Positions 1 to 64,000 of a stretch of DNA of 64,000 bases are shown here, one piece after another. This DNA is from Nitrospira sp. Lineage in GTDB: Bacteria; Nitrospirota; Nitrospiria; Nitrospirales; Nitrospiraceae. Each line of letters begins with the position of its first letter. Within the stretch, counting starts at the first letter, position 1. Made by a program: the position numbers and the translations under genes. The notes under the pieces are model-generated. The model searched no databases, was not told the DNA's origin, and worked only from the letters and a program-made list of their open reading frames with translations. Location of the stretch: assembly GCA_022226955.1 (NCBI GenBank), contig CP092079.1, forward strand, positions 833,772 to 897,771, read 5' to 3'.

Positions 1-7
1 TAAACAA

Positions 8-42
8 TCCGGCTCGCGCGCGGCCTAATCCCGCCCGCGCGC
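8..42 (-). terminator. Probable rho-independent terminator of rnd
   Basis: Perfect 8-bp inverted repeat GCGCGCGG (16-23) / CCGCGCGC (35-42) with an 11-nt loop, starting at the stop codon of the RNase D gene. Read on the minus strand it is followed by a modest T-rich tail (ATTGTTTA). The stem is strong but the tail is short, so this is a probable rather than certain terminator. Confidence 0.45.
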
Positions 43-1220
43 TAAGACCAGGTAAGCTTTCCCGAGGTCGCATCGATTTTCACGGCAACCTCCCCGTTTA
101 ACACTTGAAGCAGCAGATTCCCGAGCAGGGTTCTCCGCCAGCCTCGCAATAGCGGAAGGTCAGGTGTGGTGCCCTGGATCCGCGCATCGACCAGCGCCTG
201 GATATCGGCGGTGGTTGCGAGCAACGTAGGCGCGATTTCCTGCTCGGCCGATTGAGCCTTCATCACGGCCTGAAGTAATTCCACTAATCCCATCGATTCG
301 GGCTCGGGCTTGCGGTCTTTGGGGATCTCCGGCCAGGCGGAAGACGGCAGCGCCTGGGCGGTGTGAATCGTTTTGAGGATCGTCTCACCGTGCCGGTCTG
401 CTTCCGATCCATGCAGTCCGCGGACGGCGCGCAATTCATCGACCGATCGCGGCGGATGGCGGGCGAGCTGAAGCAGGACTTCATCGCGCATCACGCGGCC
501 GCGCGGCACATTGCGGCGTTTGGCTTCGCTTTCGCGCCAGGCAGCCAGCTCGCGCAGGACGGCGGCCGACTTCGGCTTCAAACTATCCCATCCGCGAATG
601 CGCTGGTAGCGTTCCTGCGGTTCGCGGCGTGTGTCGCCGACGATGGTTTCGAGTCTGGAGAATTCTTCGTGCGCCCACTCGCTTCTCCCGAGCTTGGTGA
701 GGCGCGTGCGCAGGTGGTCGTGAATGGCCAGCAGAAAGTCGACATCTTCCAAGGCATAGGACAGTTGATCGGTCGAGAGTGGCCGCGCGCTCCAATTGGT
801 GAAGGTGTGCGCCTTGGCCAGCCGTTTCCCGTGGACGCGCAACACCAAATTGGCATAGGCGACTTGCGCGCCATAGCCCACCATGGCGGCGGCAATTTGC
901 GTGTCGAAAAACGGTTTGGGAATTGTTCCGGCATGGGTGGCAAACAGATCGAGGTCTTGCCGTCCGGCATGGACAATCTTTTCCACCGCCGGATTGCGGA
1001 CAATGTCCCAGAATGGCTGCACCGCCGGCGATTGCTGAATCGCAGGGAAATCGATGATGGCGGACTGGCTTTCGGTGGCGACCTGAATCAGTTCAAGGCG
1101 CGGGACAAAGCTTTCTTCTCCGACAAACTCGGTGTCGAGGGCCAGGCGCGAGGCGGTGGCCAGGTGGTCGCATAAGCGCTCAAGGCCGTCTGTCGTCGTG
1201 ATGTATTGTGTGGAGTCCAC
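42..1220 (-). CDS. rnd: Ribonuclease D
   Basis: 392 aa, a 3'-5' exoribonuclease of the DEDD-y family that trims tRNA and other small RNA 3' ends in the cytoplasm. The N-terminal exonuclease domain (about 1-190) has all the acidic residues expected: D29 and E31 in the DTEF motif, D89 in the second motif, and Y155/D159 in YxxxD. A HRDC-type helical domain follows at about 215-290. Length is close to E. coli RNase D (about 375 aa). The start is GTG, preceded by AGGAG about 11 nt upstream; no better ATG lies nearby. It follows the J-domain gene by 14 bp and probably shares its transcript. Family assignment is secure from the motifs. Confidence 0.93.
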   Translation of the reverse strand: MDSTQYITTTDGLERLCDHLATASRLALDTEFVGEESFVPRLELIQVATESQSAIIDFPAIQQSPAVQPFWDIVRNPAVEKIVHAGRQDLDLFATHAGTIPKPFFDTQIAAAMVGYGAQVAYANLVLRVHGKRLAKAHTFTNWSARPLSTDQLSYALEDVDFLLAIHDHLRTRLTKLGRSEWAHEEFSRLETIVGDTRREPQERYQRIRGWDSLKPKSAAVLRELAAWRESEAKRRNVPRGRVMRDEVLLQLARHPPRSVDELRAVRGLHGSEADRHGETILKTIHTAQALPSSAWPEIPKDRKPEPESMGLVELLQAVMKAQSAEQEIAPTLLATTADIQALVDARIQGTTPDLPLLRGWRRTLLGNLLLQVLNGEVAVKIDATSGKLTWS

Positions 1221-1234
1221 GAAAATTCAGTCTC

Positions 1235-1864
1235 CTACTCGGTTGGACGATAGGGATGGTCGGCTTGGGGCATCGGATCGACGTTGCTCAAGCTCAAATA
1301 TTCCTTCAAGAACTGATAGGCCTCCAGCATGCGCCGCAAGGCCGGTTCGGAACTGCGATCACCCTGGTTCGAGTCGGGGTGCAACTGCTTTGCTTTTTGC
1401 CGGAATGCGGCGGTGACATCGGCGAGCGAACAGCCGAACTCGACGCCCATGATCGCGTAGGCGTCCATCGCATTATTGACGCCGGTGCCGCCCTGGGAAA
1501 GATCGCCGCTTCCGCTGGCCGCTTTGAGCATGTCCGCGAGGCTGACTTTCTTCCGGCGGCGGCGCGGCCGTTCGCGGATCTCGCTATCGAACTCATCCCA
1601 GCGATCTTCAACGAATTCGAGGCGCGATTCAAGGCGGATTGCGCCGGAAAGGTCGCGGATGACACCGAGCTCGTCTTCAATTTCAATCAGCGATCGAATA
1701 ACTTCTTCCAGTCCCTGCTCGACCTGGAAAAAGCTGTCGACGCGCGATTCCATCATCGTATCCACGGCAAGTTCGAGGCTGGTCTCCGCCTTGTGGCGCA
1801 GCGAATCGATCCGCTGGCGCATCCCCTGCTGGAACTTGATGAATTTGCTTTGTGTAAAAGGCAT
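1235..1864 (-). CDS. J-domain (DnaJ-like) protein
   Basis: 209 aa. The C-terminal part (about 134-200) is a J domain with the diagnostic HPD tripeptide at 162-164, so the protein should stimulate the ATPase of an Hsp70 (DnaK) partner. The N-terminal 100 residues are charged and predicted helical, ending in an Arg/Lys-rich patch; no Gly/Phe region, zinc fingers or client-binding domain of true DnaJ are present, so it is a specialised co-chaperone whose client is unknown. The start was set at the ATG giving MPFTQSK; an in-frame upstream ATG at 1957 would add 31 residues unlike a protein N-terminus. It lies between malic enzyme and rnd on the same strand. Confidence 0.75.
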   Translation of the reverse strand: MPFTQSKFIKFQQGMRQRIDSLRHKAETSLELAVDTMMESRVDSFFQVEQGLEEVIRSLIEIEDELGVIRDLSGAIRLESRLEFVEDRWDEFDSEIRERPRRRRKKVSLADMLKAASGSGDLSQGGTGVNNAMDAYAIMGVEFGCSLADVTAAFRQKAKQLHPDSNQGDRSSEPALRRMLEAYQFLKEYLSLSNVDPMPQADHPYRPTE

Positions 1865-1990
1865 GGTCTGCCGGCCCACCGGCCCCGGCATTGTAGCACA
1901 GTGGGAATCCCAGCCGTAGAGGGTGCATGGTGCGATGCAGGACTGCTGGCGGCGCACAGAGAAATGCGTGCGCCGTTCGAATAGGCCCGG

Positions 1991-3433
1991 TTATTCCAGG
2001 GGTGACTGAATATCGGTTGGGGCTCGCCGGCGAGCCACGCCGCTGTCGCGCGCGGCGGCGGCAACGGCTCGAGCGACCAGGGGAACGACAGTTTTATCGA
2101 ACAGGCTGGGAATAATATATTCCTCGCTCAAGGCCGACGTTGGAATCACACGGGCGATGGCGTCGGCGGCAGCCAGCTTCATTTCCTCGTTGATTTGGCT
2201 GGCTTGCACATCGAGCGCCCCGCGAAAAATACCGGGAAACGCCAGGGCGTTGTTGATCTGATTCGGATAATCGGATCGTCCAGTGGCAAAGATACGGCAA
2301 TGCGAGGCGGCAAGTTCCGGCGACACTTCCGGATCTGGGTTTGCCATGGCGAAGACAATGCGGTCGGGAGCCATCAGGTCGAGGTCTTGTTCGGTGAGCA
2401 CATTGCCGATGGATAAACCGATAAAAACATCGGCGTCTTTGAGCGCGTCACGCAACGTTCCTGCTGGGGCGTTGCGCCGAATGCACGTCGTGAGATCGGT
2501 TCTGCAGGCGCGCAGCTGTTCTGGGCTGCCGGATAAGATAAGGCCTTCCTTGTCGCACCCCACCAGATGTGTGGCGCCGCCTGCCAGCAACATTTGGCAA
2601 CAGGCCGTGCCTGCAGCGCCCAAGCCGTTGACTACGATGCGGATATCTTCCATCCGTTTGCCGGTGACCAGCAGCGCGTTGGTCAGGGCGGCGAGAATGA
2701 CGACGGCCGTGCCGTGCTGATCGTCGTGCATCACTGGAATATCGAGGGAGGCCTTCAGTCGGCGCTCGATGTCGAAACAACGGGGCGCGCCGATGTCTTC
2801 CAGATTGATCGCGCCGAACCCCGGCGCGATGCCTTGCACAATGCGGACGATCTCGTCCGGGTCCTGTGTGCTCAGGCACAACGGCCAGGCATCGATTCCG
2901 GCGAGTTCCTTGAACAACATCGCTTTGCCTTCCATCACCGGCAGGGCCGCTTCAGGGCCGAGGTTGCCAAGTCCCAACACCGCCGACCCATCGGTCACCA
3001 CCGCGACGCTGTTGCTTTTGCTCGTGAAGGCATAGACCTTGGCAGTATCCCGTGCAATCGCCTGGGAGACCCGTCCGACTCCCGGGGTGTAGACCATCGA
3101 CAGGATGTTTCTGGTGTTGATCGGGATTTTTCCTTCGACGCGAATTTTGCCGCCGAGGTGCATGAGAAAGATCCGGTCGGAAGCCGACAGCACGGTGACG
3201 TCAGGAAGAGCATTCAACCGAGCCAGGACCTTCTCGCCATGGGCTTCATTGCGGACATCGAAGGTCACATCTCGAATCATGTGGGTTTTAGTGGCTGAAA
3301 CAATATCTACCGCGCCGAGATTGGCGCCCTCCTCGGCCAGCATCGCCGCCACGCGGGCAAAGATGCCGGGCGTGTTTGACAGCTCAAGTCTGACGGTGAG
3401 GCGATAGTTGGAATAGGGGCCGAGGTCGACCAT
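1991..3433 (-). CDS. NAD(P)-dependent malic enzyme with N-terminal ACT domain
   Basis: 480 aa. Oxidative decarboxylation of malate to pyruvate. Residues about 9-85 form an ACT-like regulatory domain. The malic enzyme core follows: VYTPGVG with catalytic Y115, catalytic K170 in MEGKAMLFK, metal ligands E212/D213 and the HDDQHGT motif (237-243), and a Rossmann GLGAAG at 270-275. The domain order ACT then malic enzyme is known in several bacterial small-type malic enzymes and suggests control by a small ligand such as an amino acid. The ATG has GGAG 9 nt upstream. It is the first gene of a likely three-gene minus-strand unit with the J protein and rnd. Cofactor preference cannot be read from the sequence. 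Confidence 0.93.
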   Translation of the reverse strand: MVDLGPYSNYRLTVRLELSNTPGIFARVAAMLAEEGANLGAVDIVSATKTHMIRDVTFDVRNEAHGEKVLARLNALPDVTVLSASDRIFLMHLGGKIRVEGKIPINTRNILSMVYTPGVGRVSQAIARDTAKVYAFTSKSNSVAVVTDGSAVLGLGNLGPEAALPVMEGKAMLFKELAGIDAWPLCLSTQDPDEIVRIVQGIAPGFGAINLEDIGAPRCFDIERRLKASLDIPVMHDDQHGTAVVILAALTNALLVTGKRMEDIRIVVNGLGAAGTACCQMLLAGGATHLVGCDKEGLILSGSPEQLRACRTDLTTCIRRNAPAGTLRDALKDADVFIGLSIGNVLTEQDLDLMAPDRIVFAMANPDPEVSPELAASHCRIFATGRSDYPNQINNALAFPGIFRGALDVQASQINEEMKLAAADAIARVIPTSALSEEYIIPSLFDKTVVPLVARAVAAAARDSGVARRRAPTDIQSPLE

Positions 3434-3668
3434 CGTGGCGACTCCGATGAAATCTCATTTCTGAGCTTATCACATAACTCGATTTAACCCCATCGATGCG
3501 TCCGAGAAGTTGCTGAGGCCGGTACGAGACCGAGAGACGAACCTTGTTATTTGGCGAATAAAAGCAGTTGACTTTATCCATACCTTTGACATACCGTGCG
3601 CGGAATTTGCCTGATCGTGACAGGCACTCGTGTCTAAACTTTCAACACCTTTCAGGGGGAGAACAGTT

Positions 3669-3827
3669 ATGAAGAGCATGTTGATGGCAATCATGGCAGT
3701 GGCAATCGCAGTGACGTTCAGCGCGCCTTCCTTCGCCAACGATGAGAAGAAGAAGGAAGAGAAGAAGGGCGGCCACGTCGTGTTCAACGACGAGAAGAAG
3801 AAAGACGAGAAGAAGGGCGGTCACTGA
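3669..3827 (+). CDS. Small secreted Lys/Glu-rich protein with a duplicated repeat
   Basis: 52 aa. The first 23 residues form a clear signal peptide (MKSM, hydrophobic core, cleavage near SFA-N). The mature part is only about 29 residues and is a tandem duplication of a 13-residue unit, NDEKKKEEKKGGH and NDEKKKDEKKGGH, joined by VVF. The start was chosen at the ATG that begins the signal peptide and has GGGGGAG upstream. It stands alone, 235 bp from malic enzyme and followed by a very strong terminator, so it is probably a monocistronic, possibly abundant transcript. A perfect TTGACA (3586-3591) lies upstream, without a convincing -10. I do not recognise a family; the GGH ends could bind metal, but that is speculation. 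Confidence 0.75.
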   Translation: MKSMLMAIMAVAIAVTFSAPSFANDEKKKEEKKGGHVVFNDEKKKDEKKGGH

Positions 3828-3880
3828 TCGGCGGGTACCGCGAGGTACCGTTTCTCTGTGTCGCTGAGTGCATAGACGAC

Positions 3881-3919
3881 AGGCCTGCGATCTTTATGGT
3901 CGCAGGCCTGTTTTCTTTT
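3881..3919 (+). terminator. Strong rho-independent terminator
   Basis: Perfect 10-bp inverted repeat AGGCCTGCGA (3881-3890) / TCGCAGGCCT (3900-3909) with a 9-nt loop, followed by GTTTTCTTTTC. It ends the small secreted protein transcript and insulates the large fusion gene downstream. Confidence 0.9.
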
Positions 3920-3964
3920 CTGCGCCGTTGACCCTCCGCAATCGGCGATGCTACGGTGCGCAGC

Positions 3965-6900
3965 ATGTCTTCTCCATCTACTCGCCAACCCAATCGCCTG
4001 CATACCGAAACGAGCCCCTATCTCCTCCAGCATGCCCACAATCCAGTGGATTGGTATCCCTGGGGAGCTGAGGCGCTGACAGCCTCCAAGGAGTCGAATA
4101 AACCGATCCTCTTGTCGATCGGCTATTCGGCCTGTCACTGGTGCCATGTGATGGAGCGGGAGTCGTTCGAGAACGAGGCGATTGCCGCCATCATGAACCG
4201 TCACTTTATCTGCATCAAAGTGGACCGGGAGGAGCGGCCGGATCTCGACGAGATCTATATGGCGGCGACGGTCGCCATGAACAACGGCCATGGCGGCTGG
4301 CCGATGACCGTGTTTCTCACGCCGGATCAAGAACCGTTTTTTGCCGGCACCTATTTCCCTCCTGAAGACCGCTGGGGGCGGCCCGGATTCGGCACGTTGC
4401 TAAAGAAGATCGCCGACTATTGGGAGAAAGACGCGGCGGGCGTTCGGACGCAAGCGAAAGATCTGACCGAGCGGCTGAAGGGCGAAGGCCGGATCCCCTC
4501 CCCGGTTTCTGTCAGCGAATCTGTTTTAGAGGACGCGGTCGCGCAGTTCAAAGAAGATTTCGATAAGACCCATGGCGGCTTTGGCGGGGCGCCAAAATTT
4601 CCACCCGCGGCCGGTCTCTCGCTGCTGCTGCGCTGTTATCGGCGATCCGGGGATGCCGCCACGCTTGCGATGGTGACGAAGACGCTCGATATGATGGCAG
4701 CCGGCGGCATCTATGACCATGTCGGTGGAGGATTTGCGCGCTATTCCACCGATGCTCGCTGGCTCGTGCCGCATTTTGAGAAAATGCTCTACGACAATGC
4801 GCTGCTGGCTCGTGTGTATGTGGAGGCCTATCAGGCCACTAAGCATGCGGACTATCGGCGCGTGGCCTGTGAGGTGCTGGATTATATAGTGAGAGAAATG
4901 ACCGGACCGGACGGTGGGTTCTATTCGGCGACCGATGCGGATTCCGAGGGCGTCGAAGGAAAGTTCTTCGTGTGGCAACCGGCCGAGGTGCAAGCCGCGG
5001 TGGGGGATGCCGACGATGCCCGGCGATATTGCGCGCTCTACGACATCACGGAGAAAGGCAATTGGGAGCATGCCAGTATCCCGAATCGCCTGCGTCCGCT
5101 ATCCGATGTCGCGAAAGAGCGTAACCTAACCGGCGATGAGTTATTGGAGACGGCTGCGCGGGTGAAGCCCCTCCTCTATCGCGCGCGGCAACAGCGCGTG
5201 CCTCCCGGTCTCGACGATAAAATCTTGACCGCGTGGAACGGCATGATGCTGTCTGCCATGGCCGAAGCGGCCCGGGTCTTCGGCGGGACGCGCTATCGCG
5301 ATGCGGCTGTCCGCGCCGCGGACTTTCTCTTGACGACGCACCGGCGGCCCGATGGACGGCTCTTGCGCACCTCGCGCGCGGGACGCGCCCATCTCGACGC
5401 CTATCTGGAAGATTACGCCTATTTGGCCGAAGGGCTGCTCGATCTCTATGAAGCGGGCGCGTCGGAGCGGTATCTCCAAGCCGCTGCGGAATTGGTTGAG
5501 CGAATACGGTCTGATTTTATGGATAGTGAGCAGGGCGGATTTTTCACGACCGCTTCAGGTCATGAGACGCTGATCGTCCGCAGCCGCGAAGGAGCCGATG
5601 GGGCGACGCCCAGTGGAAACGCCGTCGCGGCGTCGGCGCTCGCACGGCTGGCCTTTCATTTCGACCGACAGGAGTGGCGGGATGCGGCGGTCGGGGCGAT
5701 CCGGGCGTACGGACGGCAGATCGCGCGGTATCCCCGCGCGTTTGCCAAAAGTCTGGCAGTCGTCGATTTCCTTACAGAAGGTCCGGTGGAACTCGCGTTT
5801 GTTGGAGGTGGCTCGCGCGCATCCACGCAGGCGCTCACTCGGGCGGTCGCGGGCGAATATCTTCCGAACCGAATCATCGCGTCGAATGAGTTGAGTGCCG
5901 AATCCACGCTCCCCTTATTGCAAGGAAAATCGCTTGTGGCGGGGCAACCTGCGCTGTACATCTGCCGGAACTTTAGCTGTCAGCGTCCTATCACTGATCC
6001 GAAGGCCGTGGCCGAGGCGCTCCGCGTCCATCGGTCGGGCGTCGATGCCGCATCCGGTCGAACCGAGGCCTTGCTGAGCGGGGCGCAATTGTCCGGGCAT
6101 GCGACCGCGCAGGGCACGGCGGCCTATGCGGCGAAGATGGTGGGGCTGTCCCCGTCCGGTTCTCTCCTCGCCCACGGCTATACGGCGGCGGGATCGACCG
6201 GGCTTACAGTGTCCCGCTTGGGCTTCGGCACCTACCGCGTCGACACCAAAAATCCGGAGCATCGGCAGGCCTTCATACAGGCATTGGCTGCGGGCTGCAA
6301 TCTCATCGACACCTCCACGAATTATATGGATGGAGACAGTGAGCGTCTTGTGGGCGCGGTGCTATCCGAGTTGGTGAAGACGGGGCAGCTGGCGCGCGAG
6401 CAGGTTGTGGTGGTCTCCAAAATCGGCTATGTGCAGAGCCAGAATTTGAAGCTTGCCGAAGCCCGGGAAAAATCCGGCAGGCCCTACCCTGAGATGGTGA
6501 AGTATGGAGACGGGATATGGCACTGCCTCCATCCGGAATTTCTGGCCGATCAACTCGCACTGTCGCTCGATCGATTGGGCCTTGCGACGCTCGATGTGTG
6601 CCTCCTGCACAATCCAGAATATTTTTTGTCGGAAGCCGCGCATCGGAAAGCGCGCGATCTGGTTGCCTTACGCGAGGCCTTCTATGACCGGCTGCAACGG
6701 GCGTTCGTGTATTTCGAGACACAAGTCGCGGCCGGCCGGCTGCAATACTATGGAGTCTCGTCGAACACAGTGACCTCGCCTGCCGATCATCCCGAGGCCA
6801 CGTCACTTAGCCGAATGCTTGATACGGCGCGGGCCGCGGCGCGTGAGGCGAAGCAGCCGGCGCATCATTTTCGTGTCGTGCAATGTCCGATGAATCTGTT

Positions 6901-7666
6901 CGAGTCCAGCGCGCTGCTGACGGCGAATACCGGCGTCGGTGGCAAAGAAACCCTGCTCGATGTGGCCAGGCAGGAAGGTGTTGCCGTTCTAGCAAATCGT
7001 CCACTCAATGCGATGCCCGGCCAAGGCGGGGGAATTCTTCGTCTTGCCGATTTTCCCTTGGAGGATCAGCCGGTGGATTTCGTCCGTCAGCGCGCGCGCG
7101 TGGCTGAATTGGAGGACGAGTATCGTCGCACCATCGCGCCGTCGGTTCCGCAGAGCGGCCAAGGCACGGCCCCGGCCGACTTTTTTAACTGGGCGCAGGA
7201 GTTAGACCGCGTCAGGTCGCAGTTGCAAGGATTGGAACATTGGGAGCAGATCGAGCACCAGATGATCGCGCCTCATGTCAATCAGGTGTTGCAAGCCTTG
7301 TCGCGGACATTGTCCGGCACGACAGCCGAACAATGGGAAGCCTGGCGCGACCGGTATGTGCCGGAATTACTGACACTGCTGCGGGGGCTGCGGCGCGAGG
7401 CGACGGAACGAAGCCGCCGGCGCACTGCGGCCGTGGCGGCGTCGCTCGATCCCATTCTTCCGCAAGTCAGACGGTCTGAATCGCTTTCACGAAAAGCCCT
7501 CTGGGTAGTGACCAGCACACCGGGTGTGACCAGTGTGTTGAATGGCATGCGGACGCCGGTCTATGTGGAAGACTCCGTAGGGGTGCTCCATTGGCCCGCG
7601 CTGGAACCGGCGCGGCCGGCATATGAGATCGCCAAAACTATCGCCTTTCCCGAAGACTTCGGGTAA
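3965..7666 (+). CDS. Thioredoxin-like DUF255 (YyaL/SSP411-type) protein fused to an aldo/keto reductase
   Basis: 1233 aa. Residues 1 to about 690 match the DUF255 family (YyaL, SPATA20): an N-terminal thioredoxin fold with the CHWC motif at 57-60, then an alpha/alpha-barrel region like N-acylglucosamine 2-epimerases. After a linker, residues about 735-1230 form an aldo/keto reductase with the full catalytic tetrad D782, Y787, K819 and H882; about 30 extra residues lie between the last two compared with typical enzymes. The reading frame is continuous with no sign of a join error. Start at the ATG (MSSPS); a GTG 9 bp upstream is also possible. The two halves are normally separate proteins; the reaction and substrate are unknown. 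No signal peptide, so cytoplasmic. Confidence 0.88.
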
Positions 7667-7696
7667 TCTTCTTCTAGAACAGAAGGAGGCGATGGT

Positions 7697-8269
7697 ATGC
7701 GCGCGTTAGTAGATCGGCTCATTCCTGGATGTCTTGCGGTGTTGCTGACAATTGGCGCAGCGGGATGCGCGACGAAGTCCGGATCAGGATCTGGCGAAGA
7801 AGTGCTTGCCAATGAAGAACGGATTCCCGACCAGGTCATTCCCGAGCGAGCGCCACTCGACCTCGGCACTCCTGTCACACGCACAAGCCCCGGCATGCGG
7901 GCAGAGTTGTCCGCCAGAAATGCCACCGGCGCTGAGCGTGCCGCACTTCCGGATGTCTTATTCGATTTCGATCGCGCGACGCTTCGGATCGATGCCTTGC
8001 CGCTATTGGATGCCAATGCGAAAATGCTTGCGAATGAAGGGGCCAAGCGGATTCTTCTCGAAGGACGCGGCGATGAAATGGGGACCTCCGCCTATAACTT
8101 AGTCTTGGGCGAGCGCCGGGCGCAGGCGGTACGCTCCTATCTCAGGCAGCTGGGGCTCGACATCGACTTGCGCACGACCAGCTATGGAAAAGACCGCCCG
8201 CTCTGTTTTGAGCATCGACAGGACTGTTGGCAGAAAAACCGCAGTGTTCACTTTGTCGTGAAAGAGTAG
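7697..8269 (+). CDS. Pal/OmpA-like peptidoglycan-binding lipoprotein
   Basis: 190 aa. An N-terminal signal sequence ends in AAGC with the lipid-attachment Cys at 24. The C-terminal 110 residues are an OmpA-like domain: a VLFDFDRATL strand, then the RGDEMGTSAYN segment that parallels the GHTDERGTPEYN region of Pal, and LGERRAQAV. It should anchor the outer membrane to peptidoglycan. Unlike usual Pal genes there is no tolB or ybgF next door, so it may be a Pal paralogue. Two extra Cys near the C terminus (CFEHRQDC) could form a disulfide. The ATG is preceded by AGAAGGAGG. Gap to the gene upstream is 30 bp, to ppx 121 bp. Confidence 0.85.
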   Translation: MRALVDRLIPGCLAVLLTIGAAGCATKSGSGSGEEVLANEERIPDQVIPERAPLDLGTPVTRTSPGMRAELSARNATGAERAALPDVLFDFDRATLRIDALPLLDANAKMLANEGAKRILLEGRGDEMGTSAYNLVLGERRAQAVRSYLRQLGLDIDLRTTSYGKDRPLCFEHRQDCWQKNRSVHFVVKE

Positions 8270-8390
8270 CTTCGCGCAGGCGTATTTCCAGCCATCTCGC
8301 CGAGTCGATTCGCACCCTCCACGACCAGGCAACGGTATGGAGCCGCCTGTGGCCTGGCCGCTGTTTCTTCTGTGTTCCAAGAGGCTTTTC

Positions 8391-9944
8391 ATGGCCAAAC
8401 TCGCTGTCATCGATATCGGAACGAACTCCATTCATATGGTGCTGGCGGAAATCCTTCCCGACGCCAGTTACAAAATTCTGGATCGATTTAAAGACATGAC
8501 TCGGTTGGGCAATGGAGCCTTCGCCGCAAAGCGCTTGTCCGACGAAGCCATCGGGCGTGGGGTCGGTGTTCTGAAGACGTTGGTGATATTGGCGAGGAAC
8601 AAAGGATTTGAGCGGATTGCCGCCGTGGCGACCAGTGCGGTGCGGGAGGCGAAAAACGGCGGAGATTTTGTCGATCTGGTCGAGGAACAGACTGGCATTA
8701 AGATCCGGGTGATCAGCGGGATCGAAGAGGCCCGGCTGATTTTTCTCGGCGTCCGCCACAGTATTGCGTTGTCTGACAAGCCGACTCTGGTCGTGGATGT
8801 GGGCGGCGGATCGGTCGAGCTGATCGTCGGAACACGCGATGGGTTGCAGCAGGCCAAAAGTCTGAAGCTTGGCGCGATTCGCTTGTCCGATCAATTTGTG
8901 ACGAAAACCCCGCCTACCGATGCCATGGTCAAACAGTTGAACGGAGCGGTCTCGCTGGTTCTGCAAGGAGCTCTCGATACGTTCAAGGTGAAACAGTTCG
9001 ATGCTGTGATCGCCTCCTCTGGAATGGCCGGCAATGTGGCGGAGATCGTTCATATGAGGCAGACCGGCCGGCCGTTGCCGCAGCTCAATCTGGCAACGGT
9101 GCGGTTGAAAGACCTGCGCCTGGTCGAGGCTGAACTCCGCAATTCCTCCGTAAAGGAACGGTTGGGCATTCCCGGATTGGATCCGAAGCGGGTCGATACG
9201 CTGTTTCCCTCGGTGGTGGTCTTGCGCCGTTTGTTGGAACTGTCCGGCGCCGACGAGCTTACGGTGTGCGATAAGGCCATTCGTGAAGGGGTCATCTACG
9301 ATTTTATCGATGGGCATCGCGACGGGCTGAAGGCGGAGCGCGAGATTCCGGATGTCCGCCGGCGCAATGTGATGGGATTGGCGCGCCGCTGCCAAGTGCC
9401 CGAAGTGCACGCTCTGCATGTGGCTGGGCTGGCGCTGAAGCTGTTCGATCAAACGAAAGGATTGCACCGTCTCGGCGACGTTGAACGCAGCTGGCTGGAG
9501 TTTGCCGCAGTGTTGCACGATGTCGGATATGTCATCAATCCACGGCAACATCATAAACACGCCTACTATCTGATCAAGAATAGCGATATCGGCGGCTTGA
9601 CGGCGGAAGAAATCGATGTGGTGGCGAACGTTGCGCGCTATCATCGCCGGTCCATGCCGGCCACCAAACATGAGGGCTATGCGGCGCTTTCCATAAAACT
9701 CAAACGGACGGTGCGAATCCTGTCGGCCCTGCTGAGGGTGGCCGATGCCCTGGACAGGACGCATTTTTCTGCCGTGCAGACGGTGGATGTGAAGATCGGT
9801 CAGACCTTGACGATTGCGGCCACGGTCAGCGGCGATGCGGCGATGGAGATCTGGTCGGCTTTACAGCGGGCAGATTTACTTGAACAGGTCTTTCGGCGGC
9901 GGGTTCAGTTTAGAGAAGTGCCGCAAGACGCCGAGAAATCGTAA
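8391..9944 (+). CDS. ppx: Exopolyphosphatase / guanosine pentaphosphatase (Ppx/GppA family) with HD domain
   Basis: 517 aa. Two actin-like subdomains: the phosphate-1 motif with D8 in VIDIGTNSIH, and phosphate-2 VVDVGGGSVEL. The C-terminal part has an HD-type helical domain with LHDVGY and histidine pairs, as in long Ppx/GppA proteins. It hydrolyses inorganic polyphosphate and/or pppGpp; the two activities cannot be told apart by sequence alone. The start was set at MAKLAVID, with AAGAGG 7 nt upstream; the frame extends 18 codons further without homology. It converges with sixA, with no clear terminator in the 64-bp gap. With the distant pst genes it adds to the phosphate theme of the window. 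Confidence 0.92.
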   Translation: MAKLAVIDIGTNSIHMVLAEILPDASYKILDRFKDMTRLGNGAFAAKRLSDEAIGRGVGVLKTLVILARNKGFERIAAVATSAVREAKNGGDFVDLVEEQTGIKIRVISGIEEARLIFLGVRHSIALSDKPTLVVDVGGGSVELIVGTRDGLQQAKSLKLGAIRLSDQFVTKTPPTDAMVKQLNGAVSLVLQGALDTFKVKQFDAVIASSGMAGNVAEIVHMRQTGRPLPQLNLATVRLKDLRLVEAELRNSSVKERLGIPGLDPKRVDTLFPSVVVLRRLLELSGADELTVCDKAIREGVIYDFIDGHRDGLKAEREIPDVRRRNVMGLARRCQVPEVHALHVAGLALKLFDQTKGLHRLGDVERSWLEFAAVLHDVGYVINPRQHHKHAYYLIKNSDIGGLTAEEIDVVANVARYHRRSMPATKHEGYAALSIKLKRTVRILSALLRVADALDRTHFSAVQTVDVKIGQTLTIAATVSGDAAMEIWSALQRADLLEQVFRRRVQFREVPQDAEKS

Positions 9945-10008
9945 CGCGCAGTTTCTTTCCTCACTCATTGCATCGGCATTTCAGCCAACCTGACGTTGCG
10001 GCGCTCCA

Positions 10009-10533
10009 TCAATCATAGTCTTTGTCTTTCATGGCTTCTCCCAGGGCGCGGAGCTGTGCCGGGGGACACCACCAACGGAGCAGTCCCTCCCCTGCTTGTG
10101 CGGAGTCGGGCAGATGAATCAGACCGGCTCCCGCTTTTTTCATCGGATAATTCCGTGACGTTTGCCTAGTGAGCAGATAACCGCTTGTTGCGCCTAGCAA
10201 CGGTTCATGCCCGACACAGAGGACAACGGAATCACTCGGGAGCGCTAAAAGAAAGGCTGTCAGCAACTGTGGCTTGGAGTCTGGTTTCAAGACATCGCAC
10301 AGGGCCATTGCGATGGATGGGCAGAGAATGCGGTTGACGATCTCGGCGGTTTCCCTGGCTCTGATGAGCGGGCTGGTAAAGAGATGCGTGGGTGTGAGTC
10401 CCATCGTAGCAAGCCCCTGCGCTACTTGGCGTACCTTTTTCCTGCCTTGATCGGTTAAGGGTCGGGTATTGTCAAGGCCGGACCATTCGGCTGCTTCGAC
10501 CGCGATGCCATGGCGCATCAGCACACAATCCAT
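10009..10533 (-). CDS. sixA: SixA-type phosphohistidine phosphatase
   Basis: 174 aa, histidine phosphatase superfamily. The catalytic RHG motif is at 7-9 with H8; LFTSPLIRARETAE supplies the second arginine cluster, and VGHEP the second catalytic histidine. SixA removes phosphate from histidine phosphotransfer domains, so a role in damping a phosphorelay is likely. The start is decided by a near-perfect ribosome site AAGGAGG 8 nt before the ATG; a longer in-frame start at 10560 lies upstream of that site and was rejected. It sits 93 bp downstream of a response regulator gene on the same strand. Confidence 0.88.
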   Translation of the reverse strand: MDCVLMRHGIAVEAAEWSGLDNTRPLTDQGRKKVRQVAQGLATMGLTPTHLFTSPLIRARETAEIVNRILCPSIAMALCDVLKPDSKPQLLTAFLLALPSDSVVLCVGHEPLLGATSGYLLTRQTSRNYPMKKAGAGLIHLPDSAQAGEGLLRWWCPPAQLRALGEAMKDKDYD

Positions 10534-10626
10534 ATGACGAACCTCCTTGTGAAGAGGCACGCTAACACACTTGCGATGTCGTGTGAACGGTGGCGCGAAG
10601 AAATGGCGTGGCTGTCCTCTGACAGG

Positions 10627-11346
10627 TCAGGCGTTGAGAGGAAGGGTCGGTTCTTTTCGGAGAAGCCGGTAGCCGGTTTCGGCGATCTTGACAATGAGAG
10701 GCGTGGCGCTGTTTTGGCCGGTGAGTTTCTGATTGAGTAAGGCGACGAGTTGATCGAGCTCTCGATCATGGGTGAGGGCATCGTTGCCCCACAAGAGGCT
10801 GCGGAGCTCTTCTCGCGGCACGACCTTTCCGGTTGTCTTTGCCAAGCGTAGAAGCGTGTGCCATTCCGGCTTGGTCAGGACCAACTGGCGGCCACGGAAC
10901 GTGGCGACATATTGAGTCGCGTCCAGCGCGAGATCGTCGTCGAGATCGTCGAGGTTTTCCGGCATGCTGGTAGCGAGACGCCGCAGTACGGCATGAATTC
11001 GAGCAACCAGCTCGCGAGGGCTGTAGGGCTTTGTCAGAATATCGTCGGCTCCGCTTTCCAGCCCCGCCACGCGCGAGTCTTCAGAGGACAGCGCCGTCAC
11101 CAGAATGATTCCCATGGACTTCGTTTGCGGATCTTCGCGCAGTCGCCGGCACACATCTTTGCCGCCGATGCCAGGCACCATAAGATCGAGCACGACTAAG
11201 GCCGGCCGGTTTTTCCAAATATCCTGGATGCCGGTCGGTCCATCGAAGGCGATATTGGTGCGAAACGACGCTTTACGGAGGATTTGATCAACCTCCCGCG
11301 CGTGGTCTTGATCGGCTTCGATGATTTGGATGACTTCAAGGCTCAT
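10627..11346 (-). CDS. OmpR-family response regulator
   Basis: 239 aa. Receiver domain (about 1-122) with acidic pocket E10/D12, phospho-acceptor D54 in VVLDLMVPG, T84 and K106, all as expected for an active receiver. A winged-helix DNA-binding domain follows (about 145-230), ending in a GYRLLRKEP wing. No histidine kinase gene is adjacent, so it is an orphan regulator whose partner must be elsewhere. It lies just downstream of the EPS operon on the same strand (148-bp gap) and upstream of sixA; control of EPS genes is possible but only inferred from position. Confidence 0.9.
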   Translation of the reverse strand: MSLEVIQIIEADQDHAREVDQILRKASFRTNIAFDGPTGIQDIWKNRPALVVLDLMVPGIGGKDVCRRLREDPQTKSMGIILVTALSSEDSRVAGLESGADDILTKPYSPRELVARIHAVLRRLATSMPENLDDLDDDLALDATQYVATFRGRQLVLTKPEWHTLLRLAKTTGKVVPREELRSLLWGNDALTHDRELDQLVALLNQKLTGQNSATPLIVKIAETGYRLLRKEPTLPLNA

Positions 11347-11494
11347 AGAGGTACCCGTGTCTTATGCCTATCGGCAGAAAGGGAGAGAGTCTTGAGTGTG
11401 GGCAAATGAATAGAGATGAATGCAGACGATGTGACAGTAAATTCGAATCGGTGCGTTACAGTATTCCCTTCGGGTCGTTTTCAGAGGTCGATTC

Positions 11495-12907
11495 TTAGGA
11501 ACGTGGCGTGCCGATCAAACGATGAAGGCTGTTGAAAGCCTGACTGACCCAGGAGTCGAGTGCGGCAAGTTTAGAGTCGCCGTTTGTGCGTTCAGTGGTG
11601 GTGGACGTGGCTAATTGTTTAATTCGGTTGGTGACATCACGGTAATCCGGCTGAGCCTGTGCAAGTTGGCGATAGATGGTCAGCGCGTCCGTATTTTGGG
11701 AGGAGGCTTGGAGCGATCGTGCGAGCATATATTGCAGGTCGAGAATTTCCTTGGACGAGGCCGATGAATCGTTCAAGGCGATGCGAAAGGCGTGGATAGC
11801 GGATTGTACATTCCCCATAGTCCGGTAGCAGACGCCGATTTGCGCGTGCGCTTTGAAACAAAAAACAGGATGTTTGCTCGCCTCTTCGAACAGAGCGAGA
11901 GCCTCTTCAAAACGGTTCTCGCTTTTCATGCGCAACCCGTCTTGGTAGAGAGTTTCGGCCTGCTGTTCTTTGGAAGGGACGGGCGTTTTGTCTGTTGCTT
12001 GGGGGATGCCATTGAGTTGTGGAATAGGGGTCTCGATCTCGGTCGTATCCTCTGAGGCGGCCGCCAGCATGGCCAGTTCCTCGCGTCCGGCGAGTGGAAG
12101 AATGCCGCCTTTGCTCCGGTCTAGCGCCGCTTGCGCGACAAGCTTGGAGGTGATCACTTGTGCCTGTTCGGCAAACCCGTAAGTCAGGGCGATTTCGCAG
12201 ACTTGATTGATCAGGCGAGGATTGCCCTTTGTCAGCCGATGGATCAAGGCGCAGGATTTATTGGTGAACAGCGAAGGCGCACCACCGGCAACCCGCAGTC
12301 GGTGACGGATGCACTCTCCTGTTTCCGCTTCGGTCAGCGGGTCCAAATGATAGTCGACCACGATGCGCTGGGCAAACTGGGTCATATCGATCCGCTGAAG
12401 CAGTGCCTGAAGATCCGGCTGGCCGGACAAAATAATTTGCAGCTTCAGCGTTTTGCCGTCGTTCAAATTGGAGAGTAAGCGAAGTTCTTCGAGCAGCTCG
12501 ACGCCGAGACTTTGCGCCTCATCGACAACGAGTATGACCCGCCGGTGTTGTTTCGACTCTTGGGCTAGGAATTGCGTGAACACGTGATAGGCTTCGACCG
12601 GGTCGAGTCGTTTCGTGCTCAAGCCTAGTGATAGGAGAATCCAAGGTAACAGATGCTCAATGTCGTAGCGCGCATTAGTGATAAGCCCGATCGAATATTT
12701 CTGGCCATGTTCGGCGATGAGTTTTTGCAACAGCGATGTTTTGCCCATGCCGGGGTCGCCGGTGAGGACCATGAACGGGGCCTGGCTGAGAATGCCATAT
12801 TCCAGCAGGCCATAGGCAGCGCGATGCACCGAGCCGGCATAGAGAAAGTCGCTGTCAGGAAGAAGCGCGAAGGGTTTGGCTCGAAGATTGTAAAAATTTT
12901 CGTACAT
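11495..12907 (-). CDS. ExeA-like AAA ATPase of the exosortase/EPS system, with C-terminal TPR region
   Basis: 470 aa. The N-terminal ATPase (about 1-270) is of the type found in exosortase-linked EPS loci: it begins MYENFYNLRAKPF, Walker A GDPGMGKTS (50-58), Walker B VILVVDEA with D129/E130. Residues about 315-440 are TPR-like helices (AHAQIGVCYRTMG). No membrane segment. It is the last gene of the EPS operon, 5 bp after the CpsD-like gene. In related loci this ATPase is a conserved but poorly understood partner. The TPR tail closely resembles the separate protein at 43364-43861, which is a paralogue of it. Confidence 0.88.
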   Translation of the reverse strand: MYENFYNLRAKPFALLPDSDFLYAGSVHRAAYGLLEYGILSQAPFMVLTGDPGMGKTSLLQKLIAEHGQKYSIGLITNARYDIEHLLPWILLSLGLSTKRLDPVEAYHVFTQFLAQESKQHRRVILVVDEAQSLGVELLEELRLLSNLNDGKTLKLQIILSGQPDLQALLQRIDMTQFAQRIVVDYHLDPLTEAETGECIRHRLRVAGGAPSLFTNKSCALIHRLTKGNPRLINQVCEIALTYGFAEQAQVITSKLVAQAALDRSKGGILPLAGREELAMLAAASEDTTEIETPIPQLNGIPQATDKTPVPSKEQQAETLYQDGLRMKSENRFEEALALFEEASKHPVFCFKAHAQIGVCYRTMGNVQSAIHAFRIALNDSSASSKEILDLQYMLARSLQASSQNTDALTIYRQLAQAQPDYRDVTNRIKQLATSTTTERTNGDSKLAALDSWVSQAFNSLHRLIGTPRS

Positions 12908-12912
12908 AACCT

Positions 12913-13743
12913 TCAGTTCCCCAAGAGTTTTCTCATGCTCACCGGCGTGGCGGCCAGTTGTCCGGCCTTATTGAGGACGGTGCCAAGAATGGGTCGAGAA
13001 TTCTTTACCAGCGAAAGCGCCTGTTGGATGTCCCCTGCTGAGGTTTTTCCTTCCTCCACGACCAAGAGCAAGGCATCGGTGTAGGGAGAAAAGGCCAGCA
13101 CGTCAGCGGTTTGCAACAACGGAGGCAAGTCGAAGATTACGATTCGCGAGGGATAACGGTGTTTGAATTCCTCGACCAAAGCCAGCATCTTCGGCGACGT
13201 CAGAATTTCAGTCGAATTCTGAATCACCCGCCCTCCCGGGAGCAGCACAAACCGGCCGATTCCTGGATGCACCAATAGATGTTCAACCGGCACGTCATCG
13301 AGAAGATAATCGGCCAGACCGGGACAGTCCGTCAATCCGAAAACATCATGGATGCTGGGATTGCGAAGATTGGCATCGACTAGCAAGACGGTCTGTGCGG
13401 ATTCCATGGCTAAGCTGATAGCCAGATTTACCGCGGTCAATGTCTTGCCCTCGCCGTCTCCAGGGCTGGTGATCCCGAGCACGTTCCAGCCCTTTTCACG
13501 GAGCCGGTGCATTACCTGAGTGCGAAGGATCTTAAATGCGTCGACGAACGGACCTTTGTCGTAAGCCGCCATGACGCGCCGCTGGCGAAGCACCGAGAGC
13601 GGGACGTCCAGTGTTTTCGTCTTGGTATAGACAATCGGAGGCGGTACTGCCTGTGGTCCGCCGGACCGCCCTCCAGGAGCCTTGTTCGAAGGTCCGCTCT
13701 GTTGATCCTTATATAGCTGTACCGCGGTGCGAAATCGATCCAT
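12913..13743 (-). CDS. CpsD/BY-kinase-like ATPase of EPS assembly, without tyrosine tail
   Basis: 276 aa, MinD-type P-loop protein of the bacterial tyrosine kinase group. Walker A SPGDGEGKT (about 93-101), Walker A' LLVDANLRNPS, Walker B VIFDLPPL. The first 60 residues are a Pro/Gly-rich linker. Bacterial tyrosine kinases usually end in a tyrosine cluster that is autophosphorylated; here the C terminus (VSMRKLLGN) has none, so regulation by tail phosphorylation is unlikely. It follows the Wzz-like membrane protein by 26 bp, the usual partner that activates it. GGAG lies 6 nt before the ATG. Confidence 0.87.
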   Translation of the reverse strand: MDRFRTAVQLYKDQQSGPSNKAPGGRSGGPQAVPPPIVYTKTKTLDVPLSVLRQRRVMAAYDKGPFVDAFKILRTQVMHRLREKGWNVLGITSPGDGEGKTLTAVNLAISLAMESAQTVLLVDANLRNPSIHDVFGLTDCPGLADYLLDDVPVEHLLVHPGIGRFVLLPGGRVIQNSTEILTSPKMLALVEEFKHRYPSRIVIFDLPPLLQTADVLAFSPYTDALLLVVEEGKTSAGDIQQALSLVKNSRPILGTVLNKAGQLAATPVSMRKLLGN

Positions 13744-13769
13744 GTGGGGCTCCTACATAAGTCAGTAAC

Positions 13770-15545
13770 TTACTCTATGCCAAACCGTCTTAGCGCTTCA
13801 AACCAGAGCACATCGAGCGGCACGACAAACGCATGCAGCAGTAAGAGGACCATTGCCAATGTGCCGACGCCGATTCCCCTGACGAGTCGTCGGTGTTTGA
13901 CCGCTTTTGAAAGATCCTGCTCGTTGGGCATGAAGGGGACCACGGCCAATGGAAACATATGAGTCAGTTGCGCGAGTTGTTCCGGTGTGCGGATGGAATG
14001 GTCCAGAGATTCCGCTGCCGCACCAGATCCGAGTCCTCCGCCGACGGCCAGGATGAATCCTAGCAGTACAATCGCAAGCCGGTTCGGCTTGTCCGGCTTT
14101 TCCGGTAAGCTTGGTGGATCGATGAGTGAAAACCGCTCGCCCTTGCGCTGGACTTCCAAACCTTCTGAGACTTTTGCTTCCAACAGTCTGGACCGGATGT
14201 CTTGATACTTCTGACCGGAGGTATCTCGGTCTCGAATCAGGACGAGATATTCCGGCTCAAGCTCGGGAGTTTTTTCCAGTCGAGTTGCATAGGCCTGGAG
14301 GCGTCGTTTGACATCGGCCTTGGTCTTTTTGAGCGCGTCCAGCGAAGAAGTGGCAGAGTTCAGCTGCGCCTGGAGATTGATATAGGCCGGATTCTCTGGC
14401 CGTTGAAGAGGGTTCTTGCGTGACGGAGCGGCTCGCAGCTTGCGCACTTCTTGCTCAAGCGCTGAGATGCGCTGCCTGGCCTGTATAACGTCAGGATGTT
14501 CGGTGCCCAGCCGCTCTGAAATCGTGGCGAGTGTGGCTCGGGCATCGACCAGTTGTTTAGACGCCTCCTCGACTTCTGGAAGGTGTCCTGTCTCTTTTTC
14601 CAGTGCCTCGATTTCTTGTTTCATTTTCACAATATCGGGGTGGTCGGGAGCCAGGTTGCCCGCTGCGCCTGCGTATTCCGCGCGCAGGGCCCTGAGACGG
14701 TCAGCTGTGCCTAGAATGCGCTCGCCGCTTGCGGAAATCATCGGGCTGTCGGGCTTGATCGTAGCGAGTTCACCCTCAAGATAATTCTTGCGTTCTTCGA
14801 GCGTGCGGATCTGTTGGTCGACATCCATCAATTCTCGGTCGGACTGATTCATGAGCTGCTGATTGAGCGGCATCAATTCAGGTAGCGCGCCTTGGGCTCG
14901 TTGTTTGAATTCGGCGATCTTATCGTCGATTTCTCCAATGTGCTTGGCGAGACCTTCCGCTTCTTGTTGAAGAAACGACGTCGCCTCCTGCGCTTGACGC
15001 TCGCGGCTCTTGAGATTTTCTCCAAGGAACAAACTCGTCAACTCATTGGCCACATTTTGAGCTATCTCAGGGGATTTATTCTGATAAGCAACGGTGAAGG
15101 CAATGGTGGCCTTGGTGGCATGTTGAGTTTTCTTATCCACGACATCCGCACTGATCACTTCTACTTCGATATCTTTGATGAAACGTTTGACGATTTCTTC
15201 CACAGGGCTAGTCTTACGCCGGTCCGAATATAGGTCGAATTGTTCGACCACTTTCCAGAGCGTCGTGCGACTCATGACCTGCTGCTTGATCGTTTCGATG
15301 CGTTGGTCGGCATAGCTCGTAATGGTGGAGCGTACTAGGTCGGTTGGGATTTCTTGCTCTTCAATGAGAATCGTGGCCATGGACTTATAGGTAGGCGGCC
15401 AAAAGAAGGCGGCACTAAGGCTCAGTGCTAATAGTATTCCTCCGGCCAGAAGGATCAACTTTTTCCGACGATGGAAGATCTGGACATAGTCTTGAAGGCT
15501 TTGCCCCTGCTCGTGCCCCTGTGACGGTTGTTGAGGAAGCATCAT
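13770..15545 (-). CDS. Wzz/GumC-type polysaccharide chain-length determinant
   Basis: 591 aa inner-membrane co-polymerase. TM1 is at about 29-50 after a short basic N terminus, TM2 at about 482-503; between them lies a long periplasmic coiled coil, and a third hydrophobic segment (about 555-575) is near the C terminus. A Pro-rich stretch (PPSLPEKPDKPNR) precedes TM2, as is typical. The coiled coil has an internal duplication: two segments share HPD(I/V) followed by I.ALE. It should set EPS chain length and work with the CpsD-like ATPase next door. An alternative ATG is the second codon. Confidence 0.9.
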   Translation of the reverse strand: MMLPQQPSQGHEQGQSLQDYVQIFHRRKKLILLAGGILLALSLSAAFFWPPTYKSMATILIEEQEIPTDLVRSTITSYADQRIETIKQQVMSRTTLWKVVEQFDLYSDRRKTSPVEEIVKRFIKDIEVEVISADVVDKKTQHATKATIAFTVAYQNKSPEIAQNVANELTSLFLGENLKSRERQAQEATSFLQQEAEGLAKHIGEIDDKIAEFKQRAQGALPELMPLNQQLMNQSDRELMDVDQQIRTLEERKNYLEGELATIKPDSPMISASGERILGTADRLRALRAEYAGAAGNLAPDHPDIVKMKQEIEALEKETGHLPEVEEASKQLVDARATLATISERLGTEHPDVIQARQRISALEQEVRKLRAAPSRKNPLQRPENPAYINLQAQLNSATSSLDALKKTKADVKRRLQAYATRLEKTPELEPEYLVLIRDRDTSGQKYQDIRSRLLEAKVSEGLEVQRKGERFSLIDPPSLPEKPDKPNRLAIVLLGFILAVGGGLGSGAAAESLDHSIRTPEQLAQLTHMFPLAVVPFMPNEQDLSKAVKHRRLVRGIGVGTLAMVLLLLHAFVVPLDVLWFEALRRFGIE

Positions 15546-15554
15546 TCAGTTCTT

Positions 15555-16781
15555 TCAGTTTGAGAGGGCCAGTTTGGGTGGATAGTATGTCAGCATCAAC
15601 ATGACGGAATTAGATGTTGCGGCGGTTGAGAAACCATCGACATCTCGCCATCCATAATTATAGGAGGCTTCTAGTTTCCACCATTCGAGAAGTTTCCATG
15701 TCAATTTTGGCGATATGCCAATATAACGCTGTTCGGCAAGTGTCCCTCCTGATGCGCGGCGTGTGGTCCCAGAGGTGAGATAGCCATTGGCACCAAGAGA
15801 GCCTGTGACGGTTTCAGAAATATTATAGGAGCCGGAAAGGCTCACACGGTCTGTTTGGATCAGCAATCCAAATCCGCTGGGAACCACATCTCGCCCTGCG
15901 TTGACCTGGAGCGACCCGCTTTCGAATTGTTTCGTGAGGCTCGCGCCATAGATCCAGACCGTTTCCTCTGTTTTCAGGCTACCCAGCGTGGTGGTGCCGA
16001 TAAATCGAGGGCCACCGAAGGCGGTGCCGACAAGCGATTCTGTAAAGGCATGTGTCAGAGTCATCATGGCTCCTGGAAGACTCGCTTCGAAGCCAGACGG
16101 TGAATTGGTGGTTCGAAAGTGAGTGTACATTCCAGTCAATTGTATTTGATCCTGCTCGGTGGCTTGATACATGAAACCTACTGCACCACCCAGGAGTTGA
16201 TAGTCTACCAAGCCCAGTCTAAGGCCGTTCTCATAGGTCGTATCGGTAAACTGAAATGACGATTGCAGTGATAATTTTTCTGTCAGGCTTCTCGCCCAGG
16301 ATGGATTGGCATTCCATTGGTTCCGTTGCGTAAATCGCACGACTATTCCGGTATTGAGCAGTTCGCTCATCAACGTGTTATCACGGGTAAAGCCGCCAGT
16401 AAATCCCAGGAGATCTTTCTCCGTCTTATACCGTATCGTGAGTGGCAGGAAAACATTCGTGAACGTTGTTTCCTCACCTCCATAGTATGTGACGAAGTCA
16501 GACGCCACCTTGCCGCTTACTTCGAGGCGTTCTGTTTTTCCCGCAAACTCGGCTGCGGGCGAGATCCAATAGCCATACGTCGCATCGTGTGGCAATGGCG
16601 TGATCAGCAAGTTGTCATTGTACACGCCTTTCACTCCAATTGATGGCAGCACCGACCACTCTGCCGCGTCACTGTGGCCAGCTGTGCAGGATCCGATCAG
16701 GTAAATCCACAGAACGAATGCCCCGATATTTCTCAAGCGGTGCGGTCGAGCGCCGCGTCCACCCATAAACCTCAATCGCAT
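15555..16781 (-). CDS. Outer-membrane beta-barrel protein of the exosortase/EPS locus
   Basis: 408 aa. A basic N terminus and a hydrophobic segment (about 20-38) form a signal peptide ending near DAA-E. The rest is a run of alternating amphipathic strands with many aromatic girdle residues (YGYWISP, LEASYNYGW) and ends in a strand, typical of outer-membrane barrels. It matches by context and texture the barrel proteins that lie between Wza-like and Wzz-like genes in PEP-CTERM EPS loci, but no function is established; a role in polymer exit or anchoring is inferred. The first ATG is used; one five codons in has a weak GAGG before it. Confidence 0.75.
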   Translation of the reverse strand: MRLRFMGGRGARPHRLRNIGAFVLWIYLIGSCTAGHSDAAEWSVLPSIGVKGVYNDNLLITPLPHDATYGYWISPAAEFAGKTERLEVSGKVASDFVTYYGGEETTFTNVFLPLTIRYKTEKDLLGFTGGFTRDNTLMSELLNTGIVVRFTQRNQWNANPSWARSLTEKLSLQSSFQFTDTTYENGLRLGLVDYQLLGGAVGFMYQATEQDQIQLTGMYTHFRTTNSPSGFEASLPGAMMTLTHAFTESLVGTAFGGPRFIGTTTLGSLKTEETVWIYGASLTKQFESGSLQVNAGRDVVPSGFGLLIQTDRVSLSGSYNISETVTGSLGANGYLTSGTTRRASGGTLAEQRYIGISPKLTWKLLEWWKLEASYNYGWRDVDGFSTAATSNSVMLMLTYYPPKLALSN

Positions 16782-16784
16782 GTC

Positions 16785-17393
16785 TTATGGCACCATCAGC
16801 GTGTCGCCGCGCTGGAGCAGAATGTTCTGCTCCAGATCCTGCCCTTTGCGGAGATCCCCGTAGCGAACAGAGAAGACCTGCTGCTGTCCCCTCACCCGCC
16901 TGATCACCTTGATATCGTTTTCCGCAGCGAAGGGCGTCAATCCTCCCGCCAGACTCAACGCTTGGAGCACATCGGTATAGTGGCCGATCAGATATTCTCC
17001 CGGCTTGTTGACGCGCCCAACAACATAGATCTTGTAACTCAGCACTTTCATGACGGCGACAGAGACGTTCGGACTCGGAATGTATTTGACCAGTCGTTTG
17101 ACGAGATCTGTTTTAATCTCCTCCACGGTGCGGTCTTCAGCCTGGATATCTCCAACGAGAGGAAATGAAAAGAGGCCGTCTGGACGAACCACGACTTCAC
17201 GGGTCAGGTGCTCATCTTTCCAGACGGAAATCAACAGAATGTCCTCAGCCCCAAGCCGGTAGCCGGGGTCGGCCTGAGGGACGACTGGCGGCTCAGCTAT
17301 GGCCGGTGATTGCGCCAACAGCGGCCCTCCCGCCACGATGCCAGTCACGACGAGCAGCCTCAGATATTGCAAAGGGACACGATAGTTGAACAT
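16785..17393 (-). CDS. Wza-like polysaccharide export protein, short form
   Basis: 202 aa. Signal peptide of about 33 residues (cleavage near AIA-E). A polysaccharide export domain follows (YRLGAEDILLISVW ... GLFSFPLVGDI), then one SLBB-like domain (YVVGRVNKPGEY) and a C-terminal RGDTLMVP strand. It is shorter than E. coli Wza (379 aa), lacks the lipidated Cys, and has no C-terminal outer-membrane helix, as in other exosortase-linked exporters; an outer-membrane pore role is therefore probably shared with the neighbouring barrel protein. GGAG is 8 nt before the ATG; the site overlaps the stop of the TPR gene. Confidence 0.88.
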   Translation of the reverse strand: MFNYRVPLQYLRLLVVTGIVAGGPLLAQSPAIAEPPVVPQADPGYRLGAEDILLISVWKDEHLTREVVVRPDGLFSFPLVGDIQAEDRTVEEIKTDLVKRLVKYIPSPNVSVAVMKVLSYKIYVVGRVNKPGEYLIGHYTDVLQALSLAGGLTPFAAENDIKVIRRVRGQQQVFSVRYGDLRKGQDLEQNILLQRGDTLMVP

Positions 17394-17403
17394 ACGTCGG
17401 CTC

Positions 17404-19785
17404 CTACCCTTTCATCTGAGACAGGATCTGCTCCGCTTCCTGCCGTCCTTGGAACGGTTCAGTGCTTTTCAATGCCTTGGCCAAATGGACTCGCGCTTCG
17501 GATGTTTTACCTGCTTGGAAGTAGGCCATCCCAAGGTGATAGTTCAGCATTGGAATCTCCGGAGCCTTAGCAACAGCATTCTTCATAATCCGCAGAGCCT
17601 CTTCCTGCTGCCCCATTTTGAAATGCACCCAACCGAGTGTGTCTAGAAAGAGCGGGTGCGGCGCATCCTTTTCAAAATCGCGGCTTAAGGCGAAGGCTTT
17701 CTGCAAACTCTGAGGGTCTCCTTTGGAATCGACGAGCATGACAGCCAGATTGTTTGCCGCCAGGACATTCCTTGGATTCAACCGTAGAGCGCCATCGTAG
17801 GCAGAAATGGCCGGATCGACCAGGCCTCCGGCGGTATGGGCCAAGGCCAGCAACATATATAATTCCTCGCTGTTCTGGTTGACCGTGAGACCGGCCTGAA
17901 TGACCTGCGCCGCCTGATCTGGCTGTTTCTGCGCGAGCCAGAGACTTCCCCAATCGAGCCAGGGGGTGATCCACTTGGGATTGATTCTGATCGCCTCTTT
18001 GAAGTGACTGTCGGCTTCTTTCAAGTGGCCAGTCATGGCCAGCACTTCGCCCAGCAGTCCATGGCCGAATAGATGATCCGGCTGACTGGCCACCAAGGCT
18101 TCAAGCCGGGTTTTCGTCCGGTCGGCATGGCCTTGCGCGATGTCCAATTTGATCAGCGATAAGAGCGGCTCCGGTTCGTTCGGTGCCAGCAGGGTTGCTC
18201 GCTGATAGGCGATGCTGGCCTGATCGAACTGTCTCTGTGCCTCACGCAGGCGGCCTTCCGCCATGGCCTCGACGACACTCTCTTTCGAGACGGACTTGAG
18301 CCGTTCGAGCGTACGTTCTGCCGCAGTCCAATTCTTTGTTGCAAGATCGAGGTTCATCAGCATGTCGAGCGCGGCCAGGTCGTCGGGGCGTTGCTTCAAC
18401 AGATCGTCCAGCCTGGCGCGAGCCTGCTGAGGTTTGCCGCTTTGGCTTTCGATCGCCGCCAGAGAGCGGCGGGCGTCTACTTGCCCTGGATAGAGGGCGA
18501 CGGCGCGCTCGAAACTTTCTTTTGCCAGGTTAATATCCCCGGTTACCTGATAGGACTGACCGAGCAAAAAGTGGACGGTCGCCAGCTCAGGTTGGTCGTG
18601 CAAGACCGTTCGGAAGGCTTGCACGGCATCTTTGCCGTTGCGTTTCGCCAGGGCCATGCGCCCAGAGAGCACTAGGGCCTCGGTCGATCGAGGATTGATC
18701 TTTAAGACGGCTTGAATCTGCCGGTCTGCGTCTGCAGGTTTTCCCGCATAGAGGTCGAGTTCTGCTAGCTTGATCGTGGCGTCCAGCCCAGCGGCTTTCT
18801 CTTTGTGCTCTTGGATCAGAACTTGATATTGCTCACGCGCCTGAGCCTCTTGTCCGTTTTTGCGGTAGAGCTCTGCCAGGCTGAAGCGGAGTTTAGTTGA
18901 ATGGGATAAGTGGTTTGTTGCGTCGAGAAGCACCTGCTCCGCAGCACGAGCATTCTTTCTGGTTTGAAAGAAATCGGCCAGTAGAATCAGGCGGTCCTCA
19001 CTCTGTGGATCAAGCGCGATGGCGTCGCGCAAAACGGTCTCTGCCTTCTCGTGGGCACCCTGTCCGTCGTAGAGCCGGGCCAGCCGTAATCGGTGATCGA
19101 GCACGGTCGGTTCCGCATCGATCATACGAAGCGCGACGGATTCTGAGCCGGGGAGATCCTTTGCCTCAAGCAGAATCGTATTCAAGTTATTGAGGAGATC
19201 CATGTCTTTGGGATGGGCCTCCAAGGCTAATCGAAGAACGGTCACGGCATCGGGGGTGCGTTGCTGCTGCTGATAGAGTGTGGCAAGCAGGATCGCGGCA
19301 TCCGGCTCCGTGGGAAATTCCTTGGCAAGGGCTTCCGCTTTTGACGTGGCCTCCAGCAGCGATCCCTCCAGTGCCAAGACCGCGATCTTTAGCGCGGCGG
19401 CCTGTGGATTCTTAGGATCAGTCGCGAGGACTTTATCGGCATTTGCCAGAACCTGGTCGCTCAGATGGGCTTCCAGATAATATTTAGCCAGGGTGATCAA
19501 CGCGGCATTATGAGTGGGAGCGAGTTGGACGACTTCCTGATAGAGTCCCACGGCGTTGCGCCAGTTTTTTTCCTTTTCTTCGACTTGCGCAAAGAGAAAA
19601 TAAGCATCGGCGTCCTTGGGATCGATTTTGAGTACATTGCGCAGCGCGACCCGCGCTTTCGGATAGTTGCCGGCGCTGAGGTAGTTCTGAGCCTTGGTTC
19701 GATACTTGGCTTTTCGCTCCTCTGGGCCGCCGCAGGCGACAAGGACGACCGCCATGGTCGCAATGATGAGATATCTGTAGTTCAT
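17404..19785 (-). CDS. TPR-repeat lipoprotein of the exosortase/EPS system (PrsT-like)
   Basis: 793 aa. The N terminus MNYRYLIIATMAVVLVAC is a lipoprotein signal with lipobox LVAC, then CGGPEERKAKY. The rest is about 20 tetratricopeptide repeats from residue 30 to the end, with the typical A.Y...G spacing. This matches the long TPR lipoprotein that is a constant member of PEP-CTERM/EPS loci. It probably scaffolds the export complex in the periplasm. The start at 19785 was chosen because it begins the lipoprotein signal; an in-frame ATG 21 codons upstream would bury it. Confidence 0.88.
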   Translation of the reverse strand: MNYRYLIIATMAVVLVACGGPEERKAKYRTKAQNYLSAGNYPKARVALRNVLKIDPKDADAYFLFAQVEEKEKNWRNAVGLYQEVVQLAPTHNAALITLAKYYLEAHLSDQVLANADKVLATDPKNPQAAALKIAVLALEGSLLEATSKAEALAKEFPTEPDAAILLATLYQQQQRTPDAVTVLRLALEAHPKDMDLLNNLNTILLEAKDLPGSESVALRMIDAEPTVLDHRLRLARLYDGQGAHEKAETVLRDAIALDPQSEDRLILLADFFQTRKNARAAEQVLLDATNHLSHSTKLRFSLAELYRKNGQEAQAREQYQVLIQEHKEKAAGLDATIKLAELDLYAGKPADADRQIQAVLKINPRSTEALVLSGRMALAKRNGKDAVQAFRTVLHDQPELATVHFLLGQSYQVTGDINLAKESFERAVALYPGQVDARRSLAAIESQSGKPQQARARLDDLLKQRPDDLAALDMLMNLDLATKNWTAAERTLERLKSVSKESVVEAMAEGRLREAQRQFDQASIAYQRATLLAPNEPEPLLSLIKLDIAQGHADRTKTRLEALVASQPDHLFGHGLLGEVLAMTGHLKEADSHFKEAIRINPKWITPWLDWGSLWLAQKQPDQAAQVIQAGLTVNQNSEELYMLLALAHTAGGLVDPAISAYDGALRLNPRNVLAANNLAVMLVDSKGDPQSLQKAFALSRDFEKDAPHPLFLDTLGWVHFKMGQQEEALRIMKNAVAKAPEIPMLNYHLGMAYFQAGKTSEARVHLAKALKSTEPFQGRQEAEQILSQMKG

Positions 19786-19838
19786 GGTAGTACCTGTGTG
19801 TTGCATCGTCTTGCGTACTTTCAAGGGGGCGCCCTTAC

Positions 19839-21473
19839 TCACAGCCACATCTTTATTCCCAAACCGAACAGAACCCAGAGGGAGATCAGCCCCAGTTGCT
19901 TCACTCGATCGGAAAAGGCATGGAGCAACAACTCGAACGAGAAAAACAGCACGATCAGCTTAGCCGAAAAAAGGCCGAGCGAGGACACATTTGTCTGCAT
20001 GTCTGGTAGAAACGGAACGATCACAGCCAGGCACACCATCAAGTAGTCCAATGGGGTCGTTTGAAACCGGCTGTGACTGTCGAAACGCATTGTCAGGAGA
20101 ACCATGATGGCCATGGCGCCGAATAGGAGATGATAGGTTGTGGGAATAGGAAACCCTGCCTTCAACCATGCGGCATCGCTGACATACAGCAGGCATGTGC
20201 TGCCGAGGTAGAGCCCTCCGCGCACAAAATACGGAGCTAGCCGAGGAATAAATGCGAGCCCAAGCAGGACCACGATGAAGAGACCAGTCGCGAGATAGCC
20301 GATATCATGAGGAACTTCGGAGGGAAGAAACACCGTGGTGACGAGAAAGAGAGGGACGACCACGGCCAGAAATCGAATAGGTAAATCGTGGAACCAGTGC
20401 CGAGTGAGCACCTCTTCGAGCCATTGCTCTGAGCGGACGAGAGCGCTTTTAGGAGATTGTTTGGCAAAGACTCCCCGGCCTGCGGCAATAAACAAGGCCA
20501 GAACGATGCCGGCCAGGCCGAGGTAGAGGGGGATGATGAGGATATCCGATTGCCAGCGCAGGAAGTAGGCCGATGCCACCATGAGACCTTGAATACCATA
20601 AATAGCCGTGACGGCTTCGTAATGATGCAGGCCTAGCGCCATAAGCTTGTGATGAATGTGGGTACGGTCTCCGACAAACGGCGATCGTCCCTCGGCCAGG
20701 CGCTGAGCGGAGACGCCGAGCGTGTCTAGAAACGGCAGGCCCAGCAGAAAGAGCGAGAGAGACGAACTGAAGGGACCTCTCGCCGAATCGGTCAGCAGAA
20801 TCGCCAAGACTCCCATCATGAATCCGAGCAACTGGCTGCCGCCGTCCCCCATGAAAATTCTGGCTGGGTACGTATTGTAGCGCAGGAAACCCAGGAGCCC
20901 ACCCATAAAGGGAATAGCCAGCATCATGACCAGCGCGTCGTTCGAGAGATGTGCGAGATACGCGATGGCGCAGAGTGTGAGAAAGGAGAGGCCTCCGGCC
21001 AGTCCATCGAGGCCATCCGTGAGATTCACCGCATTCGAGACGGCGACAAGGAAGAGCACGGTGACAGGGATGCTCACCCACAACGGTAGCTCGGCGTCGA
21101 GCAGGAAGGGGGTGCTTTCGAATCGGACGCTGCCGATCAAGACGACTACAAGGGAGGCAAGGATTTGTCCGAGCAGCTTTGAGCGATAGCCAAGATCCAC
21201 CCGGTCGTCCCAGATGCCGAACCCGAGGATAATCGATCCGCCCAGGAGAACGGACAGTGTGACGATATCTTTCGGCGCCCACCAGATAATGCTGGCGCAG
21301 GCTCCTATTGCGAAGGCAATGCCTCCCACTCTGGGAATTGGATGTTGATGCACCTTGCGTTCACCCGGCTGATCCATGAAATGGAGCCGGCCAGCCAGCA
21401 TCCGCAACGGTGGAATCAGCGCCATGCAGATGAGCAGCGAGGTCATAAAGCTGAAAAATAGTTCGCTAGTCAT
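19839..21473 (-). CDS. WecA/MraY-family sugar-phosphate transferase with long membrane extension
   Basis: 544 aa polytopic membrane protein. The first 330 residues are the GT4-type transferase: GIWDDR, NLTDGLDGLAGG, FMGDGGS and HIHH motifs supply the Mg-binding and catalytic residues. It transfers a HexNAc- or hexose-1-phosphate onto undecaprenyl phosphate to start EPS repeat synthesis. WecA proteins are about 350 aa; here about 200 extra residues with several additional membrane segments follow (from about 370), of unknown role. It lies between the exosortase and TPR lipoprotein genes. The sugar used is not deducible. Confidence 0.88.
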   Translation of the reverse strand: MTSELFFSFMTSLLICMALIPPLRMLAGRLHFMDQPGERKVHQHPIPRVGGIAFAIGACASIIWWAPKDIVTLSVLLGGSIILGFGIWDDRVDLGYRSKLLGQILASLVVVLIGSVRFESTPFLLDAELPLWVSIPVTVLFLVAVSNAVNLTDGLDGLAGGLSFLTLCAIAYLAHLSNDALVMMLAIPFMGGLLGFLRYNTYPARIFMGDGGSQLLGFMMGVLAILLTDSARGPFSSSLSLFLLGLPFLDTLGVSAQRLAEGRSPFVGDRTHIHHKLMALGLHHYEAVTAIYGIQGLMVASAYFLRWQSDILIIPLYLGLAGIVLALFIAAGRGVFAKQSPKSALVRSEQWLEEVLTRHWFHDLPIRFLAVVVPLFLVTTVFLPSEVPHDIGYLATGLFIVVLLGLAFIPRLAPYFVRGGLYLGSTCLLYVSDAAWLKAGFPIPTTYHLLFGAMAIMVLLTMRFDSHSRFQTTPLDYLMVCLAVIVPFLPDMQTNVSSLGLFSAKLIVLFFSFELLLHAFSDRVKQLGLISLWVLFGLGIKMWL

Positions 21474-21494
21474 GGCTTCCTGTTCAGCATCACA

Positions 21495-23072
21495 TCAATC
21501 CGGCACATACCGGGTCAGCTCGGGTTGCATGGCGGATACAAACTGCCGCATCCGTCGATCAACCGTTTCTTCGGTTTCGCCCGGCCCAATAAGAGAGGAG
21601 ATGCGCACCAGCGCTCCGTCGGTGCGCGCGCGCAGCAGGGCATCCCAAAATAAATAGAATTTCACCAAATACTCGCTGGTGAGAATGCGATCCCGCTGCT
21701 TAAACCAGTACAGGACGATTTGTTTTTGATGGCCTTTCTCGATGACGGCGCGATTGGCGTGGAGCTGCTGTGTCATGCCGGACGCCGAGGGGAAATCAAA
21801 TTTCTTTAGGGAGGAGATTTCCCATCCGTCGCCGGGGAGACAGCTTTGCGGAGAATGTGCCGACTGCCCTTTTTTCTGCGAGCGGTAATAGGCTGAATAA
21901 AATGTGACCGGCTGGCTGTCGTCCTGGCGGTATTCCACTAATGCATAGTCGTCGAACCGAAGCGCGTCGATATACTGCTGCTCCAACGATAAAGATGTAC
22001 CTGTCCACCCTTCGAGGTGCATGGGGAAATCGACGAACAACGCTCGGTTAGGCGGAATCTCTATTCTTTGCCCCAGAAAGGAAGAGGCCACTGCCACAGG
22101 AATTAGCAAGGCGACGCTGAAGAGATAGGCTGGGGATGAAGATGATGGCCGATGGCCGATGGTTGATGATAGCGGAGTAAAAGAAGTTGGAGTGTTGTCT
22201 TGCCAGGTGAATCGAGCACGAAGAGATGCGACGTGACCCTGGGATCCGATTCTGGCCAGGACCCACATTTCGAGAATTAGCAGGCCAAGGCTGGCCATGA
22301 ACAGCACCCAGCCTTCGAAGAGATGGGCAAAGCCTTCGGATGCCCCCTGCCCGTACCATTCGACAAGAATGCCGATCATGCCGATGCGAAACCCGTTGAC
22401 AAGGATCGAGATCGGGATTGATGAGAGGACCAGGATGACGCGTTTCCACATCCGGTCTTTGAACAGATAGGCACAGAGCAACGCCAGCGAAGTCAGAGGA
22501 AGCAGGTAGCGGATTCCGCTGCAGGCTTCCACGACTTGCAGTTGCACCGGGCCCAGGTCGATCACATTGCCTTCCCGGAAGGCGGTGACGCCGACGAGTT
22601 GCAGACATCCAACGCCAAGCGCCGATGACCACAATTGTAGTTGGCTCGACAGGCCGGCGTATAAGAATGTGGGGAGTGGAATGCTGGTCAGTAAATATCC
22701 AAGAGGGAAGACAATCGTACGGCTGGCTTTGATGCCAATTGCACCAATGGTTAGGCCGACGAGAACAATCCAGAGCGAGAGGTGCTGGAGCACATATAGG
22801 GTTGCGAGCTCTCCGATCAGATAGAGAAATAGACCTGCGACAACGATAGCCAGGCCCCACCAGGAGCCGGTCATTCCCGCGGCAGCGATGCGATGGCGCG
22901 CTTGCCAGATGAGAAAGAGGCTGATGAAAGGGACGAACATGCCGTGGCTGTAGTCGTCGCTGCCAATCCACTGGTTCAACAAAAACCGCAGGCTGTCGGC
23001 GTAGAGATAGCCCAGTGAGACTGTGGCGAGAATTGCGCTGAAGCTTAGTGCAAGCTTGCTGTTCATAATCAT
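21495..23072 (-). CDS. xrtD: Exosortase XrtD-type with fused EpsI domain
   Basis: 525 aa. About 270 N-terminal residues form the exosortase: eight or so membrane helices with the catalytic Cys184 in EACSGIR, R229 in NGFR and H250 in FAHLFEGW. A Ser/Pro-rich linker follows, then one TM (about 312-330) and a periplasmic EpsI/DUF3485 domain (about 335-525). It should cut VPLPA-CTERM proteins near the sorting motif and pass them to a surface acceptor. The fused EpsI domain and the three adjacent VPLPA-CTERM genes fit the XrtD subclass rather than XrtA. It appears to head the minus-strand EPS operon. No strong ribosome site precedes the first ATG; a second ATG is two codons in. Confidence 0.9.
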   Translation of the reverse strand: MIMNSKLALSFSAILATVSLGYLYADSLRFLLNQWIGSDDYSHGMFVPFISLFLIWQARHRIAAAGMTGSWWGLAIVVAGLFLYLIGELATLYVLQHLSLWIVLVGLTIGAIGIKASRTIVFPLGYLLTSIPLPTFLYAGLSSQLQLWSSALGVGCLQLVGVTAFREGNVIDLGPVQLQVVEACSGIRYLLPLTSLALLCAYLFKDRMWKRVILVLSSIPISILVNGFRIGMIGILVEWYGQGASEGFAHLFEGWVLFMASLGLLILEMWVLARIGSQGHVASLRARFTWQDNTPTSFTPLSSTIGHRPSSSSPAYLFSVALLIPVAVASSFLGQRIEIPPNRALFVDFPMHLEGWTGTSLSLEQQYIDALRFDDYALVEYRQDDSQPVTFYSAYYRSQKKGQSAHSPQSCLPGDGWEISSLKKFDFPSASGMTQQLHANRAVIEKGHQKQIVLYWFKQRDRILTSEYLVKFYLFWDALLRARTDGALVRISSLIGPGETEETVDRRMRQFVSAMQPELTRYVPD

Positions 23073-23400
23073 GCGCCCGATGTAATGGATCTACAGCAGA
23101 ATGACCGCGTAGAGAATCTGTAATTGGATACCAGATTGACCGTAGTAAGGCAACCTTCTTACTAGAATTTTCAACGGGCAGCTACGTATATTTTTGCCAA
23201 CGGTTGACTCTATCAGCCCGCAGTGCTCTCAAGAACATGACTTTGTAGTAAGAGTCAGCATCGCTTGAATGCAACCATTGATTTTTTGCACTCTCACGTA
23301 TCCGTTGGTTTCCTACAGGGACCACTTCTGGATAGACAAAGGGCTTGGCGTATCCCTGTGACGGGAGGCCAAGCCCATGTCTTGCGCATGCTGTGCTTGG
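23073..23400. other. 328-bp intergenic region upstream of xrtD
   Basis: No open frame worth calling. It holds the presumed promoter of the xrtD/EPS operon (minus strand) and, near its right end, the terminator of the first VPLPA-CTERM gene. The left two thirds are AT-richer than the flanks. I found no convincing -35/-10 pair or sigma-54 site by eye. Confidence 0.5.
23335..23376 (-). terminator. Terminator of first VPLPA-CTERM gene
   Basis: Inverted repeat GGGCTTGGC (23341-23349) / GCCAAGCCC (23368-23376), nine perfect pairs around an 18-nt loop. On the minus strand it is followed by TTTGTC. It lies 25 bp after the stop codon. Confidence 0.65.
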
Positions 23401-24081
23401 TTAAACCGGCTCAGTGCGACGGAGGTTTCTCACGCCTCCTGCACCGAGACCGACCAGTGAGACAAGCCCCGCTCCAAAGAGAAGCATCGCGGCCGGCAAC
23501 GGCACTGCAGTTAGGCTGTGGATCGAGCCGATTACCGTCATTGTTTTGCCCTCGGCGTTCTCAAAGATAAGGCGCCATCTGGTTGCCGTGAGAGTGTTCA
23601 GACTCGGAGGACTTTGCAGATTCGTATTGCTGAAGAGCCCACCGCCTGCTCGATCCAACTGCAGGTCAAAACCAAGTGGCGTGTAGCCGTTGACCTGGTT
23701 GCCTGTGGCTGCCGTCACCAGCTTCCAACGATCCCCGAACAACCCACTTCCCAGACTGCTGTTTTGAGAAATGGTAACAGCATTTGCTCCAGGCGCGAAC
23801 GACGAGTTATAGCCGCCAATAGTGATCGACATGGCTTTTACTGCGCCGGGATAATTGCCGCCTATTCCGCTTGTGCCATTGTCGAATTGGAAGGAACCGG
23901 TCAAGGGTGAGGTCACGTTCATTGCGGATGAGAGCAACGGATTGTCTACGCTGCTGACTCCTCCTGTGAATGAATAGCTCACCAGGGCCGCTTGGGCTAC
24001 GTTCCCTGTCACGAATAGGGAGCACAGCGCGATCGCCGGTAGAAAAAACCCTTTGATCGACGACTGTTTGTTCTTCTGCAT
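23401..24081 (-). CDS. VPLPA-CTERM secreted protein, copy 1
   Basis: 226 aa. Signal peptide of 31 residues ending QAA or AQA-A. The mature domain is Ser/Gly/Thr-rich beta-type and contains RWRLIFENAEGK near its end. The C terminus is a sorting signal: LTAVPLPAAMLLFGAGL, a membrane helix, then a basic tail (RNLRR). Such proteins are substrates of XrtD, whose gene is immediately downstream. Start chosen by AAGGAG 9 nt upstream; an in-frame ATG ten codons earlier lacks this. It shares its overall plan and the WR(L/M) segment with the two following genes, so all three are paralogues. Function of the mature domain is unknown. Confidence 0.85.
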   Translation of the reverse strand: MQKNKQSSIKGFFLPAIALCSLFVTGNVAQAALVSYSFTGGVSSVDNPLLSSAMNVTSPLTGSFQFDNGTSGIGGNYPGAVKAMSITIGGYNSSFAPGANAVTISQNSSLGSGLFGDRWKLVTAATGNQVNGYTPLGFDLQLDRAGGGLFSNTNLQSPPSLNTLTATRWRLIFENAEGKTMTVIGSIHSLTAVPLPAAMLLFGAGLVSLVGLGAGGVRNLRRTEPV

Positions 24082-24132
24082 AATCTCAGACTCCTTGTAG
24101 AGGTGGTACATGCTGCACAGCAGGTGGGCTAA

Positions 24133-24147
24133 GCAAGAGCTAGACCA
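24133..24147 (-). promoter_or_regulatory. Possible sigma-54 (-24/-12) promoter for VPLPA-CTERM copy 1
   Basis: On the minus strand TGGTCTAGCTCTTGC has GG and GC separated by exactly 10 nt, as in the sigma-54 consensus TGGCAC-N5-TTGC, and lies 52 bp before the start codon. PEP-CTERM genes elsewhere are often under a sigma-54 regulator (PrsR). Only the GG and TTGC cores match and neither of the other two copies shows it, so this is a weak call. Confidence 0.3.
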
Positions 24148-24361
24148 CCGCTGGCCGGAGCTAACATGTTGGAAATGCAGAGGGTGAAAATGGGCCGATT
24201 AGAACTGTTGTGTGCAGGCGCCTACGACCGTGGTTCACGAATGGATGAGCCTGAAAATGGCACAATTTATGGTTGAATCGTGCCTATGCGAAGCTGGGCG
24301 TATGTAGCTGTGCGCCTACTAGGAAGTTGTTCTGCGCGGGTAACGGCTAAGAGATCGAGGA

Positions 24362-24396
24362 GAAACAAAACAGCCAGCGCCGCAGCGCTGGCTGTT
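24362..24396 (-). terminator. Terminator of second VPLPA-CTERM gene
   Basis: Perfect 12-bp inverted repeat AACAGCCAGCGC (24369-24380) / GCGCTGGCTGTT (24385-24396) with a 4-nt loop; on the minus strand followed by TTGTTTCT. It lies 25 bp beyond the stop codon of copy 2. Confidence 0.85.
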
Positions 24397-24421
24397 GAGA
24401 TGAGAATCGTGAAGGATTTTG

Positions 24422-25099
24422 CTAAGCAAAACCGTTCTTACGCTGCTTCCAACTGCCGGCTCCGAGCCCGGCCAAGGCCACCAGGCCTGCGCCGAAGAGA
24501 ACGACTGCTGTCGGCAAGGGAACAGCGGTCAAGGAGGTTACAAGTCCACTCACGGCTTTTCCCGCGCCATTTCCAAAGACTAATCGCCAGCTTTGTAAGT
24601 TGGTGAATGATGAGATGCTGGGAGAGGTCGTGGGTAAGGCAGTGCTTGTAAACGTATCGTGAGGACCCTTCAGGTCAATTTCGAAGAAGTTTGGGGCAAG
24701 AACATGTGGGAAACCGACTGAACTACTACCAGTTGGATTATTAACATTGATAAGGAATCGATCCTTCCCACTTGTGACATCCGTGATGGTTACAGTTCCG
24801 GAAGAAGAAGGCCCCATCGTAGCGGTGTAACTACCAATGTAGGGGGAGGTACCAATTTTTACGGTAAAGCTTTCAATCGAATAGGCACCGTTTGTTCCGG
24901 TCTGGTTCACGGTCATCTGACCAGACATTGTCTGTGTCGGCGTGAAGTTAGAGTTCAATTGAGTATGAACATCTTCCACGTTTCCCGTGAATGTAAATGT
25001 GATCGTCGCTGCCATGGTTGGCACCGCAGCGATGCTGAGGCACAAAGCCAAGCCTGAAGCCAGTCCGAGATGTCGTGAGAAATGCGCGAATATTTTCAT
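24422..25099 (-). CDS. VPLPT-CTERM secreted protein, copy 2
   Basis: 225 aa. Signal peptide of about 31 residues (cleavage near TMA-A). The mature region is Ser/Thr-rich and starts TITFTFTGNVED, parallel to the FTG near the start of the other copies; LQSWRLVFGNGAGK precedes the tail. The sorting signal is VPLPT instead of VPLPA, then a helix and a WKQRK basic end. Start chosen by GGAGG 7 nt before the ATG. It lies 66 bp after copy 3 on the same strand with no terminator between, so the two are probably co-transcribed. Confidence 0.83.
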   Translation of the reverse strand: MKIFAHFSRHLGLASGLALCLSIAAVPTMAATITFTFTGNVEDVHTQLNSNFTPTQTMSGQMTVNQTGTNGAYSIESFTVKIGTSPYIGSYTATMGPSSSGTVTITDVTSGKDRFLINVNNPTGSSSVGFPHVLAPNFFEIDLKGPHDTFTSTALPTTSPSISSFTNLQSWRLVFGNGAGKAVSGLVTSLTAVPLPTAVVLFGAGLVALAGLGAGSWKQRKNGFA

Positions 25100-25165
25100 A
25101 CACTGCCCTCCATTTATAACGTAAAGATTTTTGGTCTGTTGCTCATACACACGAGATAGCACTCT

Positions 25166-25834
25166 TTAGGCGACACGAGTGGTTTGTTTCCATCTCCCCG
25201 CTCCAAGGCCGGCCAAGGCCACCAGGCCCGCGCCGAACAGAACGACTGCTGCAGGCAAGGGCACCGCGGTTAAAGAGGTAAGTGAGCCTTTAACCGTGAC
25301 GATACTTCCGCCTGGACCACCGAAAAGCATGCGCCACTCATTGGATGAGAAGGATGACAAACTTGGAGGAAAGATTGAATTCGACGCATTGCCATCGAAC
25401 TCAAACTTTACCGGGGCGAAGTTGGGAATTGAGGAACCGGGTCCATTGAAGGCAGGACCAGTTAATGGGCCTGATAAAGCGTACTGATTATATGAGGTGA
25501 AGTGGTGAATATCAATCGTATTGTCTGTGGTTCCCAGAGTTGCCGTGCTTGGCCCGAGTGAGAGGGTCAGGCTCTGGATGCCGTTGGTATACGAACTGAT
25601 GGGTGCTGACGGATTCGAGTCGGCAGTGCTTGTGTTGATGGTCATGAGGCCGGAAAGCTTGGTGTCATTGTTAATTGTGGGGAAGAGACTGAAGCCGACA
25701 CTGTTCACTGCGCCGGTGAACGAGAACTGCATGAGCGCAGCTGGTGCTGGCGATGTGGTCAGTACAGCGGAAAGCATGATCGCTACTGCACATGCAACTT
25801 TTGAAAGTGTCTTAGATGGTGCCTGGTGTTTCAT
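25166..25834 (-). CDS. VPLPA-CTERM secreted protein, copy 3
   Basis: 222 aa. Signal peptide of about 32 residues (cleavage near APA-A). The mature part opens LMQFSFTGAVNSV and ends with EWRMLFGGPGG, then LTAVPLPAAVVLFGAGL and a basic tail. It is the likely first gene of a pair with copy 2, whose helix and tail are almost identical. Start set by GGAGG 8 nt before the ATG. Expected to be exported by Sec, processed by XrtD and held at the cell surface. The domain is not one I recognise. Confidence 0.83.
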   Translation of the reverse strand: MKHQAPSKTLSKVACAVAIMLSAVLTTSPAPAALMQFSFTGAVNSVGFSLFPTINNDTKLSGLMTINTSTADSNPSAPISSYTNGIQSLTLSLGPSTATLGTTDNTIDIHHFTSYNQYALSGPLTGPAFNGPGSSIPNFAPVKFEFDGNASNSIFPPSLSSFSSNEWRMLFGGPGGSIVTVKGSLTSLTAVPLPAAVVLFGAGLVALAGLGAGRWKQTTRVA

Positions 25835-26149
25835 CTGTAAAACCTCCAAAGTGAAAGGCTGGCCGGCCATAAATTCTAGCCCATAATCTCGCGGTGTCTT
25901 TACTAGCTATGTGAGAATTTGTACTGCCGAAAGAAGCAGAGGATATTCCTGCGAGAGGAAACCAACAGACTTCATTTCAACTGTTTTGCACCCTAACGTA
26001 TTTAGAAATACACAGCAAGAAAAAACTTTATTCGCATTCAAGATGTTCTAATGATGAGGCGTATGGTTTAGTGAACATGCATGGCGAGCCGATTGCTCGG
26101 CAAGATATTCAGTGTAAAATATTTCTAGTACAGTGAGAATGTGGGGTAG
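25835..26149. other. 315-bp intergenic region
   Basis: AT-rich stretch between VPLPA-CTERM copy 3 and the glycosyltransferase gene upstream on the same strand. It must carry the promoter for copies 3 and 2. I see no gene and no clear promoter elements; a small GCCGA/TCGGC hairpin near 26090 has no T tail. Confidence 0.45.
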
Positions 26150-27412
26150 TTATCGAATCTTGGCAGAGCCTCGAATGTGAGCAATGGCGTGATTTGGACA
26201 GGCTGCTGAGATGAACTTGGCTAGTTTTCTCGCCAAGACGATTCGATCAAAGTGTTCAGATACATAGCTTCGACCATTGGCACCGAGCTGCTGGCATGCT
26301 CCAGAATCACGGGCTAACTCCAATACCCTGTCGGCTAGCTCTTGAGCCTGTTCAGGTTCGATGCAGATACCGGCTTTGGATTCTTTGATAAGCGCTGCAC
26401 TCTCGCCTTCTACTCCGAGAATAATCGGCTTTTCCATTGCGAGACTCTCAAATATTTTTGAGGGAATTACTGTTTTGAAGAGGTCAGATTTCTTGAGGAG
26501 CACGAGGCTGATGCTTGAGAGGGCCCACAGCTCACGCATCCGGCTTTTGGGCTGTTGATCGAGCATCATGACATTCTTCAGCCCCATCTCTTCTCGCATC
26601 CGCACTAGCCGCTGCCGTTCAGCGCCATCGCCGACCAGGAGAAACACGATGCCCTTTTCATGGCGTAATTTCTGAGCGGCCTGTAATACCGTTTCGAGAT
26701 GATGAGCCATTCCATGGGTGCCAAAGTACGAGGCGACAAATTTCCCCTGGAGGCCAAGCTCTTCTACAAGAGCATTCATTCCGTTGAGCGGCTGATATTG
26801 CCCAAGATCGACCCCATTTTTTACAACGAGGATCTTGTCCGCCTGGATTCCTTTCCCAATCATATAGGCCTTGAAAGAGTCTGTGACCGGTACGATGCGG
26901 TCAGCGTTGCGATAGGCGAATAACTCAATCCACTCCAACAGCCTGATGAGGGCCTTATTCTTAATCGCCCCCACCGCAACAATAGACTCCGGCCACAGAT
27001 CCCGAATTTCCAGCACCCAGGGAATGCGCCGCAGCCGGCTTACAAAGTAGCCAGCAAGGCCGTTAAAGAATTGTGGAGAAGTGGAGAGCACTACGTCCGC
27101 TTTGGGGAGAAACAAGGTTGCTACAATTGCAGATGCCATATAGGAAACATAATTCAATGTCCGTTTTGCAAAACCTTCATTCGCTGTTACATAGGTCCAA
27201 ATGCGAATGACCTGAATGCCATCTTTTGTCTCACGCTGAAATAGCCGGTTCCGATAGCCCTCATAGACTTTCCCTTGCGGGTGATTCGGCGCGCAGGTAA
27301 CGACGGTGACGTGGTGGCCGTCTTTGACCCACTGGCGGCAATGTTCGTAGGTTCGACTTGCCGGCGCATTGACCTCGGGAGGAAAATAGTGGGACAAAAA
27401 TAAAATGTTCAT
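26150..27412 (-). CDS. Glycosyltransferase family 4 (WbuB-like)
   Basis: 420 aa, GT-B fold. The N-terminal domain begins MNILFLSHYFPPEVNAPA, a common start for WbuB-type enzymes; EIRDLWPESI is also characteristic. The C-terminal donor-binding domain has the E.FESLAMEKPIILG region with the E-x7-E type motif. It probably adds one sugar of the EPS repeat on the cytoplasmic side; donor and acceptor are unknown. It is the last gene of the long minus-strand sugar cluster, 30 bp after the heparinase-family gene, with a GGGGGGAGGG ribosome site. Confidence 0.88.
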   Translation of the reverse strand: MNILFLSHYFPPEVNAPASRTYEHCRQWVKDGHHVTVVTCAPNHPQGKVYEGYRNRLFQRETKDGIQVIRIWTYVTANEGFAKRTLNYVSYMASAIVATLFLPKADVVLSTSPQFFNGLAGYFVSRLRRIPWVLEIRDLWPESIVAVGAIKNKALIRLLEWIELFAYRNADRIVPVTDSFKAYMIGKGIQADKILVVKNGVDLGQYQPLNGMNALVEELGLQGKFVASYFGTHGMAHHLETVLQAAQKLRHEKGIVFLLVGDGAERQRLVRMREEMGLKNVMMLDQQPKSRMRELWALSSISLVLLKKSDLFKTVIPSKIFESLAMEKPIILGVEGESAALIKESKAGICIEPEQAQELADRVLELARDSGACQQLGANGRSYVSEHFDRIVLARKLAKFISAACPNHAIAHIRGSAKIR

Positions 27413-27442
27413 GAGATTCCCTCCCCCCTTGTGGGACTGATG

Positions 27443-29116
27443 TCAGTGTGTGGCACTGATTCGATAGCTGCAGCGCATCGGCATTGCGCCCGAGCAGGCA
27501 TGCGTAATCGTCTGATTCTTGATCGCACGGCCAAATTCTGGAAAGAACCAGCTGTCTTCCACGCCGATCTCCCCTTCGGTCAAAAACTCAAGGCTGGCCC
27601 ATTCCGCGCCGCTCGCATCGAGGACGCGAACATATCGCCCTTCGATGACTGCTGTGAAGTCAGGGTGAAGATGTATGAAGCTCTGTGCGCGATGCTTCCC
27701 TGCCCCGTCCAAGTCATCAGCAATGCACCATGTTGTGTTTCCGTCGAACTCGATCCTTCTACGATGCGTTACGCTGCCGGAGAGTCTTCTGTAGCCGTCA
27801 TGGGCCCCTTCAAATACAGCGTGCTGGTCAGGCGTCAGCATCGCCATGGCGTGGATAGGTCGTGCCCGTCTTGCGACTCGAAACAGACCCCAGACCTCAG
27901 ACTGTTCTTCGCCGTCGATCATGATGGTGTTATGGGCTTTTGTGCTCCGCGCATAGGCTCGATGTGGCCCAGCTTCATAATCATGCACCCCGCTGTCCAC
28001 GATCATGCGCCGTCCCATCACGGTCAATTCATAGCTGAGTGTGTCGCAATGCGCATGTCCCGGTTGATAGTCCGGGCCAATGAGGCCGCAATCGATCACC
28101 ATCATGTCGATTCCCTTGCGCAAGATGTAATAGCCACTGTGAGTCTTTTGATTTACTGCGAGGCCATTCCTTGTTTCAGGCCGCACATAGCCGATGACAT
28201 TCACCGCATAGTCGAAGATGTCGCTAGGTCTTGGCGCAATCCCGAAGGCAGAGTCGTTAAACAACGGAATCTCACCGTCTGGGAAACACAGATCATGCAA
28301 GAAATCCAACGACTGGATGGTCCGGGCTCTGAAATGCCCGACTTCTTCGAACTTCATCACAGCACTAGACGATTGCATGAGGTTCAGCACATCCAGATAG
28401 TCCATGACGCAGATGGAGTGATACATCGGACTTCGTTCGAAATGCCCGCCATCTTGAAGAAACTGTTCGTCTAGTTCCTCGCGAAGAATCTGGAGGCCCT
28501 TCTTCAGCCATCTGTTCGCATCTTGTCCATCGAAGTACATGCCAGCGAAAAACAGCGCCACGCCGTTTTTCAAATAGTGATTGGCTAGGATGTGATACTC
28601 GATGTTTTGCTCAAGCCACAGCGCTTGAAGGTAGAGGCTTTCCGTCCACCCCTGTTGAGTCAATTCTTTGTGCGCTAGGAAAAACTTGATCCAGTTCACC
28701 ATGCGCAGAGAAACCGTGTAGGGCTCCCAGGCATCCACTGTTCCTTGCGGATTGTGCTCGATCCAATCAGTGATGAGGTGAGACTTGTTCTGGATAGAGC
28801 GCTGAGGGTGCTGGAGGTAGTCAAAATAATGCAGGTTGTATCGCCAAAGTTTTGGCATGTCGACGCATGCCCATGGGATGCAGGCTGGGTCGAAGACCTT
28901 TTCGCGATGAAGGAATGTAAAAGCGGTGTCCCTATCGTCTGGCTGGTGCATGGCGATACCGTACAGAAGCCGCACACACGGCCTAAGTGAAACCGGTTGC
29001 AATGGAATGGGCGTGGGCGACAGTTTTGGTAGTCGGTACAGGAGTTGATGCCACCATTGACTGGCACGGAGGTAGCGGAGCGTATGTGCATAACGCTGCA
29101 AACAAGCGATATTCAT
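27443..29116 (-). CDS. Heparinase II/III-family polysaccharide lyase
   Basis: 557 aa. The N-terminal half is an alpha/alpha toroid (WYN-like LWRYNLHYFDYL, ANHYLKNGVALFFAG), and the C-terminal half (from about 340) is the heparinase II/III beta domain with GHAHCDTLSYEL and HNTIMIDGEEQS. These enzymes cleave uronic-acid-containing chains; members are common in exosortase-linked EPS loci. No signal peptide is visible, which is odd for a lyase acting on exported polymer, although family members in such loci are often like this. The start ATG overlaps the stop of the DUF4091 gene by 4 bp (ATGA). Confidence 0.85.
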   Translation of the reverse strand: MNIACLQRYAHTLRYLRASQWWHQLLYRLPKLSPTPIPLQPVSLRPCVRLLYGIAMHQPDDRDTAFTFLHREKVFDPACIPWACVDMPKLWRYNLHYFDYLQHPQRSIQNKSHLITDWIEHNPQGTVDAWEPYTVSLRMVNWIKFFLAHKELTQQGWTESLYLQALWLEQNIEYHILANHYLKNGVALFFAGMYFDGQDANRWLKKGLQILREELDEQFLQDGGHFERSPMYHSICVMDYLDVLNLMQSSSAVMKFEEVGHFRARTIQSLDFLHDLCFPDGEIPLFNDSAFGIAPRPSDIFDYAVNVIGYVRPETRNGLAVNQKTHSGYYILRKGIDMMVIDCGLIGPDYQPGHAHCDTLSYELTVMGRRMIVDSGVHDYEAGPHRAYARSTKAHNTIMIDGEEQSEVWGLFRVARRARPIHAMAMLTPDQHAVFEGAHDGYRRLSGSVTHRRRIEFDGNTTWCIADDLDGAGKHRAQSFIHLHPDFTAVIEGRYVRVLDASGAEWASLEFLTEGEIGVEDSWFFPEFGRAIKNQTITHACSGAMPMRCSYRISATH

Positions 29117-31254
29117 GGTGCCACTGCGCGTGTGGGTGGAGAGAGCGAGGGGTCACGCAGCAGCGCCTGGCGGACCGATTCGATATCGGAGGTGTTCCAT
29201 TGATCGAAATTCGATTTCCCGATACGTTGAATGCGCTCCTTAGTGGTAAGTCGAGTGGTTAGGAGGGCATAGTCTTCGAGGCCTTCACGAAAGGCCTCCC
29301 ACCGCCGGCTGCTCACAATCCCATCGGGTGATTCGTAGACCACCGCCCAATCTGGCCGGCGGCTATCGAGATCGTCCCATGCCGAACTCCCACTGGTATC
29401 GCTGTAGGACCAAAACCCAATGCCTTTGGCTCCGTAATACCATGCCCACCATGCCAGCAAGCGGAAATCATGTAGCGGCGACGCGAGTTTCGCGGGAGAT
29501 TTCGGATTGCTGTATAGCCACCAGTCGCGTTGGAGCATGGTAAACCACGAACCTAATGGGCCACGTACCACGGCCAGACTTGGTTGCCAATAGTCAACCA
29601 GCGGGCGTACGTCTTCGAGATCGGAGGTGCGGACCGGCGGATCGGCAAACGCACTGAGATTGGCGTAGATTTGGATTGTCGGGTGCCGGCGTTTGACCGC
29701 GTCAGCGATCACGCGCAGCAGGCGTAGGCCGGGTAGGTTCGGTTCATCGACCGGGTATAAAGCCCATTGCTTGCGAGAGAGCCCTTGCCTTGTCAGATAC
29801 GTGTCGAGAGTCTCAACCCATGCCAGTAATCGAGCGCTGGCAGCTGGATCGATTGCAGGATGCGTCGATGAATATCCGACCGGATTCTTGTTGGCCGCCC
29901 AGCCGAGATACAGCAACAGTGTGCCGCTTTGCTTGGCCATGGCGATGGTATGTGCGAGTCGAGCTTCTTGCGCCGTATCCCATCGACCATCAAGGGGCAG
30001 CCCTGGGATATCGCTTGGGTGCGCGACAAACGTATTGATGCCGTGGGCGGCAAGATCACGAGTCGCTGCGTCTCGCTGACGCAGAATCGGCAGATCTGAA
30101 AGATAGGCCCAATTGACTGCGTTGAGCGGCTTGAGATTGGCGCGATCGTATTCCATGACCGTTGCTGTGCCATCAATCAAGAGTGTTTGGCTGGCTCCCT
30201 CCAAGCGAAGAGTCCAGCGATGTATCCCTGGCCCGAGCGTAGCTAAATTGATATCCAACCAAAGATAGACCGGCTCGCCGGGATGCAAGGCGATACGAGC
30301 GGTGCTATTTAGAGGAAGAAGCGGGTCGTATACGCGCTGCCCGCTTGCCGCCATTACTGGGCGAACCTCGAACAGACGAATCGCTTCAGAAGGGATGCCT
30401 GTCACGGTGGGCCACAGGCCTGAACCGCTCGCTTCCCTTCCTGCCACCACCCCCAGACAGAGGCTCTCGTGTTCACCCGCATATCCCTGGATACGCAAGG
30501 CAGGCAGCGCCGCGCCGACTCGTTCGCGCGCGCGTTTGGGCTCAATTGTTCCCCAAGGATCCTCAAGCCAGACATGCATGGCGCTTGCCTCCAGAGGAAT
30601 CGTGGCACGCCCGATCTCCGTTTCGATGGCTCGAATGAGTGTGTCACGGGTGCGGCGCGTGCTGTCGGTTAAAATGGCGCTGATATTGGGTAGCGACGCA
30701 ACCGTCGGAACCTGCCCGGTTCCAGCAGGGCGCCACTCAAGTTCATCGAGAAACAGGTAGTCGCCGGCGGCATGCAGAACGACCACAAGTGTATCCGTTG
30801 CAGCGCTGACTGGAATGGCGAGCCAATGCGCTTGCTTATCGGCCAGTGCGTCCGAATTCGGATCAGCGGAGCCGACAAGTTGAAAATGCCCGTTGGGGAT
30901 TTGTGTATAGATATCGATGTGCTTCGGGATGTCTACCCCTGCACTTAAACCTTTCGCGGAATGTACGCGAATTGTGCCGGCTTGCACCCCTGGATTCGCC
31001 CCAACCTTGACGACACGTAGTCGGATGGCGATTGGCGTGAGGGCCGCCCAACCGACGGTCTGTTTACTGGTCCAGATGGGAAAGGGGGCGAGCCTGCCGT
31101 CCGTCAGTTGGCGAATGTCGTCGGGGTCTGTACTGAGCGCGTAATTGGGCGGATAATTGAAGGTCTCCACGGAGAGCGTGTCGGCTCCCGCAGGGCTGAG
31201 GCAGCTCAGCCAGATGATATAACTAACCGCCATGATGGCAACGGTTTTGTACAT
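29113..31254 (-). CDS. Secreted DUF4091 glycoside-hydrolase-like protein
   Basis: 713 aa. Signal peptide of about 24 residues (cleavage near GADT). Beta-rich N-terminal regions to about 360, then a TIM-barrel-like part (YPVDEPNLPGLR, HDFRLLAWWAWYYGAKGIGFWSY) and a C-terminal DUF4091 domain with the typical RRWEAFREGLEDYALL. DUF4091 proteins are thought to be glycoside hydrolases or sugar-binding proteins but are little studied. Start fixed at 31254: its ATG overlaps the stop of asnB (TAATG), with GGGAGG just before. The coupling on both sides links it tightly to asnB and the lyase. Confidence 0.83.
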   Translation of the reverse strand: MYKTVAIMAVSYIIWLSCLSPAGADTLSVETFNYPPNYALSTDPDDIRQLTDGRLAPFPIWTSKQTVGWAALTPIAIRLRVVKVGANPGVQAGTIRVHSAKGLSAGVDIPKHIDIYTQIPNGHFQLVGSADPNSDALADKQAHWLAIPVSAATDTLVVVLHAAGDYLFLDELEWRPAGTGQVPTVASLPNISAILTDSTRRTRDTLIRAIETEIGRATIPLEASAMHVWLEDPWGTIEPKRARERVGAALPALRIQGYAGEHESLCLGVVAGREASGSGLWPTVTGIPSEAIRLFEVRPVMAASGQRVYDPLLPLNSTARIALHPGEPVYLWLDINLATLGPGIHRWTLRLEGASQTLLIDGTATVMEYDRANLKPLNAVNWAYLSDLPILRQRDAATRDLAAHGINTFVAHPSDIPGLPLDGRWDTAQEARLAHTIAMAKQSGTLLLYLGWAANKNPVGYSSTHPAIDPAASARLLAWVETLDTYLTRQGLSRKQWALYPVDEPNLPGLRLLRVIADAVKRRHPTIQIYANLSAFADPPVRTSDLEDVRPLVDYWQPSLAVVRGPLGSWFTMLQRDWWLYSNPKSPAKLASPLHDFRLLAWWAWYYGAKGIGFWSYSDTSGSSAWDDLDSRRPDWAVVYESPDGIVSSRRWEAFREGLEDYALLTTRLTTKERIQRIGKSNFDQWNTSDIESVRQALLRDPSLSPPTRAVAP

Positions 31255-33131
31255 TAGTCCTCCCGCTGAAGCCAGTGCTCCAGCGTGGCCATACCCCACA
31301 AAAATGTCGAATTGTCACGCCGTTGTGTTGCGAAATCGTCCATCTCGCGGCGCACGAATGCCGGATCAAGCACCGTTCTAATTCGGGCCGACGGCGCGGT
31401 TACATAGCGGTCGAGTTCATTAAGGTTGGCACGTAGTAAAGTTCCTATTGGAGGATTAAATGGCCGCTTGGGTTGATTCAGGATACTCGCCGGCAACTGG
31501 TTGGCAAAGGCGGTGGTAATGAGCGGCTTAGTTTGGCGGCTCATCTTGACATGCGAAGGGAGCCCGGCAATTCCGCGAATCAAGTGTGGCGAGAGAAACG
31601 GGCTTCGCAGTTCAATCGAGTGTGCCATGCTGGTTCTGTCTGCGCTTTGCAGAAGATTGTAAGGGACAAAGGATTTAAGATCGACGATGGCAGCCGCACG
31701 GATCGGATCCTGCTGCTGTCGTAGGAAGATCTCGACTAATTCTGTATAAAATGCCGTGCGGCATTCTGTCGTGCCGGTTGCCCATGCGAGCGTGGGTGTG
31801 TTGAGATAGGTTGACCAATCGAGAAAGCTTTCAGCGAGGGGTTGCCCGATCGTGCCCAGAAACTGTTTGGCACGCCGAATGGGAATCGCATAGCGCCCTT
31901 TTTCTGGAATCCAGCAAGAGAGGTTTTGCAGTAGGCTGGTCAGTGGACGCGGCAGGGCCGATAGTGTCTGGAAGTGACCGATGGCTCGATAGCGTGGATA
32001 TCCAATGGCCAGCTCATCCCCCCCATCCCCAACCAGACAGACTTTGCAGGTATGCGATGCTTGCTGGGCAATGCGGTCCGAGACGAGAGCCGTAGCATTC
32101 CCGAACGGCTGATCGAAGATATCAACCATGCGGCTCACTGCCGCATGGAATTCGAGTTTGTCGAACAAGATGGTTTCATTGGACAGTCCGTTGGCCGTGG
32201 CAATAGCCCGGGCCTGTGCGCTCTCATCGTATCCGGAGGCATATTGCAGAGTGTAGGTATGGAGGCCTTTCAATCGGCTAGAACTCTGGGCAGCGGCCAG
32301 AATAGCGTTTGAATCGATGCCGGCGCTGAGGAAGATGCCAATCTCCGCATCGCTGACTAGCCGCAAGCCGACACTGTCCTCGAACAGCATGCGAAAATCC
32401 TTGGCGGCACTCTCCGGAGTCGCAGTCTCATCGTAGGAGAGGTTGGCCTCAAGGGAATAGAATGCCTGCGGCGGTTGCGTTCGTCCTGTGACCAGATTGA
32501 CCTGCATCCAATGGCCTGGCGGCAGTTCCTGAATGCCGCGATACAGGGTATGCGGTGGTGCGGTATATAGAAATCGCATGAAATCGAGGAGTGCCGTGCG
32601 GTTGAGCGATCGATCGATGTATGGAAGCCTTCGGAGGGCTTTTATTTCAGAGGCAAAGGCAAAGTGCGGCCTGCCGCTGGCCAGTGTCTCGCTATAATAG
32701 AGCGGTTTCTCCCCGATGGCGTCGCGTGCGAGCAGTAGTGTATGGGCAGCGATGTCGGCGAATCCGAATGCATACATGCCATCGAGATCAGAAAGGCCGC
32801 CGACTCCTCGCTCGATAAGCCAGTGGAGCAAGACCTCCGTATCCGAAGTCGTCTGAAAGCGAAGGCCTTGCTGCTCTAGAATGTGCCGTAGGGTTTGGAA
32901 GTTATAAATTTCTCCGTTGAAGACCATGATATATCGCCCACAGGGCGACACAAACGGCTGATGACTGCGCGGGTCAAGATCGATGATGCTCAGACGCGTG
33001 TGTCCGAGCGAGCACTGCGTTCCGGGGATTGTGGCCGACCCCGAGTTGTCTGGGCCGCGATGCTGCAGACGGCTCAACATTTCTCTTAAGAGCATAGGCT
33101 CATATCCGACTGTTCCTGCAATCCCGCACAC
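31254..33131 (-). CDS. asnB: Asparagine synthetase-like glutamine amidotransferase
   Basis: 625 aa. The N-terminal class II glutaminase has the nucleophile Cys2 in MCGIAG, then RLSIID and NGEIYN. The C-terminal ATP-pyrophosphatase domain has a PPi loop SAGIDS in place of the usual SGG.DS. In EPS loci such proteins are thought to amidate sugars or proteins rather than make free asparagine; its place among glycosyltransferases supports that. Glutamine supplies ammonia, ATP activates a carboxylate. It ends in a one-base overlap with the DUF4091 gene. Starts 11 bp after the preceding glycosyltransferase gene. Confidence 0.9.
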   Translation of the reverse strand: MCGIAGTVGYEPMLLREMLSRLQHRGPDNSGSATIPGTQCSLGHTRLSIIDLDPRSHQPFVSPCGRYIMVFNGEIYNFQTLRHILEQQGLRFQTTSDTEVLLHWLIERGVGGLSDLDGMYAFGFADIAAHTLLLARDAIGEKPLYYSETLASGRPHFAFASEIKALRRLPYIDRSLNRTALLDFMRFLYTAPPHTLYRGIQELPPGHWMQVNLVTGRTQPPQAFYSLEANLSYDETATPESAAKDFRMLFEDSVGLRLVSDAEIGIFLSAGIDSNAILAAAQSSSRLKGLHTYTLQYASGYDESAQARAIATANGLSNETILFDKLEFHAAVSRMVDIFDQPFGNATALVSDRIAQQASHTCKVCLVGDGGDELAIGYPRYRAIGHFQTLSALPRPLTSLLQNLSCWIPEKGRYAIPIRRAKQFLGTIGQPLAESFLDWSTYLNTPTLAWATGTTECRTAFYTELVEIFLRQQQDPIRAAAIVDLKSFVPYNLLQSADRTSMAHSIELRSPFLSPHLIRGIAGLPSHVKMSRQTKPLITTAFANQLPASILNQPKRPFNPPIGTLLRANLNELDRYVTAPSARIRTVLDPAFVRREMDDFATQRRDNSTFLWGMATLEHWLQRED

Positions 33132-33142
33132 AGGCCGCTCCT

Positions 33143-34186
33143 TTAGGTGGTCGTCAGTTCATGGCACAAGTTCACAAAATATTGGGTCCATCGACCTGCG
33201 TCAAATTCAGCCGCTTTGGATCGTGCGCCACGGCTTAATCTTGCAAGGAGTTGATCGGAATCAATCAAGTTCCGCATTGCGTTGGCTAGTCCCGCAACAT
33301 CGCGGGGCTCGACGAGAATACCGGTCTCCTCTGTGACAATCTCAGGAATCCCACCCCAGTTCGTCGAAATAACGGGAATGCCCGCGCAATAGGCTTCGAG
33401 TATGACGCCCGGATGACCTTCGCCTTCCCAGTACGTCGGAAGCACTAAGGCAGCATACTTAGCCATAGTGCTGATAACCTCTTCCTTAGCAAGAAGGCCA
33501 CGGTATGTTACCGGAGATTCAGCAAACCATGCATTTGAAACATCATCCTGCAAAGGCCCATACACATCTACGGTGAGGCCGGTTTCGCATAGCACCCTCG
33601 CCGCGGCAATGATTTCTCCAATCCCTTTAGCAGGCTTGACATGCCCAACAAAGACAAAACGCCGTCGAGTGTTTCTGTGAGCCGTCGTAAAGGGCGCATC
33701 CAAGTGGCAGCGCCGACTATTAGGATACCACTTAACAGAGGTTGCAGACTGAGTCTCAAAATACTCAACAGAGGCTTTGCGCTCCAGCAGTAGCACATCA
33801 GCTCGCAACACGGTTAGGTCAAACAAGCGCTTTCTTAAGCCCACGGAACTGCGATGCCATGTCTCGATGTCGCCGCCGAATCCCCTGAAGATCCACTTGC
33901 GGCGAAATAGACGCGAAACGATATGCACCACGGGCCCGAACGTAATGGCCCCGTTGAGAGATGTATGAAAAGTCAGGACTGAGGCCCATGGCAGATGCCG
34001 GAGCAAGAGCGCCAGACAACGGAGGGCATGGAGGACATTATGAAATCCGGCAATAGTTGGCCGTGAGACGTCAATGACGCGAATGCAGATGTCATCGCTT
34101 GTCCGTAAGTCGTCGACCAGTTGTTTAAATAAGACCGTCGTGCCGCCTACTGGTGGCGGCAATCCACCGATGAGCAAAAGGTTCAT
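33143..34186 (-). CDS. Glycosyltransferase family 4
   Basis: 347 aa, GT-B fold. It starts [17 protein letters not shown] (a glycine-rich acceptor-side loop) and has [11 protein letters not shown] at the domain boundary and [20 protein letters not shown] as the donor-binding motif. It probably adds a sugar to the lipid-linked EPS repeat. It overlaps the end of the hexapeptide acyltransferase gene by 4 bp (ATGA), so the two are translationally coupled. Confidence 0.87.
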
Positions 34187-34659
34187 AGTGGCCCTTGCTT
34201 TGCCGATGATAGGTGATAGAGCAATGCGGCTGGGTCAATACCTTTTCGGATGACACGCGCAGGAACCCCGACAGCGAGACAGTTCGCAGGGATATCCGTT
34301 ACCACAACAGCATTGGCCCCAATGACCGAATCGTTTCCAATCACAATCGGCCCGAGGATCTTTGCGCCAGCGCCTATGTATACCCTATCTCCGATAGTCG
34401 GAACGCCTAACTGCGTGGCGTTCCCGCCAATCGTCACGCATTGATCGATATGGACATCATTGCCGATGCGAGCATCCCCATGGATAACAATGCTGAGTCC
34501 GCCATATCCCAGCACAACTCCGTGGCCAATGGTGGTTGTATGCGGCAACCAGCAGGCAAAGAGAGCACGGACTACATAATCAATTACACGTGGAAGAAAT
34601 GGCACATGCCTACGATGCAGTGAATGCGCAAGTCGATGAAAACTGGTCGGGTTCAACAT
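34183..34659 (-). CDS. Serine O-acetyltransferase-like hexapeptide acyltransferase
   Basis: 158 aa, left-handed beta-helix. The hexapeptide repeats run from about 60 to 130 with [11 protein letters not shown] and [18 protein letters not shown], closely like CysE-type enzymes, but the CysE N-terminal helical domain is reduced to about 45 residues. Related short forms in polysaccharide loci O-acetylate sugars from acetyl-CoA. One base separates it from the glycosyltransferase gene upstream. Confidence 0.85.
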
Positions 34660-34660
34660 C

Positions 34661-35860
34661 TCACTCGTCTATCCGGTTATCGTTGGCGTACAGCGAGTGG
34701 TACTGGTTCAGATTGGACGACATCGTAAGCTTGCTGTTTGCAAAATGGATGGCTTTGTCTCGCAGTGCAGAGAAATTGTCTCGACGTATGAATTGAAGTA
34801 TTTGATCGCACATATCAGCCGACTCATCAAGCAGCATCCCGACGCCTGCGGCCGGCAGCATGGTGCTGTAATCGCCAATACCCCGCGAGAGAATTACCGG
34901 AAGTCCGCATACAAGGTATTCCCCTACTTTCACAGGACTTGCGACATTATTTACCATGGTATCGTGGCGCATGATGAGTCCAACGTCTGCTGCTGAAAGA
35001 TATCGATGCACTTCATTGTGGGCCGCTCCAAGCACAATGGTTTGATCTGCGGGGAACTGCTCGTCTTTAAGTCGCCGCGACACTTCTCCTTGACCGGTAG
35101 TCAAAAATAGCGCCTTGCATCGAGTATCTGCCAAGCAAATTCGCTTGAGAAGCGACACAATATCCCCGAGCCGTTGCCAAGCACTGGTGCCGCCGGAGTA
35201 GCAGAGGAGAATGCTGGTCTCATTGAGACCAAGAGTAGATCGAATCTCGTTGCGAGCGGATGCATCAAAATGAAATCGATTTTCGTCGACACAGGAGGGA
35301 ATGACGACAACATCTCGTCGACCTGTTTGTTGGTTCAGATAGGCTCCGAGATTGTTGGATACTGTAGCAAGACGATCAGCTTGGCGGCTTTCGTGCAACT
35401 CCAGATAGGAAATAACTTTCGATTGCAGACTTGAACCTTTTTCTAATTGGTTCTCGAGGCCAACGATGCCTCGAATATCGAAAATTGATATGGCATTCAG
35501 GTGGCGCCCCAGTTTTCTGGCCCACATTGAGCCAGTAAATGAGCGTGAATAAATATGCGTGATCGCAGCATGGGAACCCGTCGAGCGTACATTCTGACAA
35601 ACACTTCTACAGGCTTTCCAGATACCCCATGCACCTGCATGCGGTGAAAGGACCGGCGCAACATCGGCCGGCACCCCGTACTGCGCAGCGATCATAGCTG
35701 TGGCTTCCTGCGCTCGAGCGATTGAAGTCTCTGCGCCGGCAAAGCGGCAGGAGAACCCTTCACGATTCAAAAATGACGCAACGGAAAGGACTTGGGCATG
35801 CAAGATCGGACTGTCCAATGCCGGCCATTCCGGTACGAAGAAAAGGATTTCAGATTTCAT
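34661..35860 (-). CDS. Glycosyltransferase (GT-B, family 4-like)
   Basis: 399 aa. N-terminal domain opens [21 protein letters not shown] and [11 protein letters not shown] are typical features at the hinge, and the C-terminal domain has [16 protein letters not shown] as the donor site. The usual E-x7-E motif is only partly kept, so the family is less certain than for its neighbours. Start set at ATG (MKSEI) with AGGTG 6 nt upstream; a GTG three codons earlier is possible. Confidence 0.8.
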
Positions 35861-35912
35861 CGGCGACACCTATTTATTGCTTCCACGAATTATCAGACCT
35901 TTCATCCCCTAA

Positions 35913-36596
35913 CTATACAGACGCACTTTCTGTATTCGTGGCCCGTGTCTCTGTCGATGAGACGTTGCGCGTGCGCCATTTGTAATTGGCATCGAGGACC
36001 TTTGCAGGAACACCCGCAATGAGTGCCCCTTCCACATTGTGGCTTCCGACTACGACACTCCCTAGCCCAACGATGTTATCCATGCCGATGGAAGATCCAG
36101 GTGCGAACCGCGCTGCCGATCCGATATAGCAATTCGATCCGATTGCAATATGTCGCTCCGTGACCCCTATGCCGTGTGTCCAAAATTGGCTATGGGAACC
36201 TGCCACCCAGGAGTGCTCTCCCAGAGTAAACCCTCCGGTCGCATCAATGAGGTGGGATGACGTGATATGGCAACCGTCGCCAATTGCGCAGATACGGGCG
36301 TACCCCTTGCCAGCAAATCGTTTCTCAGTAACCCAGGCTCCACAGGAGATCTCATTATGCTTCCCAATGGAAACACCCGTGCCAATTTTGAGGTGGAACG
36401 GCCCAATGAAGTGATTAAACATCCCAATACTGGCCGTTCCAATATCTGCGCTATCCACTGCGATCACACTCATAAACCCAATCTTGGCTCCTTGTGCAAT
36501 GCGATAGCCGAAGCACGCGCGATACAGAACGCGGCGTAGGCACCCGATGGGCATGGCGCTTATTATTATTCCAAATATAACTTTGCCGGTTGCCAT
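35913..36596 (-). CDS. Hexapeptide-repeat acyltransferase
   Basis: 227 aa left-handed beta-helix protein with irregular hexapeptide repeats from about 35 to 205 (IGMFNHFIGPFHLKIGTGVSIG-like blocks; GSNCYIGSAARFAPGSSIG). A short hydrophobic N terminus might touch the membrane. It ends with GVPAKVLDANY, the usual close of sugar O-acyltransferases. It probably acetylates an EPS sugar. The mid-part (GYARICAIGDGCHITS) is unlike typical O-acetyltransferases, so the exact subfamily is open. Confidence 0.78.
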   Translation of the reverse strand: MATGKVIFGIIISAMPIGCLRRVLYRACFGYRIAQGAKIGFMSVIAVDSADIGTASIGMFNHFIGPFHLKIGTGVSIGKHNEISCGAWVTEKRFAGKGYARICAIGDGCHITSSHLIDATGGFTLGEHSWVAGSHSQFWTHGIGVTERHIAIGSNCYIGSAARFAPGSSIGMDNIVGLGSVVVGSHNVEGALIAGVPAKVLDANYKWRTRNVSSTETRATNTESASV

Positions 36597-36649
36597 TAAA
36601 TATTCCTATCGTCGTTTGCACAGTTGACCCGTATCACGCTGCAAATAAT

Positions 36650-37993
36650 TCAACCTGAAGCACCGCCGAACGACGGGGATGCCTGTGAGTAGACGGGATT
36701 CTGGCCTTGCGCGCGAGCGATGCTCGTGAGTGCCGCTCCTAACATGCCAATAAACAGGTTGGCTCCAAGATCGCCGCTGAACTGAGCATTAATGATGGAG
36801 GCGATGTAGCTTGCCGTAAGTCCTGCCAGCAACATGTGATGACTAGGCGTTAATCGGTATTTCAACGCGCGCATAAGAGCCAGCAGCGGACAGATGAAGG
36901 CGAATGTCAGAAGGCCGAACCCCACTAAGCCATTTTCATAGGTGACTTCAAGGAACACGTTATGCGGGTATGATCGTGCATCTTTACCTAAGGCGAGATA
37001 ACCAAAGTCGCCGGTTCCGTGCCCAACTAGTAACGCAATGGGGTCGGAGTCCGCGATCGCGGTTATCGCGACCGTATAGGCTGGCAAACGCAGTGAGAGG
37101 TTTTGAATCTTCTCAACGAAACGTTCCTGAATAAACCCTTGCGGTAACATGGTAAAAACTCCGATTGCTCCTGCGAGAAGCACGCCTCCCACAACGACGG
37201 CAACACTTATTCGCGCCATAGCGCCTTTAGCCAGGAGTATGGGAGTAGATATGAATGAGGCGATCAATGCCACGAGCGGCCCTTTCGATCCAGTTGCAAT
37301 GAGATACATAAACGCCAGACTGCTAAGAGGCAGACACCATAGAATATCGATCCATTGGCGACGAATGGCGACATAGGTCGCAAATACGGTGATTGCCAGA
37401 GCCAAATGCCTGGCAAGCAGAATGGGGTTGCCTTCCTCGCCAAAGCGAAGCCGAAAGAAACGATTTGCCCCACGAATCATGTCAATTGGATTGCCGAAGG
37501 TAAGCGCGGTGATGCCAATCAGAAGTACGCCGCCCATGACCAAACCATTCAGAAACGATTTGGCCGATGAGATATCGTCGGCTAAGTTATAGATGACCGT
37601 CCCTAATGCCCAGAAGTATGCGACGGTCATAATCGCTTTAGTGGCCCCATACACGGGGGCTCTCGAATATAGGATCCCCAAAGCGAGAAAAGTGCTGAGA
37701 GCCAAATACGACAATAACACCGGTGAGCCGACCCTGATCGACACACCTGTCAAAAACAGAAATATAAAAGCAGCAACAATGAAGCTGAAAAATATTCCAC
37801 GCACATTGGGGATTTGATAGAGGTCTGTCATTGGCATGGATAGTTGAATAAACACGCCAATTCCAAACATGAATAGGCTTGCAGTCCGCCGCGGACGGAT
37901 GACACCACGTGGCGTCTCAGCGTCAGGATGTTGCACGTATGTACTATCCTTTGGGCGAGATGCTGATTGAAGCAGGATTGACTGAGACTTCAT
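36650..37993 (-). CDS. O-antigen ligase / polymerase (Wzy/WaaL-like) membrane protein
   Basis: 447 aa with about 11 membrane segments and a large periplasmic loop (about 280-350) bearing GHGTGDFGYLALGKDARSYPHNVFLEVTYENG. The H-x-x-x-L-x-x-x-x-x-x-G pattern (PHNVFLEVTYENG) is that of the Wzy_C/O-antigen ligase family. It polymerises or transfers lipid-linked repeats in the periplasm. Polymerase and ligase cannot be separated by sequence. Start at the ATG with GAGGG 9 nt upstream; a TTG one codon earlier is in frame. Confidence 0.87.
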   Translation of the reverse strand: MKSQSILLQSASRPKDSTYVQHPDAETPRGVIRPRRTASLFMFGIGVFIQLSMPMTDLYQIPNVRGIFFSFIVAAFIFLFLTGVSIRVGSPVLLSYLALSTFLALGILYSRAPVYGATKAIMTVAYFWALGTVIYNLADDISSAKSFLNGLVMGGVLLIGITALTFGNPIDMIRGANRFFRLRFGEEGNPILLARHLALAITVFATYVAIRRQWIDILWCLPLSSLAFMYLIATGSKGPLVALIASFISTPILLAKGAMARISVAVVVGGVLLAGAIGVFTMLPQGFIQERFVEKIQNLSLRLPAYTVAITAIADSDPIALLVGHGTGDFGYLALGKDARSYPHNVFLEVTYENGLVGFGLLTFAFICPLLALMRALKYRLTPSHHMLLAGLTASYIASIINAQFSGDLGANLFIGMLGAALTSIARAQGQNPVYSQASPSFGGASG

Positions 37994-38007
37994 CAATTGA
38001 TTCCCTC

Positions 38008-39468
38008 TTACGCCGCAGCACGATTCGCGCGTATTTGTCCGATCATTCGACTGATCGCAGGGGCTATCGCGTTCAGGTCGCTGAGCCTGATTGTGTTAGT
38101 CGCAAACAATAGGGCGGTCGCGATAGCGCAGCAGCCAGCCTGGAGGAGAAAAGAATCTTGGGTGTAGGACGTAGCTATTAGCAAGAGTAGCAGCGGCACG
38201 GCAGCTCGAATAGTCACCATGAGCAACGTGTAACGTGTGTGCTGATCACTGCCAGCCAGCATCCAGGCACCGACCAGGTTGCCAAGAAATCCTGTCGCAA
38301 TGAGCGCCATAGCTGCACCCAGTCCCCCATATCGCGGCACAAGTAAACCTGTACAGGTCACGATCATAAATAACTGAGGGATCGTTAATAGAAAGGCTTT
38401 CCTTGATTCTCCATTGCCAATGAGAATAGTTGAGAACAGATAATTGACGATTGCAAAGGCTATCCACACACTCAGCGCCTGCATTGTACTGACGCCACTG
38501 GCATATTTCTCAGAATAGAGAACCGTCATGAGCGGCTCTGATAGCAGGATGAGAGCAATGGCACATACCGATAACATAGCTGTCGTGATGCGCACGATCG
38601 CGACTTGCTGAGCCTCATCAGCTGATTGCTGTGCCGACAAATACCCAAGCACGGCTGGGCGGATTGACTCAAAAATACGCTGCAAGATCGCTGGAATCTG
38701 CATTGCCGCGGAGTACACGGCCAGTGCCGCCGTGCCCATGTAGGTTGTAAGTATCAGATCTGAGGCTCGCACCGTGATGGCCGACATGAGTGAGCCACCA
38801 TAGAGCCAGCCGCCAAATTTGAGCAGCTCAGTGCTGCGGGAATGTCGAAATGTCGGAGCGAACAGCATCGGCATCCTTCCCCAGATCACACCGATACCGA
38901 CGATCCGAGAAATGATCATTCCCCAGAGCAGAGAGCTAAGGCCTAATCCCATAAGGATGCTGCCGATTGAGAGAATTGCGCGGAGTATCTCAATGCCAGC
39001 ACTCAAGGCAGAGAGTCGTACAAACTGTTTTGCACCGACAAGCAGTGACATGACTATTTGCAGGCCTGTCGTTAGAAATGCAATTGGCATGACGAATGCT
39101 GCATGTTGTTGAAAGTCTTGGTAGGGCCACAGTGACACCAGCAAAGGTGTCGCAAGCCCGGCCGCGAGACAGGCGATCGCTGAGGTAGTCACCGTCATAG
39201 TCAAGAGATAGCGTGACGTTTGAATAAATTCGGCAGATTCGACGGGCAAGAGCGAAAGAGATTTAATCGCTGTATTTCTCAGTCCGATGTCCCCCAGCAA
39301 TGCCGCAAATTGGACGACGGCCATGACTAAGAAATATGCGCCTAACTCTTCCTGTGACAACGATCGAGCTGCAATCATAATCGTCAGGAGCGAGGCGGCC
39401 ATCCCAAGTAGATTGCCTCCTCCAGACAAGACAATTGCCGACAAGTATGAAGTTTTTTCTTTTTCCAT
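38008..39468 (-). CDS. Wzx-type polysaccharide flippase
   Basis: 486 aa with about 14 membrane segments and no soluble domain. It starts MEKEKTSYLSAIVLSGGGNLLGMAASLLTIMI-like, the standard first helix of MOP-superfamily flippases, with ARSLSQEELGAYFL following. It should move the undecaprenyl-linked repeat across the inner membrane. It sits 14 bp before the ligase/polymerase gene on the same strand, as expected for a Wzx/Wzy pathway. Confidence 0.88.
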   Translation of the reverse strand: MEKEKTSYLSAIVLSGGGNLLGMAASLLTIMIAARSLSQEELGAYFLVMAVVQFAALLGDIGLRNTAIKSLSLLPVESAEFIQTSRYLLTMTVTTSAIACLAAGLATPLLVSLWPYQDFQQHAAFVMPIAFLTTGLQIVMSLLVGAKQFVRLSALSAGIEILRAILSIGSILMGLGLSSLLWGMIISRIVGIGVIWGRMPMLFAPTFRHSRSTELLKFGGWLYGGSLMSAITVRASDLILTTYMGTAALAVYSAAMQIPAILQRIFESIRPAVLGYLSAQQSADEAQQVAIVRITTAMLSVCAIALILLSEPLMTVLYSEKYASGVSTMQALSVWIAFAIVNYLFSTILIGNGESRKAFLLTIPQLFMIVTCTGLLVPRYGGLGAAMALIATGFLGNLVGAWMLAGSDQHTRYTLLMVTIRAAVPLLLLLIATSYTQDSFLLQAGCCAIATALLFATNTIRLSDLNAIAPAISRMIGQIRANRAAA

Positions 39469-39673
39469 TCAATCAATCGCACGCTTGTAATTCCCACCCT
39501 GCAGGCACGGTCATTTTGATGGAGGGGGCGGGAGATTGCTTAGCAGTCTGTGAGATTGTCTCGTTTCAGTGGTTTGTTTTAGAGTGATGAACGATAGGTA
39601 GCGCTAACTCGAGATGGAGCGACGTGAACATGGTGATTTTTTGTCCTGCATTGTGACTTGATGAAATACCGGT

Positions 39674-40774
39674 TTACACTCCCAGCAATTGTCCGAGCTG
39701 CTCTACAATTCGCTCTGCCGTTTTCCCATCCCACTTCGGCGGAATCGCGCCCTTCTTCCACTGCCCTGCCATCAGTCGCGCGAGTGCCGATGGTAGTTTG
39801 GTTGGGTCGGTGCCGATTAATTCATTCGTGCCGATGGTGATAGTCTCCGGGCGTTCGGTGTTGTCACGCAAGGTGAGGCATGGGATGCCGAGCACGGTGG
39901 TTTCTTCAGTGATGCCGCCTGAATCCGTAATCACCCCCTTGGCATGTTTCACGAGGTAGTTGAATTCCAGATAGCCCAACGGATCGACATAGTGCATTGA
40001 AGGGAGTGCGTTCCCAGATTCACGCAGATTCTTGGCGGTTCTCGGATGGACCGGAAACACGACTGGCAGGCCATCTGTATTGGCGGCAATGGCTTGCAGG
40101 AGTCCCAGCAGTTGCTGCTCTCCATCCACATTCGCCGGGCGATGCAGGGTAAGGACAAAATACTTCCCTGATTCCAGATTCAGCTGGCTCCAACAGTCCG
40201 GTGGACGCAAGCGCGGGAGCTGTTTGAGCAAAGTATCGATCATGGTGTTGCCGACGAAGAAGATACGGTCGTCTGTGACACCGGCGCGGCGCAGATTCTC
40301 GTTTGCCGTCTCGCTGGTGGTGAAGAACCAGTTGGTGATGGAGTCGGTGACGACACGGTTGATTTCCTCGGGCATCGTCCAGTCGCCTGAACGGATGCCG
40401 CCTTCCACATGAGCAACGGGTATTCCTAATTTGCGGGCAACAATGGAACAGGCCATGGTTGAGGTAACATCTCCTACGACCAGACAGGCCGCACTCTTTT
40501 CTTTTAACAACACCTTTTCGTAATTCACCATAATGGCCGCGGTCTGCTCTGCCTGTGTGCCGGAGCCAACTTCAAGATTGATATCTGGGGCCGGGATGCC
40601 GAGCTCCTCGAAGAAGCTGCCGGACATGGCGCGATCATAATGCTGACCGGTATGGATCAGGCGAAACCGGAGGCCGCCTCCCCGTTTCTCCGCGGCATTC
40701 AGTGCGTCGATGATCGGCGCAATTTTCATGAAGTTGGGTCGCGCTCCGGCGATGAGATCTATGCGTTGTATCAT
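39674..40774 (-). CDS. wecB: UDP-N-acetylglucosamine 2-epimerase (non-hydrolysing)
   Basis: 366 aa, GT-B-like fold. Motifs: GARPNFMKIAP at the N terminus, HTGQHYD, HVEGGIRSGD, and DSGGITEE near 275. It interconverts UDP-GlcNAc and UDP-ManNAc to supply ManNAc units for EPS. Length matches the family. It lies 205 bp upstream of the flippase gene. No good ribosome site is seen before the ATG. A motif shared with the gmd upstream region lies 63-106 bp before the start. Confidence 0.93.
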   Translation of the reverse strand: MIQRIDLIAGARPNFMKIAPIIDALNAAEKRGGGLRFRLIHTGQHYDRAMSGSFFEELGIPAPDINLEVGSGTQAEQTAAIMVNYEKVLLKEKSAACLVVGDVTSTMACSIVARKLGIPVAHVEGGIRSGDWTMPEEINRVVTDSITNWFFTTSETANENLRRAGVTDDRIFFVGNTMIDTLLKQLPRLRPPDCWSQLNLESGKYFVLTLHRPANVDGEQQLLGLLQAIAANTDGLPVVFPVHPRTAKNLRESGNALPSMHYVDPLGYLEFNYLVKHAKGVITDSGGITEETTVLGIPCLTLRDNTERPETITIGTNELIGTDPTKLPSALARLMAGQWKKGAIPPKWDGKTAERIVEQLGQLLGV

Positions 40775-41235
40775 ATGGTCTGGTTTATTCCGGTTCTGCT
40801 CATGTTGAGGTTTATGTGACTAATCGATTGCATCACGAGGAACTACTTATCTGATTTAGATCTAATGGGCAACAAGGAAGTGATCTTCAGCTAATCATTC
40901 GTGTTCCATGGAAGGTAGCGTGTTGCTTGGAATACGACTTTCTTGATGGTTGGTTTTTCCGTCAGGGGCACTTTCTCGGCTCTTGCGTCTTGTGCCCAAT
41001 AACCTAACTAGTTCGCGATCGCTCTATTAAGGTCGCTCGTCTCAACAATCATGGTTGTCGGAGCAAAACTTAGACCATAAAGGTTCAGTACTCACCTCTG
41101 CATGGTCAATGAGTTAGCCCTGTCGGGCTAATGGGAATCTGTATGGATGCAGGTTGGACCGTACAGAAATGAAACTTGATGATGGTGGTTACCGAAATCG
41201 ACGCCGAAACAATATTGAAGGAGAGAAGGTTGCTC
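40775..41235. other. 461-bp intergenic region between wecB and fcl
   Basis: No gene seen. It holds the upstream region of wecB (minus strand) with the repeated motif at 40837-40880, and the downstream region of fcl with a 7-bp hairpin TTAGCCC/GGGCTAA (41114-41131, 4-nt loop) that lacks a T tail. It is clearly AT-richer than the flanking genes. Confidence 0.5.
40837..40880 (-). repeat. Upstream motif, copy 1 (wecB)
   Basis: On the minus strand it reads CTTCCTTGTTGCCCATTAG, about 10 variable bases, then GATAAGTAGTTCCTC. A very similar block lies upstream of gmd at 43316-43360. Both are 50-110 bp before a minus-strand start codon and outside coding sequence, so a shared promoter or regulator site is likely. 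Confidence 0.55.
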
Positions 41236-42198
41236 TCAGAACTGCACCTCACGCAGCTTGGTGCGATTGTCGAAATACCACTGGACGGTCTTTTTGAGTC
41301 CCTCACGCAAGCGATGGCGTGCTTGAAAGCCGAAGAGCTCTTTGGCGCGGGTGACGTCGAGGCAGCGGCGGGGCTGGCCGTTGGGCTTAGTGCGGTCCCA
41401 CTTGATGGGACCGGCGAAGCCGGTTTCTTTGGCGATGAGCTCCGCCAGATTGCGAATGGCGACTTCCTCCCCTGTTCCTAAATTGACGGGAAGGCTATCG
41501 CTGTACTGCTCCGCGGCGAGCAGAATGCCTTCTGCGGCGTCTTCAACGTAGAGAAATTCTCGGCTTGGCGAGCCATCGCCCCATAGTTCGACATGGTCTT
41601 TCTTTAAATCCTTCGCTTCTCCGAATTTCCGGATCAGCGCTGGGATGACATGTGAGGTCTTGAGATCGAAATTATCCCGTGGTCCATAGAGATTGACCGG
41701 AAACAAAACGATGGAATTGAAGTCATACTGTTGGCGATAGGCCTGCGACTGGGCGAGCATCATCTTTTTGGCCAAGCCGTACGGTGCATTGGTTTCTTCC
41801 GGGTAGCCATTCCAGATGTCGTCTTCTTTGAACGGAATCGGCGCGAATTTTGGATAGGCGCAGATGGTGCCGAGCGCCACGAATTTTTTCAGGCCTACCT
41901 GGCGCCCAACTTCAATGAGTTGCGTGCCCATCATCAAGTTGTCATAGAAAAAACGACCTGGGTTGGCCTGGTTGGCTCCGATGCCGCCGACTCGCGCCGC
42001 GAGATGGATGACAAGGTCGGGCTTCGCGTCACTGTAGAGTTGTTTGACGGCATCCATCTCAACAAGGTCATAGTCTATGCTCCGCGGGATGACAATGTCC
42101 TTACATCCCTTGGCGCGCAGTTGCTCGACGACGAACGAGCCGAGGAATCCAGCCCCACCGGTGACAACGACGCGTTTTTCTGTCCAGAAAGCTGTCAT
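41236..42198 (-). CDS. fcl: GDP-L-fucose synthase
   Basis: 320 aa short-chain dehydrogenase of the extended type. Rossmann GGAGFLGS near the N terminus, active-site region with GTICAYP, and YGLAKKM as the YxxxK catalytic pair. It does the last epimerase/reductase step from GDP-4-keto-6-deoxymannose to GDP-L-fucose using NADPH. The gmd gene directly upstream makes its substrate. The ATG gives MTAFWTEKR; a TTG three codons earlier with GAGAGG just before is a real alternative and would place the start one base before the gmd stop. Confidence 0.93.
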
Positions 42199-42207
42199 GC
42201 GTATCAA

Positions 42208-43215
42208 TTATCCTCTCTTCCTCGTTCCATCCAACTTTTCTTTTTCCGCTGCAAGATCCGCGTCGACCATCATGTTGACGAGTTCGTGAAATCCGACCTT
42301 GGGTTTCCAGCCAAGCTCTTTTTGGGCCTTCGCAGGATCTCCGATGAGCAGATCGACTTCAGTCGGGCGATAGTACTTGGCATCGATCTTCACGTGCTGT
42401 TTCCAGTCCAACTTGAGTCGATCGAAGGTAAGTTCGAGAAATTCTTTGACGGTGTGAGTCTCCCCTGTCGCCACGACATAATCGTCCGGTTTATCCGCCT
42501 GCAGCATCATCCACATGGCTTCGATATAGTCTCCGGCAAAGCCCCAGTCGCGTTTGGCATCGAGGTTGCCTAGAAAGAGGTCCTTCTGAACTCCCAACTT
42601 AATGCGCGCGGCAGCCTGGGTGATCTTGCGAGTCACGAAGGTTTCGCCTCGACGGGGCGACTCATGATTGAAGAGGATGCCGTTGCAGGCGAACAGATTG
42701 TAGGCCTCCCGGTAGTTCACTGTAATCCAGTATGCATAGACCTTGGCCGCGCCGTATGGACTGCGCGGATAGAAGGGCGTGGTTTCTCGTTGCGGCACTT
42801 CCAACACCTTCCCGTACATTTCGCTCGAAGAGGCCTGGTAAAACTTTGGAGTCAGACCCGATTCTCGAACGGCTTCTAAAAGACGAATGGCGCCTAAGCC
42901 GGTAATTTCCCCAGTATATTCTGGAACGTCGAAACTGACGCGGACATGGCTCTGCGCTCCGAGATTGTATATTTCATCGGGCTGGATCGTGCGGATGATG
43001 TGATTGAGCGAGCTCGCATCGTTTAAATCCCCGTAAACGAGTTTGAGCCGGGCGTTAGGCACGTGCGGGTCTTCATAGATGGGATCGATCCGCCCGGTGT
43101 TGAACGAGCTGGATCGGCGAATGATGCCGTAGACTTCGTAGCCTTTGGCCAGCAGAAATTCGGCGAGATAGGATCCATCTTGTCCGGTAATGCCGGTGAT
43201 CAGGGCTTTTTTCAC
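42208..43215 (-). CDS. gmd: GDP-mannose 4,6-dehydratase
   Basis: 335 aa. Starts [18 protein letters not shown], the usual Gmd N terminus; SSSEMYGK and [12 protein letters not shown] hold the catalytic Thr/Ser, Glu, Tyr and Lys. It converts GDP-mannose to GDP-4-keto-6-deoxymannose for the fucose pathway with Fcl. A GTG start with GGAG 8 nt before fits the family's length; the frame runs 16 codons further but without homology. About 9 bp separate its stop from the chosen fcl start. Confidence 0.94.
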
Positions 43216-43315
43216 GATCAGATCTCCAATATATGAGTATGTTGTGCCTGCCGTAGAATCCATATCCGTCTCCGGCTCGCTGGCCGATCAGCCTGTCTTT
43301 GTTTACATGCTGCTT

Positions 43316-43360
43316 GAGGAAAATACTTATCTCATTCCTGCTAATTGGGCAACAAGGAAC
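43316..43360 (-). repeat. Upstream motif, copy 2 (gmd)
   Basis: On the minus strand GTTCCTTGTTGCCCAATTAG, 8 variable bases, then GAGATAAGTATTTTCCTC. It matches copy 1 upstream of wecB at both ends with a variable middle. It lies about 100 bp upstream of the chosen gmd start and just after the stop of the TPR gene. Confidence 0.55.
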
Positions 43361-43363
43361 CTA

Positions 43364-43861
43364 TTACTTTACGTTTCGCAGAAGGTTCTGCCAGGCGTGG
43401 AGGTGTTGGCTGGTTCCCGCTTTCTGGTTATTTTGTGCAGATCGTTGCTCGGCTTGGCTCCGTCCCGTACTCAGCGTATCGATGCGCTCTCCGACATCCC
43501 GATACAGACTGTTTTCCCGCCGGAGCCAGCGATAGGCTTCGAGGGCTTCCGCGGTGCGGCTGAGCGATTCGAGCGTGCGTCCGAGCACATAGAGGATCTG
43601 CACGATGTCTTTTGTCGATGCACCGGGTGACTTGAGGGCATTACGAAAGGCCGTGACCGCGTCTTCGTATCGGTCGCAGGATTTTTGCGAGAGTCCGATC
43701 TGCGCGTAGGCTTTCAAGGCGAGAGCGGGATCGCCTATGGCCTTTTCGAATTGCTCGATCGATTGCTTGAAGAGACCAGCTTTTCGTAAGGCGATACCTC
43801 GTTCATAGGCTTCTGCAGCAAGGTCGTTGAGAGACGATTGAGGATCATGTGACTCAGGCAT
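43364..43861 (-). CDS. TPR protein, paralogue of the EPS ATPase tail
   Basis: 165 aa, cytoplasmic, about three TPR motifs (residues 14-125) and a polar C terminus ending in a Trp-containing helix (HAWQNLLRN). Residues 15-130 align throughout with about 315-430 of the ATPase encoded at 11495-12907, sharing KAHAQIG/KAYAQIG, AFR.AL and YRDV. The ATPase domain itself is absent. It may bind the same partner as the ATPase tail. AAAGGAG lies 12 nt before the ATG. It diverges from the type II secretion genes across a 236-bp spacer. Confidence 0.75.
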   Translation of the reverse strand: MPESHDPQSSLNDLAAEAYERGIALRKAGLFKQSIEQFEKAIGDPALALKAYAQIGLSQKSCDRYEDAVTAFRNALKSPGASTKDIVQILYVLGRTLESLSRTAEALEAYRWLRRENSLYRDVGERIDTLSTGRSQAEQRSAQNNQKAGTSQHLHAWQNLLRNVK

Positions 43862-44097
43862 GCTGACACAACTCCTTTAACCGACAACAGATTGCTCGTA
43901 AATTAGCCTGGAGTCAGCAAGCCCCAGACCATGATGGCCATATAAACACATCTACTGTATCAATAGATTAAGATTTAGCAAATTCGTGATAGCCGTTCAG
44001 CTGACCTTGGCTAAGCAACTTGACAAAAGTATTGCCTGTGGATCTCTCGATGCGTAGTATGGACTGACGTTCATTTGTCAGAAAGACACAGACCGGC

Positions 44098-44982
44098 ATG
44101 GATATCCTCGGCGATCAACCTGTTCGACGGCTGACCATTGGCGCGTATATCGCGGTGGGCGCATTGCTCATTGCGCATGGGGTCAATGCGTTTGTGGCTG
44201 CGGCGTTAGCCCTTCCGCCGGCGAAGGGTGCGGCTTCTCAAACCACTCAAGCGGCGGCTCCGGTGGCATTGGTGCCGCAGCAATGGGTAGATCAAATTCA
44301 GTCGAGCGGCCTCTTTCTCCTACCTGCTGCCCCGCGTGGAATAAGCGGTGCGCCGGGGACTATTTCACAAACACCGGTGCGGGCGGCTTTGGGTGTGGCG
44401 AACAAGCTTCGACTCTTAGGCGTCGTCCTGGGAAGCGAACGCGGAGTGTTTGCGATTGTCGAGGAATTGGCGACGAAGCGGCAGGTGCTCTATCGGTTGC
44501 ACGATCAAATACCGGACCTGGGGGAGGTCAGCGCTATCCGCCGGGATGGCTTGCTCATTCGGAGTGGTGATCAGGAAGAGCTTCTGGAGCTGTCTCCAGT
44601 CGACAAGCCGCCGACCCCGATGACGACGGCCGGCGCTCCTGCGTTAGCCGCTCCCGGGCTTCCCCTTACAAAAGTCGTTGATCGACGGGAGGTTGAAGCG
44701 GCAATGGCCGACTTGCCGAAGCTGTTGACTCAAGCCCGTGCCGTGCCGTTCATGGTTAATGGCGCTCCCAACGGATATCGCATGGACTACATCGCTCCAG
44801 CCAGTTTCTATGAGAAGATCGGCATCCAATCTGGAGATGTGCTTCAGCGGGTCAACGGCGTGGATGTGCGCGATCCTTCCACGATGCTCAGTCTGTTCCA
44901 GCAGTTGAAAAACGAACGAACCGTGAAAGTGGACATGGTCCGCAATAATCAGAAGACCACCATGACCTTTGAGCTGCGATAA
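44098..44982 (+). CDS. gspC: Type II secretion protein GspC
   Basis: 294 aa inner-membrane protein. One TM helix (about 12-36), an Ala/Pro linker, a homology-region domain (about 98-165, NKLRLLGVVLGSERGVFAIVEE) that contacts the secretin, and a C-terminal PDZ-like domain (about 205-294, FYEKIGIQSGDVLQRVNG). It normally links the inner-membrane platform to GspD. It is the first gene of the operon, yet gspD does not follow; a 232-bp gap precedes gspE. Confidence 0.88.
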   Translation: MDILGDQPVRRLTIGAYIAVGALLIAHGVNAFVAAALALPPAKGAASQTTQAAAPVALVPQQWVDQIQSSGLFLLPAAPRGISGAPGTISQTPVRAALGVANKLRLLGVVLGSERGVFAIVEELATKRQVLYRLHDQIPDLGEVSAIRRDGLLIRSGDQEELLELSPVDKPPTPMTTAGAPALAAPGLPLTKVVDRREVEAAMADLPKLLTQARAVPFMVNGAPNGYRMDYIAPASFYEKIGIQSGDVLQRVNGVDVRDPSTMLSLFQQLKNERTVKVDMVRNNQKTTMTFELR

Positions 44983-45214
44983 GTTTTTTCGCATTCTTTC
45001 CGGCATATTCCAGGCTCATTACGTCTTCCCAGAACAGCAGTTATCAATCGTGCGTTCACAGGGTTTTCCGCAGGTGTGATCCCTGGTCGTGCATTGCAGA
45101 CATCCTTGCTTTACTTATGGTTATACAAAGAAACTTGGAATTATCCTTCAAGCCGGTTAGTCTAAGTGGTCTCCCTATAAATGACGAATGGTGAGATGAG
45201 GTCCGGAGCGCGCA

Positions 45215-46951
45215 GTGAGCGATTCTGAACAGCAAGTGATCTTCGGCAGGCCGCTTCTTGGTCGGATTCTCGGAGAAAAGTTCAATCTCCTGGATTCCAA
45301 ACTCGATGAGGCGCTGGCCTATCAGCGTGAGAAAGGCGGCCGTCTTGGCGAAGCCCTCCTCCATTTGCGTGCGCTTCGCGAGGAAGAATTATTGGAGGCC
45401 TTGGCTCAGCAATTCGAGCTGGCATGGCTGCCGCATTTGGATATTTCCCATGTCGATCATGAGCTGATTAAGCAAGTGCCCATCGGCTTCGCCAGACGCT
45501 ATCGGGTTTTACCCTTGCGCTATGAAGACGGTACCGTCGTCGTCGCGACGACCGACCCGCTTGAGACCGTGGCGTTGGATGATCTGCGTCTGTTGTTGGG
45601 GAAACCGATCCGGCCGGTGCTGACGACGGGACTCGCTCTCTTGGCCTGCTTGAACCGTGTCTATGACGAAGCGGCCAGTCCCGCTGGGGCTGAACAGGTC
45701 ATGGAGGATATGGCGGCGGCCGAGAATCTGGATCAACTGGCCCATGAGTTGGATGAACCGCAAGATCTGCTTGATGCGACCGACGAAGCTCCGATCATTC
45801 GCCTGGTCAACTCGGTGCTGTTTCAAGCCGTCCGGCAGCGAGCCAGCGACATCCACTTTGAGTCCTTTGAACGTGGCCTCGTGGTCCGGTACCGGATCGA
45901 CGGCGTACTCTATCCGGTACTGACCCCGCCGAAGCGATTGCAGTCCAGCATCATCGCCCGCCTGAAAATTATGGCCGGGCTGAATATCGCGGAAAAACGT
46001 CTGCCGCAAGACGGCCGGTTTGCCATCCGGACGGCGGGAAAAGATGTCGATTTGCGCGTGTCGGTGCTCCCCACCTCGCACGGCGAACGAGTCGTCCTTC
46101 GTCTGCTCGAAAAAGAGAACCGTCTCCTGAACTTGACGGAGATGGGATTCTCGGCTGACCGACTGTCTTCCATCCAGCAGCTCATTCAGTTAGCTCACGG
46201 CATTATTCTCGTGACGGGTCCGACCGGAAGCGGCAAAACCACCACGCTCTATGCCGCGCTCAGCCAGATCAACGCGCCCGACAAGAACATCATTACCGTC
46301 GAAGACCCGGTCGAATATCAGTTGCTCGGGATCGGCCAGATGCAAGTCAATCCTAAGATCAATCTCACCTTTGCCGCCGGACTGCGGTCGATCCTGCGCC
46401 AGGATCCCGACGTCATCATGATCGGAGAAATCCGCGATCGCGAGACAGCAGAAATTGCCATTCATGCGTCGCTCACCGGCCATCTCGTCTTCTCCACGCT
46501 GCACACCAACGACGCGGCCAGCGCGGCCACACGACTGATCGACATGGGGATTGAACCGTTTCTCGTAGCCTCCTCGGTGATGGCGGTGCTTGCGCAGCGA
46601 CTACTGCGGCAAATCTGTCCCGATTGCAAAAAACCCTATACGCCCACCGCCGATGAACTTGGCCGCCTTGGCTTGGATGGCAAGAAAGCCTTTACCTTTT
46701 ATCGTGGCGCCGGCTGTCCGAGCTGCTCGCAAACCGGATATCGCGGCCGAACGGGCATCTACGAATTACTCCTGCTTGATGACGAGGTGCGCCGACTCAT
46801 CGGCACCAAAGCCGACTCGTCGGCGATCAAACAGGCGGCGATCGCCAAAGGGATGGTCACATTGAAGCAGGAAGGCGCGATGAAGGTGGCGCAAGGCGTG
46901 ACAACGACGGAAGAAGTGATGCGGATTACGCAGCAGGAAATCGAGATTTAG
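45215..46951 (+). CDS. gspE: Type II secretion ATPase GspE
   Basis: 578 aa. N-terminal GspE N1/N2 domains (about 10-160), then the hexameric ATPase: Walker A GPTGSGKT (335-342), Asp box region LRSILRQDPD, Walker B with E405 in MIGEIRD, His box LVFSTLHTND. The zinc site is complete with C468, C471, C501 and C504. It powers pseudopilus assembly. The start is GTG with CGGAG 7 nt upstream. The upstream gap suggests an own promoter. Confidence 0.95.
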   Translation: MSDSEQQVIFGRPLLGRILGEKFNLLDSKLDEALAYQREKGGRLGEALLHLRALREEELLEALAQQFELAWLPHLDISHVDHELIKQVPIGFARRYRVLPLRYEDGTVVVATTDPLETVALDDLRLLLGKPIRPVLTTGLALLACLNRVYDEAASPAGAEQVMEDMAAAENLDQLAHELDEPQDLLDATDEAPIIRLVNSVLFQAVRQRASDIHFESFERGLVVRYRIDGVLYPVLTPPKRLQSSIIARLKIMAGLNIAEKRLPQDGRFAIRTAGKDVDLRVSVLPTSHGERVVLRLLEKENRLLNLTEMGFSADRLSSIQQLIQLAHGIILVTGPTGSGKTTTLYAALSQINAPDKNIITVEDPVEYQLLGIGQMQVNPKINLTFAAGLRSILRQDPDVIMIGEIRDRETAEIAIHASLTGHLVFSTLHTNDAASAATRLIDMGIEPFLVASSVMAVLAQRLLRQICPDCKKPYTPTADELGRLGLDGKKAFTFYRGAGCPSCSQTGYRGRTGIYELLLLDDEVRRLIGTKADSSAIKQAAIAKGMVTLKQEGAMKVAQGVTTTEEVMRITQQEIEI

Positions 46952-46953
46952 TC

Positions 46954-48192
46954 ATGCCGGTCTATCAATATCGCGGGTACAAGAACGACGGAGGATCCGC
47001 GACCGGGATCGTCGATGCCGAAAGCGTGAAGGTCGCTCGGGCGAAGCTCCGCAAGGATGGAGTGTTTCCGACCGACGTGGTTGAGCAAGGGCAAGCTATC
47101 GGTCGTGGGGCGGCGCGCGACCGCATTGCCGCACCGGCTTCGCTTGGACGATCTCAGGTGTTGTCGGCCCAAGATTTGGCCATGTTGACTCGTCAATTTG
47201 CCACACTGTTGGTCGCGGGACTTCCGTTGATCGAAGCGCTGGGGATCTTGATCGACCAGTCTGAGAAAAAACCGGCAAAGGCCTTGCTCGCCGATGTGCG
47301 TGAGCAAGTGCGGGCGGGGAAAGCGCTCAGCGCGGTGCTGGAATCCTATGGCAAGGATTTTTCTCCGATCTATGTGTACATGGTGCGGGCGGGTGAAACG
47401 AGCGGCGCCCTGGATCAGATTCTCTTTCGCCTGGCCGAATTTCTCGAAAAACAACAGGCGCTCAAAAACAAGGTCACGAACGCCATTCTTTATCCCGCCC
47501 TGATGCTGGTTGTCGGCGTAAGCGTGCTGTTTTTTTTAATGACCTTTGTGGTGCCGAAAATTACGGCGGTCTTTGCCAGCATGAAAGCGGCACTCCCCTT
47601 TCCGACCGTGGTGCTCATGACGATCAGCCGGTTCTGTTCCACCTACTGGCCGTTTTTGCTGCTCATCGTGATTGGCGGGGGGCTGCTGGTTCGCCGATTC
47701 ATCCAGACCGAGGCAGGACGCACCATTGCAGATCGATTGATTCTCCGCATTCCCCTGATCGGCGACGTGGCGCGCATGGTATCCATCTCGCGGCTGACCG
47801 GCACGCTGGCGACGATGTTGTCGAGCGGGGTGCAGTTGCTGGATGCCTTGGATGTTTCGAAGCGCGTCATGAATAACCGGATCTTGGAGGAAGCGGTTGA
47901 AGGCGCCAGGCAGAATATCCGTGAAGGCGAAACCATTGCGGACCCACTCAAGCGGAGCGGACAGTTCCCCTCGCTTGTCACGCATATGATCGCCGTCGGA
48001 GAACGCAGCGGTGAAATGGAAGAAATGCTGCGGCGCATCGGCCAGATCTACGACGGGGAGGTAGAGCGGGTCATCACTCGATTTACATCGCTCTTGGAAC
48101 CGATCATGATCTTATTGATGGGCGTGATCGTCTTCTTTATCGTGGTGGCCATCTTGCTGCCGATCTTTGAAATGGGTCAAATGGTGCGGTGA
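46954..48192 (+). CDS. gspF: Type II secretion inner-membrane protein GspF
   Basis: 412 aa with two repeated cytoplasmic GspF domains (about 70-190 and 275-395) and three membrane helices (about 178-200, 228-250, 383-405). It starts MPVYQYRGYKNDGG, the common opening. It forms the platform core that contacts GspE. Two bases separate it from the gspE stop. Confidence 0.95.
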   Translation: MPVYQYRGYKNDGGSATGIVDAESVKVARAKLRKDGVFPTDVVEQGQAIGRGAARDRIAAPASLGRSQVLSAQDLAMLTRQFATLLVAGLPLIEALGILIDQSEKKPAKALLADVREQVRAGKALSAVLESYGKDFSPIYVYMVRAGETSGALDQILFRLAEFLEKQQALKNKVTNAILYPALMLVVGVSVLFFLMTFVVPKITAVFASMKAALPFPTVVLMTISRFCSTYWPFLLLIVIGGGLLVRRFIQTEAGRTIADRLILRIPLIGDVARMVSISRLTGTLATMLSSGVQLLDALDVSKRVMNNRILEEAVEGARQNIREGETIADPLKRSGQFPSLVTHMIAVGERSGEMEEMLRRIGQIYDGEVERVITRFTSLLEPIMILLMGVIVFFIVVAILLPIFEMGQMVR

Positions 48193-48221
48193 GGCGACGT
48201 GCTGATTGAAAGGGGTGAGTA

Positions 48222-48761
48222 ATGAGACGGTCGATTAGTGTGAAATGTTTTAGGACTGCCTGCGCGAGAAGATTCCTCGCTTCTTGCCCCGTGCCCCGCG
48301 CTCGAGCGGGCGAGCGCGGGTTCACCTTTATCGAAATCATGGTGGTGGTGGCGATCCTTGCCATTCTCGCAGCGCTCGTCGTCCCGCGGATCATGGGCCG
48401 TACCGACGACGCCAAACGGACTGCCGCGAAGGTGCAGATCAGAAATATCGAAGGGGCGCTCCAGCTGTATAAGCTCGACAATGGCGTCTATCCGTCAAGT
48501 GAACAGGGGCTCAAAGCGCTGGTCCAAAAGCCGTCGGTTGGCGTGATTCCGAAGAAGTGGAAGATCGGCGGATATATCGACAAGCTGCCTGAAGATCCCT
48601 GGGGAAATCTCTATAAGTATCAGAGCCCGGCACCGATCCAGCAGGGGCAATATGGGCAGATTAAAGCCGACTATGAAATCATGTCTCTCGGCACTGACGG
48701 CGAGGTCGGCGGAGAAGGGGTGAATGCCGATATTGCGAATTGGAATCTGGAAAAGGATTAG
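48222..48761 (+). CDS. gspG: Major pseudopilin GspG
   Basis: 179 aa. Unusually long 33-residue leader ending RG, cleaved before FTFIEIMVVV, with E at +5; then the hydrophobic stalk and a globular domain with the GspG features (LYKLDNGVYPSSEQGLKAL, DPWGN.Y.Y, GTDGE near the end for calcium). It is the main subunit of the pseudopilus. GGGGTGAG lies just before the ATG. Its stop codon overlaps the first base of the palindromic element. Confidence 0.95.
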   Translation: MRRSISVKCFRTACARRFLASCPVPRARAGERGFTFIEIMVVVAILAILAALVVPRIMGRTDDAKRTAAKVQIRNIEGALQLYKLDNGVYPSSEQGLKALVQKPSVGVIPKKWKIGGYIDKLPEDPWGNLYKYQSPAPIQQGQYGQIKADYEIMSLGTDGEVGGEGVNADIANWNLEKD

Positions 48762-48885
48762 CAAGTTGTTGAAAATGCCCGCCAGCGGCGGTCTCACATC
48801 GTTCAGAGTCTCAACGTACCCCAAGGGTACACCTCAGCTCTTCACTCGCTGCGGTCTTGCTGGACGGTCATTTTGAACAACTTGC
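48761..48885. repeat. Long palindromic element between gspG and gspH
   Basis: 125 bp. The outer arms GCAAGTTGTTGAAAATG (48761-48777) and the reverse complement of 48869-48885 match with one mismatch, and imperfect pairing continues inward over CCGCCAGC. The centre has a second hairpin GTACCC/GGGTAC (48816-48821/48825-48830). This two-level structure is typical of REP/MITE-like dispersed elements. Only one copy is in the window. The right arm reaches to 6 bp before the gspH ATG. Confidence 0.7.
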
Positions 48886-48890
48886 GGGAA

Positions 48891-49517
48891 ATGCCTGGAT
48901 CTATTTCTCTTCTGAGTCGGCTGAGCTCGTCCCGCGCCAGGAATGAGGACGGTTTTACGCTGCTGGAGATGATTGTCGTCCTGTTTCTGCTGGTCGCGAT
49001 GTTGGGGATCGTTATTCCGCGCATCGATTTGAACGACGATTTGGCCGCGACTGGCCGAAAGTTCATCGGAGCGCTGCGGACCCTCCAAGGCATCGCGATG
49101 AGCACGCAAAAACCGGTCAAGCTCTATCTGGACCTCGATCAAAACCGATACTGGGCAGTGACGATGGAAGAGAAAGAGGAGAAATCTTTACCGGATGCTG
49201 CTTGGGCGTCGCCGCGCATCTTTCCGGAGACCATCCGGCTGGCCGAGGCATCTTCTGGCTCTATTAAACGAACAGCCGGCCACCTCGATCTGATGCTCTA
49301 CCCCAACGGCCGGATCGATGAAGCGATTCTGTATTTGGCCGATACCAGCAACAACCTACTGGCCATTATCGTCGAGCCTGCCACCGGAGCCATCCGCGCG
49401 AGCGATCAGCGCGTGGAGTTCCAGCGGCTGGCATCTATTCCTGATCGGGTAAAGCCCCTGCTCATTCCGGCGGCAACGGTGGCTGCCGGGAGCCAGACAG
49501 GCTTGCTCAAACCCTAA
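48891..49517 (+). CDS. gspH: Minor pseudopilin GspH
   Basis: 208 aa. The leader ends NEDG and is followed by FTLLEMIVVLFLLVAML with E at +5, then a beta-rich globular domain (SPRIFPETIRLAEAS, LYPNGRIDEAILYL). It is a minor pseudopilin near the tip of the pseudopilus. The ATG lies right after the palindromic element; a TTG at 48873 inside the element is in frame but adds nothing recognisable. Confidence 0.87.
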   Translation: MPGSISLLSRLSSSRARNEDGFTLLEMIVVLFLLVAMLGIVIPRIDLNDDLAATGRKFIGALRTLQGIAMSTQKPVKLYLDLDQNRYWAVTMEEKEEKSLPDAAWASPRIFPETIRLAEASSGSIKRTAGHLDLMLYPNGRIDEAILYLADTSNNLLAIIVEPATGAIRASDQRVEFQRLASIPDRVKPLLIPAATVAAGSQTGLLKP

Positions 49518-49532
49518 GGCTCATCGCCTGCC

Positions 49533-49958
49533 ATGCGGCCCAATCAATCTCAAGACGAGCGTGGATTTACGTTGCTGGAGGTGCTGCTGGCGGTGGCGAT
49601 TCTGGCGATTGCCCTCCCCGTGCTGCTGGGCCTGAGGAATTTTGATTTGGAACTGCAATCCCGTTCCATGGAGCTGACAACAGCCACCCTGTTGGCGCAA
49701 GAGAAACTTTTAGAGACAGAGCTCTCGGGTTCGTTTCCGATTGGAGAATCGGCGGGGGAGTTTCAAATGCCGGCACCCGGGGTGCTCTCGTCGGTGACGG
49801 AGACCAATCGTGCGCCCGGGTATCGGTGGAAACGCAGCATCATGCCGACACCGTTGGAACTCATTCGTGAAGTCAGGATCCAGATTGCTTGGCCGCGCGG
49901 CCAGCAGGAGGAAACGTTGGAAGTGAGTACGTATGTCATTGCCGGCCTCGCATTTTAG
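49533..49958 (+). CDS. gspI: Minor pseudopilin GspI
   Basis: 141 aa. Leader MRPNQSQDERG followed by FTLLEVLLAVAILAIALPVL with E at +5, then a short globular domain (TLLAQEKLLETEL is a GspI hallmark; E.RIQIAWPRG). It forms the tip complex with GspJ and GspK. Gap of 15 bp to gspH. Confidence 0.92.
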   Translation: MRPNQSQDERGFTLLEVLLAVAILAIALPVLLGLRNFDLELQSRSMELTTATLLAQEKLLETELSGSFPIGESAGEFQMPAPGVLSSVTETNRAPGYRWKRSIMPTPLELIREVRIQIAWPRGQQEETLEVSTYVIAGLAF

Positions 49959-50592
49959 GAGAATGCTGAAACCATCCTCCAGCAGCGCGCTCGCGGCGCC
50001 TAGAAACGAAGGCGGATTCACGCTGGTCGAAGCGTTGCTGGCAATGGCGCTGCTGGCGACGTTGGGCGCGATGGTGTTCGGGTCCTTATTAACGACCACG
50101 AAGGTCGTGGAGGCCGGTCGAGCGGCGGCCTCTCGGGAGCAGACGATTCGGCGCGTGTTGCGGTTGATGGCCGAGGAACTTGCAATCGGCGTTAAGGAAG
50201 CGACGTTCCCCTGGGTCGGGTTGAACGGAACGCAAGACGGCCAATCGGCCGACACCCTGGCCTTCGTGACGAGGAACGATGGATTTGGCCGGCAAGCCGC
50301 GCGCGAGAGCGAAGTCTTGCGCGTCATTTACACGCGCGAAGGAGATCGCTTGATCCGGTTCGTTCGGCGCAATCTCTACGGGCTCACCGACGACTCGGTC
50401 GATCAGGTCGATCTAGCGACAAAAGTGAAAGGCTTCAACGTGCGCTACTATAGCCGGCAAAGCCAGGTATGGGTGGACGAATGGAGCACAACGGGATCGT
50501 TGCCGACCGCACTGTTGGTGGAAATCACGTTTCAAGATCCTGATACCGAACCCTATACCATTCGCGAATGGGTGACGGTGGGAGCCTCCTAA
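49933..50592 (+). CDS. gspJ: Minor pseudopilin GspJ
   Basis: 219 aa. Leader to NEGG, then FTLVEALLAMALLATLGAMVFG with E at +5; the globular domain contains REQTIRRVLRLMAEEL and VRRNLYGL as in GspJ. The first ATG overlaps gspI by 26 bp and has GGAAG 9 nt upstream; the next ATG (49963) would give a normal 18-residue leader, but its AGGAG is only 1 nt away. Either is possible. It ends in TAATG with gspN. Confidence 0.88.
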   Translation: MSLPASHFRRMLKPSSSSALAAPRNEGGFTLVEALLAMALLATLGAMVFGSLLTTTKVVEAGRAAASREQTIRRVLRLMAEELAIGVKEATFPWVGLNGTQDGQSADTLAFVTRNDGFGRQAARESEVLRVIYTREGDRLIRFVRRNLYGLTDDSVDQVDLATKVKGFNVRYYSRQSQVWVDEWSTTGSLPTALLVEITFQDPDTEPYTIREWVTVGAS

Positions 50593-51482
50593 TGGTGTGG
50601 TTCGGAAAGAATTGGCTGGCGTGGAAAGCCCCGCTGTTGTGGATGGCCTTTGGAGGCGGACTGCTGTTCCTCTCAATCGTCCTCACGTTTCCCTATGGGG
50701 CGTTGCAAGCGAGAGTCATTGGAGAATTGCACCGGGCTACCGGAATGGACGTGCGCGCGGCGGACTGGGCCATTGGGCTTCCGGCGGCGATTGAATGGCG
50801 GCAGATGACGTTGACCAAAGCCGACTGGCCTCCCCTGCAGTTAGGCCTGGTGCGGGCTCAAGTGGGACTCTGGCAGTTGCTGACTGGTGGGGTCGGGCTC
50901 GATTTGTCGGCGCAGCTCGACGAAACCATGGCGACCCAGGGCACGATCAAATTGACGGTGACCGCCGCCGCCAGATCCATGACCGGCCCTGCCGCACTCG
51001 CAGGCTCGATTCAGACGCTCGATTTATCAAAGGTGATCCCTCCGTATGTGGCGCGTGGCATCTTGGGCGGTGAGTTCACGCATCGGCTCGATTATTCCCC
51101 GAGCGGCGAACTCGCGTCATTTGGCGAGGGAACGTGGAAGGCGGAGGTCAAGGATCTATCTCTGGATCATATTCCGATAGGCCATGGTCGAATCCTCGCG
51201 CTGGACTTTAGTAGCCTGTCGATTGCCCTGGCTTGTCGGGAGCAGGTCTGCGAGGTGACCGAATTGAAGGGTGACGGGATCGACGGGTCGTTTTCTGGAC
51301 AGGGAACGGTTACAATGCAGCAACCTATCCAACAGAGCCAGGTGGCGTTGTCATTGACCGTGATTCCCGGTGTGGGGTTTGCGGCCAAGGCTCCGGGGTT
51401 AGGTATTCCTCCCTTGCCAACCGGGATGCCGTTTACGTTCAAAGTGATTGGAACATTGGCACAGGCCAGGGTGGCGTTGTAG
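50592..51482 (+). CDS. gspN: Type II secretion protein GspN
   Basis: 296 aa. One N-terminal TM (about 10-33) and a periplasmic beta-rich domain with LQARVIGELHRATGMDV and WRQMTLTKADWP, like the GspN proteins of deltaproteobacterial systems. Its role is unclear; it is absent from many systems. Start fixed by a one-base overlap with the gspJ stop (TAATG). Identity rests partly on its place in the operon. Confidence 0.75.
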   Translation: MVWFGKNWLAWKAPLLWMAFGGGLLFLSIVLTFPYGALQARVIGELHRATGMDVRAADWAIGLPAAIEWRQMTLTKADWPPLQLGLVRAQVGLWQLLTGGVGLDLSAQLDETMATQGTIKLTVTAAARSMTGPAALAGSIQTLDLSKVIPPYVARGILGGEFTHRLDYSPSGELASFGEGTWKAEVKDLSLDHIPIGHGRILALDFSSLSIALACREQVCEVTELKGDGIDGSFSGQGTVTMQQPIQQSQVALSLTVIPGVGFAAKAPGLGIPPLPTGMPFTFKVIGTLAQARVAL

Positions 51483-51516
51483 AGTAACCAGAGATTGTAC
51501 GAGGACGTTAGACTGC

Positions 51517-53100
51517 ATGAGTATCGCCACCGAATGCGTGGGCTTGGATATCGGCCAGACCGGCCTGAAGGCGGTGCGGTTTCGCCGCCGGCTGAGCGGT
51601 CGCGAAACGATTGAATACCTGCACCAGCCCCTGCCGTTTTCGCTTCCGGAAGATCTGGAGCCGGCGCGGCGGGTGCAATCGTTGCGAAGTTTTCTCTGGC
51701 ATAACGGGCTGTACGCTACGGATCGGCTGGTGACAGCGATCCCCTGCCAAGATTTGTTTGTGCGCACGCTCTCCTTTCCGTTCAAAGATGCGGAAAAATT
51801 GTCGCAAGTCGTTCCCTTTGAAGTGGAAAATCTGATTCCGATGCCAGTGGATGAGCTGGCCATCGGCAGCGTCGTGCTGCCGCCCGGGGTTACTGCCGAA
51901 GGGATGGCGCGAACGACCAAAGGGTCGGACGTGCTCGTCACAGCGGCCCCGCGGGATAAAGTGGCCGAACATCTGAGCTTCCTTGCCCAGGCCGATATTG
52001 AGCCGGCGGCGATCAATGTCGATGCCATGGCCCTGTATTCGGTCACGCAATTTCTTCAACAGGAAGGCGGCCAGGTCCCGCACGATTTGGCGATCATCGA
52101 TGTGGGCGCGTCCAAGACGACTATTTGCTTAGTGCATGAAGGGCGTCCGGTAGTCTTGCGGACCATCTTATGGGGCGGCAATCACCTAACGCATGCGTTG
52201 GCGGTGCGGCATGCCTGTAGTTTCGCCGATGCGGAACGGCGTAAGCGTAGTTTGAATGTTCAACAGATCGATACCTGGCTGGAACCGTTGCTCAAAGAGC
52301 TGCGTGTCACTATCCAAGGGTATGAGGGCGCCGAGCGCGGGCGGCTCACCCATTGCTGGGTATCAGGCGGCGGCGCAAAACTCAGAGAGATCGGCGGATA
52401 TGTCGCGCATCAACTGGGGCTCTACCCGGTCGGTCCTCGGCAAGGATTTGGAGTCGACAGCCCGCGCGCATTTTCCATCGCCTTTGGGCTGGCCATTCAT
52501 CCCAAACTGATCAAGCCGAAGTGGCGCTTCAAGCCGACGCAGGCTGGTCTCGCGCTCGATTTGAAAGCCGTCTCGGACGCGAATGCCCCGCAGTCCCAGA
52601 CCTCGGCGCGCGACAAGCGGCTGGCGCTGGCTGGCGCCGTGGTGCTGGGGGCCTTGGCGCTTGCGGACGGGTTGACGCATCTCTATCTGAAAGAACAGCG
52701 TGTGCAGCAATTGAAGGACGCTCTTCAGAGCCACTATGCGCAACTCTTTGAGCCGGGGGCTGGACCGGGTGAAGAATTAGATCAGGCCCGTTTTCGCATC
52801 GCGTCAGTCGATAAGGCGCTCGCCGTCGTCGATGGATCGCAGCAGCATGCGCTGGCCACGATGGCGGCCTTTATGAAACAGATGCCGCTGGGTGTTCCGG
52901 TCAAGATACGAGATTTGACGATCGATGGCCTGCTGGTATTGCTTGAAGGCGAGACGACTTCCTTTGAGGCCGTGGAAAAAATCAAGCAGACCTATTCGGC
53001 TGGAGAGGTTTTCAAGGATATCGTCGTCAGTGAAACCCGGGTGGGCGCGTCGCCGAATCAAGTCGTGTTTCGGATGAGCGCCACGGCGGCGCAACCATGA
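51517..53100 (+). CDS. gspL: GspL/PilM-like assembly platform protein
   Basis: 527 aa. The cytoplasmic part (about 1-345) is a PilM/FtsA-like actin fold: GLDIGQTGLKAVRFRR, AIIDVGASKTTICLV, VSGGGAKLREI. A single TM (about 368-388) and a periplasmic ferredoxin-like domain follow, as in GspL. The actin part keeps the phosphate motifs of PilM more clearly than classical GspL, so it is a PilM-N fusion type. It recruits GspE to the platform with GspM. Start set at ATG (MSIATE); the frame is open 23 codons further. Confidence 0.87.
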   Translation: MSIATECVGLDIGQTGLKAVRFRRRLSGRETIEYLHQPLPFSLPEDLEPARRVQSLRSFLWHNGLYATDRLVTAIPCQDLFVRTLSFPFKDAEKLSQVVPFEVENLIPMPVDELAIGSVVLPPGVTAEGMARTTKGSDVLVTAAPRDKVAEHLSFLAQADIEPAAINVDAMALYSVTQFLQQEGGQVPHDLAIIDVGASKTTICLVHEGRPVVLRTILWGGNHLTHALAVRHACSFADAERRKRSLNVQQIDTWLEPLLKELRVTIQGYEGAERGRLTHCWVSGGGAKLREIGGYVAHQLGLYPVGPRQGFGVDSPRAFSIAFGLAIHPKLIKPKWRFKPTQAGLALDLKAVSDANAPQSQTSARDKRLALAGAVVLGALALADGLTHLYLKEQRVQQLKDALQSHYAQLFEPGAGPGEELDQARFRIASVDKALAVVDGSQQHALATMAAFMKQMPLGVPVKIRDLTIDGLLVLLEGETTSFEAVEKIKQTYSAGEVFKDIVVSETRVGASPNQVVFRMSATAAQP

Positions 53101-53645
53101 TGCACCAACTACGGGAACGGTGGATGCATCTGGCTCCGCGCGAACGCACGATCTTGTCGGTCGGCGGCATCGTCGTCGTTGCCTGCCTGCTGTTTCTGCT
53201 GATTGTAGACCCTTTGCTGGCGACCATGGAGCGATTGGACCGCCAGGCTGCGAAAAAACAACGAGAAGGCAGCGAACTGGCGGCATTGGGGGCCGACTAT
53301 GCAAGCAAGCGTGGGCGATTGGCTCGCGCGGAAGAACGGATGCCGGTGGCCGACGCGGGGTTCTCTCTGCTGGCGTTCATCGAAGAGGCGGCGAACCAAG
53401 CTCATGTGCGTGAGCGGATCGCCGGTATGCAGCCGCAAGTCCAAGCCTTGGCGCAAGGGTACCAAGAAACCGCCGTCGATCTTCGCTTGGATGGCGTGCA
53501 ATTGCCGGATCTGATGGCGCTTCTGCTGGCGATTGACCAGGCCCCTTATGATCTTCAAGTAAAACATCTGCAACTGCGCCCAAAGTTCGACAATCCCGTC
53601 AATCTCGATGCCACTGTCCGAGTGGTCAGTTATGCCAAAGGATGA
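53097..53645 (+). CDS. gspM: Type II secretion protein GspM
   Basis: 182 aa. Short cytoplasmic N terminus (LAPRERTIL is a common GspM opening), one TM (about 19-40), coiled coil (about 45-85) and a small periplasmic alpha/beta domain. It pairs with GspL. The start overlaps the gspL stop by 4 bp (ATGATG), showing translational coupling. Confidence 0.87.
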   Translation: MMHQLRERWMHLAPRERTILSVGGIVVVACLLFLLIVDPLLATMERLDRQAAKKQREGSELAALGADYASKRGRLARAEERMPVADAGFSLLAFIEEAANQAHVRERIAGMQPQVQALAQGYQETAVDLRLDGVQLPDLMALLLAIDQAPYDLQVKHLQLRPKFDNPVNLDATVRVVSYAKG

Positions 53646-54585
53646 TGAACGCGGTGTCGCGCTTCTGCTCGCCTTGCTCATCTTGGCTCTGTTGGTTGCC
53701 CTAATCCTCGAATTCGACGGCGAAGCCAGGCGTGAATACCGCGACGCGGCAGCCTTTCGAGACAACTTCAAAGCGCAAACCTTGACCAGAGCTGCCGTGC
53801 GGGCAGCTGGCGCGGTCCTCCAACAGGACTTTCTCAAGGATAAAAAGGCCGGCGAATCGTACGACTCGCCGACCGATCTCTGGGCCATGCCGATTAAGAA
53901 TTACGCTATCGGCGATGGCTTCCTGAGCGCGCAGATCGAGGATGAGCGCGGCAAGCTCAATCTCAACGATCTGGCCACCATTGCGGGCGACGCCATTCAA
54001 AAAAAAGCGAAGATCGATCGGTTCAAGCGTCTCTTTGAATTACTCCAACTCAACCCCGACCTGGTCGATGCGGTGGTCGATTGGGTGGATCAAGACGACA
54101 ATCAGGAGCCGGCCGGCGCGGAAAGCCTCTACTATCAATCGCAGCGGCCGCCCTATCGCGCGGCGAATGCGCCGCTATCTGGCCCGGGCGATTTTCGGCT
54201 GATTAAAGGGTTTACCCCGGAGATTGTCGACCGGCTCTCGCGGTATGCCACCCTGTTTCCTCTGGAAGGCGGTGGTCTGGTAAATATTAATACCGCCGAC
54301 TCGCTAGTCATTCAGGCGCTGGATCCGGCCATCACGCAATCGATGGCGGCAGAAATTATCCAAGGCCGCCCGTATAAAAAGAAAGAAGATCTGGATCGAG
54401 TCAGCAGCTTTAAAGACATCGGCGCTAAATTGAGAGTGGGACAGAGCGGGTACGATGTGTCGAGCGATTTCTTTTCAGCCCGGTTGGCGATCAAGGTGAA
54501 CGATGTGACGAAGACGGTCTGGGTCGTGCTCCAGCGCGATGCGAATAAGGGCGATAGCCTGGTGAAGTACATGCAGGTGTACTAA
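53632..54585 (+). CDS. gspK: Minor pseudopilin GspK
   Basis: 317 aa. Leader MPKDDERG, then VALLLALLILALLVALILEF without the E at +5 that other pseudopilins have, which is normal for the tip subunit GspK. The large globular domain has EDERGKLNLNDL and an inserted helical domain with helix-hairpin-helix motifs (NINTADSLVIQAL). It caps the pseudopilus with GspI and GspJ. It overlaps gspM by 14 bp. Last gene of the operon. Confidence 0.92.
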   Translation: MPKDDERGVALLLALLILALLVALILEFDGEARREYRDAAAFRDNFKAQTLTRAAVRAAGAVLQQDFLKDKKAGESYDSPTDLWAMPIKNYAIGDGFLSAQIEDERGKLNLNDLATIAGDAIQKKAKIDRFKRLFELLQLNPDLVDAVVDWVDQDDNQEPAGAESLYYQSQRPPYRAANAPLSGPGDFRLIKGFTPEIVDRLSRYATLFPLEGGGLVNINTADSLVIQALDPAITQSMAAEIIQGRPYKKKEDLDRVSSFKDIGAKLRVGQSGYDVSSDFFSARLAIKVNDVTKTVWVVLQRDANKGDSLVKYMQVY

Positions 54586-54633
54586 CTCCCTCCCTCCTCT
54601 GCGGCCTTTTCAGCCACGGTTATCCTCGATAAA

Positions 54634-54665
54634 GTTAACAGGTCTGTAACATTGAGGTTACTGTC
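54634..54665 (+). promoter_or_regulatory. Pho-box-like array A upstream of the first pstS
   Basis: Three half sites GTTAAC, TGTAAC and GGTTAC start at 54634, 54645 and 54656, exactly 11 bp apart. A TAGTAT that could be a -10 box lies at 54683-54688, which would put the last half site over the -35 region, as for PhoB-type activators. The first 24 bases nearly match array B. Confidence 0.65.
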
Positions 54666-54733
54666 TGGAAATTGTCTTCCACTAGTATCGTGTGGGGATA
54701 GTGCAGTGAACTCACTATACGGAGGAATGCAGG

Positions 54734-55822
54734 ATGACAGCACATCGTAGGACGGGGGCGATGGGGATTCTCTTGATGACGGCGCTGTACTGCGGCTACA
54801 CCGGGAATCACTCCTATGCCGAAGTCAGTGGCCCGATGGCTGCGGCAGCGGTCGATAGCGCGTTGGCCCATTACAATCCACAGACTCACATTGCCGGGAC
54901 CTTCAAGATACAGGGTTCCGAAACCATGTATCCCCTGATGAGCCGGTTGACGATGGAGTTTCAGCGCCGGCAGCCGAAAGTGGCGATCGACGTGAAAGGC
55001 GGCGGTTCGACCAAAGCCGTGGCCGAATTTCTTCAGCCGCCGCTGAGCAAAACCGGCAAGGTGATGTGGCAGGAAGACCGGGCCGTCAATTTTAAGATGA
55101 TCGCGACGTCGCGAGAGCTATTCGATGCGGAAGTTAAAGAGTTTGTCGCGCAGCATGGCTACGAGCCAACGGCGGTTCCGGTGGCCGTCGATGCGGTTGC
55201 CTTGTATGTCCATAAGGACAATCCGGTTGCTGGCCTGACCCTCGATCAGGTCGATGCCATGTTTTCGACGACCAGAAATCGAGGGCAGAAAGCGGCGATC
55301 ACGCAATGGGGGCAACTGGGGCTCACCGATGGATGGGAGAAAGCCGCGATTCAGCTGTATGGGCGGGATCGTAAATCCGGCACGCGCGCGTTTTTTCAGG
55401 ACCATTGTCTTGCGGGCGGCGAGTTCATGCCGGGGTTGCATGAAGAGCCTGGCGCCGCATCCGTGATTCTCAACTTGGGCCGGGATCAAGTCGGCATCGG
55501 CTATAGCGGACTGGGGCTTCAATCCTCCACCGTCCGGGTCATTCCCCTCGCGGAGGCTGCGGGCACGCCGTATGTGATTCCTTCGGCTGCGACGGTGGCG
55601 GATCAGAGCTACCCCTTGCGACGGGTCTTGCATCTCTACGTCGATAAGGCGCCGAACGCGCCCATCCCTGCCGCGGCACAGGAGTTTCTGACCTTTATCA
55701 TGACGCAAGAAGGTCAGGAAGCCGTGGCAAAAGCGGGGTTCTTTCCCTTGCCCGCCGGTGAAGTCGCGAAGAGTGCCGTCGCGTTGGGGCTGTCATCCCC
55801 TGTTCCGGCCGCCATGCCGTAG
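54734..55822 (+). CDS. PstS-like phosphate-binding protein, first copy
   Basis: 362 aa. Signal peptide of about 29 residues (ending SYA). Periplasmic binding-protein fold of the phosphate type: FKIQGSETMYPLMSRL, KGGGSTKAVAEFL, AVALYVHKDNPVAGLTLDQVDAMFS, YGRDRKSGTRAFF, and VGIGYSGLG. The GSET and SGT loops bind phosphate oxygens. It is longer than the PstS downstream and shares its fold but not close sequence. No permease adjoins it, so it probably feeds the PstCAB encoded 5 kb away or acts as a sensor or adhesin. GGAGG lies 8 nt before the ATG. Confidence 0.87.
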   Translation: MTAHRRTGAMGILLMTALYCGYTGNHSYAEVSGPMAAAAVDSALAHYNPQTHIAGTFKIQGSETMYPLMSRLTMEFQRRQPKVAIDVKGGGSTKAVAEFLQPPLSKTGKVMWQEDRAVNFKMIATSRELFDAEVKEFVAQHGYEPTAVPVAVDAVALYVHKDNPVAGLTLDQVDAMFSTTRNRGQKAAITQWGQLGLTDGWEKAAIQLYGRDRKSGTRAFFQDHCLAGGEFMPGLHEEPGAASVILNLGRDQVGIGYSGLGLQSSTVRVIPLAEAAGTPYVIPSAATVADQSYPLRRVLHLYVDKAPNAPIPAAAQEFLTFIMTQEGQEAVAKAGFFPLPAGEVAKSAVALGLSSPVPAAMP

Positions 55823-55848
55823 GCCAAAGCCGAACGAGTCGAGTGCGA

Positions 55849-56781
55849 TTACGGTGACGGAAGTTTGCGGGGCGGCTGCTTCTTGGATTTCGACTGATCG
55901 AGTTCGAAGCGCAGCCGTTCCATTTGGCTGTTCAGCTCTTCCATTTTCTTCTTTTGATCGTCGAGGCGGTTGCGGAGATCCAGATTGGAGCTGGTCAGCT
56001 CTCGGATTTGCAGTTGTAATTCGTCGGACGGCACTGCCGGCGATCCGGCCTTCTGAAGCGGCGCAGCCGGCAACTCGATTCCTGCGTGACTTGCGCGAAC
56101 CGGCGAAGGCACCGTGCGTTGCGCCAATACATCTTTGACATTCAGCGACAGATGCACGGTTTCGAAGGGCGCCCATCGAGGCTCTTCCAGATCCGGCACC
56201 ATGGCGGCCTGCGCAGGAGCCGCGACCCAAAGCTTCATGCCTTTTGAATCGCGCAGGTCTTTCAGCTCTCCGCCTCCCGTGTCCGCCTGGATAAAGGCCG
56301 AATGATCCTGCAGGACGATGTGCAGGTACCGGCCTCTCAAAAAGATCGATCCCACCGTGCGATCTTCGCTATAGGCCACGTCCGGTTTGGGCAATGAAAA
56401 AAAGACACGTTCGGCTGGGGTGGCTTGCCGAAGCGCCGTGGCCAGCTGCCCTGAAATCGCCGCCAATTCTTTTGGCGAAAACAACGGAATGGGACGAGGC
56501 GCGCTCAGCATGCCGACGACCGTTCCGCTCCATCCGCTCACTTGAATGCTTCGGAGCAAGGTTTCCAGTTCCGCCGCGGTCAGGTCGGCCGGATGAAGAT
56601 TGCGCACGAGAGTGTCCGATTGTGAGAGCGTCGGATCCGGTTCAAGGCCGATGCGAATCCCCTGCTGATCGTAGATAACGCGGTCTGCCGTGGAAAACAG
56701 GCTGCACGAGGAAAGAATCGGCGCGCCGATCAGAAGCGAACAGGACAGCAACAGGCAGTTTGTGGATCTATTTACTTGCAT
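55849..56781 (-). CDS. Lipoprotein with C-terminal coiled coil
   Basis: 310 aa. The start MQVNRSTN leads to a signal sequence with lipobox LSSC (Cys26). The central domain (about 35-220) is not recognised. The last 60 residues are a heptad-type coiled coil (LRNRLDDQKKKMEELNSQ) with a basic tail. It may reach from the membrane to the cell wall. Upstream in-frame ATGs exist but would bury the lipoprotein signal. It overlaps the preceding small lipoprotein gene by 10 bp and ends the porin operon. It converges with the pstS gene. Confidence 0.72.
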   Translation of the reverse strand: MQVNRSTNCLLLSCSLLIGAPILSSCSLFSTADRVIYDQQGIRIGLEPDPTLSQSDTLVRNLHPADLTAAELETLLRSIQVSGWSGTVVGMLSAPRPIPLFSPKELAAISGQLATALRQATPAERVFFSLPKPDVAYSEDRTVGSIFLRGRYLHIVLQDHSAFIQADTGGGELKDLRDSKGMKLWVAAPAQAAMVPDLEEPRWAPFETVHLSLNVKDVLAQRTVPSPVRASHAGIELPAAPLQKAGSPAVPSDELQLQIRELTSSNLDLRNRLDDQKKKMEELNSQMERLRFELDQSKSKKQPPRKLPSP

Positions 56782-57116
56782 GCGAATTGAATCCCCCATA
56801 TACGGTCCGTTCCGATCTGAGGACCCCAGGCCCGATCGGCGGCTTTGCTGACCTTCGGCACTTCGCCTTCTTTGACGATATGAATCCCAGTGGGACATTT
56901 CTCCTGCATGATGCGTTGCGCATCGTGCCGGCCGTCCGAGGAAAAGACGTCCGCCTCTGACTGGATGGAAAACGTCACGAGCCCGCCAGCCTGGCTTTCA
57001 CGTTGCAGAGAGGCATCGTGCCCGCAGGCGACCAGGCCGGTGAGGGCGATGGCCAGGGCGCCAGCCCTGAAACAAATCGTAATGCCTAGCGCCCAAGCTC
57101 GTTGTGCGACAGGAAT
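56772..57116 (-). CDS. Small lipoprotein with no standard start codon
   Basis: About 114 aa. The frame encodes a good lipoprotein signal (ALGITICFRAGALAIALTGLVAC) and an 80-residue mature part with two further Cys (EKCPTG and the C-terminal FACK), which could pair. No ATG, GTG or TTG in this frame lies near the signal. The best candidate is an ATT at 57116 with GGGAG 8 nt upstream; the nearby ATG at 57123 is in another frame and meets a stop after 12 codons. So it uses a rare start or carries a one-base frameshift. Product family not recognised. Confidence 0.55.
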   Translation of the reverse strand: MPVAQRAWALGITICFRAGALAIALTGLVACGHDASLQRESQAGGLVTFSIQSEADVFSSDGRHDAQRIMQEKCPTGIHIVKEGEVPKVSKAADRAWGPQIGTDRIWGIQFACK

Positions 57117-57130
57117 GGTGTCATCTCCCG

Positions 57131-57667
57131 CTATTTGGCTGCGGCACAGAAGGTTTCTTCTTCCAAGGGCGTATAGCCCCCGCCGAGAGAGGGGAATTCC
57201 GCAATCTCTCGTCCTCCGGTTTTCCAGAGATGGACGCAAGCCGCGAGAACTGTGGGGAGGCTCTTGGGAAGATCGTCGACGGACACCACTCGCGGGGCCT
57301 GCGTCGTGCCCACCACCACAATGCGGTTGCCCGGCTGGAGAAACGACGAATCGATCTTGCCTTGATAGACCACGGCAAACTCCCCGCTCCGTTTTCCCAT
57401 GTCTTTGGGGCCGTAGGCGGGATGCTCGACAATGGGCAGCTGCGCGGTCACGACGGTGATGCTCTCGCCCTTCGTCTCGGCTTGGACAATCCGCCCGCCG
57501 AGTTGAATCTTCTTCGCGTCGGCCTGATTCGGCACCATGCGCCAGTGCGCGAAATCGAAGTTCGGATCCACGCCCTTGAGCGTGTCCGGTGAAAAAATAT
57601 TCGAGGCGGTACAAGCGGCCAGGGTGACCGTGCCTAGCAGCAACAGACTGGTCATGGATCTCTTCAT
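57131..57667 (-). CDS. slp: Slp-family outer-membrane lipoprotein
   Basis: 178 aa. Lipoprotein signal with lipobox LAAC (Cys19). The body matches the Slp/YeaY family: FDFAHWRMVP, VQLGGRIV-like IQLGGRIVQAE, ITVVTAQLPI and GEFAVVYQGKID. Slp proteins are outer-membrane lipoproteins induced by starvation in E. coli; molecular role unknown. Start set by AAGGAGG 7 nt before the ATG. It lies 62 bp after the porin gene. Confidence 0.82.
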   Translation of the reverse strand: MKRSMTSLLLLGTVTLAACTASNIFSPDTLKGVDPNFDFAHWRMVPNQADAKKIQLGGRIVQAETKGESITVVTAQLPIVEHPAYGPKDMGKRSGEFAVVYQGKIDSSFLQPGNRIVVVGTTQAPRVVSVDDLPKSLPTVLAACVHLWKTGGREIAEFPSLGGGYTPLEEETFCAAAK

Positions 57668-57729
57668 ATCGCTCCTCCTTACTCCGAGATTCGTCAGAAT
57701 GCAATAGTCGGCATGCCGGGCGCCTGCGG

Positions 57730-59289
57730 CTACATAAAGCGAACTTGGAATTGCACAAAGAAGGCATTTTGTGCAAACGGGTCCGCTTTGGAATCGAAGG
57801 CCGGCGTGTTGGGACCGGTGCCCAGGCCCGAGTGATGGCGGAACTCGTAGTTGAATTGCAGCTTCGACTGAATCTTCGGCGGGAAGTTTTCGAAGTAATA
57901 GGTCAGTCCCACGATCGATCGAGTGTACATGTCGTTGCCCATATCGGTATTCGGGTCGAACTGTTCGTACATAAAGGTCGGCTCGAAGTTCTCCAATGGC
58001 CCGCTGGTGATGAGGTATTTCGCCAGCACGTACCAGGTCCGCCGGTGCATGCCCGGTGCGCCGGATCCTCCGCAACCGCTGGCGCAATCGCCGTTGGCTG
58101 CCGTTCCCACGGTCGTGGCGTTCGCGCCGTCGTGGCCTTGCCAGTATTCTCCCTGTATCATGAACCCTGGAAAAATCTTCGAGGTGTAGCGGGCATCGAT
58201 CCCATACCGGTCGAACGATCCTTTGCCACGCCCATTGATCAGCGTGCCGGCATTATTGGAGTGGCCTTGAATGGTCGTGAAGCTCACGAAGGAGACGTCG
58301 TTTCCAAACAGTCTAATCCTGGTGTAGAACGCTTTGGGCTGATTGCCACCGCCGACGCCCGATGTGTTGCTGACCAGGCTGTTGGCTTGATAGTTATTGT
58401 TGTTCATCACACCGAATACATATTCCAGGCGATTGGCGATTTTCCCGCGCACGTCGGCGAAATAGTCGCGCTCTTGCAGGAACTCAATTGCGCCGCCGGT
58501 GCCGTTCCTGTTCTGGCCTGGACCGCCGCCTCCGCCGATGGAGGTGAGATAGGGAGAGCTGATTACATCCCGCAGGCCGCCTGAGGTTTCCGTGAAGATG
58601 CCGAAGGGCATCCGGAAGATGCCGAGCCGGATCACATTGAGATTTGGCGCCCACGATTGCACGGGCCGCACGTCGATGTAGGTTTCACGAAAGAACGTCG
58701 TCGAGGTCGGCGTCGAGGCGCCGGCGGTTGGGGTGTTATTGGTCAAGTTGATGCTTTGAAACTCCATCAACGCATGCCAGCGTGGGATGGTATCGCTGAT
58801 CTTTCCCCAGAACAGCAACTCTGAACGGCGGATGGACAAGCTGTCATGACTCCGCCCTTCCGGCACGTTCGCATTGACGTGGCCGTAAAGGAATTGCAAG
58901 GCATTGAGTCCGAAGTTGACCTTGTCCCGCAGCAGCGGCAACAGTTCTGTTTTCCCCTTCCATTCTTCCAGCGAATCGATCCGGCGGGATTGGTCGGCGA
59001 CTTTGTATTCCTGCTCGGCGCGGATTTGAATCCACTCGTCCATATTGATCGTGCCTTTTTGGAGGAGGAGATCCTCAATGGACATGCCGCCAGGCGGCAG
59101 TTCCCTGGCCGGTGCCGGCCCTTGTCCATCCGGCGTGGACGGAGTCGCCGCTTGCGCGGTGACGACGGGCGATCCGCCCTGGTCTTGCGTGCGCTGCGGC
59201 TCTGCGGCACGCGCATCCGCCTGCGGCATGGCTAGCGCCATGGCCGTCAGTATGGCTGCAATGTGGACTGTCCTTTGAAGTCCTCTCAT
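57730..59289 (-). CDS. Phosphate-selective-porin-like outer-membrane protein
   Basis: 519 aa. Signal peptide of about 27 residues (ending ARA). A Pro/Gln-rich stretch and a short helical region (SRRIDSLEEWKGK) precede a beta barrel with alternating aromatic strands that ends VQFQVRFM, a typical last strand. The barrel resembles OprP/OprO-type porins (ISDTIPRWHALMEF, FRMPFGIFTETSG). Start fixed at MRGLQRT with AGGGGG 9 nt upstream. Array B of 11-bp-spaced sites lies 90 bp before the start, which supports phosphate-starvation control. Ion preference is inferred from context. Confidence 0.78.
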   Translation of the reverse strand: MRGLQRTVHIAAILTAMALAMPQADARAAEPQRTQDQGGSPVVTAQAATPSTPDGQGPAPARELPPGGMSIEDLLLQKGTINMDEWIQIRAEQEYKVADQSRRIDSLEEWKGKTELLPLLRDKVNFGLNALQFLYGHVNANVPEGRSHDSLSIRRSELLFWGKISDTIPRWHALMEFQSINLTNNTPTAGASTPTSTTFFRETYIDVRPVQSWAPNLNVIRLGIFRMPFGIFTETSGGLRDVISSPYLTSIGGGGGPGQNRNGTGGAIEFLQERDYFADVRGKIANRLEYVFGVMNNNNYQANSLVSNTSGVGGGNQPKAFYTRIRLFGNDVSFVSFTTIQGHSNNAGTLINGRGKGSFDRYGIDARYTSKIFPGFMIQGEYWQGHDGANATTVGTAANGDCASGCGGSGAPGMHRRTWYVLAKYLITSGPLENFEPTFMYEQFDPNTDMGNDMYTRSIVGLTYYFENFPPKIQSKLQFNYEFRHHSGLGTGPNTPAFDSKADPFAQNAFFVQFQVRFM

Positions 59290-59366
59290 CTCGACGTACC
59301 CCCTTCGATTGAGTTGAATGTCGATCGCTTCATGATCGCAAGCCTGTTCTCTCATGAAGGGATCAC

Positions 59367-59400
59367 GGGACAATTGCCGGCATGTTACAGCGCTGTTAAC
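59367..59400 (-). promoter_or_regulatory. Pho-box-like array B upstream of the porin
   Basis: On the minus strand GTTAACAG (starting 59400) is followed 11 bp later by TGTAACAT and then by a degenerate third site. By hand alignment 25 of 35 positions equal array A, including the identical CTGTAACAT block at the same offset. Confidence 0.62.
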
Positions 59401-59468
59401 AATCCAGCCGCCTCCCGGTTCTCGATATACGGGAGTATCCCAACAGGCGGTGTGTTGGGCCAAAAGAA

Positions 59469-59501
59469 GTTAACGCACTGTTAACAGCCCGGTAACGTTC
59501 C
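59469..59501 (+). promoter_or_regulatory. Pho-box-like array C upstream of the second pstS
   Basis: Three half sites GTTAAC (59469), GTTAAC (59480) and GGTAAC (59491), each exactly 11 bp apart. The second pstS starts 86 bp downstream. Confidence 0.65.
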
Positions 59502-59586
59502 GGGAAATTCTCGGGCGTAAGGTGCCTTCTCAATGAGCGTTGGTATGACGATACAAGCCACGGTGGTTGTGAAAAGGAGCACATGT

Positions 59587-60603
59587 ATGCGGAGACTGTT
59601 ATCGATTGGATTAAGCGCGTGCCTCTCTTGCGCGGTTGGAACTGTCATGGTGTGGCCCGTTGAGACGGGGTACTCGGCATCCGCGACATTGATCAAAGTC
59701 GATGGGTCGAGCACGGTGTTTCCGATTACAGAGGCCGTGGCTGAGGAGTTTCAAAAGGAGACGAGGGGGTCGGTCCGGGTGACGGTCGGTATTTCAGGAA
59801 CCGGCGGCGGTTTCAAAAAGTTTTGCCGGGGCGAGATCGACGTCCAGGATGCTTCGCGTCCGATTTCAACCGGCGAATTGGACGCCTGCCTGGCAGGTGG
59901 CGTGCAATTCTATGAATTGCCGATTGCCTTCGATGCGTTGACCGTGGCGGTAAGTCCGCAAGCAACCTGGGTGGACTCCCTGACCGTGGAAGAATTGAAA
60001 CGTATGTGGGAGCCCGGCGCGCAAGGGAAGATCGCCAAGTGGAGCCAGATCCGTTCAACCTGGCCCGATCAGCCGCTGAAACTCTTCGGCGCCGGCTCCG
60101 ATTCCGGCACCTTCGATTACTTCACCGAAGCCATCGTCGGGAAAGCCAAAGCCAGCCGGGGCGATTTTACTGCCAGTGAAGACGACAACACGCTGGTCCA
60201 GGGCATCGCGAACGATACACAAGCGCTCGGCTACATTCCCTTTGCCTATTACGAGCCGAACAAGAAACGATTGAAAGCGCTCTCCATCGATGGCGGCCAT
60301 GGGCCAGTGAGCCCGTCGCGCGAGACGGTCGAAAGCGGTTCCTACCAGCCGCTCTCGCGTCCACTGTTTATCTATATCAGCGCAAAGTCCGCTGCCAGGC
60401 CTGAAGTGAAACAGTTTGTCGAGTTTTACCTGGCGCAAGTCCCGGCCCTGGCGCCGCAAGTCAAATATGTTCCGCTGCCGCCGCAAGCCTATGCGCTGGC
60501 CGGCGAGCATTTCAAAAACGGACGGCAGGGAACCGCGTTTCAGGGCGGCTCGACGATTGGGTTGAAGATCGAAGAGCTGCTCCGGCGCGAAGCCACGCGT
60601 TAA
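59587..60603 (+). CDS. pstS: Phosphate ABC transporter substrate-binding protein PstS
   Basis: 338 aa. Signal peptide of about 31 residues. PstS fold: [43 protein letters not shown] and [16 protein letters not shown] hold the phosphate-binding Ser, Thr, Asp and Arg. It captures phosphate in the periplasm for PstCA. Start chosen by GGAG 8 nt before the ATG; the frame opens further upstream without a signal peptide. It is the first gene of the pst operon with pstC 3 bp later. Confidence 0.93.
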
Positions 60604-60606
60604 AGG

Positions 60607-61560
60607 ATGGATGCGATGGAAGCCAATGTCGTCGAGATGCCTGTCGAAAAGAACGTCATGTGCGGGAGTCCTGCGCCTCGATTCGTCCCTCGTCTCCAAG
60701 AAAAAGTGATCGAACGGCTCCTGCAACTAGCTGCCTGCGTCTCGGTCGCGATTACGCTCGGGATCGTGGGGATTCTCTCGTATGAATCCCTGCTCTTTTT
60801 TCAACAGGTCTCAATTGTCGATTTTATGACCGACCGGCAATGGACGCCGCTCTTTGCCGACGCGCATTACGGGATTCTTCCCCTCGTGTCGGGCACGCTT
60901 GTCACGACGACGGTCGCGTTACTCGTGGCTATTCCGATGGGTAGCCTGATCGCGATCTATTTGAGCGAGTATGCGTCGCGCGGGGTGAGGGAATGCGTGA
61001 AGCCGGCGTTGGAACTGTTGAGCGCCGTGCCGACCGTCGTCTATGGGTATTTCGCGCTGCTCTTCGTGACCCCTACCCTTCAAAAACTCTGGCCCGGCCT
61101 CCCCGGTTTCAACATGCTGAGCGCCGGGCTCGTCATCGGGCTCATGATCGTTCCCTATGTCAGCTCCGTCAGCGAGGATGCCATGCGCGCGGTTCCGGTC
61201 TATCTGCGCGAAGGCGCATTTGCCCTGGGGGCGACTCGCATGCAAACGGCGTTGCGGGTGGTCTTTCCCTCGGCCCTGTCTGGTATTACCGCGGCCTATG
61301 TGCTGGGTGTCTCCCGGGCGATCGGTGAGACGATGGTGGTGGCGATTGCCGCTGGCATGCAACCGATGCTGACGCTTAATCCATTGGAACCGGCGGCGAC
61401 GATGACGGCGTATATTGTTCAAGTCAGCCTAGGCGATGTTCCCCATGGCAGCGTGGGCTATCGGACGATTTTTGCGACCGGGCTGATGCTGTTATCGATC
61501 ACCTTGCTGTTCAACATTGCCGGCCATGTCCTCAAAAAACGGTATCGACAGGTGTATTGA
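60607..61560 (+). CDS. pstC: Phosphate ABC transporter permease PstC
   Basis: 317 aa with six membrane segments, the first at about 40-62 after a longish cytoplasmic N terminus. The binding-protein-dependent permease motif (EGAFALGATRMQTALRVVFPS) is at about 205-225. It forms the channel with PstA. The gap to pstA is one base. Confidence 0.93.
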   Translation: MDAMEANVVEMPVEKNVMCGSPAPRFVPRLQEKVIERLLQLAACVSVAITLGIVGILSYESLLFFQQVSIVDFMTDRQWTPLFADAHYGILPLVSGTLVTTTVALLVAIPMGSLIAIYLSEYASRGVRECVKPALELLSAVPTVVYGYFALLFVTPTLQKLWPGLPGFNMLSAGLVIGLMIVPYVSSVSEDAMRAVPVYLREGAFALGATRMQTALRVVFPSALSGITAAYVLGVSRAIGETMVVAIAAGMQPMLTLNPLEPAATMTAYIVQVSLGDVPHGSVGYRTIFATGLMLLSITLLFNIAGHVLKKRYRQVY

Positions 61561-61561
61561 T

Positions 61562-62470
61562 ATGACGCCGATCCAACGGAAAATCGCGAGACGCAAAGCC
61601 CTCGATCGGTTCTTCGCCTTTGAAGGACTCACGGTCATGGCCCTGGCCCTGCTGGTGTTGCTGGCGTTGGTCGGGCAGTTGATGGCCGATGGACTCACTC
61701 GGTTGTCCTGGCAGTTTCTGACCTCCTTTCCTTCGAGATTTCCGGCCCAGGCCGGCATTATCAGCGCGTGGGTCGGGACGATCCTCGTGATGCTGGTGAC
61801 TGCGCTGGCGGCGATTCCCTTGGGCGTCGGCGCGGCGATCTATCTGGAGGAGTATGCGCCGAAAAACTGGGCCACGGAGATCATCGAGATCAATATCGCT
61901 ACTCTGGCCGGTGTGCCGTCGATTGTGTATGGGCTGATGGCCCTTGGGCTCTTGGTGTATCAGTTCCATCTCGGCCAAAGCTTTCTGACGGCCGGTCTGA
62001 CGTTGGGCATGCTGATTCTTCCAATGATCATCATCGCGACGCGCGAGGCCATCAGAAGCGTGCCGCCCTCTGTCCGCGAAGCCGCCTATGCGCTTGGCGC
62101 GACGAAGTGGCAGACGGTGCGCGACCACGTCGTTCCCTACTCGATGGGAGGCATGTTGACGGGCATGATTTTGGCGCTGTCGCGCGCCGTCGGCGAAACG
62201 GCGCCGCTTATTACCGTGGGCGCCTTGTCGTTCATTGCCTTTCTCCCCCACCCGCCATGGCAGGATGCGTTTCCGTTTATCTCCTTCGAGTGGTTATTCG
62301 ATCCCTTTACGGTAATGCCGATTCAAATGTTCAATTGGGTGTCCCGGCCGCAAGAGGAGTTTCACGTGAATGCCGCGGCAGCCGGTTTGATCTTGCTGGC
62401 GATGACGCTGGCGATGAATGCGGTCGCCATTGCGATTCGGGCGCGTTTCAGAAAACGGATTCACTGGTGA
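61562..62470 (+). CDS. pstA: Phosphate ABC transporter permease PstA
   Basis: 302 aa, six membrane segments, with [20 protein letters not shown] as the ATPase-contact loop. It starts [12 protein letters not shown] one base after the pstC stop; the frame extends 15 codons into pstC but the short start fits the family. Confidence 0.93.
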
Positions 62471-62474
62471 TGCC

Positions 62475-63260
62475 ATGAAAGCGATGAATGTCTCTCAAAC
62501 GGTATTGAAAGCGGAAACGCGCGGCTTGAATTTCTATTACGGCGAAGCCCAGGCGCTGCATAGCCTGTCGCTGCCGATCTATGACCGCTGCGTGACGGCC
62601 CTAATCGGTCCGTCCGGCTGCGGAAAGACGACCTATCTGCGCTGCCTCAATCGCATGCATGACCTGTATCCCGGCAATCGGTACGAAGGCGAGGTGCTGC
62701 TGTATCCGGATCGTGTGAATATCGTGGGGCCGGAGATCGACCCGATTGAAGTGCGCATGCGCATCGGCATGGTCTTTCAAAAGCCCAATCCCTTTCCCAA
62801 GTCCATCTATGAAAATGTGGCCTATGGCTTGCGGATTCGGAATGTGTCTAACAAGCGCGATCTCGACGCGGTGGTGGAGCGGGCATTGCGCGAGGCGGCT
62901 TTGTGGGGAGAGGTCAAAGACCGCCTGCAGGCCTCCGCGATGAATCTCTCCGGCGGGCAACAGCAGCGCTTGTGCATTGCCAGAGCGCTGGCGACCAGCC
63001 CGGAACTGCTCTTGTTCGATGAGCCGACTTCGGCGCTGGATCCGACCGCCACGTCCCGCATTGAAGAACTGGTTGCGGAGCTGAAACAGCGTGTTGCCAT
63101 TGTCATGGTCACCCATAACATGCAACAGGCGGCCCGGATCTCGGATTACACGGCCTTTATGTATGAAGGCCGCATGGTGGAATACGACCGGACCGAGACG
63201 ATTTTCACCAACCCCTCCGTCAAACTGACGGAAGACTATATCACCGGTCGATTCGGGTGA
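62475..63260 (+). CDS. pstB: Phosphate ABC transporter ATP-binding protein PstB
   Basis: 261 aa. Walker A GPSGCGKT at 45-52, Q-loop VFQKPNPFP, signature LSGGQQQRL, Walker [14 protein letters not shown], and switch His in VMVTHNM. All as in active PstB. The ATG lies 4 bp after the pstA stop; the frame is open into pstA but without homology. Confidence 0.95.
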
Positions 63261-63277
63261 TAGCCAGGAGCGGCGTG

Positions 63278-63967
63278 ATGCAACGGCATATCGATCAAGA
63301 ACTCAGCGACCTGAAAGACCAATTGCTCCGGATGGGAGCATTGGTCGAAGAGCAGATCGAGCGCGCGATCAAGGCGCTGACCGAGCGAGACGTGGCGCTC
63401 GCCTCGCAGGTCATCGAACGGGATGTCCTGGTCAATCGCTTCGATGTGGACATCGATGAAACCTGCATTCGCTTGCTGGCTTTGCAAGCGCCAGCGGCAG
63501 GCGATTTACGTTTTGTCACCACGGCGATGAAAATCTCCACCGAGCTCGAACGCATGAGCGATCTGGCCGAGAATATCTGCGAGCGCGTCATCGAACTGAA
63601 CGAAGAGCCGCAGCTCAAGCCCTATATGGATCTTCCGCGGATGGCGGCCTGGACCATGAAGATGGTGCACGAAGCGCTGGAGTCGTTTGTACGCCAAGAT
63701 GCCGTCCTAGCTAGGAAGGTCTGCGCCGACGATGACTTTGTCGATAATCTCACCCACCAACTGTTTCGTGAACTGGTCTCCTTTATGCTCGAAAACCCCG
63801 CCACAATCACGCGAGCCATCCGCCTTACTTTTATTGGAAAATACATCGAGCGGATTGCCGACCATGCGACGAACATTGGGGAACTCGTGGTCTATATGGT
63901 GGAAGGCAAAATCGTGCGCCATATGACCCTACCCTTCGGCCATTCAAAATCATCCTCCAAGACGTAA
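63278..63967 (+). CDS. phoU: Phosphate signalling regulator PhoU
   Basis: 229 aa, all alpha-helical, two PhoU domains each with the metal-site motif: ERMSDLAENI (first) and ERIADHATNI (second). It links PstSCAB activity to the PhoR/PhoB sensor pair. Start chosen by AGGAG 7 nt before the ATG. No phoR or phoB lies in the window. The last 33 bases of the window after it show no feature. Confidence 0.94.
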   Translation: MQRHIDQELSDLKDQLLRMGALVEEQIERAIKALTERDVALASQVIERDVLVNRFDVDIDETCIRLLALQAPAAGDLRFVTTAMKISTELERMSDLAENICERVIELNEEPQLKPYMDLPRMAAWTMKMVHEALESFVRQDAVLARKVCADDDFVDNLTHQLFRELVSFMLENPATITRAIRLTFIGKYIERIADHATNIGELVVYMVEGKIVRHMTLPFGHSKSSSKT

Positions 63968-64000
63968 GAAAACGCCTCCAGCTAAACAAACTAGTGTATC

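Follow-up and report, generated by a model that had tools for sequence, protein, structure and literature searches.

Arrays of 11-bp direct repeats upstream of phosphate-uptake genes as the probable Pho box of Nitrospira

Three repeat arrays and the genes that follow them

The window analysed here, i.e., a 64,000-nucleotide stretch of the single 3.64 Mb contig of a Nitrospira sp. genome, contains three arrays of short direct repeats, which we designate A, B and C. Array A precedes a pstS-like gene (54734-55822, plus strand), the product of which is of the PBP_like_2 type and scored 175 bits against TIGR02136, under the cut-off of 206.6. Array B precedes a pstS-pstC-pstA-pstB-phoU cluster on the same strand, all five members of which scored over the cut-offs of their family models, i.e., pstS (59587-60603; TIGR02136, 288 bits), pstC (60607-61560; TIGR02138, 258 bits), pstA (61517-62470; TIGR00974, 280 bits), pstB (62472-63260; TIGR00972, 376 bits) and phoU (63257-63967; TIGR02135, 238 bits). 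The likely start of pstS is the ATG at 59587, after AAAAGGAG; a longer open reading frame (ORF) begins at 59533. The two PstS proteins, encoded 4 kb apart, are very different from one another, and as many as four PstS-type matches were found per relative, several of them preceded by a box of their own. The closest named PstS relatives (86-87% identity) come from Nitrospira metagenome-assembled genomes (MAGs).

Array C lies on the minus strand, in divergent orientation, and precedes a gene (57730-59289, minus) whose product is predicted to be an outer-membrane porin, divergently related to Porin_O_P. This protein had no Pfam match of its own, PF07396 (Porin_O_P) included; in a profile comparison, however, the N-terminal third (~150 columns) matched the Porin_O_P proteins of relatives with 96% probability. 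Its profile matched no solved structure, and a structure model built without an alignment was uninformative (pLDDT 32). The next gene, encoding an Slp-family outer-membrane lipoprotein (57131-57685, minus; PF03843, E 2.6e-13), is probably on the same transcript. The orthologous porin gene of one relative (G058) follows the boxed pstS-like gene in the same orientation.

Direct reading of the sequence confirmed the predicted TAAC-type arrays, with steps of exactly 11 bp between half-sites throughout. Array A (54634-54677, plus) consists of the units GTTAACAGGTC TGTAACATTGA GGTTACTGTCT GGAAATTGTCT, with half-sites GTTAAC at 54634, TGTAAC at 54645 and GGTTAC at 54656. Array B (59469-59512, plus), with units GTTAACGCACT GTTAACAGCCC GGTAACGTTCC GGGAAATTCTC, has GTTAAC at 59469, GTTAAC at 59480 and GGTAAC at 59491. 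In array C (59357-59400, minus; units GTTAACAGCGC TGTAACATGCC GGCAATTGTCC CGTGATCCCTT), the half-sites are GTTAAC at 59400-59395, TGTAAC at 59389-59384 and GGCAAT at 59378-59373. The 25 matches in 35 positions previously counted hold for array A against the minus-strand array, the other two pairs giving 20 and 21 of 35. The three half-sites first described proved to be real but to belong to a larger unit, since a fourth, weaker half-site follows in each array (GGAAAT in A, GGGAAA in B and CGTGAT in C) and the full unit ends in a −10 box at a fixed distance. This box follows the fourth half-site by exactly 10 bp in A (TAGTAT, 54683-54688, plus) and B (TAAGGT, 59518-59523, plus). In C, TANNNT is absent from the standard −10 place, which is occupied by GAGAAC. 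An ordinary −35/−10 promoter was not found before any of the three arrays.

Within the window, the paired half-site pattern KKTAACN5KKTAAC occurred seven times when one mismatch was allowed, always inside the three arrays, with 0.6 occurrences expected and at most 3 found in any of 100 shuffles. Genome-wide, the exact pattern was found at six places, three of which are arrays A, B and C. With one mismatch, it also matched unrelated places, and two half-sites alone are therefore not specific. We rejected this pair as a genome-wide marker; it was too loose, in that unrelated genes were matched and the reversed control was commoner still.

Conservation and specificity of the complete unit

A search with the PstS protein retrieved loci from 33 of 39 related genomes. 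On the gene strand and without gaps, the array precedes 26 pstS genes in relatives from the same genus and order, some with PstS proteins that share just 24-29% identity with the query. Uninterrupted direct repeats of 4 x 11 bp are thus shared by A, B, C and 26 relatives; the best form of the half-site is (T/C/G)(G/T)TAAC(A/G). Alignment of the columns without gaps gave four half-sites, 10 bp and then TANNNT. Of 25 relatives, 19 have TANNNT exactly there; no other offset up to 8 bp away yielded it in more than one relative. As the −10 box had played no part in finding or aligning these sites, its recurrence constitutes independent support. Absence of the pattern upstream of pst genes in relatives had been named as evidence that would speak against a Pho box, and the opposite was observed.

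We then scored the window with a 56-column matrix built from the pst promoters of 25 relatives, all window sequence being excluded. The three best places were A (37.2), B (23.6) and C (12.0), followed at 4.6 by array B shifted by one repeat. Controls comprised 380 kb of evenly spaced stretches from the same genome, together with genome-wide pattern searches. In the 380 kb, a single place exceeded 5, with a score of 9.3 (genome position 479232, minus); this is a candidate weak site itself. The array there is followed after ~80 nt by a 56-aa ORF, which contains CxxC pairs and matched no Pfam family. Simulated DNA with the dinucleotide composition of the window reached a maximum of 6.6 in 18.9 million positions, and in an AT-rich random null of the same size, 17 positions scored at least 12. 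By these comparisons, arrays A and B are secure and array C is good but weaker. Arrays orthologous to C scored 12.8 and 15.0 in two relatives; of the three, only C could represent a weak or decayed site.

The full pattern, i.e., half-sites plus −10 box, occurs without mismatch at three places in the genome, namely A, B and a site ~2.4 kb past the end of the window (genome 900136-900190, minus; matrix score 32.1). Downstream of the latter are a CBS-domain gene, a PsiE-family (phosphate-starvation-inducible E) gene over the cut-off for PF06146, and a small winged-helix-like ORF. As boxes in many relatives are followed by genes of these kinds, the set looks like an uncharacterised phosphate-starvation operon.

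Allowing one mismatch, the full pattern was present in 57 of 59 Nitrospira genomes, with 142 matches compared with 7 for the reversed pattern (hand sums from a per-genome table). Among loci chosen by the pattern only, there were 31 matches, one of them at a locus end; 29 of the 30 others had the start of a PstS, CBS, PsiE or porin gene within 450 nt, and not the equal frequency before unrelated genes that would have counted against the proposal. In a wider, partly hand-picked set, such genes lay downstream of 69 of 77 matches and 0 of 190 random places. In both counts, the reference proteins include some first met downstream of the pattern, and the CBS class is accordingly partly circular. For PstS, PsiE and Porin_O_P, the link to phosphate comes from independent family models. 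The original prediction had foreseen matches before phosphatase, phoB or pst-like genes. Relatives indeed had a calcineurin-like phosphoesterase behind one match and Porin_O_P porins behind others, in addition to pstS; phoB, however, lacks a box in the present genome.

At the level of the phylum Nitrospirota, 137 of 198 genomes had a match. A scan of 53 named PstS loci from many phyla with a loose model, to be taken as indicative, pointed to boxes of the TAAC type in Nitrospinota and some 'Deltaproteobacteria' as well as in other Nitrospirota. Two 'Deltaproteobacteria' MAGs (L077, L078) and one member of the Nitrospinota (L142) have similar GTAAC or TTAAC arrays upstream of pstS, followed at equal distance by a TA that resembles a −10 element. 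These sequences suggest that the box type may extend beyond Nitrospirota. A broader proposal, which we consider possible and a little short of probable, is that a TGTAAC-type Pho box with E. coli spacing is general in Nitrospirota and several neighbouring phyla, the CTGTCAT form thus being derived, and that the regulon regularly includes the CBS/PsiE operon.

Candidate regulator and competing explanations

The protein in this genome that best matches PhoB is encoded at 1743960-1744667; its best family is TIGR02154 (250 bits, under the strict cut-off of 296). It is followed by a gene for a HAMP-PAS-HisKA kinase that scored over the PnpS cut-off, and genes beside the pair encode a Pit-type phosphate transporter and a PhoU-like protein. 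PhoB orthologues were found in 57 of 59 genomes of the genus. The matrix scan detected no box at phoBR in this genome, a situation also published for several cyanobacteria (PMC1906773). Many Nitrospira relatives have two PhoB-like regulators, whereas the present genome has just one at that threshold; by coordinate comparison, the second copy is ~7 kb from the boxed pstS in several genomes (G042, G022, G072 and G006). At least three other full-length OmpR-type regulators are encoded in the genome. A divergent regulator of this type in the window (~10663-11331, minus) scored 148 bits against the PhoB model and is not linked to the boxes. The DNA-binding helix of PhoB (TVDVHIRRL) is identical to that of E. 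coli, and the wing reads TVRGTGYRF versus SVKSLGYKL (in the order compared, Nitrospira versus E. coli). This comparison of helix and wing yielded no tested explanation for the changed half-site.

From the observed array, spacing, −10 box, conservation, target genes and presence of phoBR, we infer PhoB binding, phosphate dependence and activation. It is very likely, on this sequence evidence, that the arrays are PhoB-activated promoters and represent the Pho box of Nitrospira, as originally proposed. Under low phosphate, a PhoR/PnpS-type kinase would phosphorylate PhoB, the genes for both being neighbours elsewhere in the genome. Two PhoB dimers would then bind head to tail to the four 11-bp half-sites on one face of the DNA, the last half-site lying approximately at the −35 place, 10 bp upstream of the −10 box. 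Because this half-site occupies about the −35 place, PhoB would recruit sigma-70 RNA polymerase although the promoter lacks a −35 element. The genes switched on would comprise those for the phosphate binding proteins, the Pst transporter genes together with phoU, the outer-membrane porin gene and the CBS-domain/PsiE operon just outside the window.

The OmpR/PhoB family overall prefers direct repeats ~10-11 bp apart and, given the other OmpR-type regulators encoded in the genome, one of them in the window, the identity of the regulator rests on the target genes and the geometry. The arrays might accordingly be read by another member of the family and belong to the response to some other stress in which phosphate genes are also required. 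We regard this as improbable, as the targets are almost exclusively phosphate genes and PhoB, which leads the next-best regulator by 50 bits, co-occurs with the boxes throughout the genus. Even less credible is a relationship to CtrA, whose sites resemble TTAA-N7-TTAA, likewise with an 11-bp period. Array B does contain this sequence, but the conserved core is (G/T)TAAC, and the second half-site is GTAAC, not TTAAC, in most relatives. Moreover, the targets are phosphate genes and not cell-cycle genes, and the CtrA model fell far under its cut-off on the protein that the PhoB model matched (152 versus 350 bits).

That the arrays reflect chance or general AT-rich promoter sequence is similarly most unlikely. 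Pairs of TAAC half-sites 11 bp apart do occur with one mismatch at unrelated places; against this stand the shuffles, the reversed-pattern control, the matrix controls, the target-gene counts and the simulated DNA, which together refute chance as the origin of A and B. A PhoB-activated Pho box thus remains our preferred reading.

Relation to known Pho boxes and significance

In the E. coli MG1655 record, phoA has TGTCAC-N10-TATAGT and pstS has four half-sites ending in TGTCAC-N10-TATTTT, consistent with the published rule that the box stands 10 bp upstream of TAN3T/A (PMC1906773). The Nitrospira unit shares with these promoters the 11-bp direct repeats and the last half-site 10 bp before the −10 box and, with pstS, the number of four half-sites. 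The half-site itself differs, being TGTCAY in E. coli and TGTAAC in Nitrospira, and none of the arrays is built on CTGTCAT/C. Nor was the E. coli-type CTGTCAYN4CTGTCAY enriched in the genome, with 597 matches compared with 538 for the reversed pattern at up to three mismatches and none below two.

The dissimilarity to the E. coli box had been correctly noted; the nearest box among those compared, however, is that of Desulfovibrio vulgaris PhoB and not the Bacillus TTAACA type. The D. vulgaris PhoB (DVU1083) box, derived from DNA-affinity mapping, consists of direct repeats of (C/T)GT(n)AC (PMC3333781). By column counts, the Nitrospira half-site (T/C)GTAAC fits (C/T)GTNAC, and both systems have pst targets. 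The published spacer between the 6-bp repeats is 4 bp, whereas it is 5 bp in Nitrospira, where four half-sites and a fixed −10 box are also defined over a genus. The cyanobacterial SphR box, CTTAACCT in three or more repeats (PMC1906773), has the TTAAC core, the 11-bp period and pst targets in common with the arrays. It favours CTTAACC, whereas the Nitrospira half-sites show a preference for (T/C)GTAACA and have a fixed, E. coli-like spacing to the −10 box. The Bacillus PhoP box, TTAACA, shares the TAACA core; in Nitrospira, however, the first half-sites are GTTAACA/TGTAACA and the later ones GTAA(C/T) or G(N)AAT. A Pho box of Nitrospira was not found in the open literature searched, subscription journals lying mostly outside its scope.

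Taken together, the Nitrospira box is very probably a well-supported further case of a known kind of Pho box, and as such is useful rather than surprising. Between distant phyla, the promoter geometry is kept, with changes in the letters of the half-site. For Nitrospira, which are the principal nitrite-oxidising bacteria in soils and wastewater plants, the analysis provides a specific, usable Pho box, and its matrix would allow phosphate-starvation genes to be called straight from Nitrospira genomes and metagenomes. It also ties an uncharacterised CBS/PsiE operon, through its box, to phosphate starvation.
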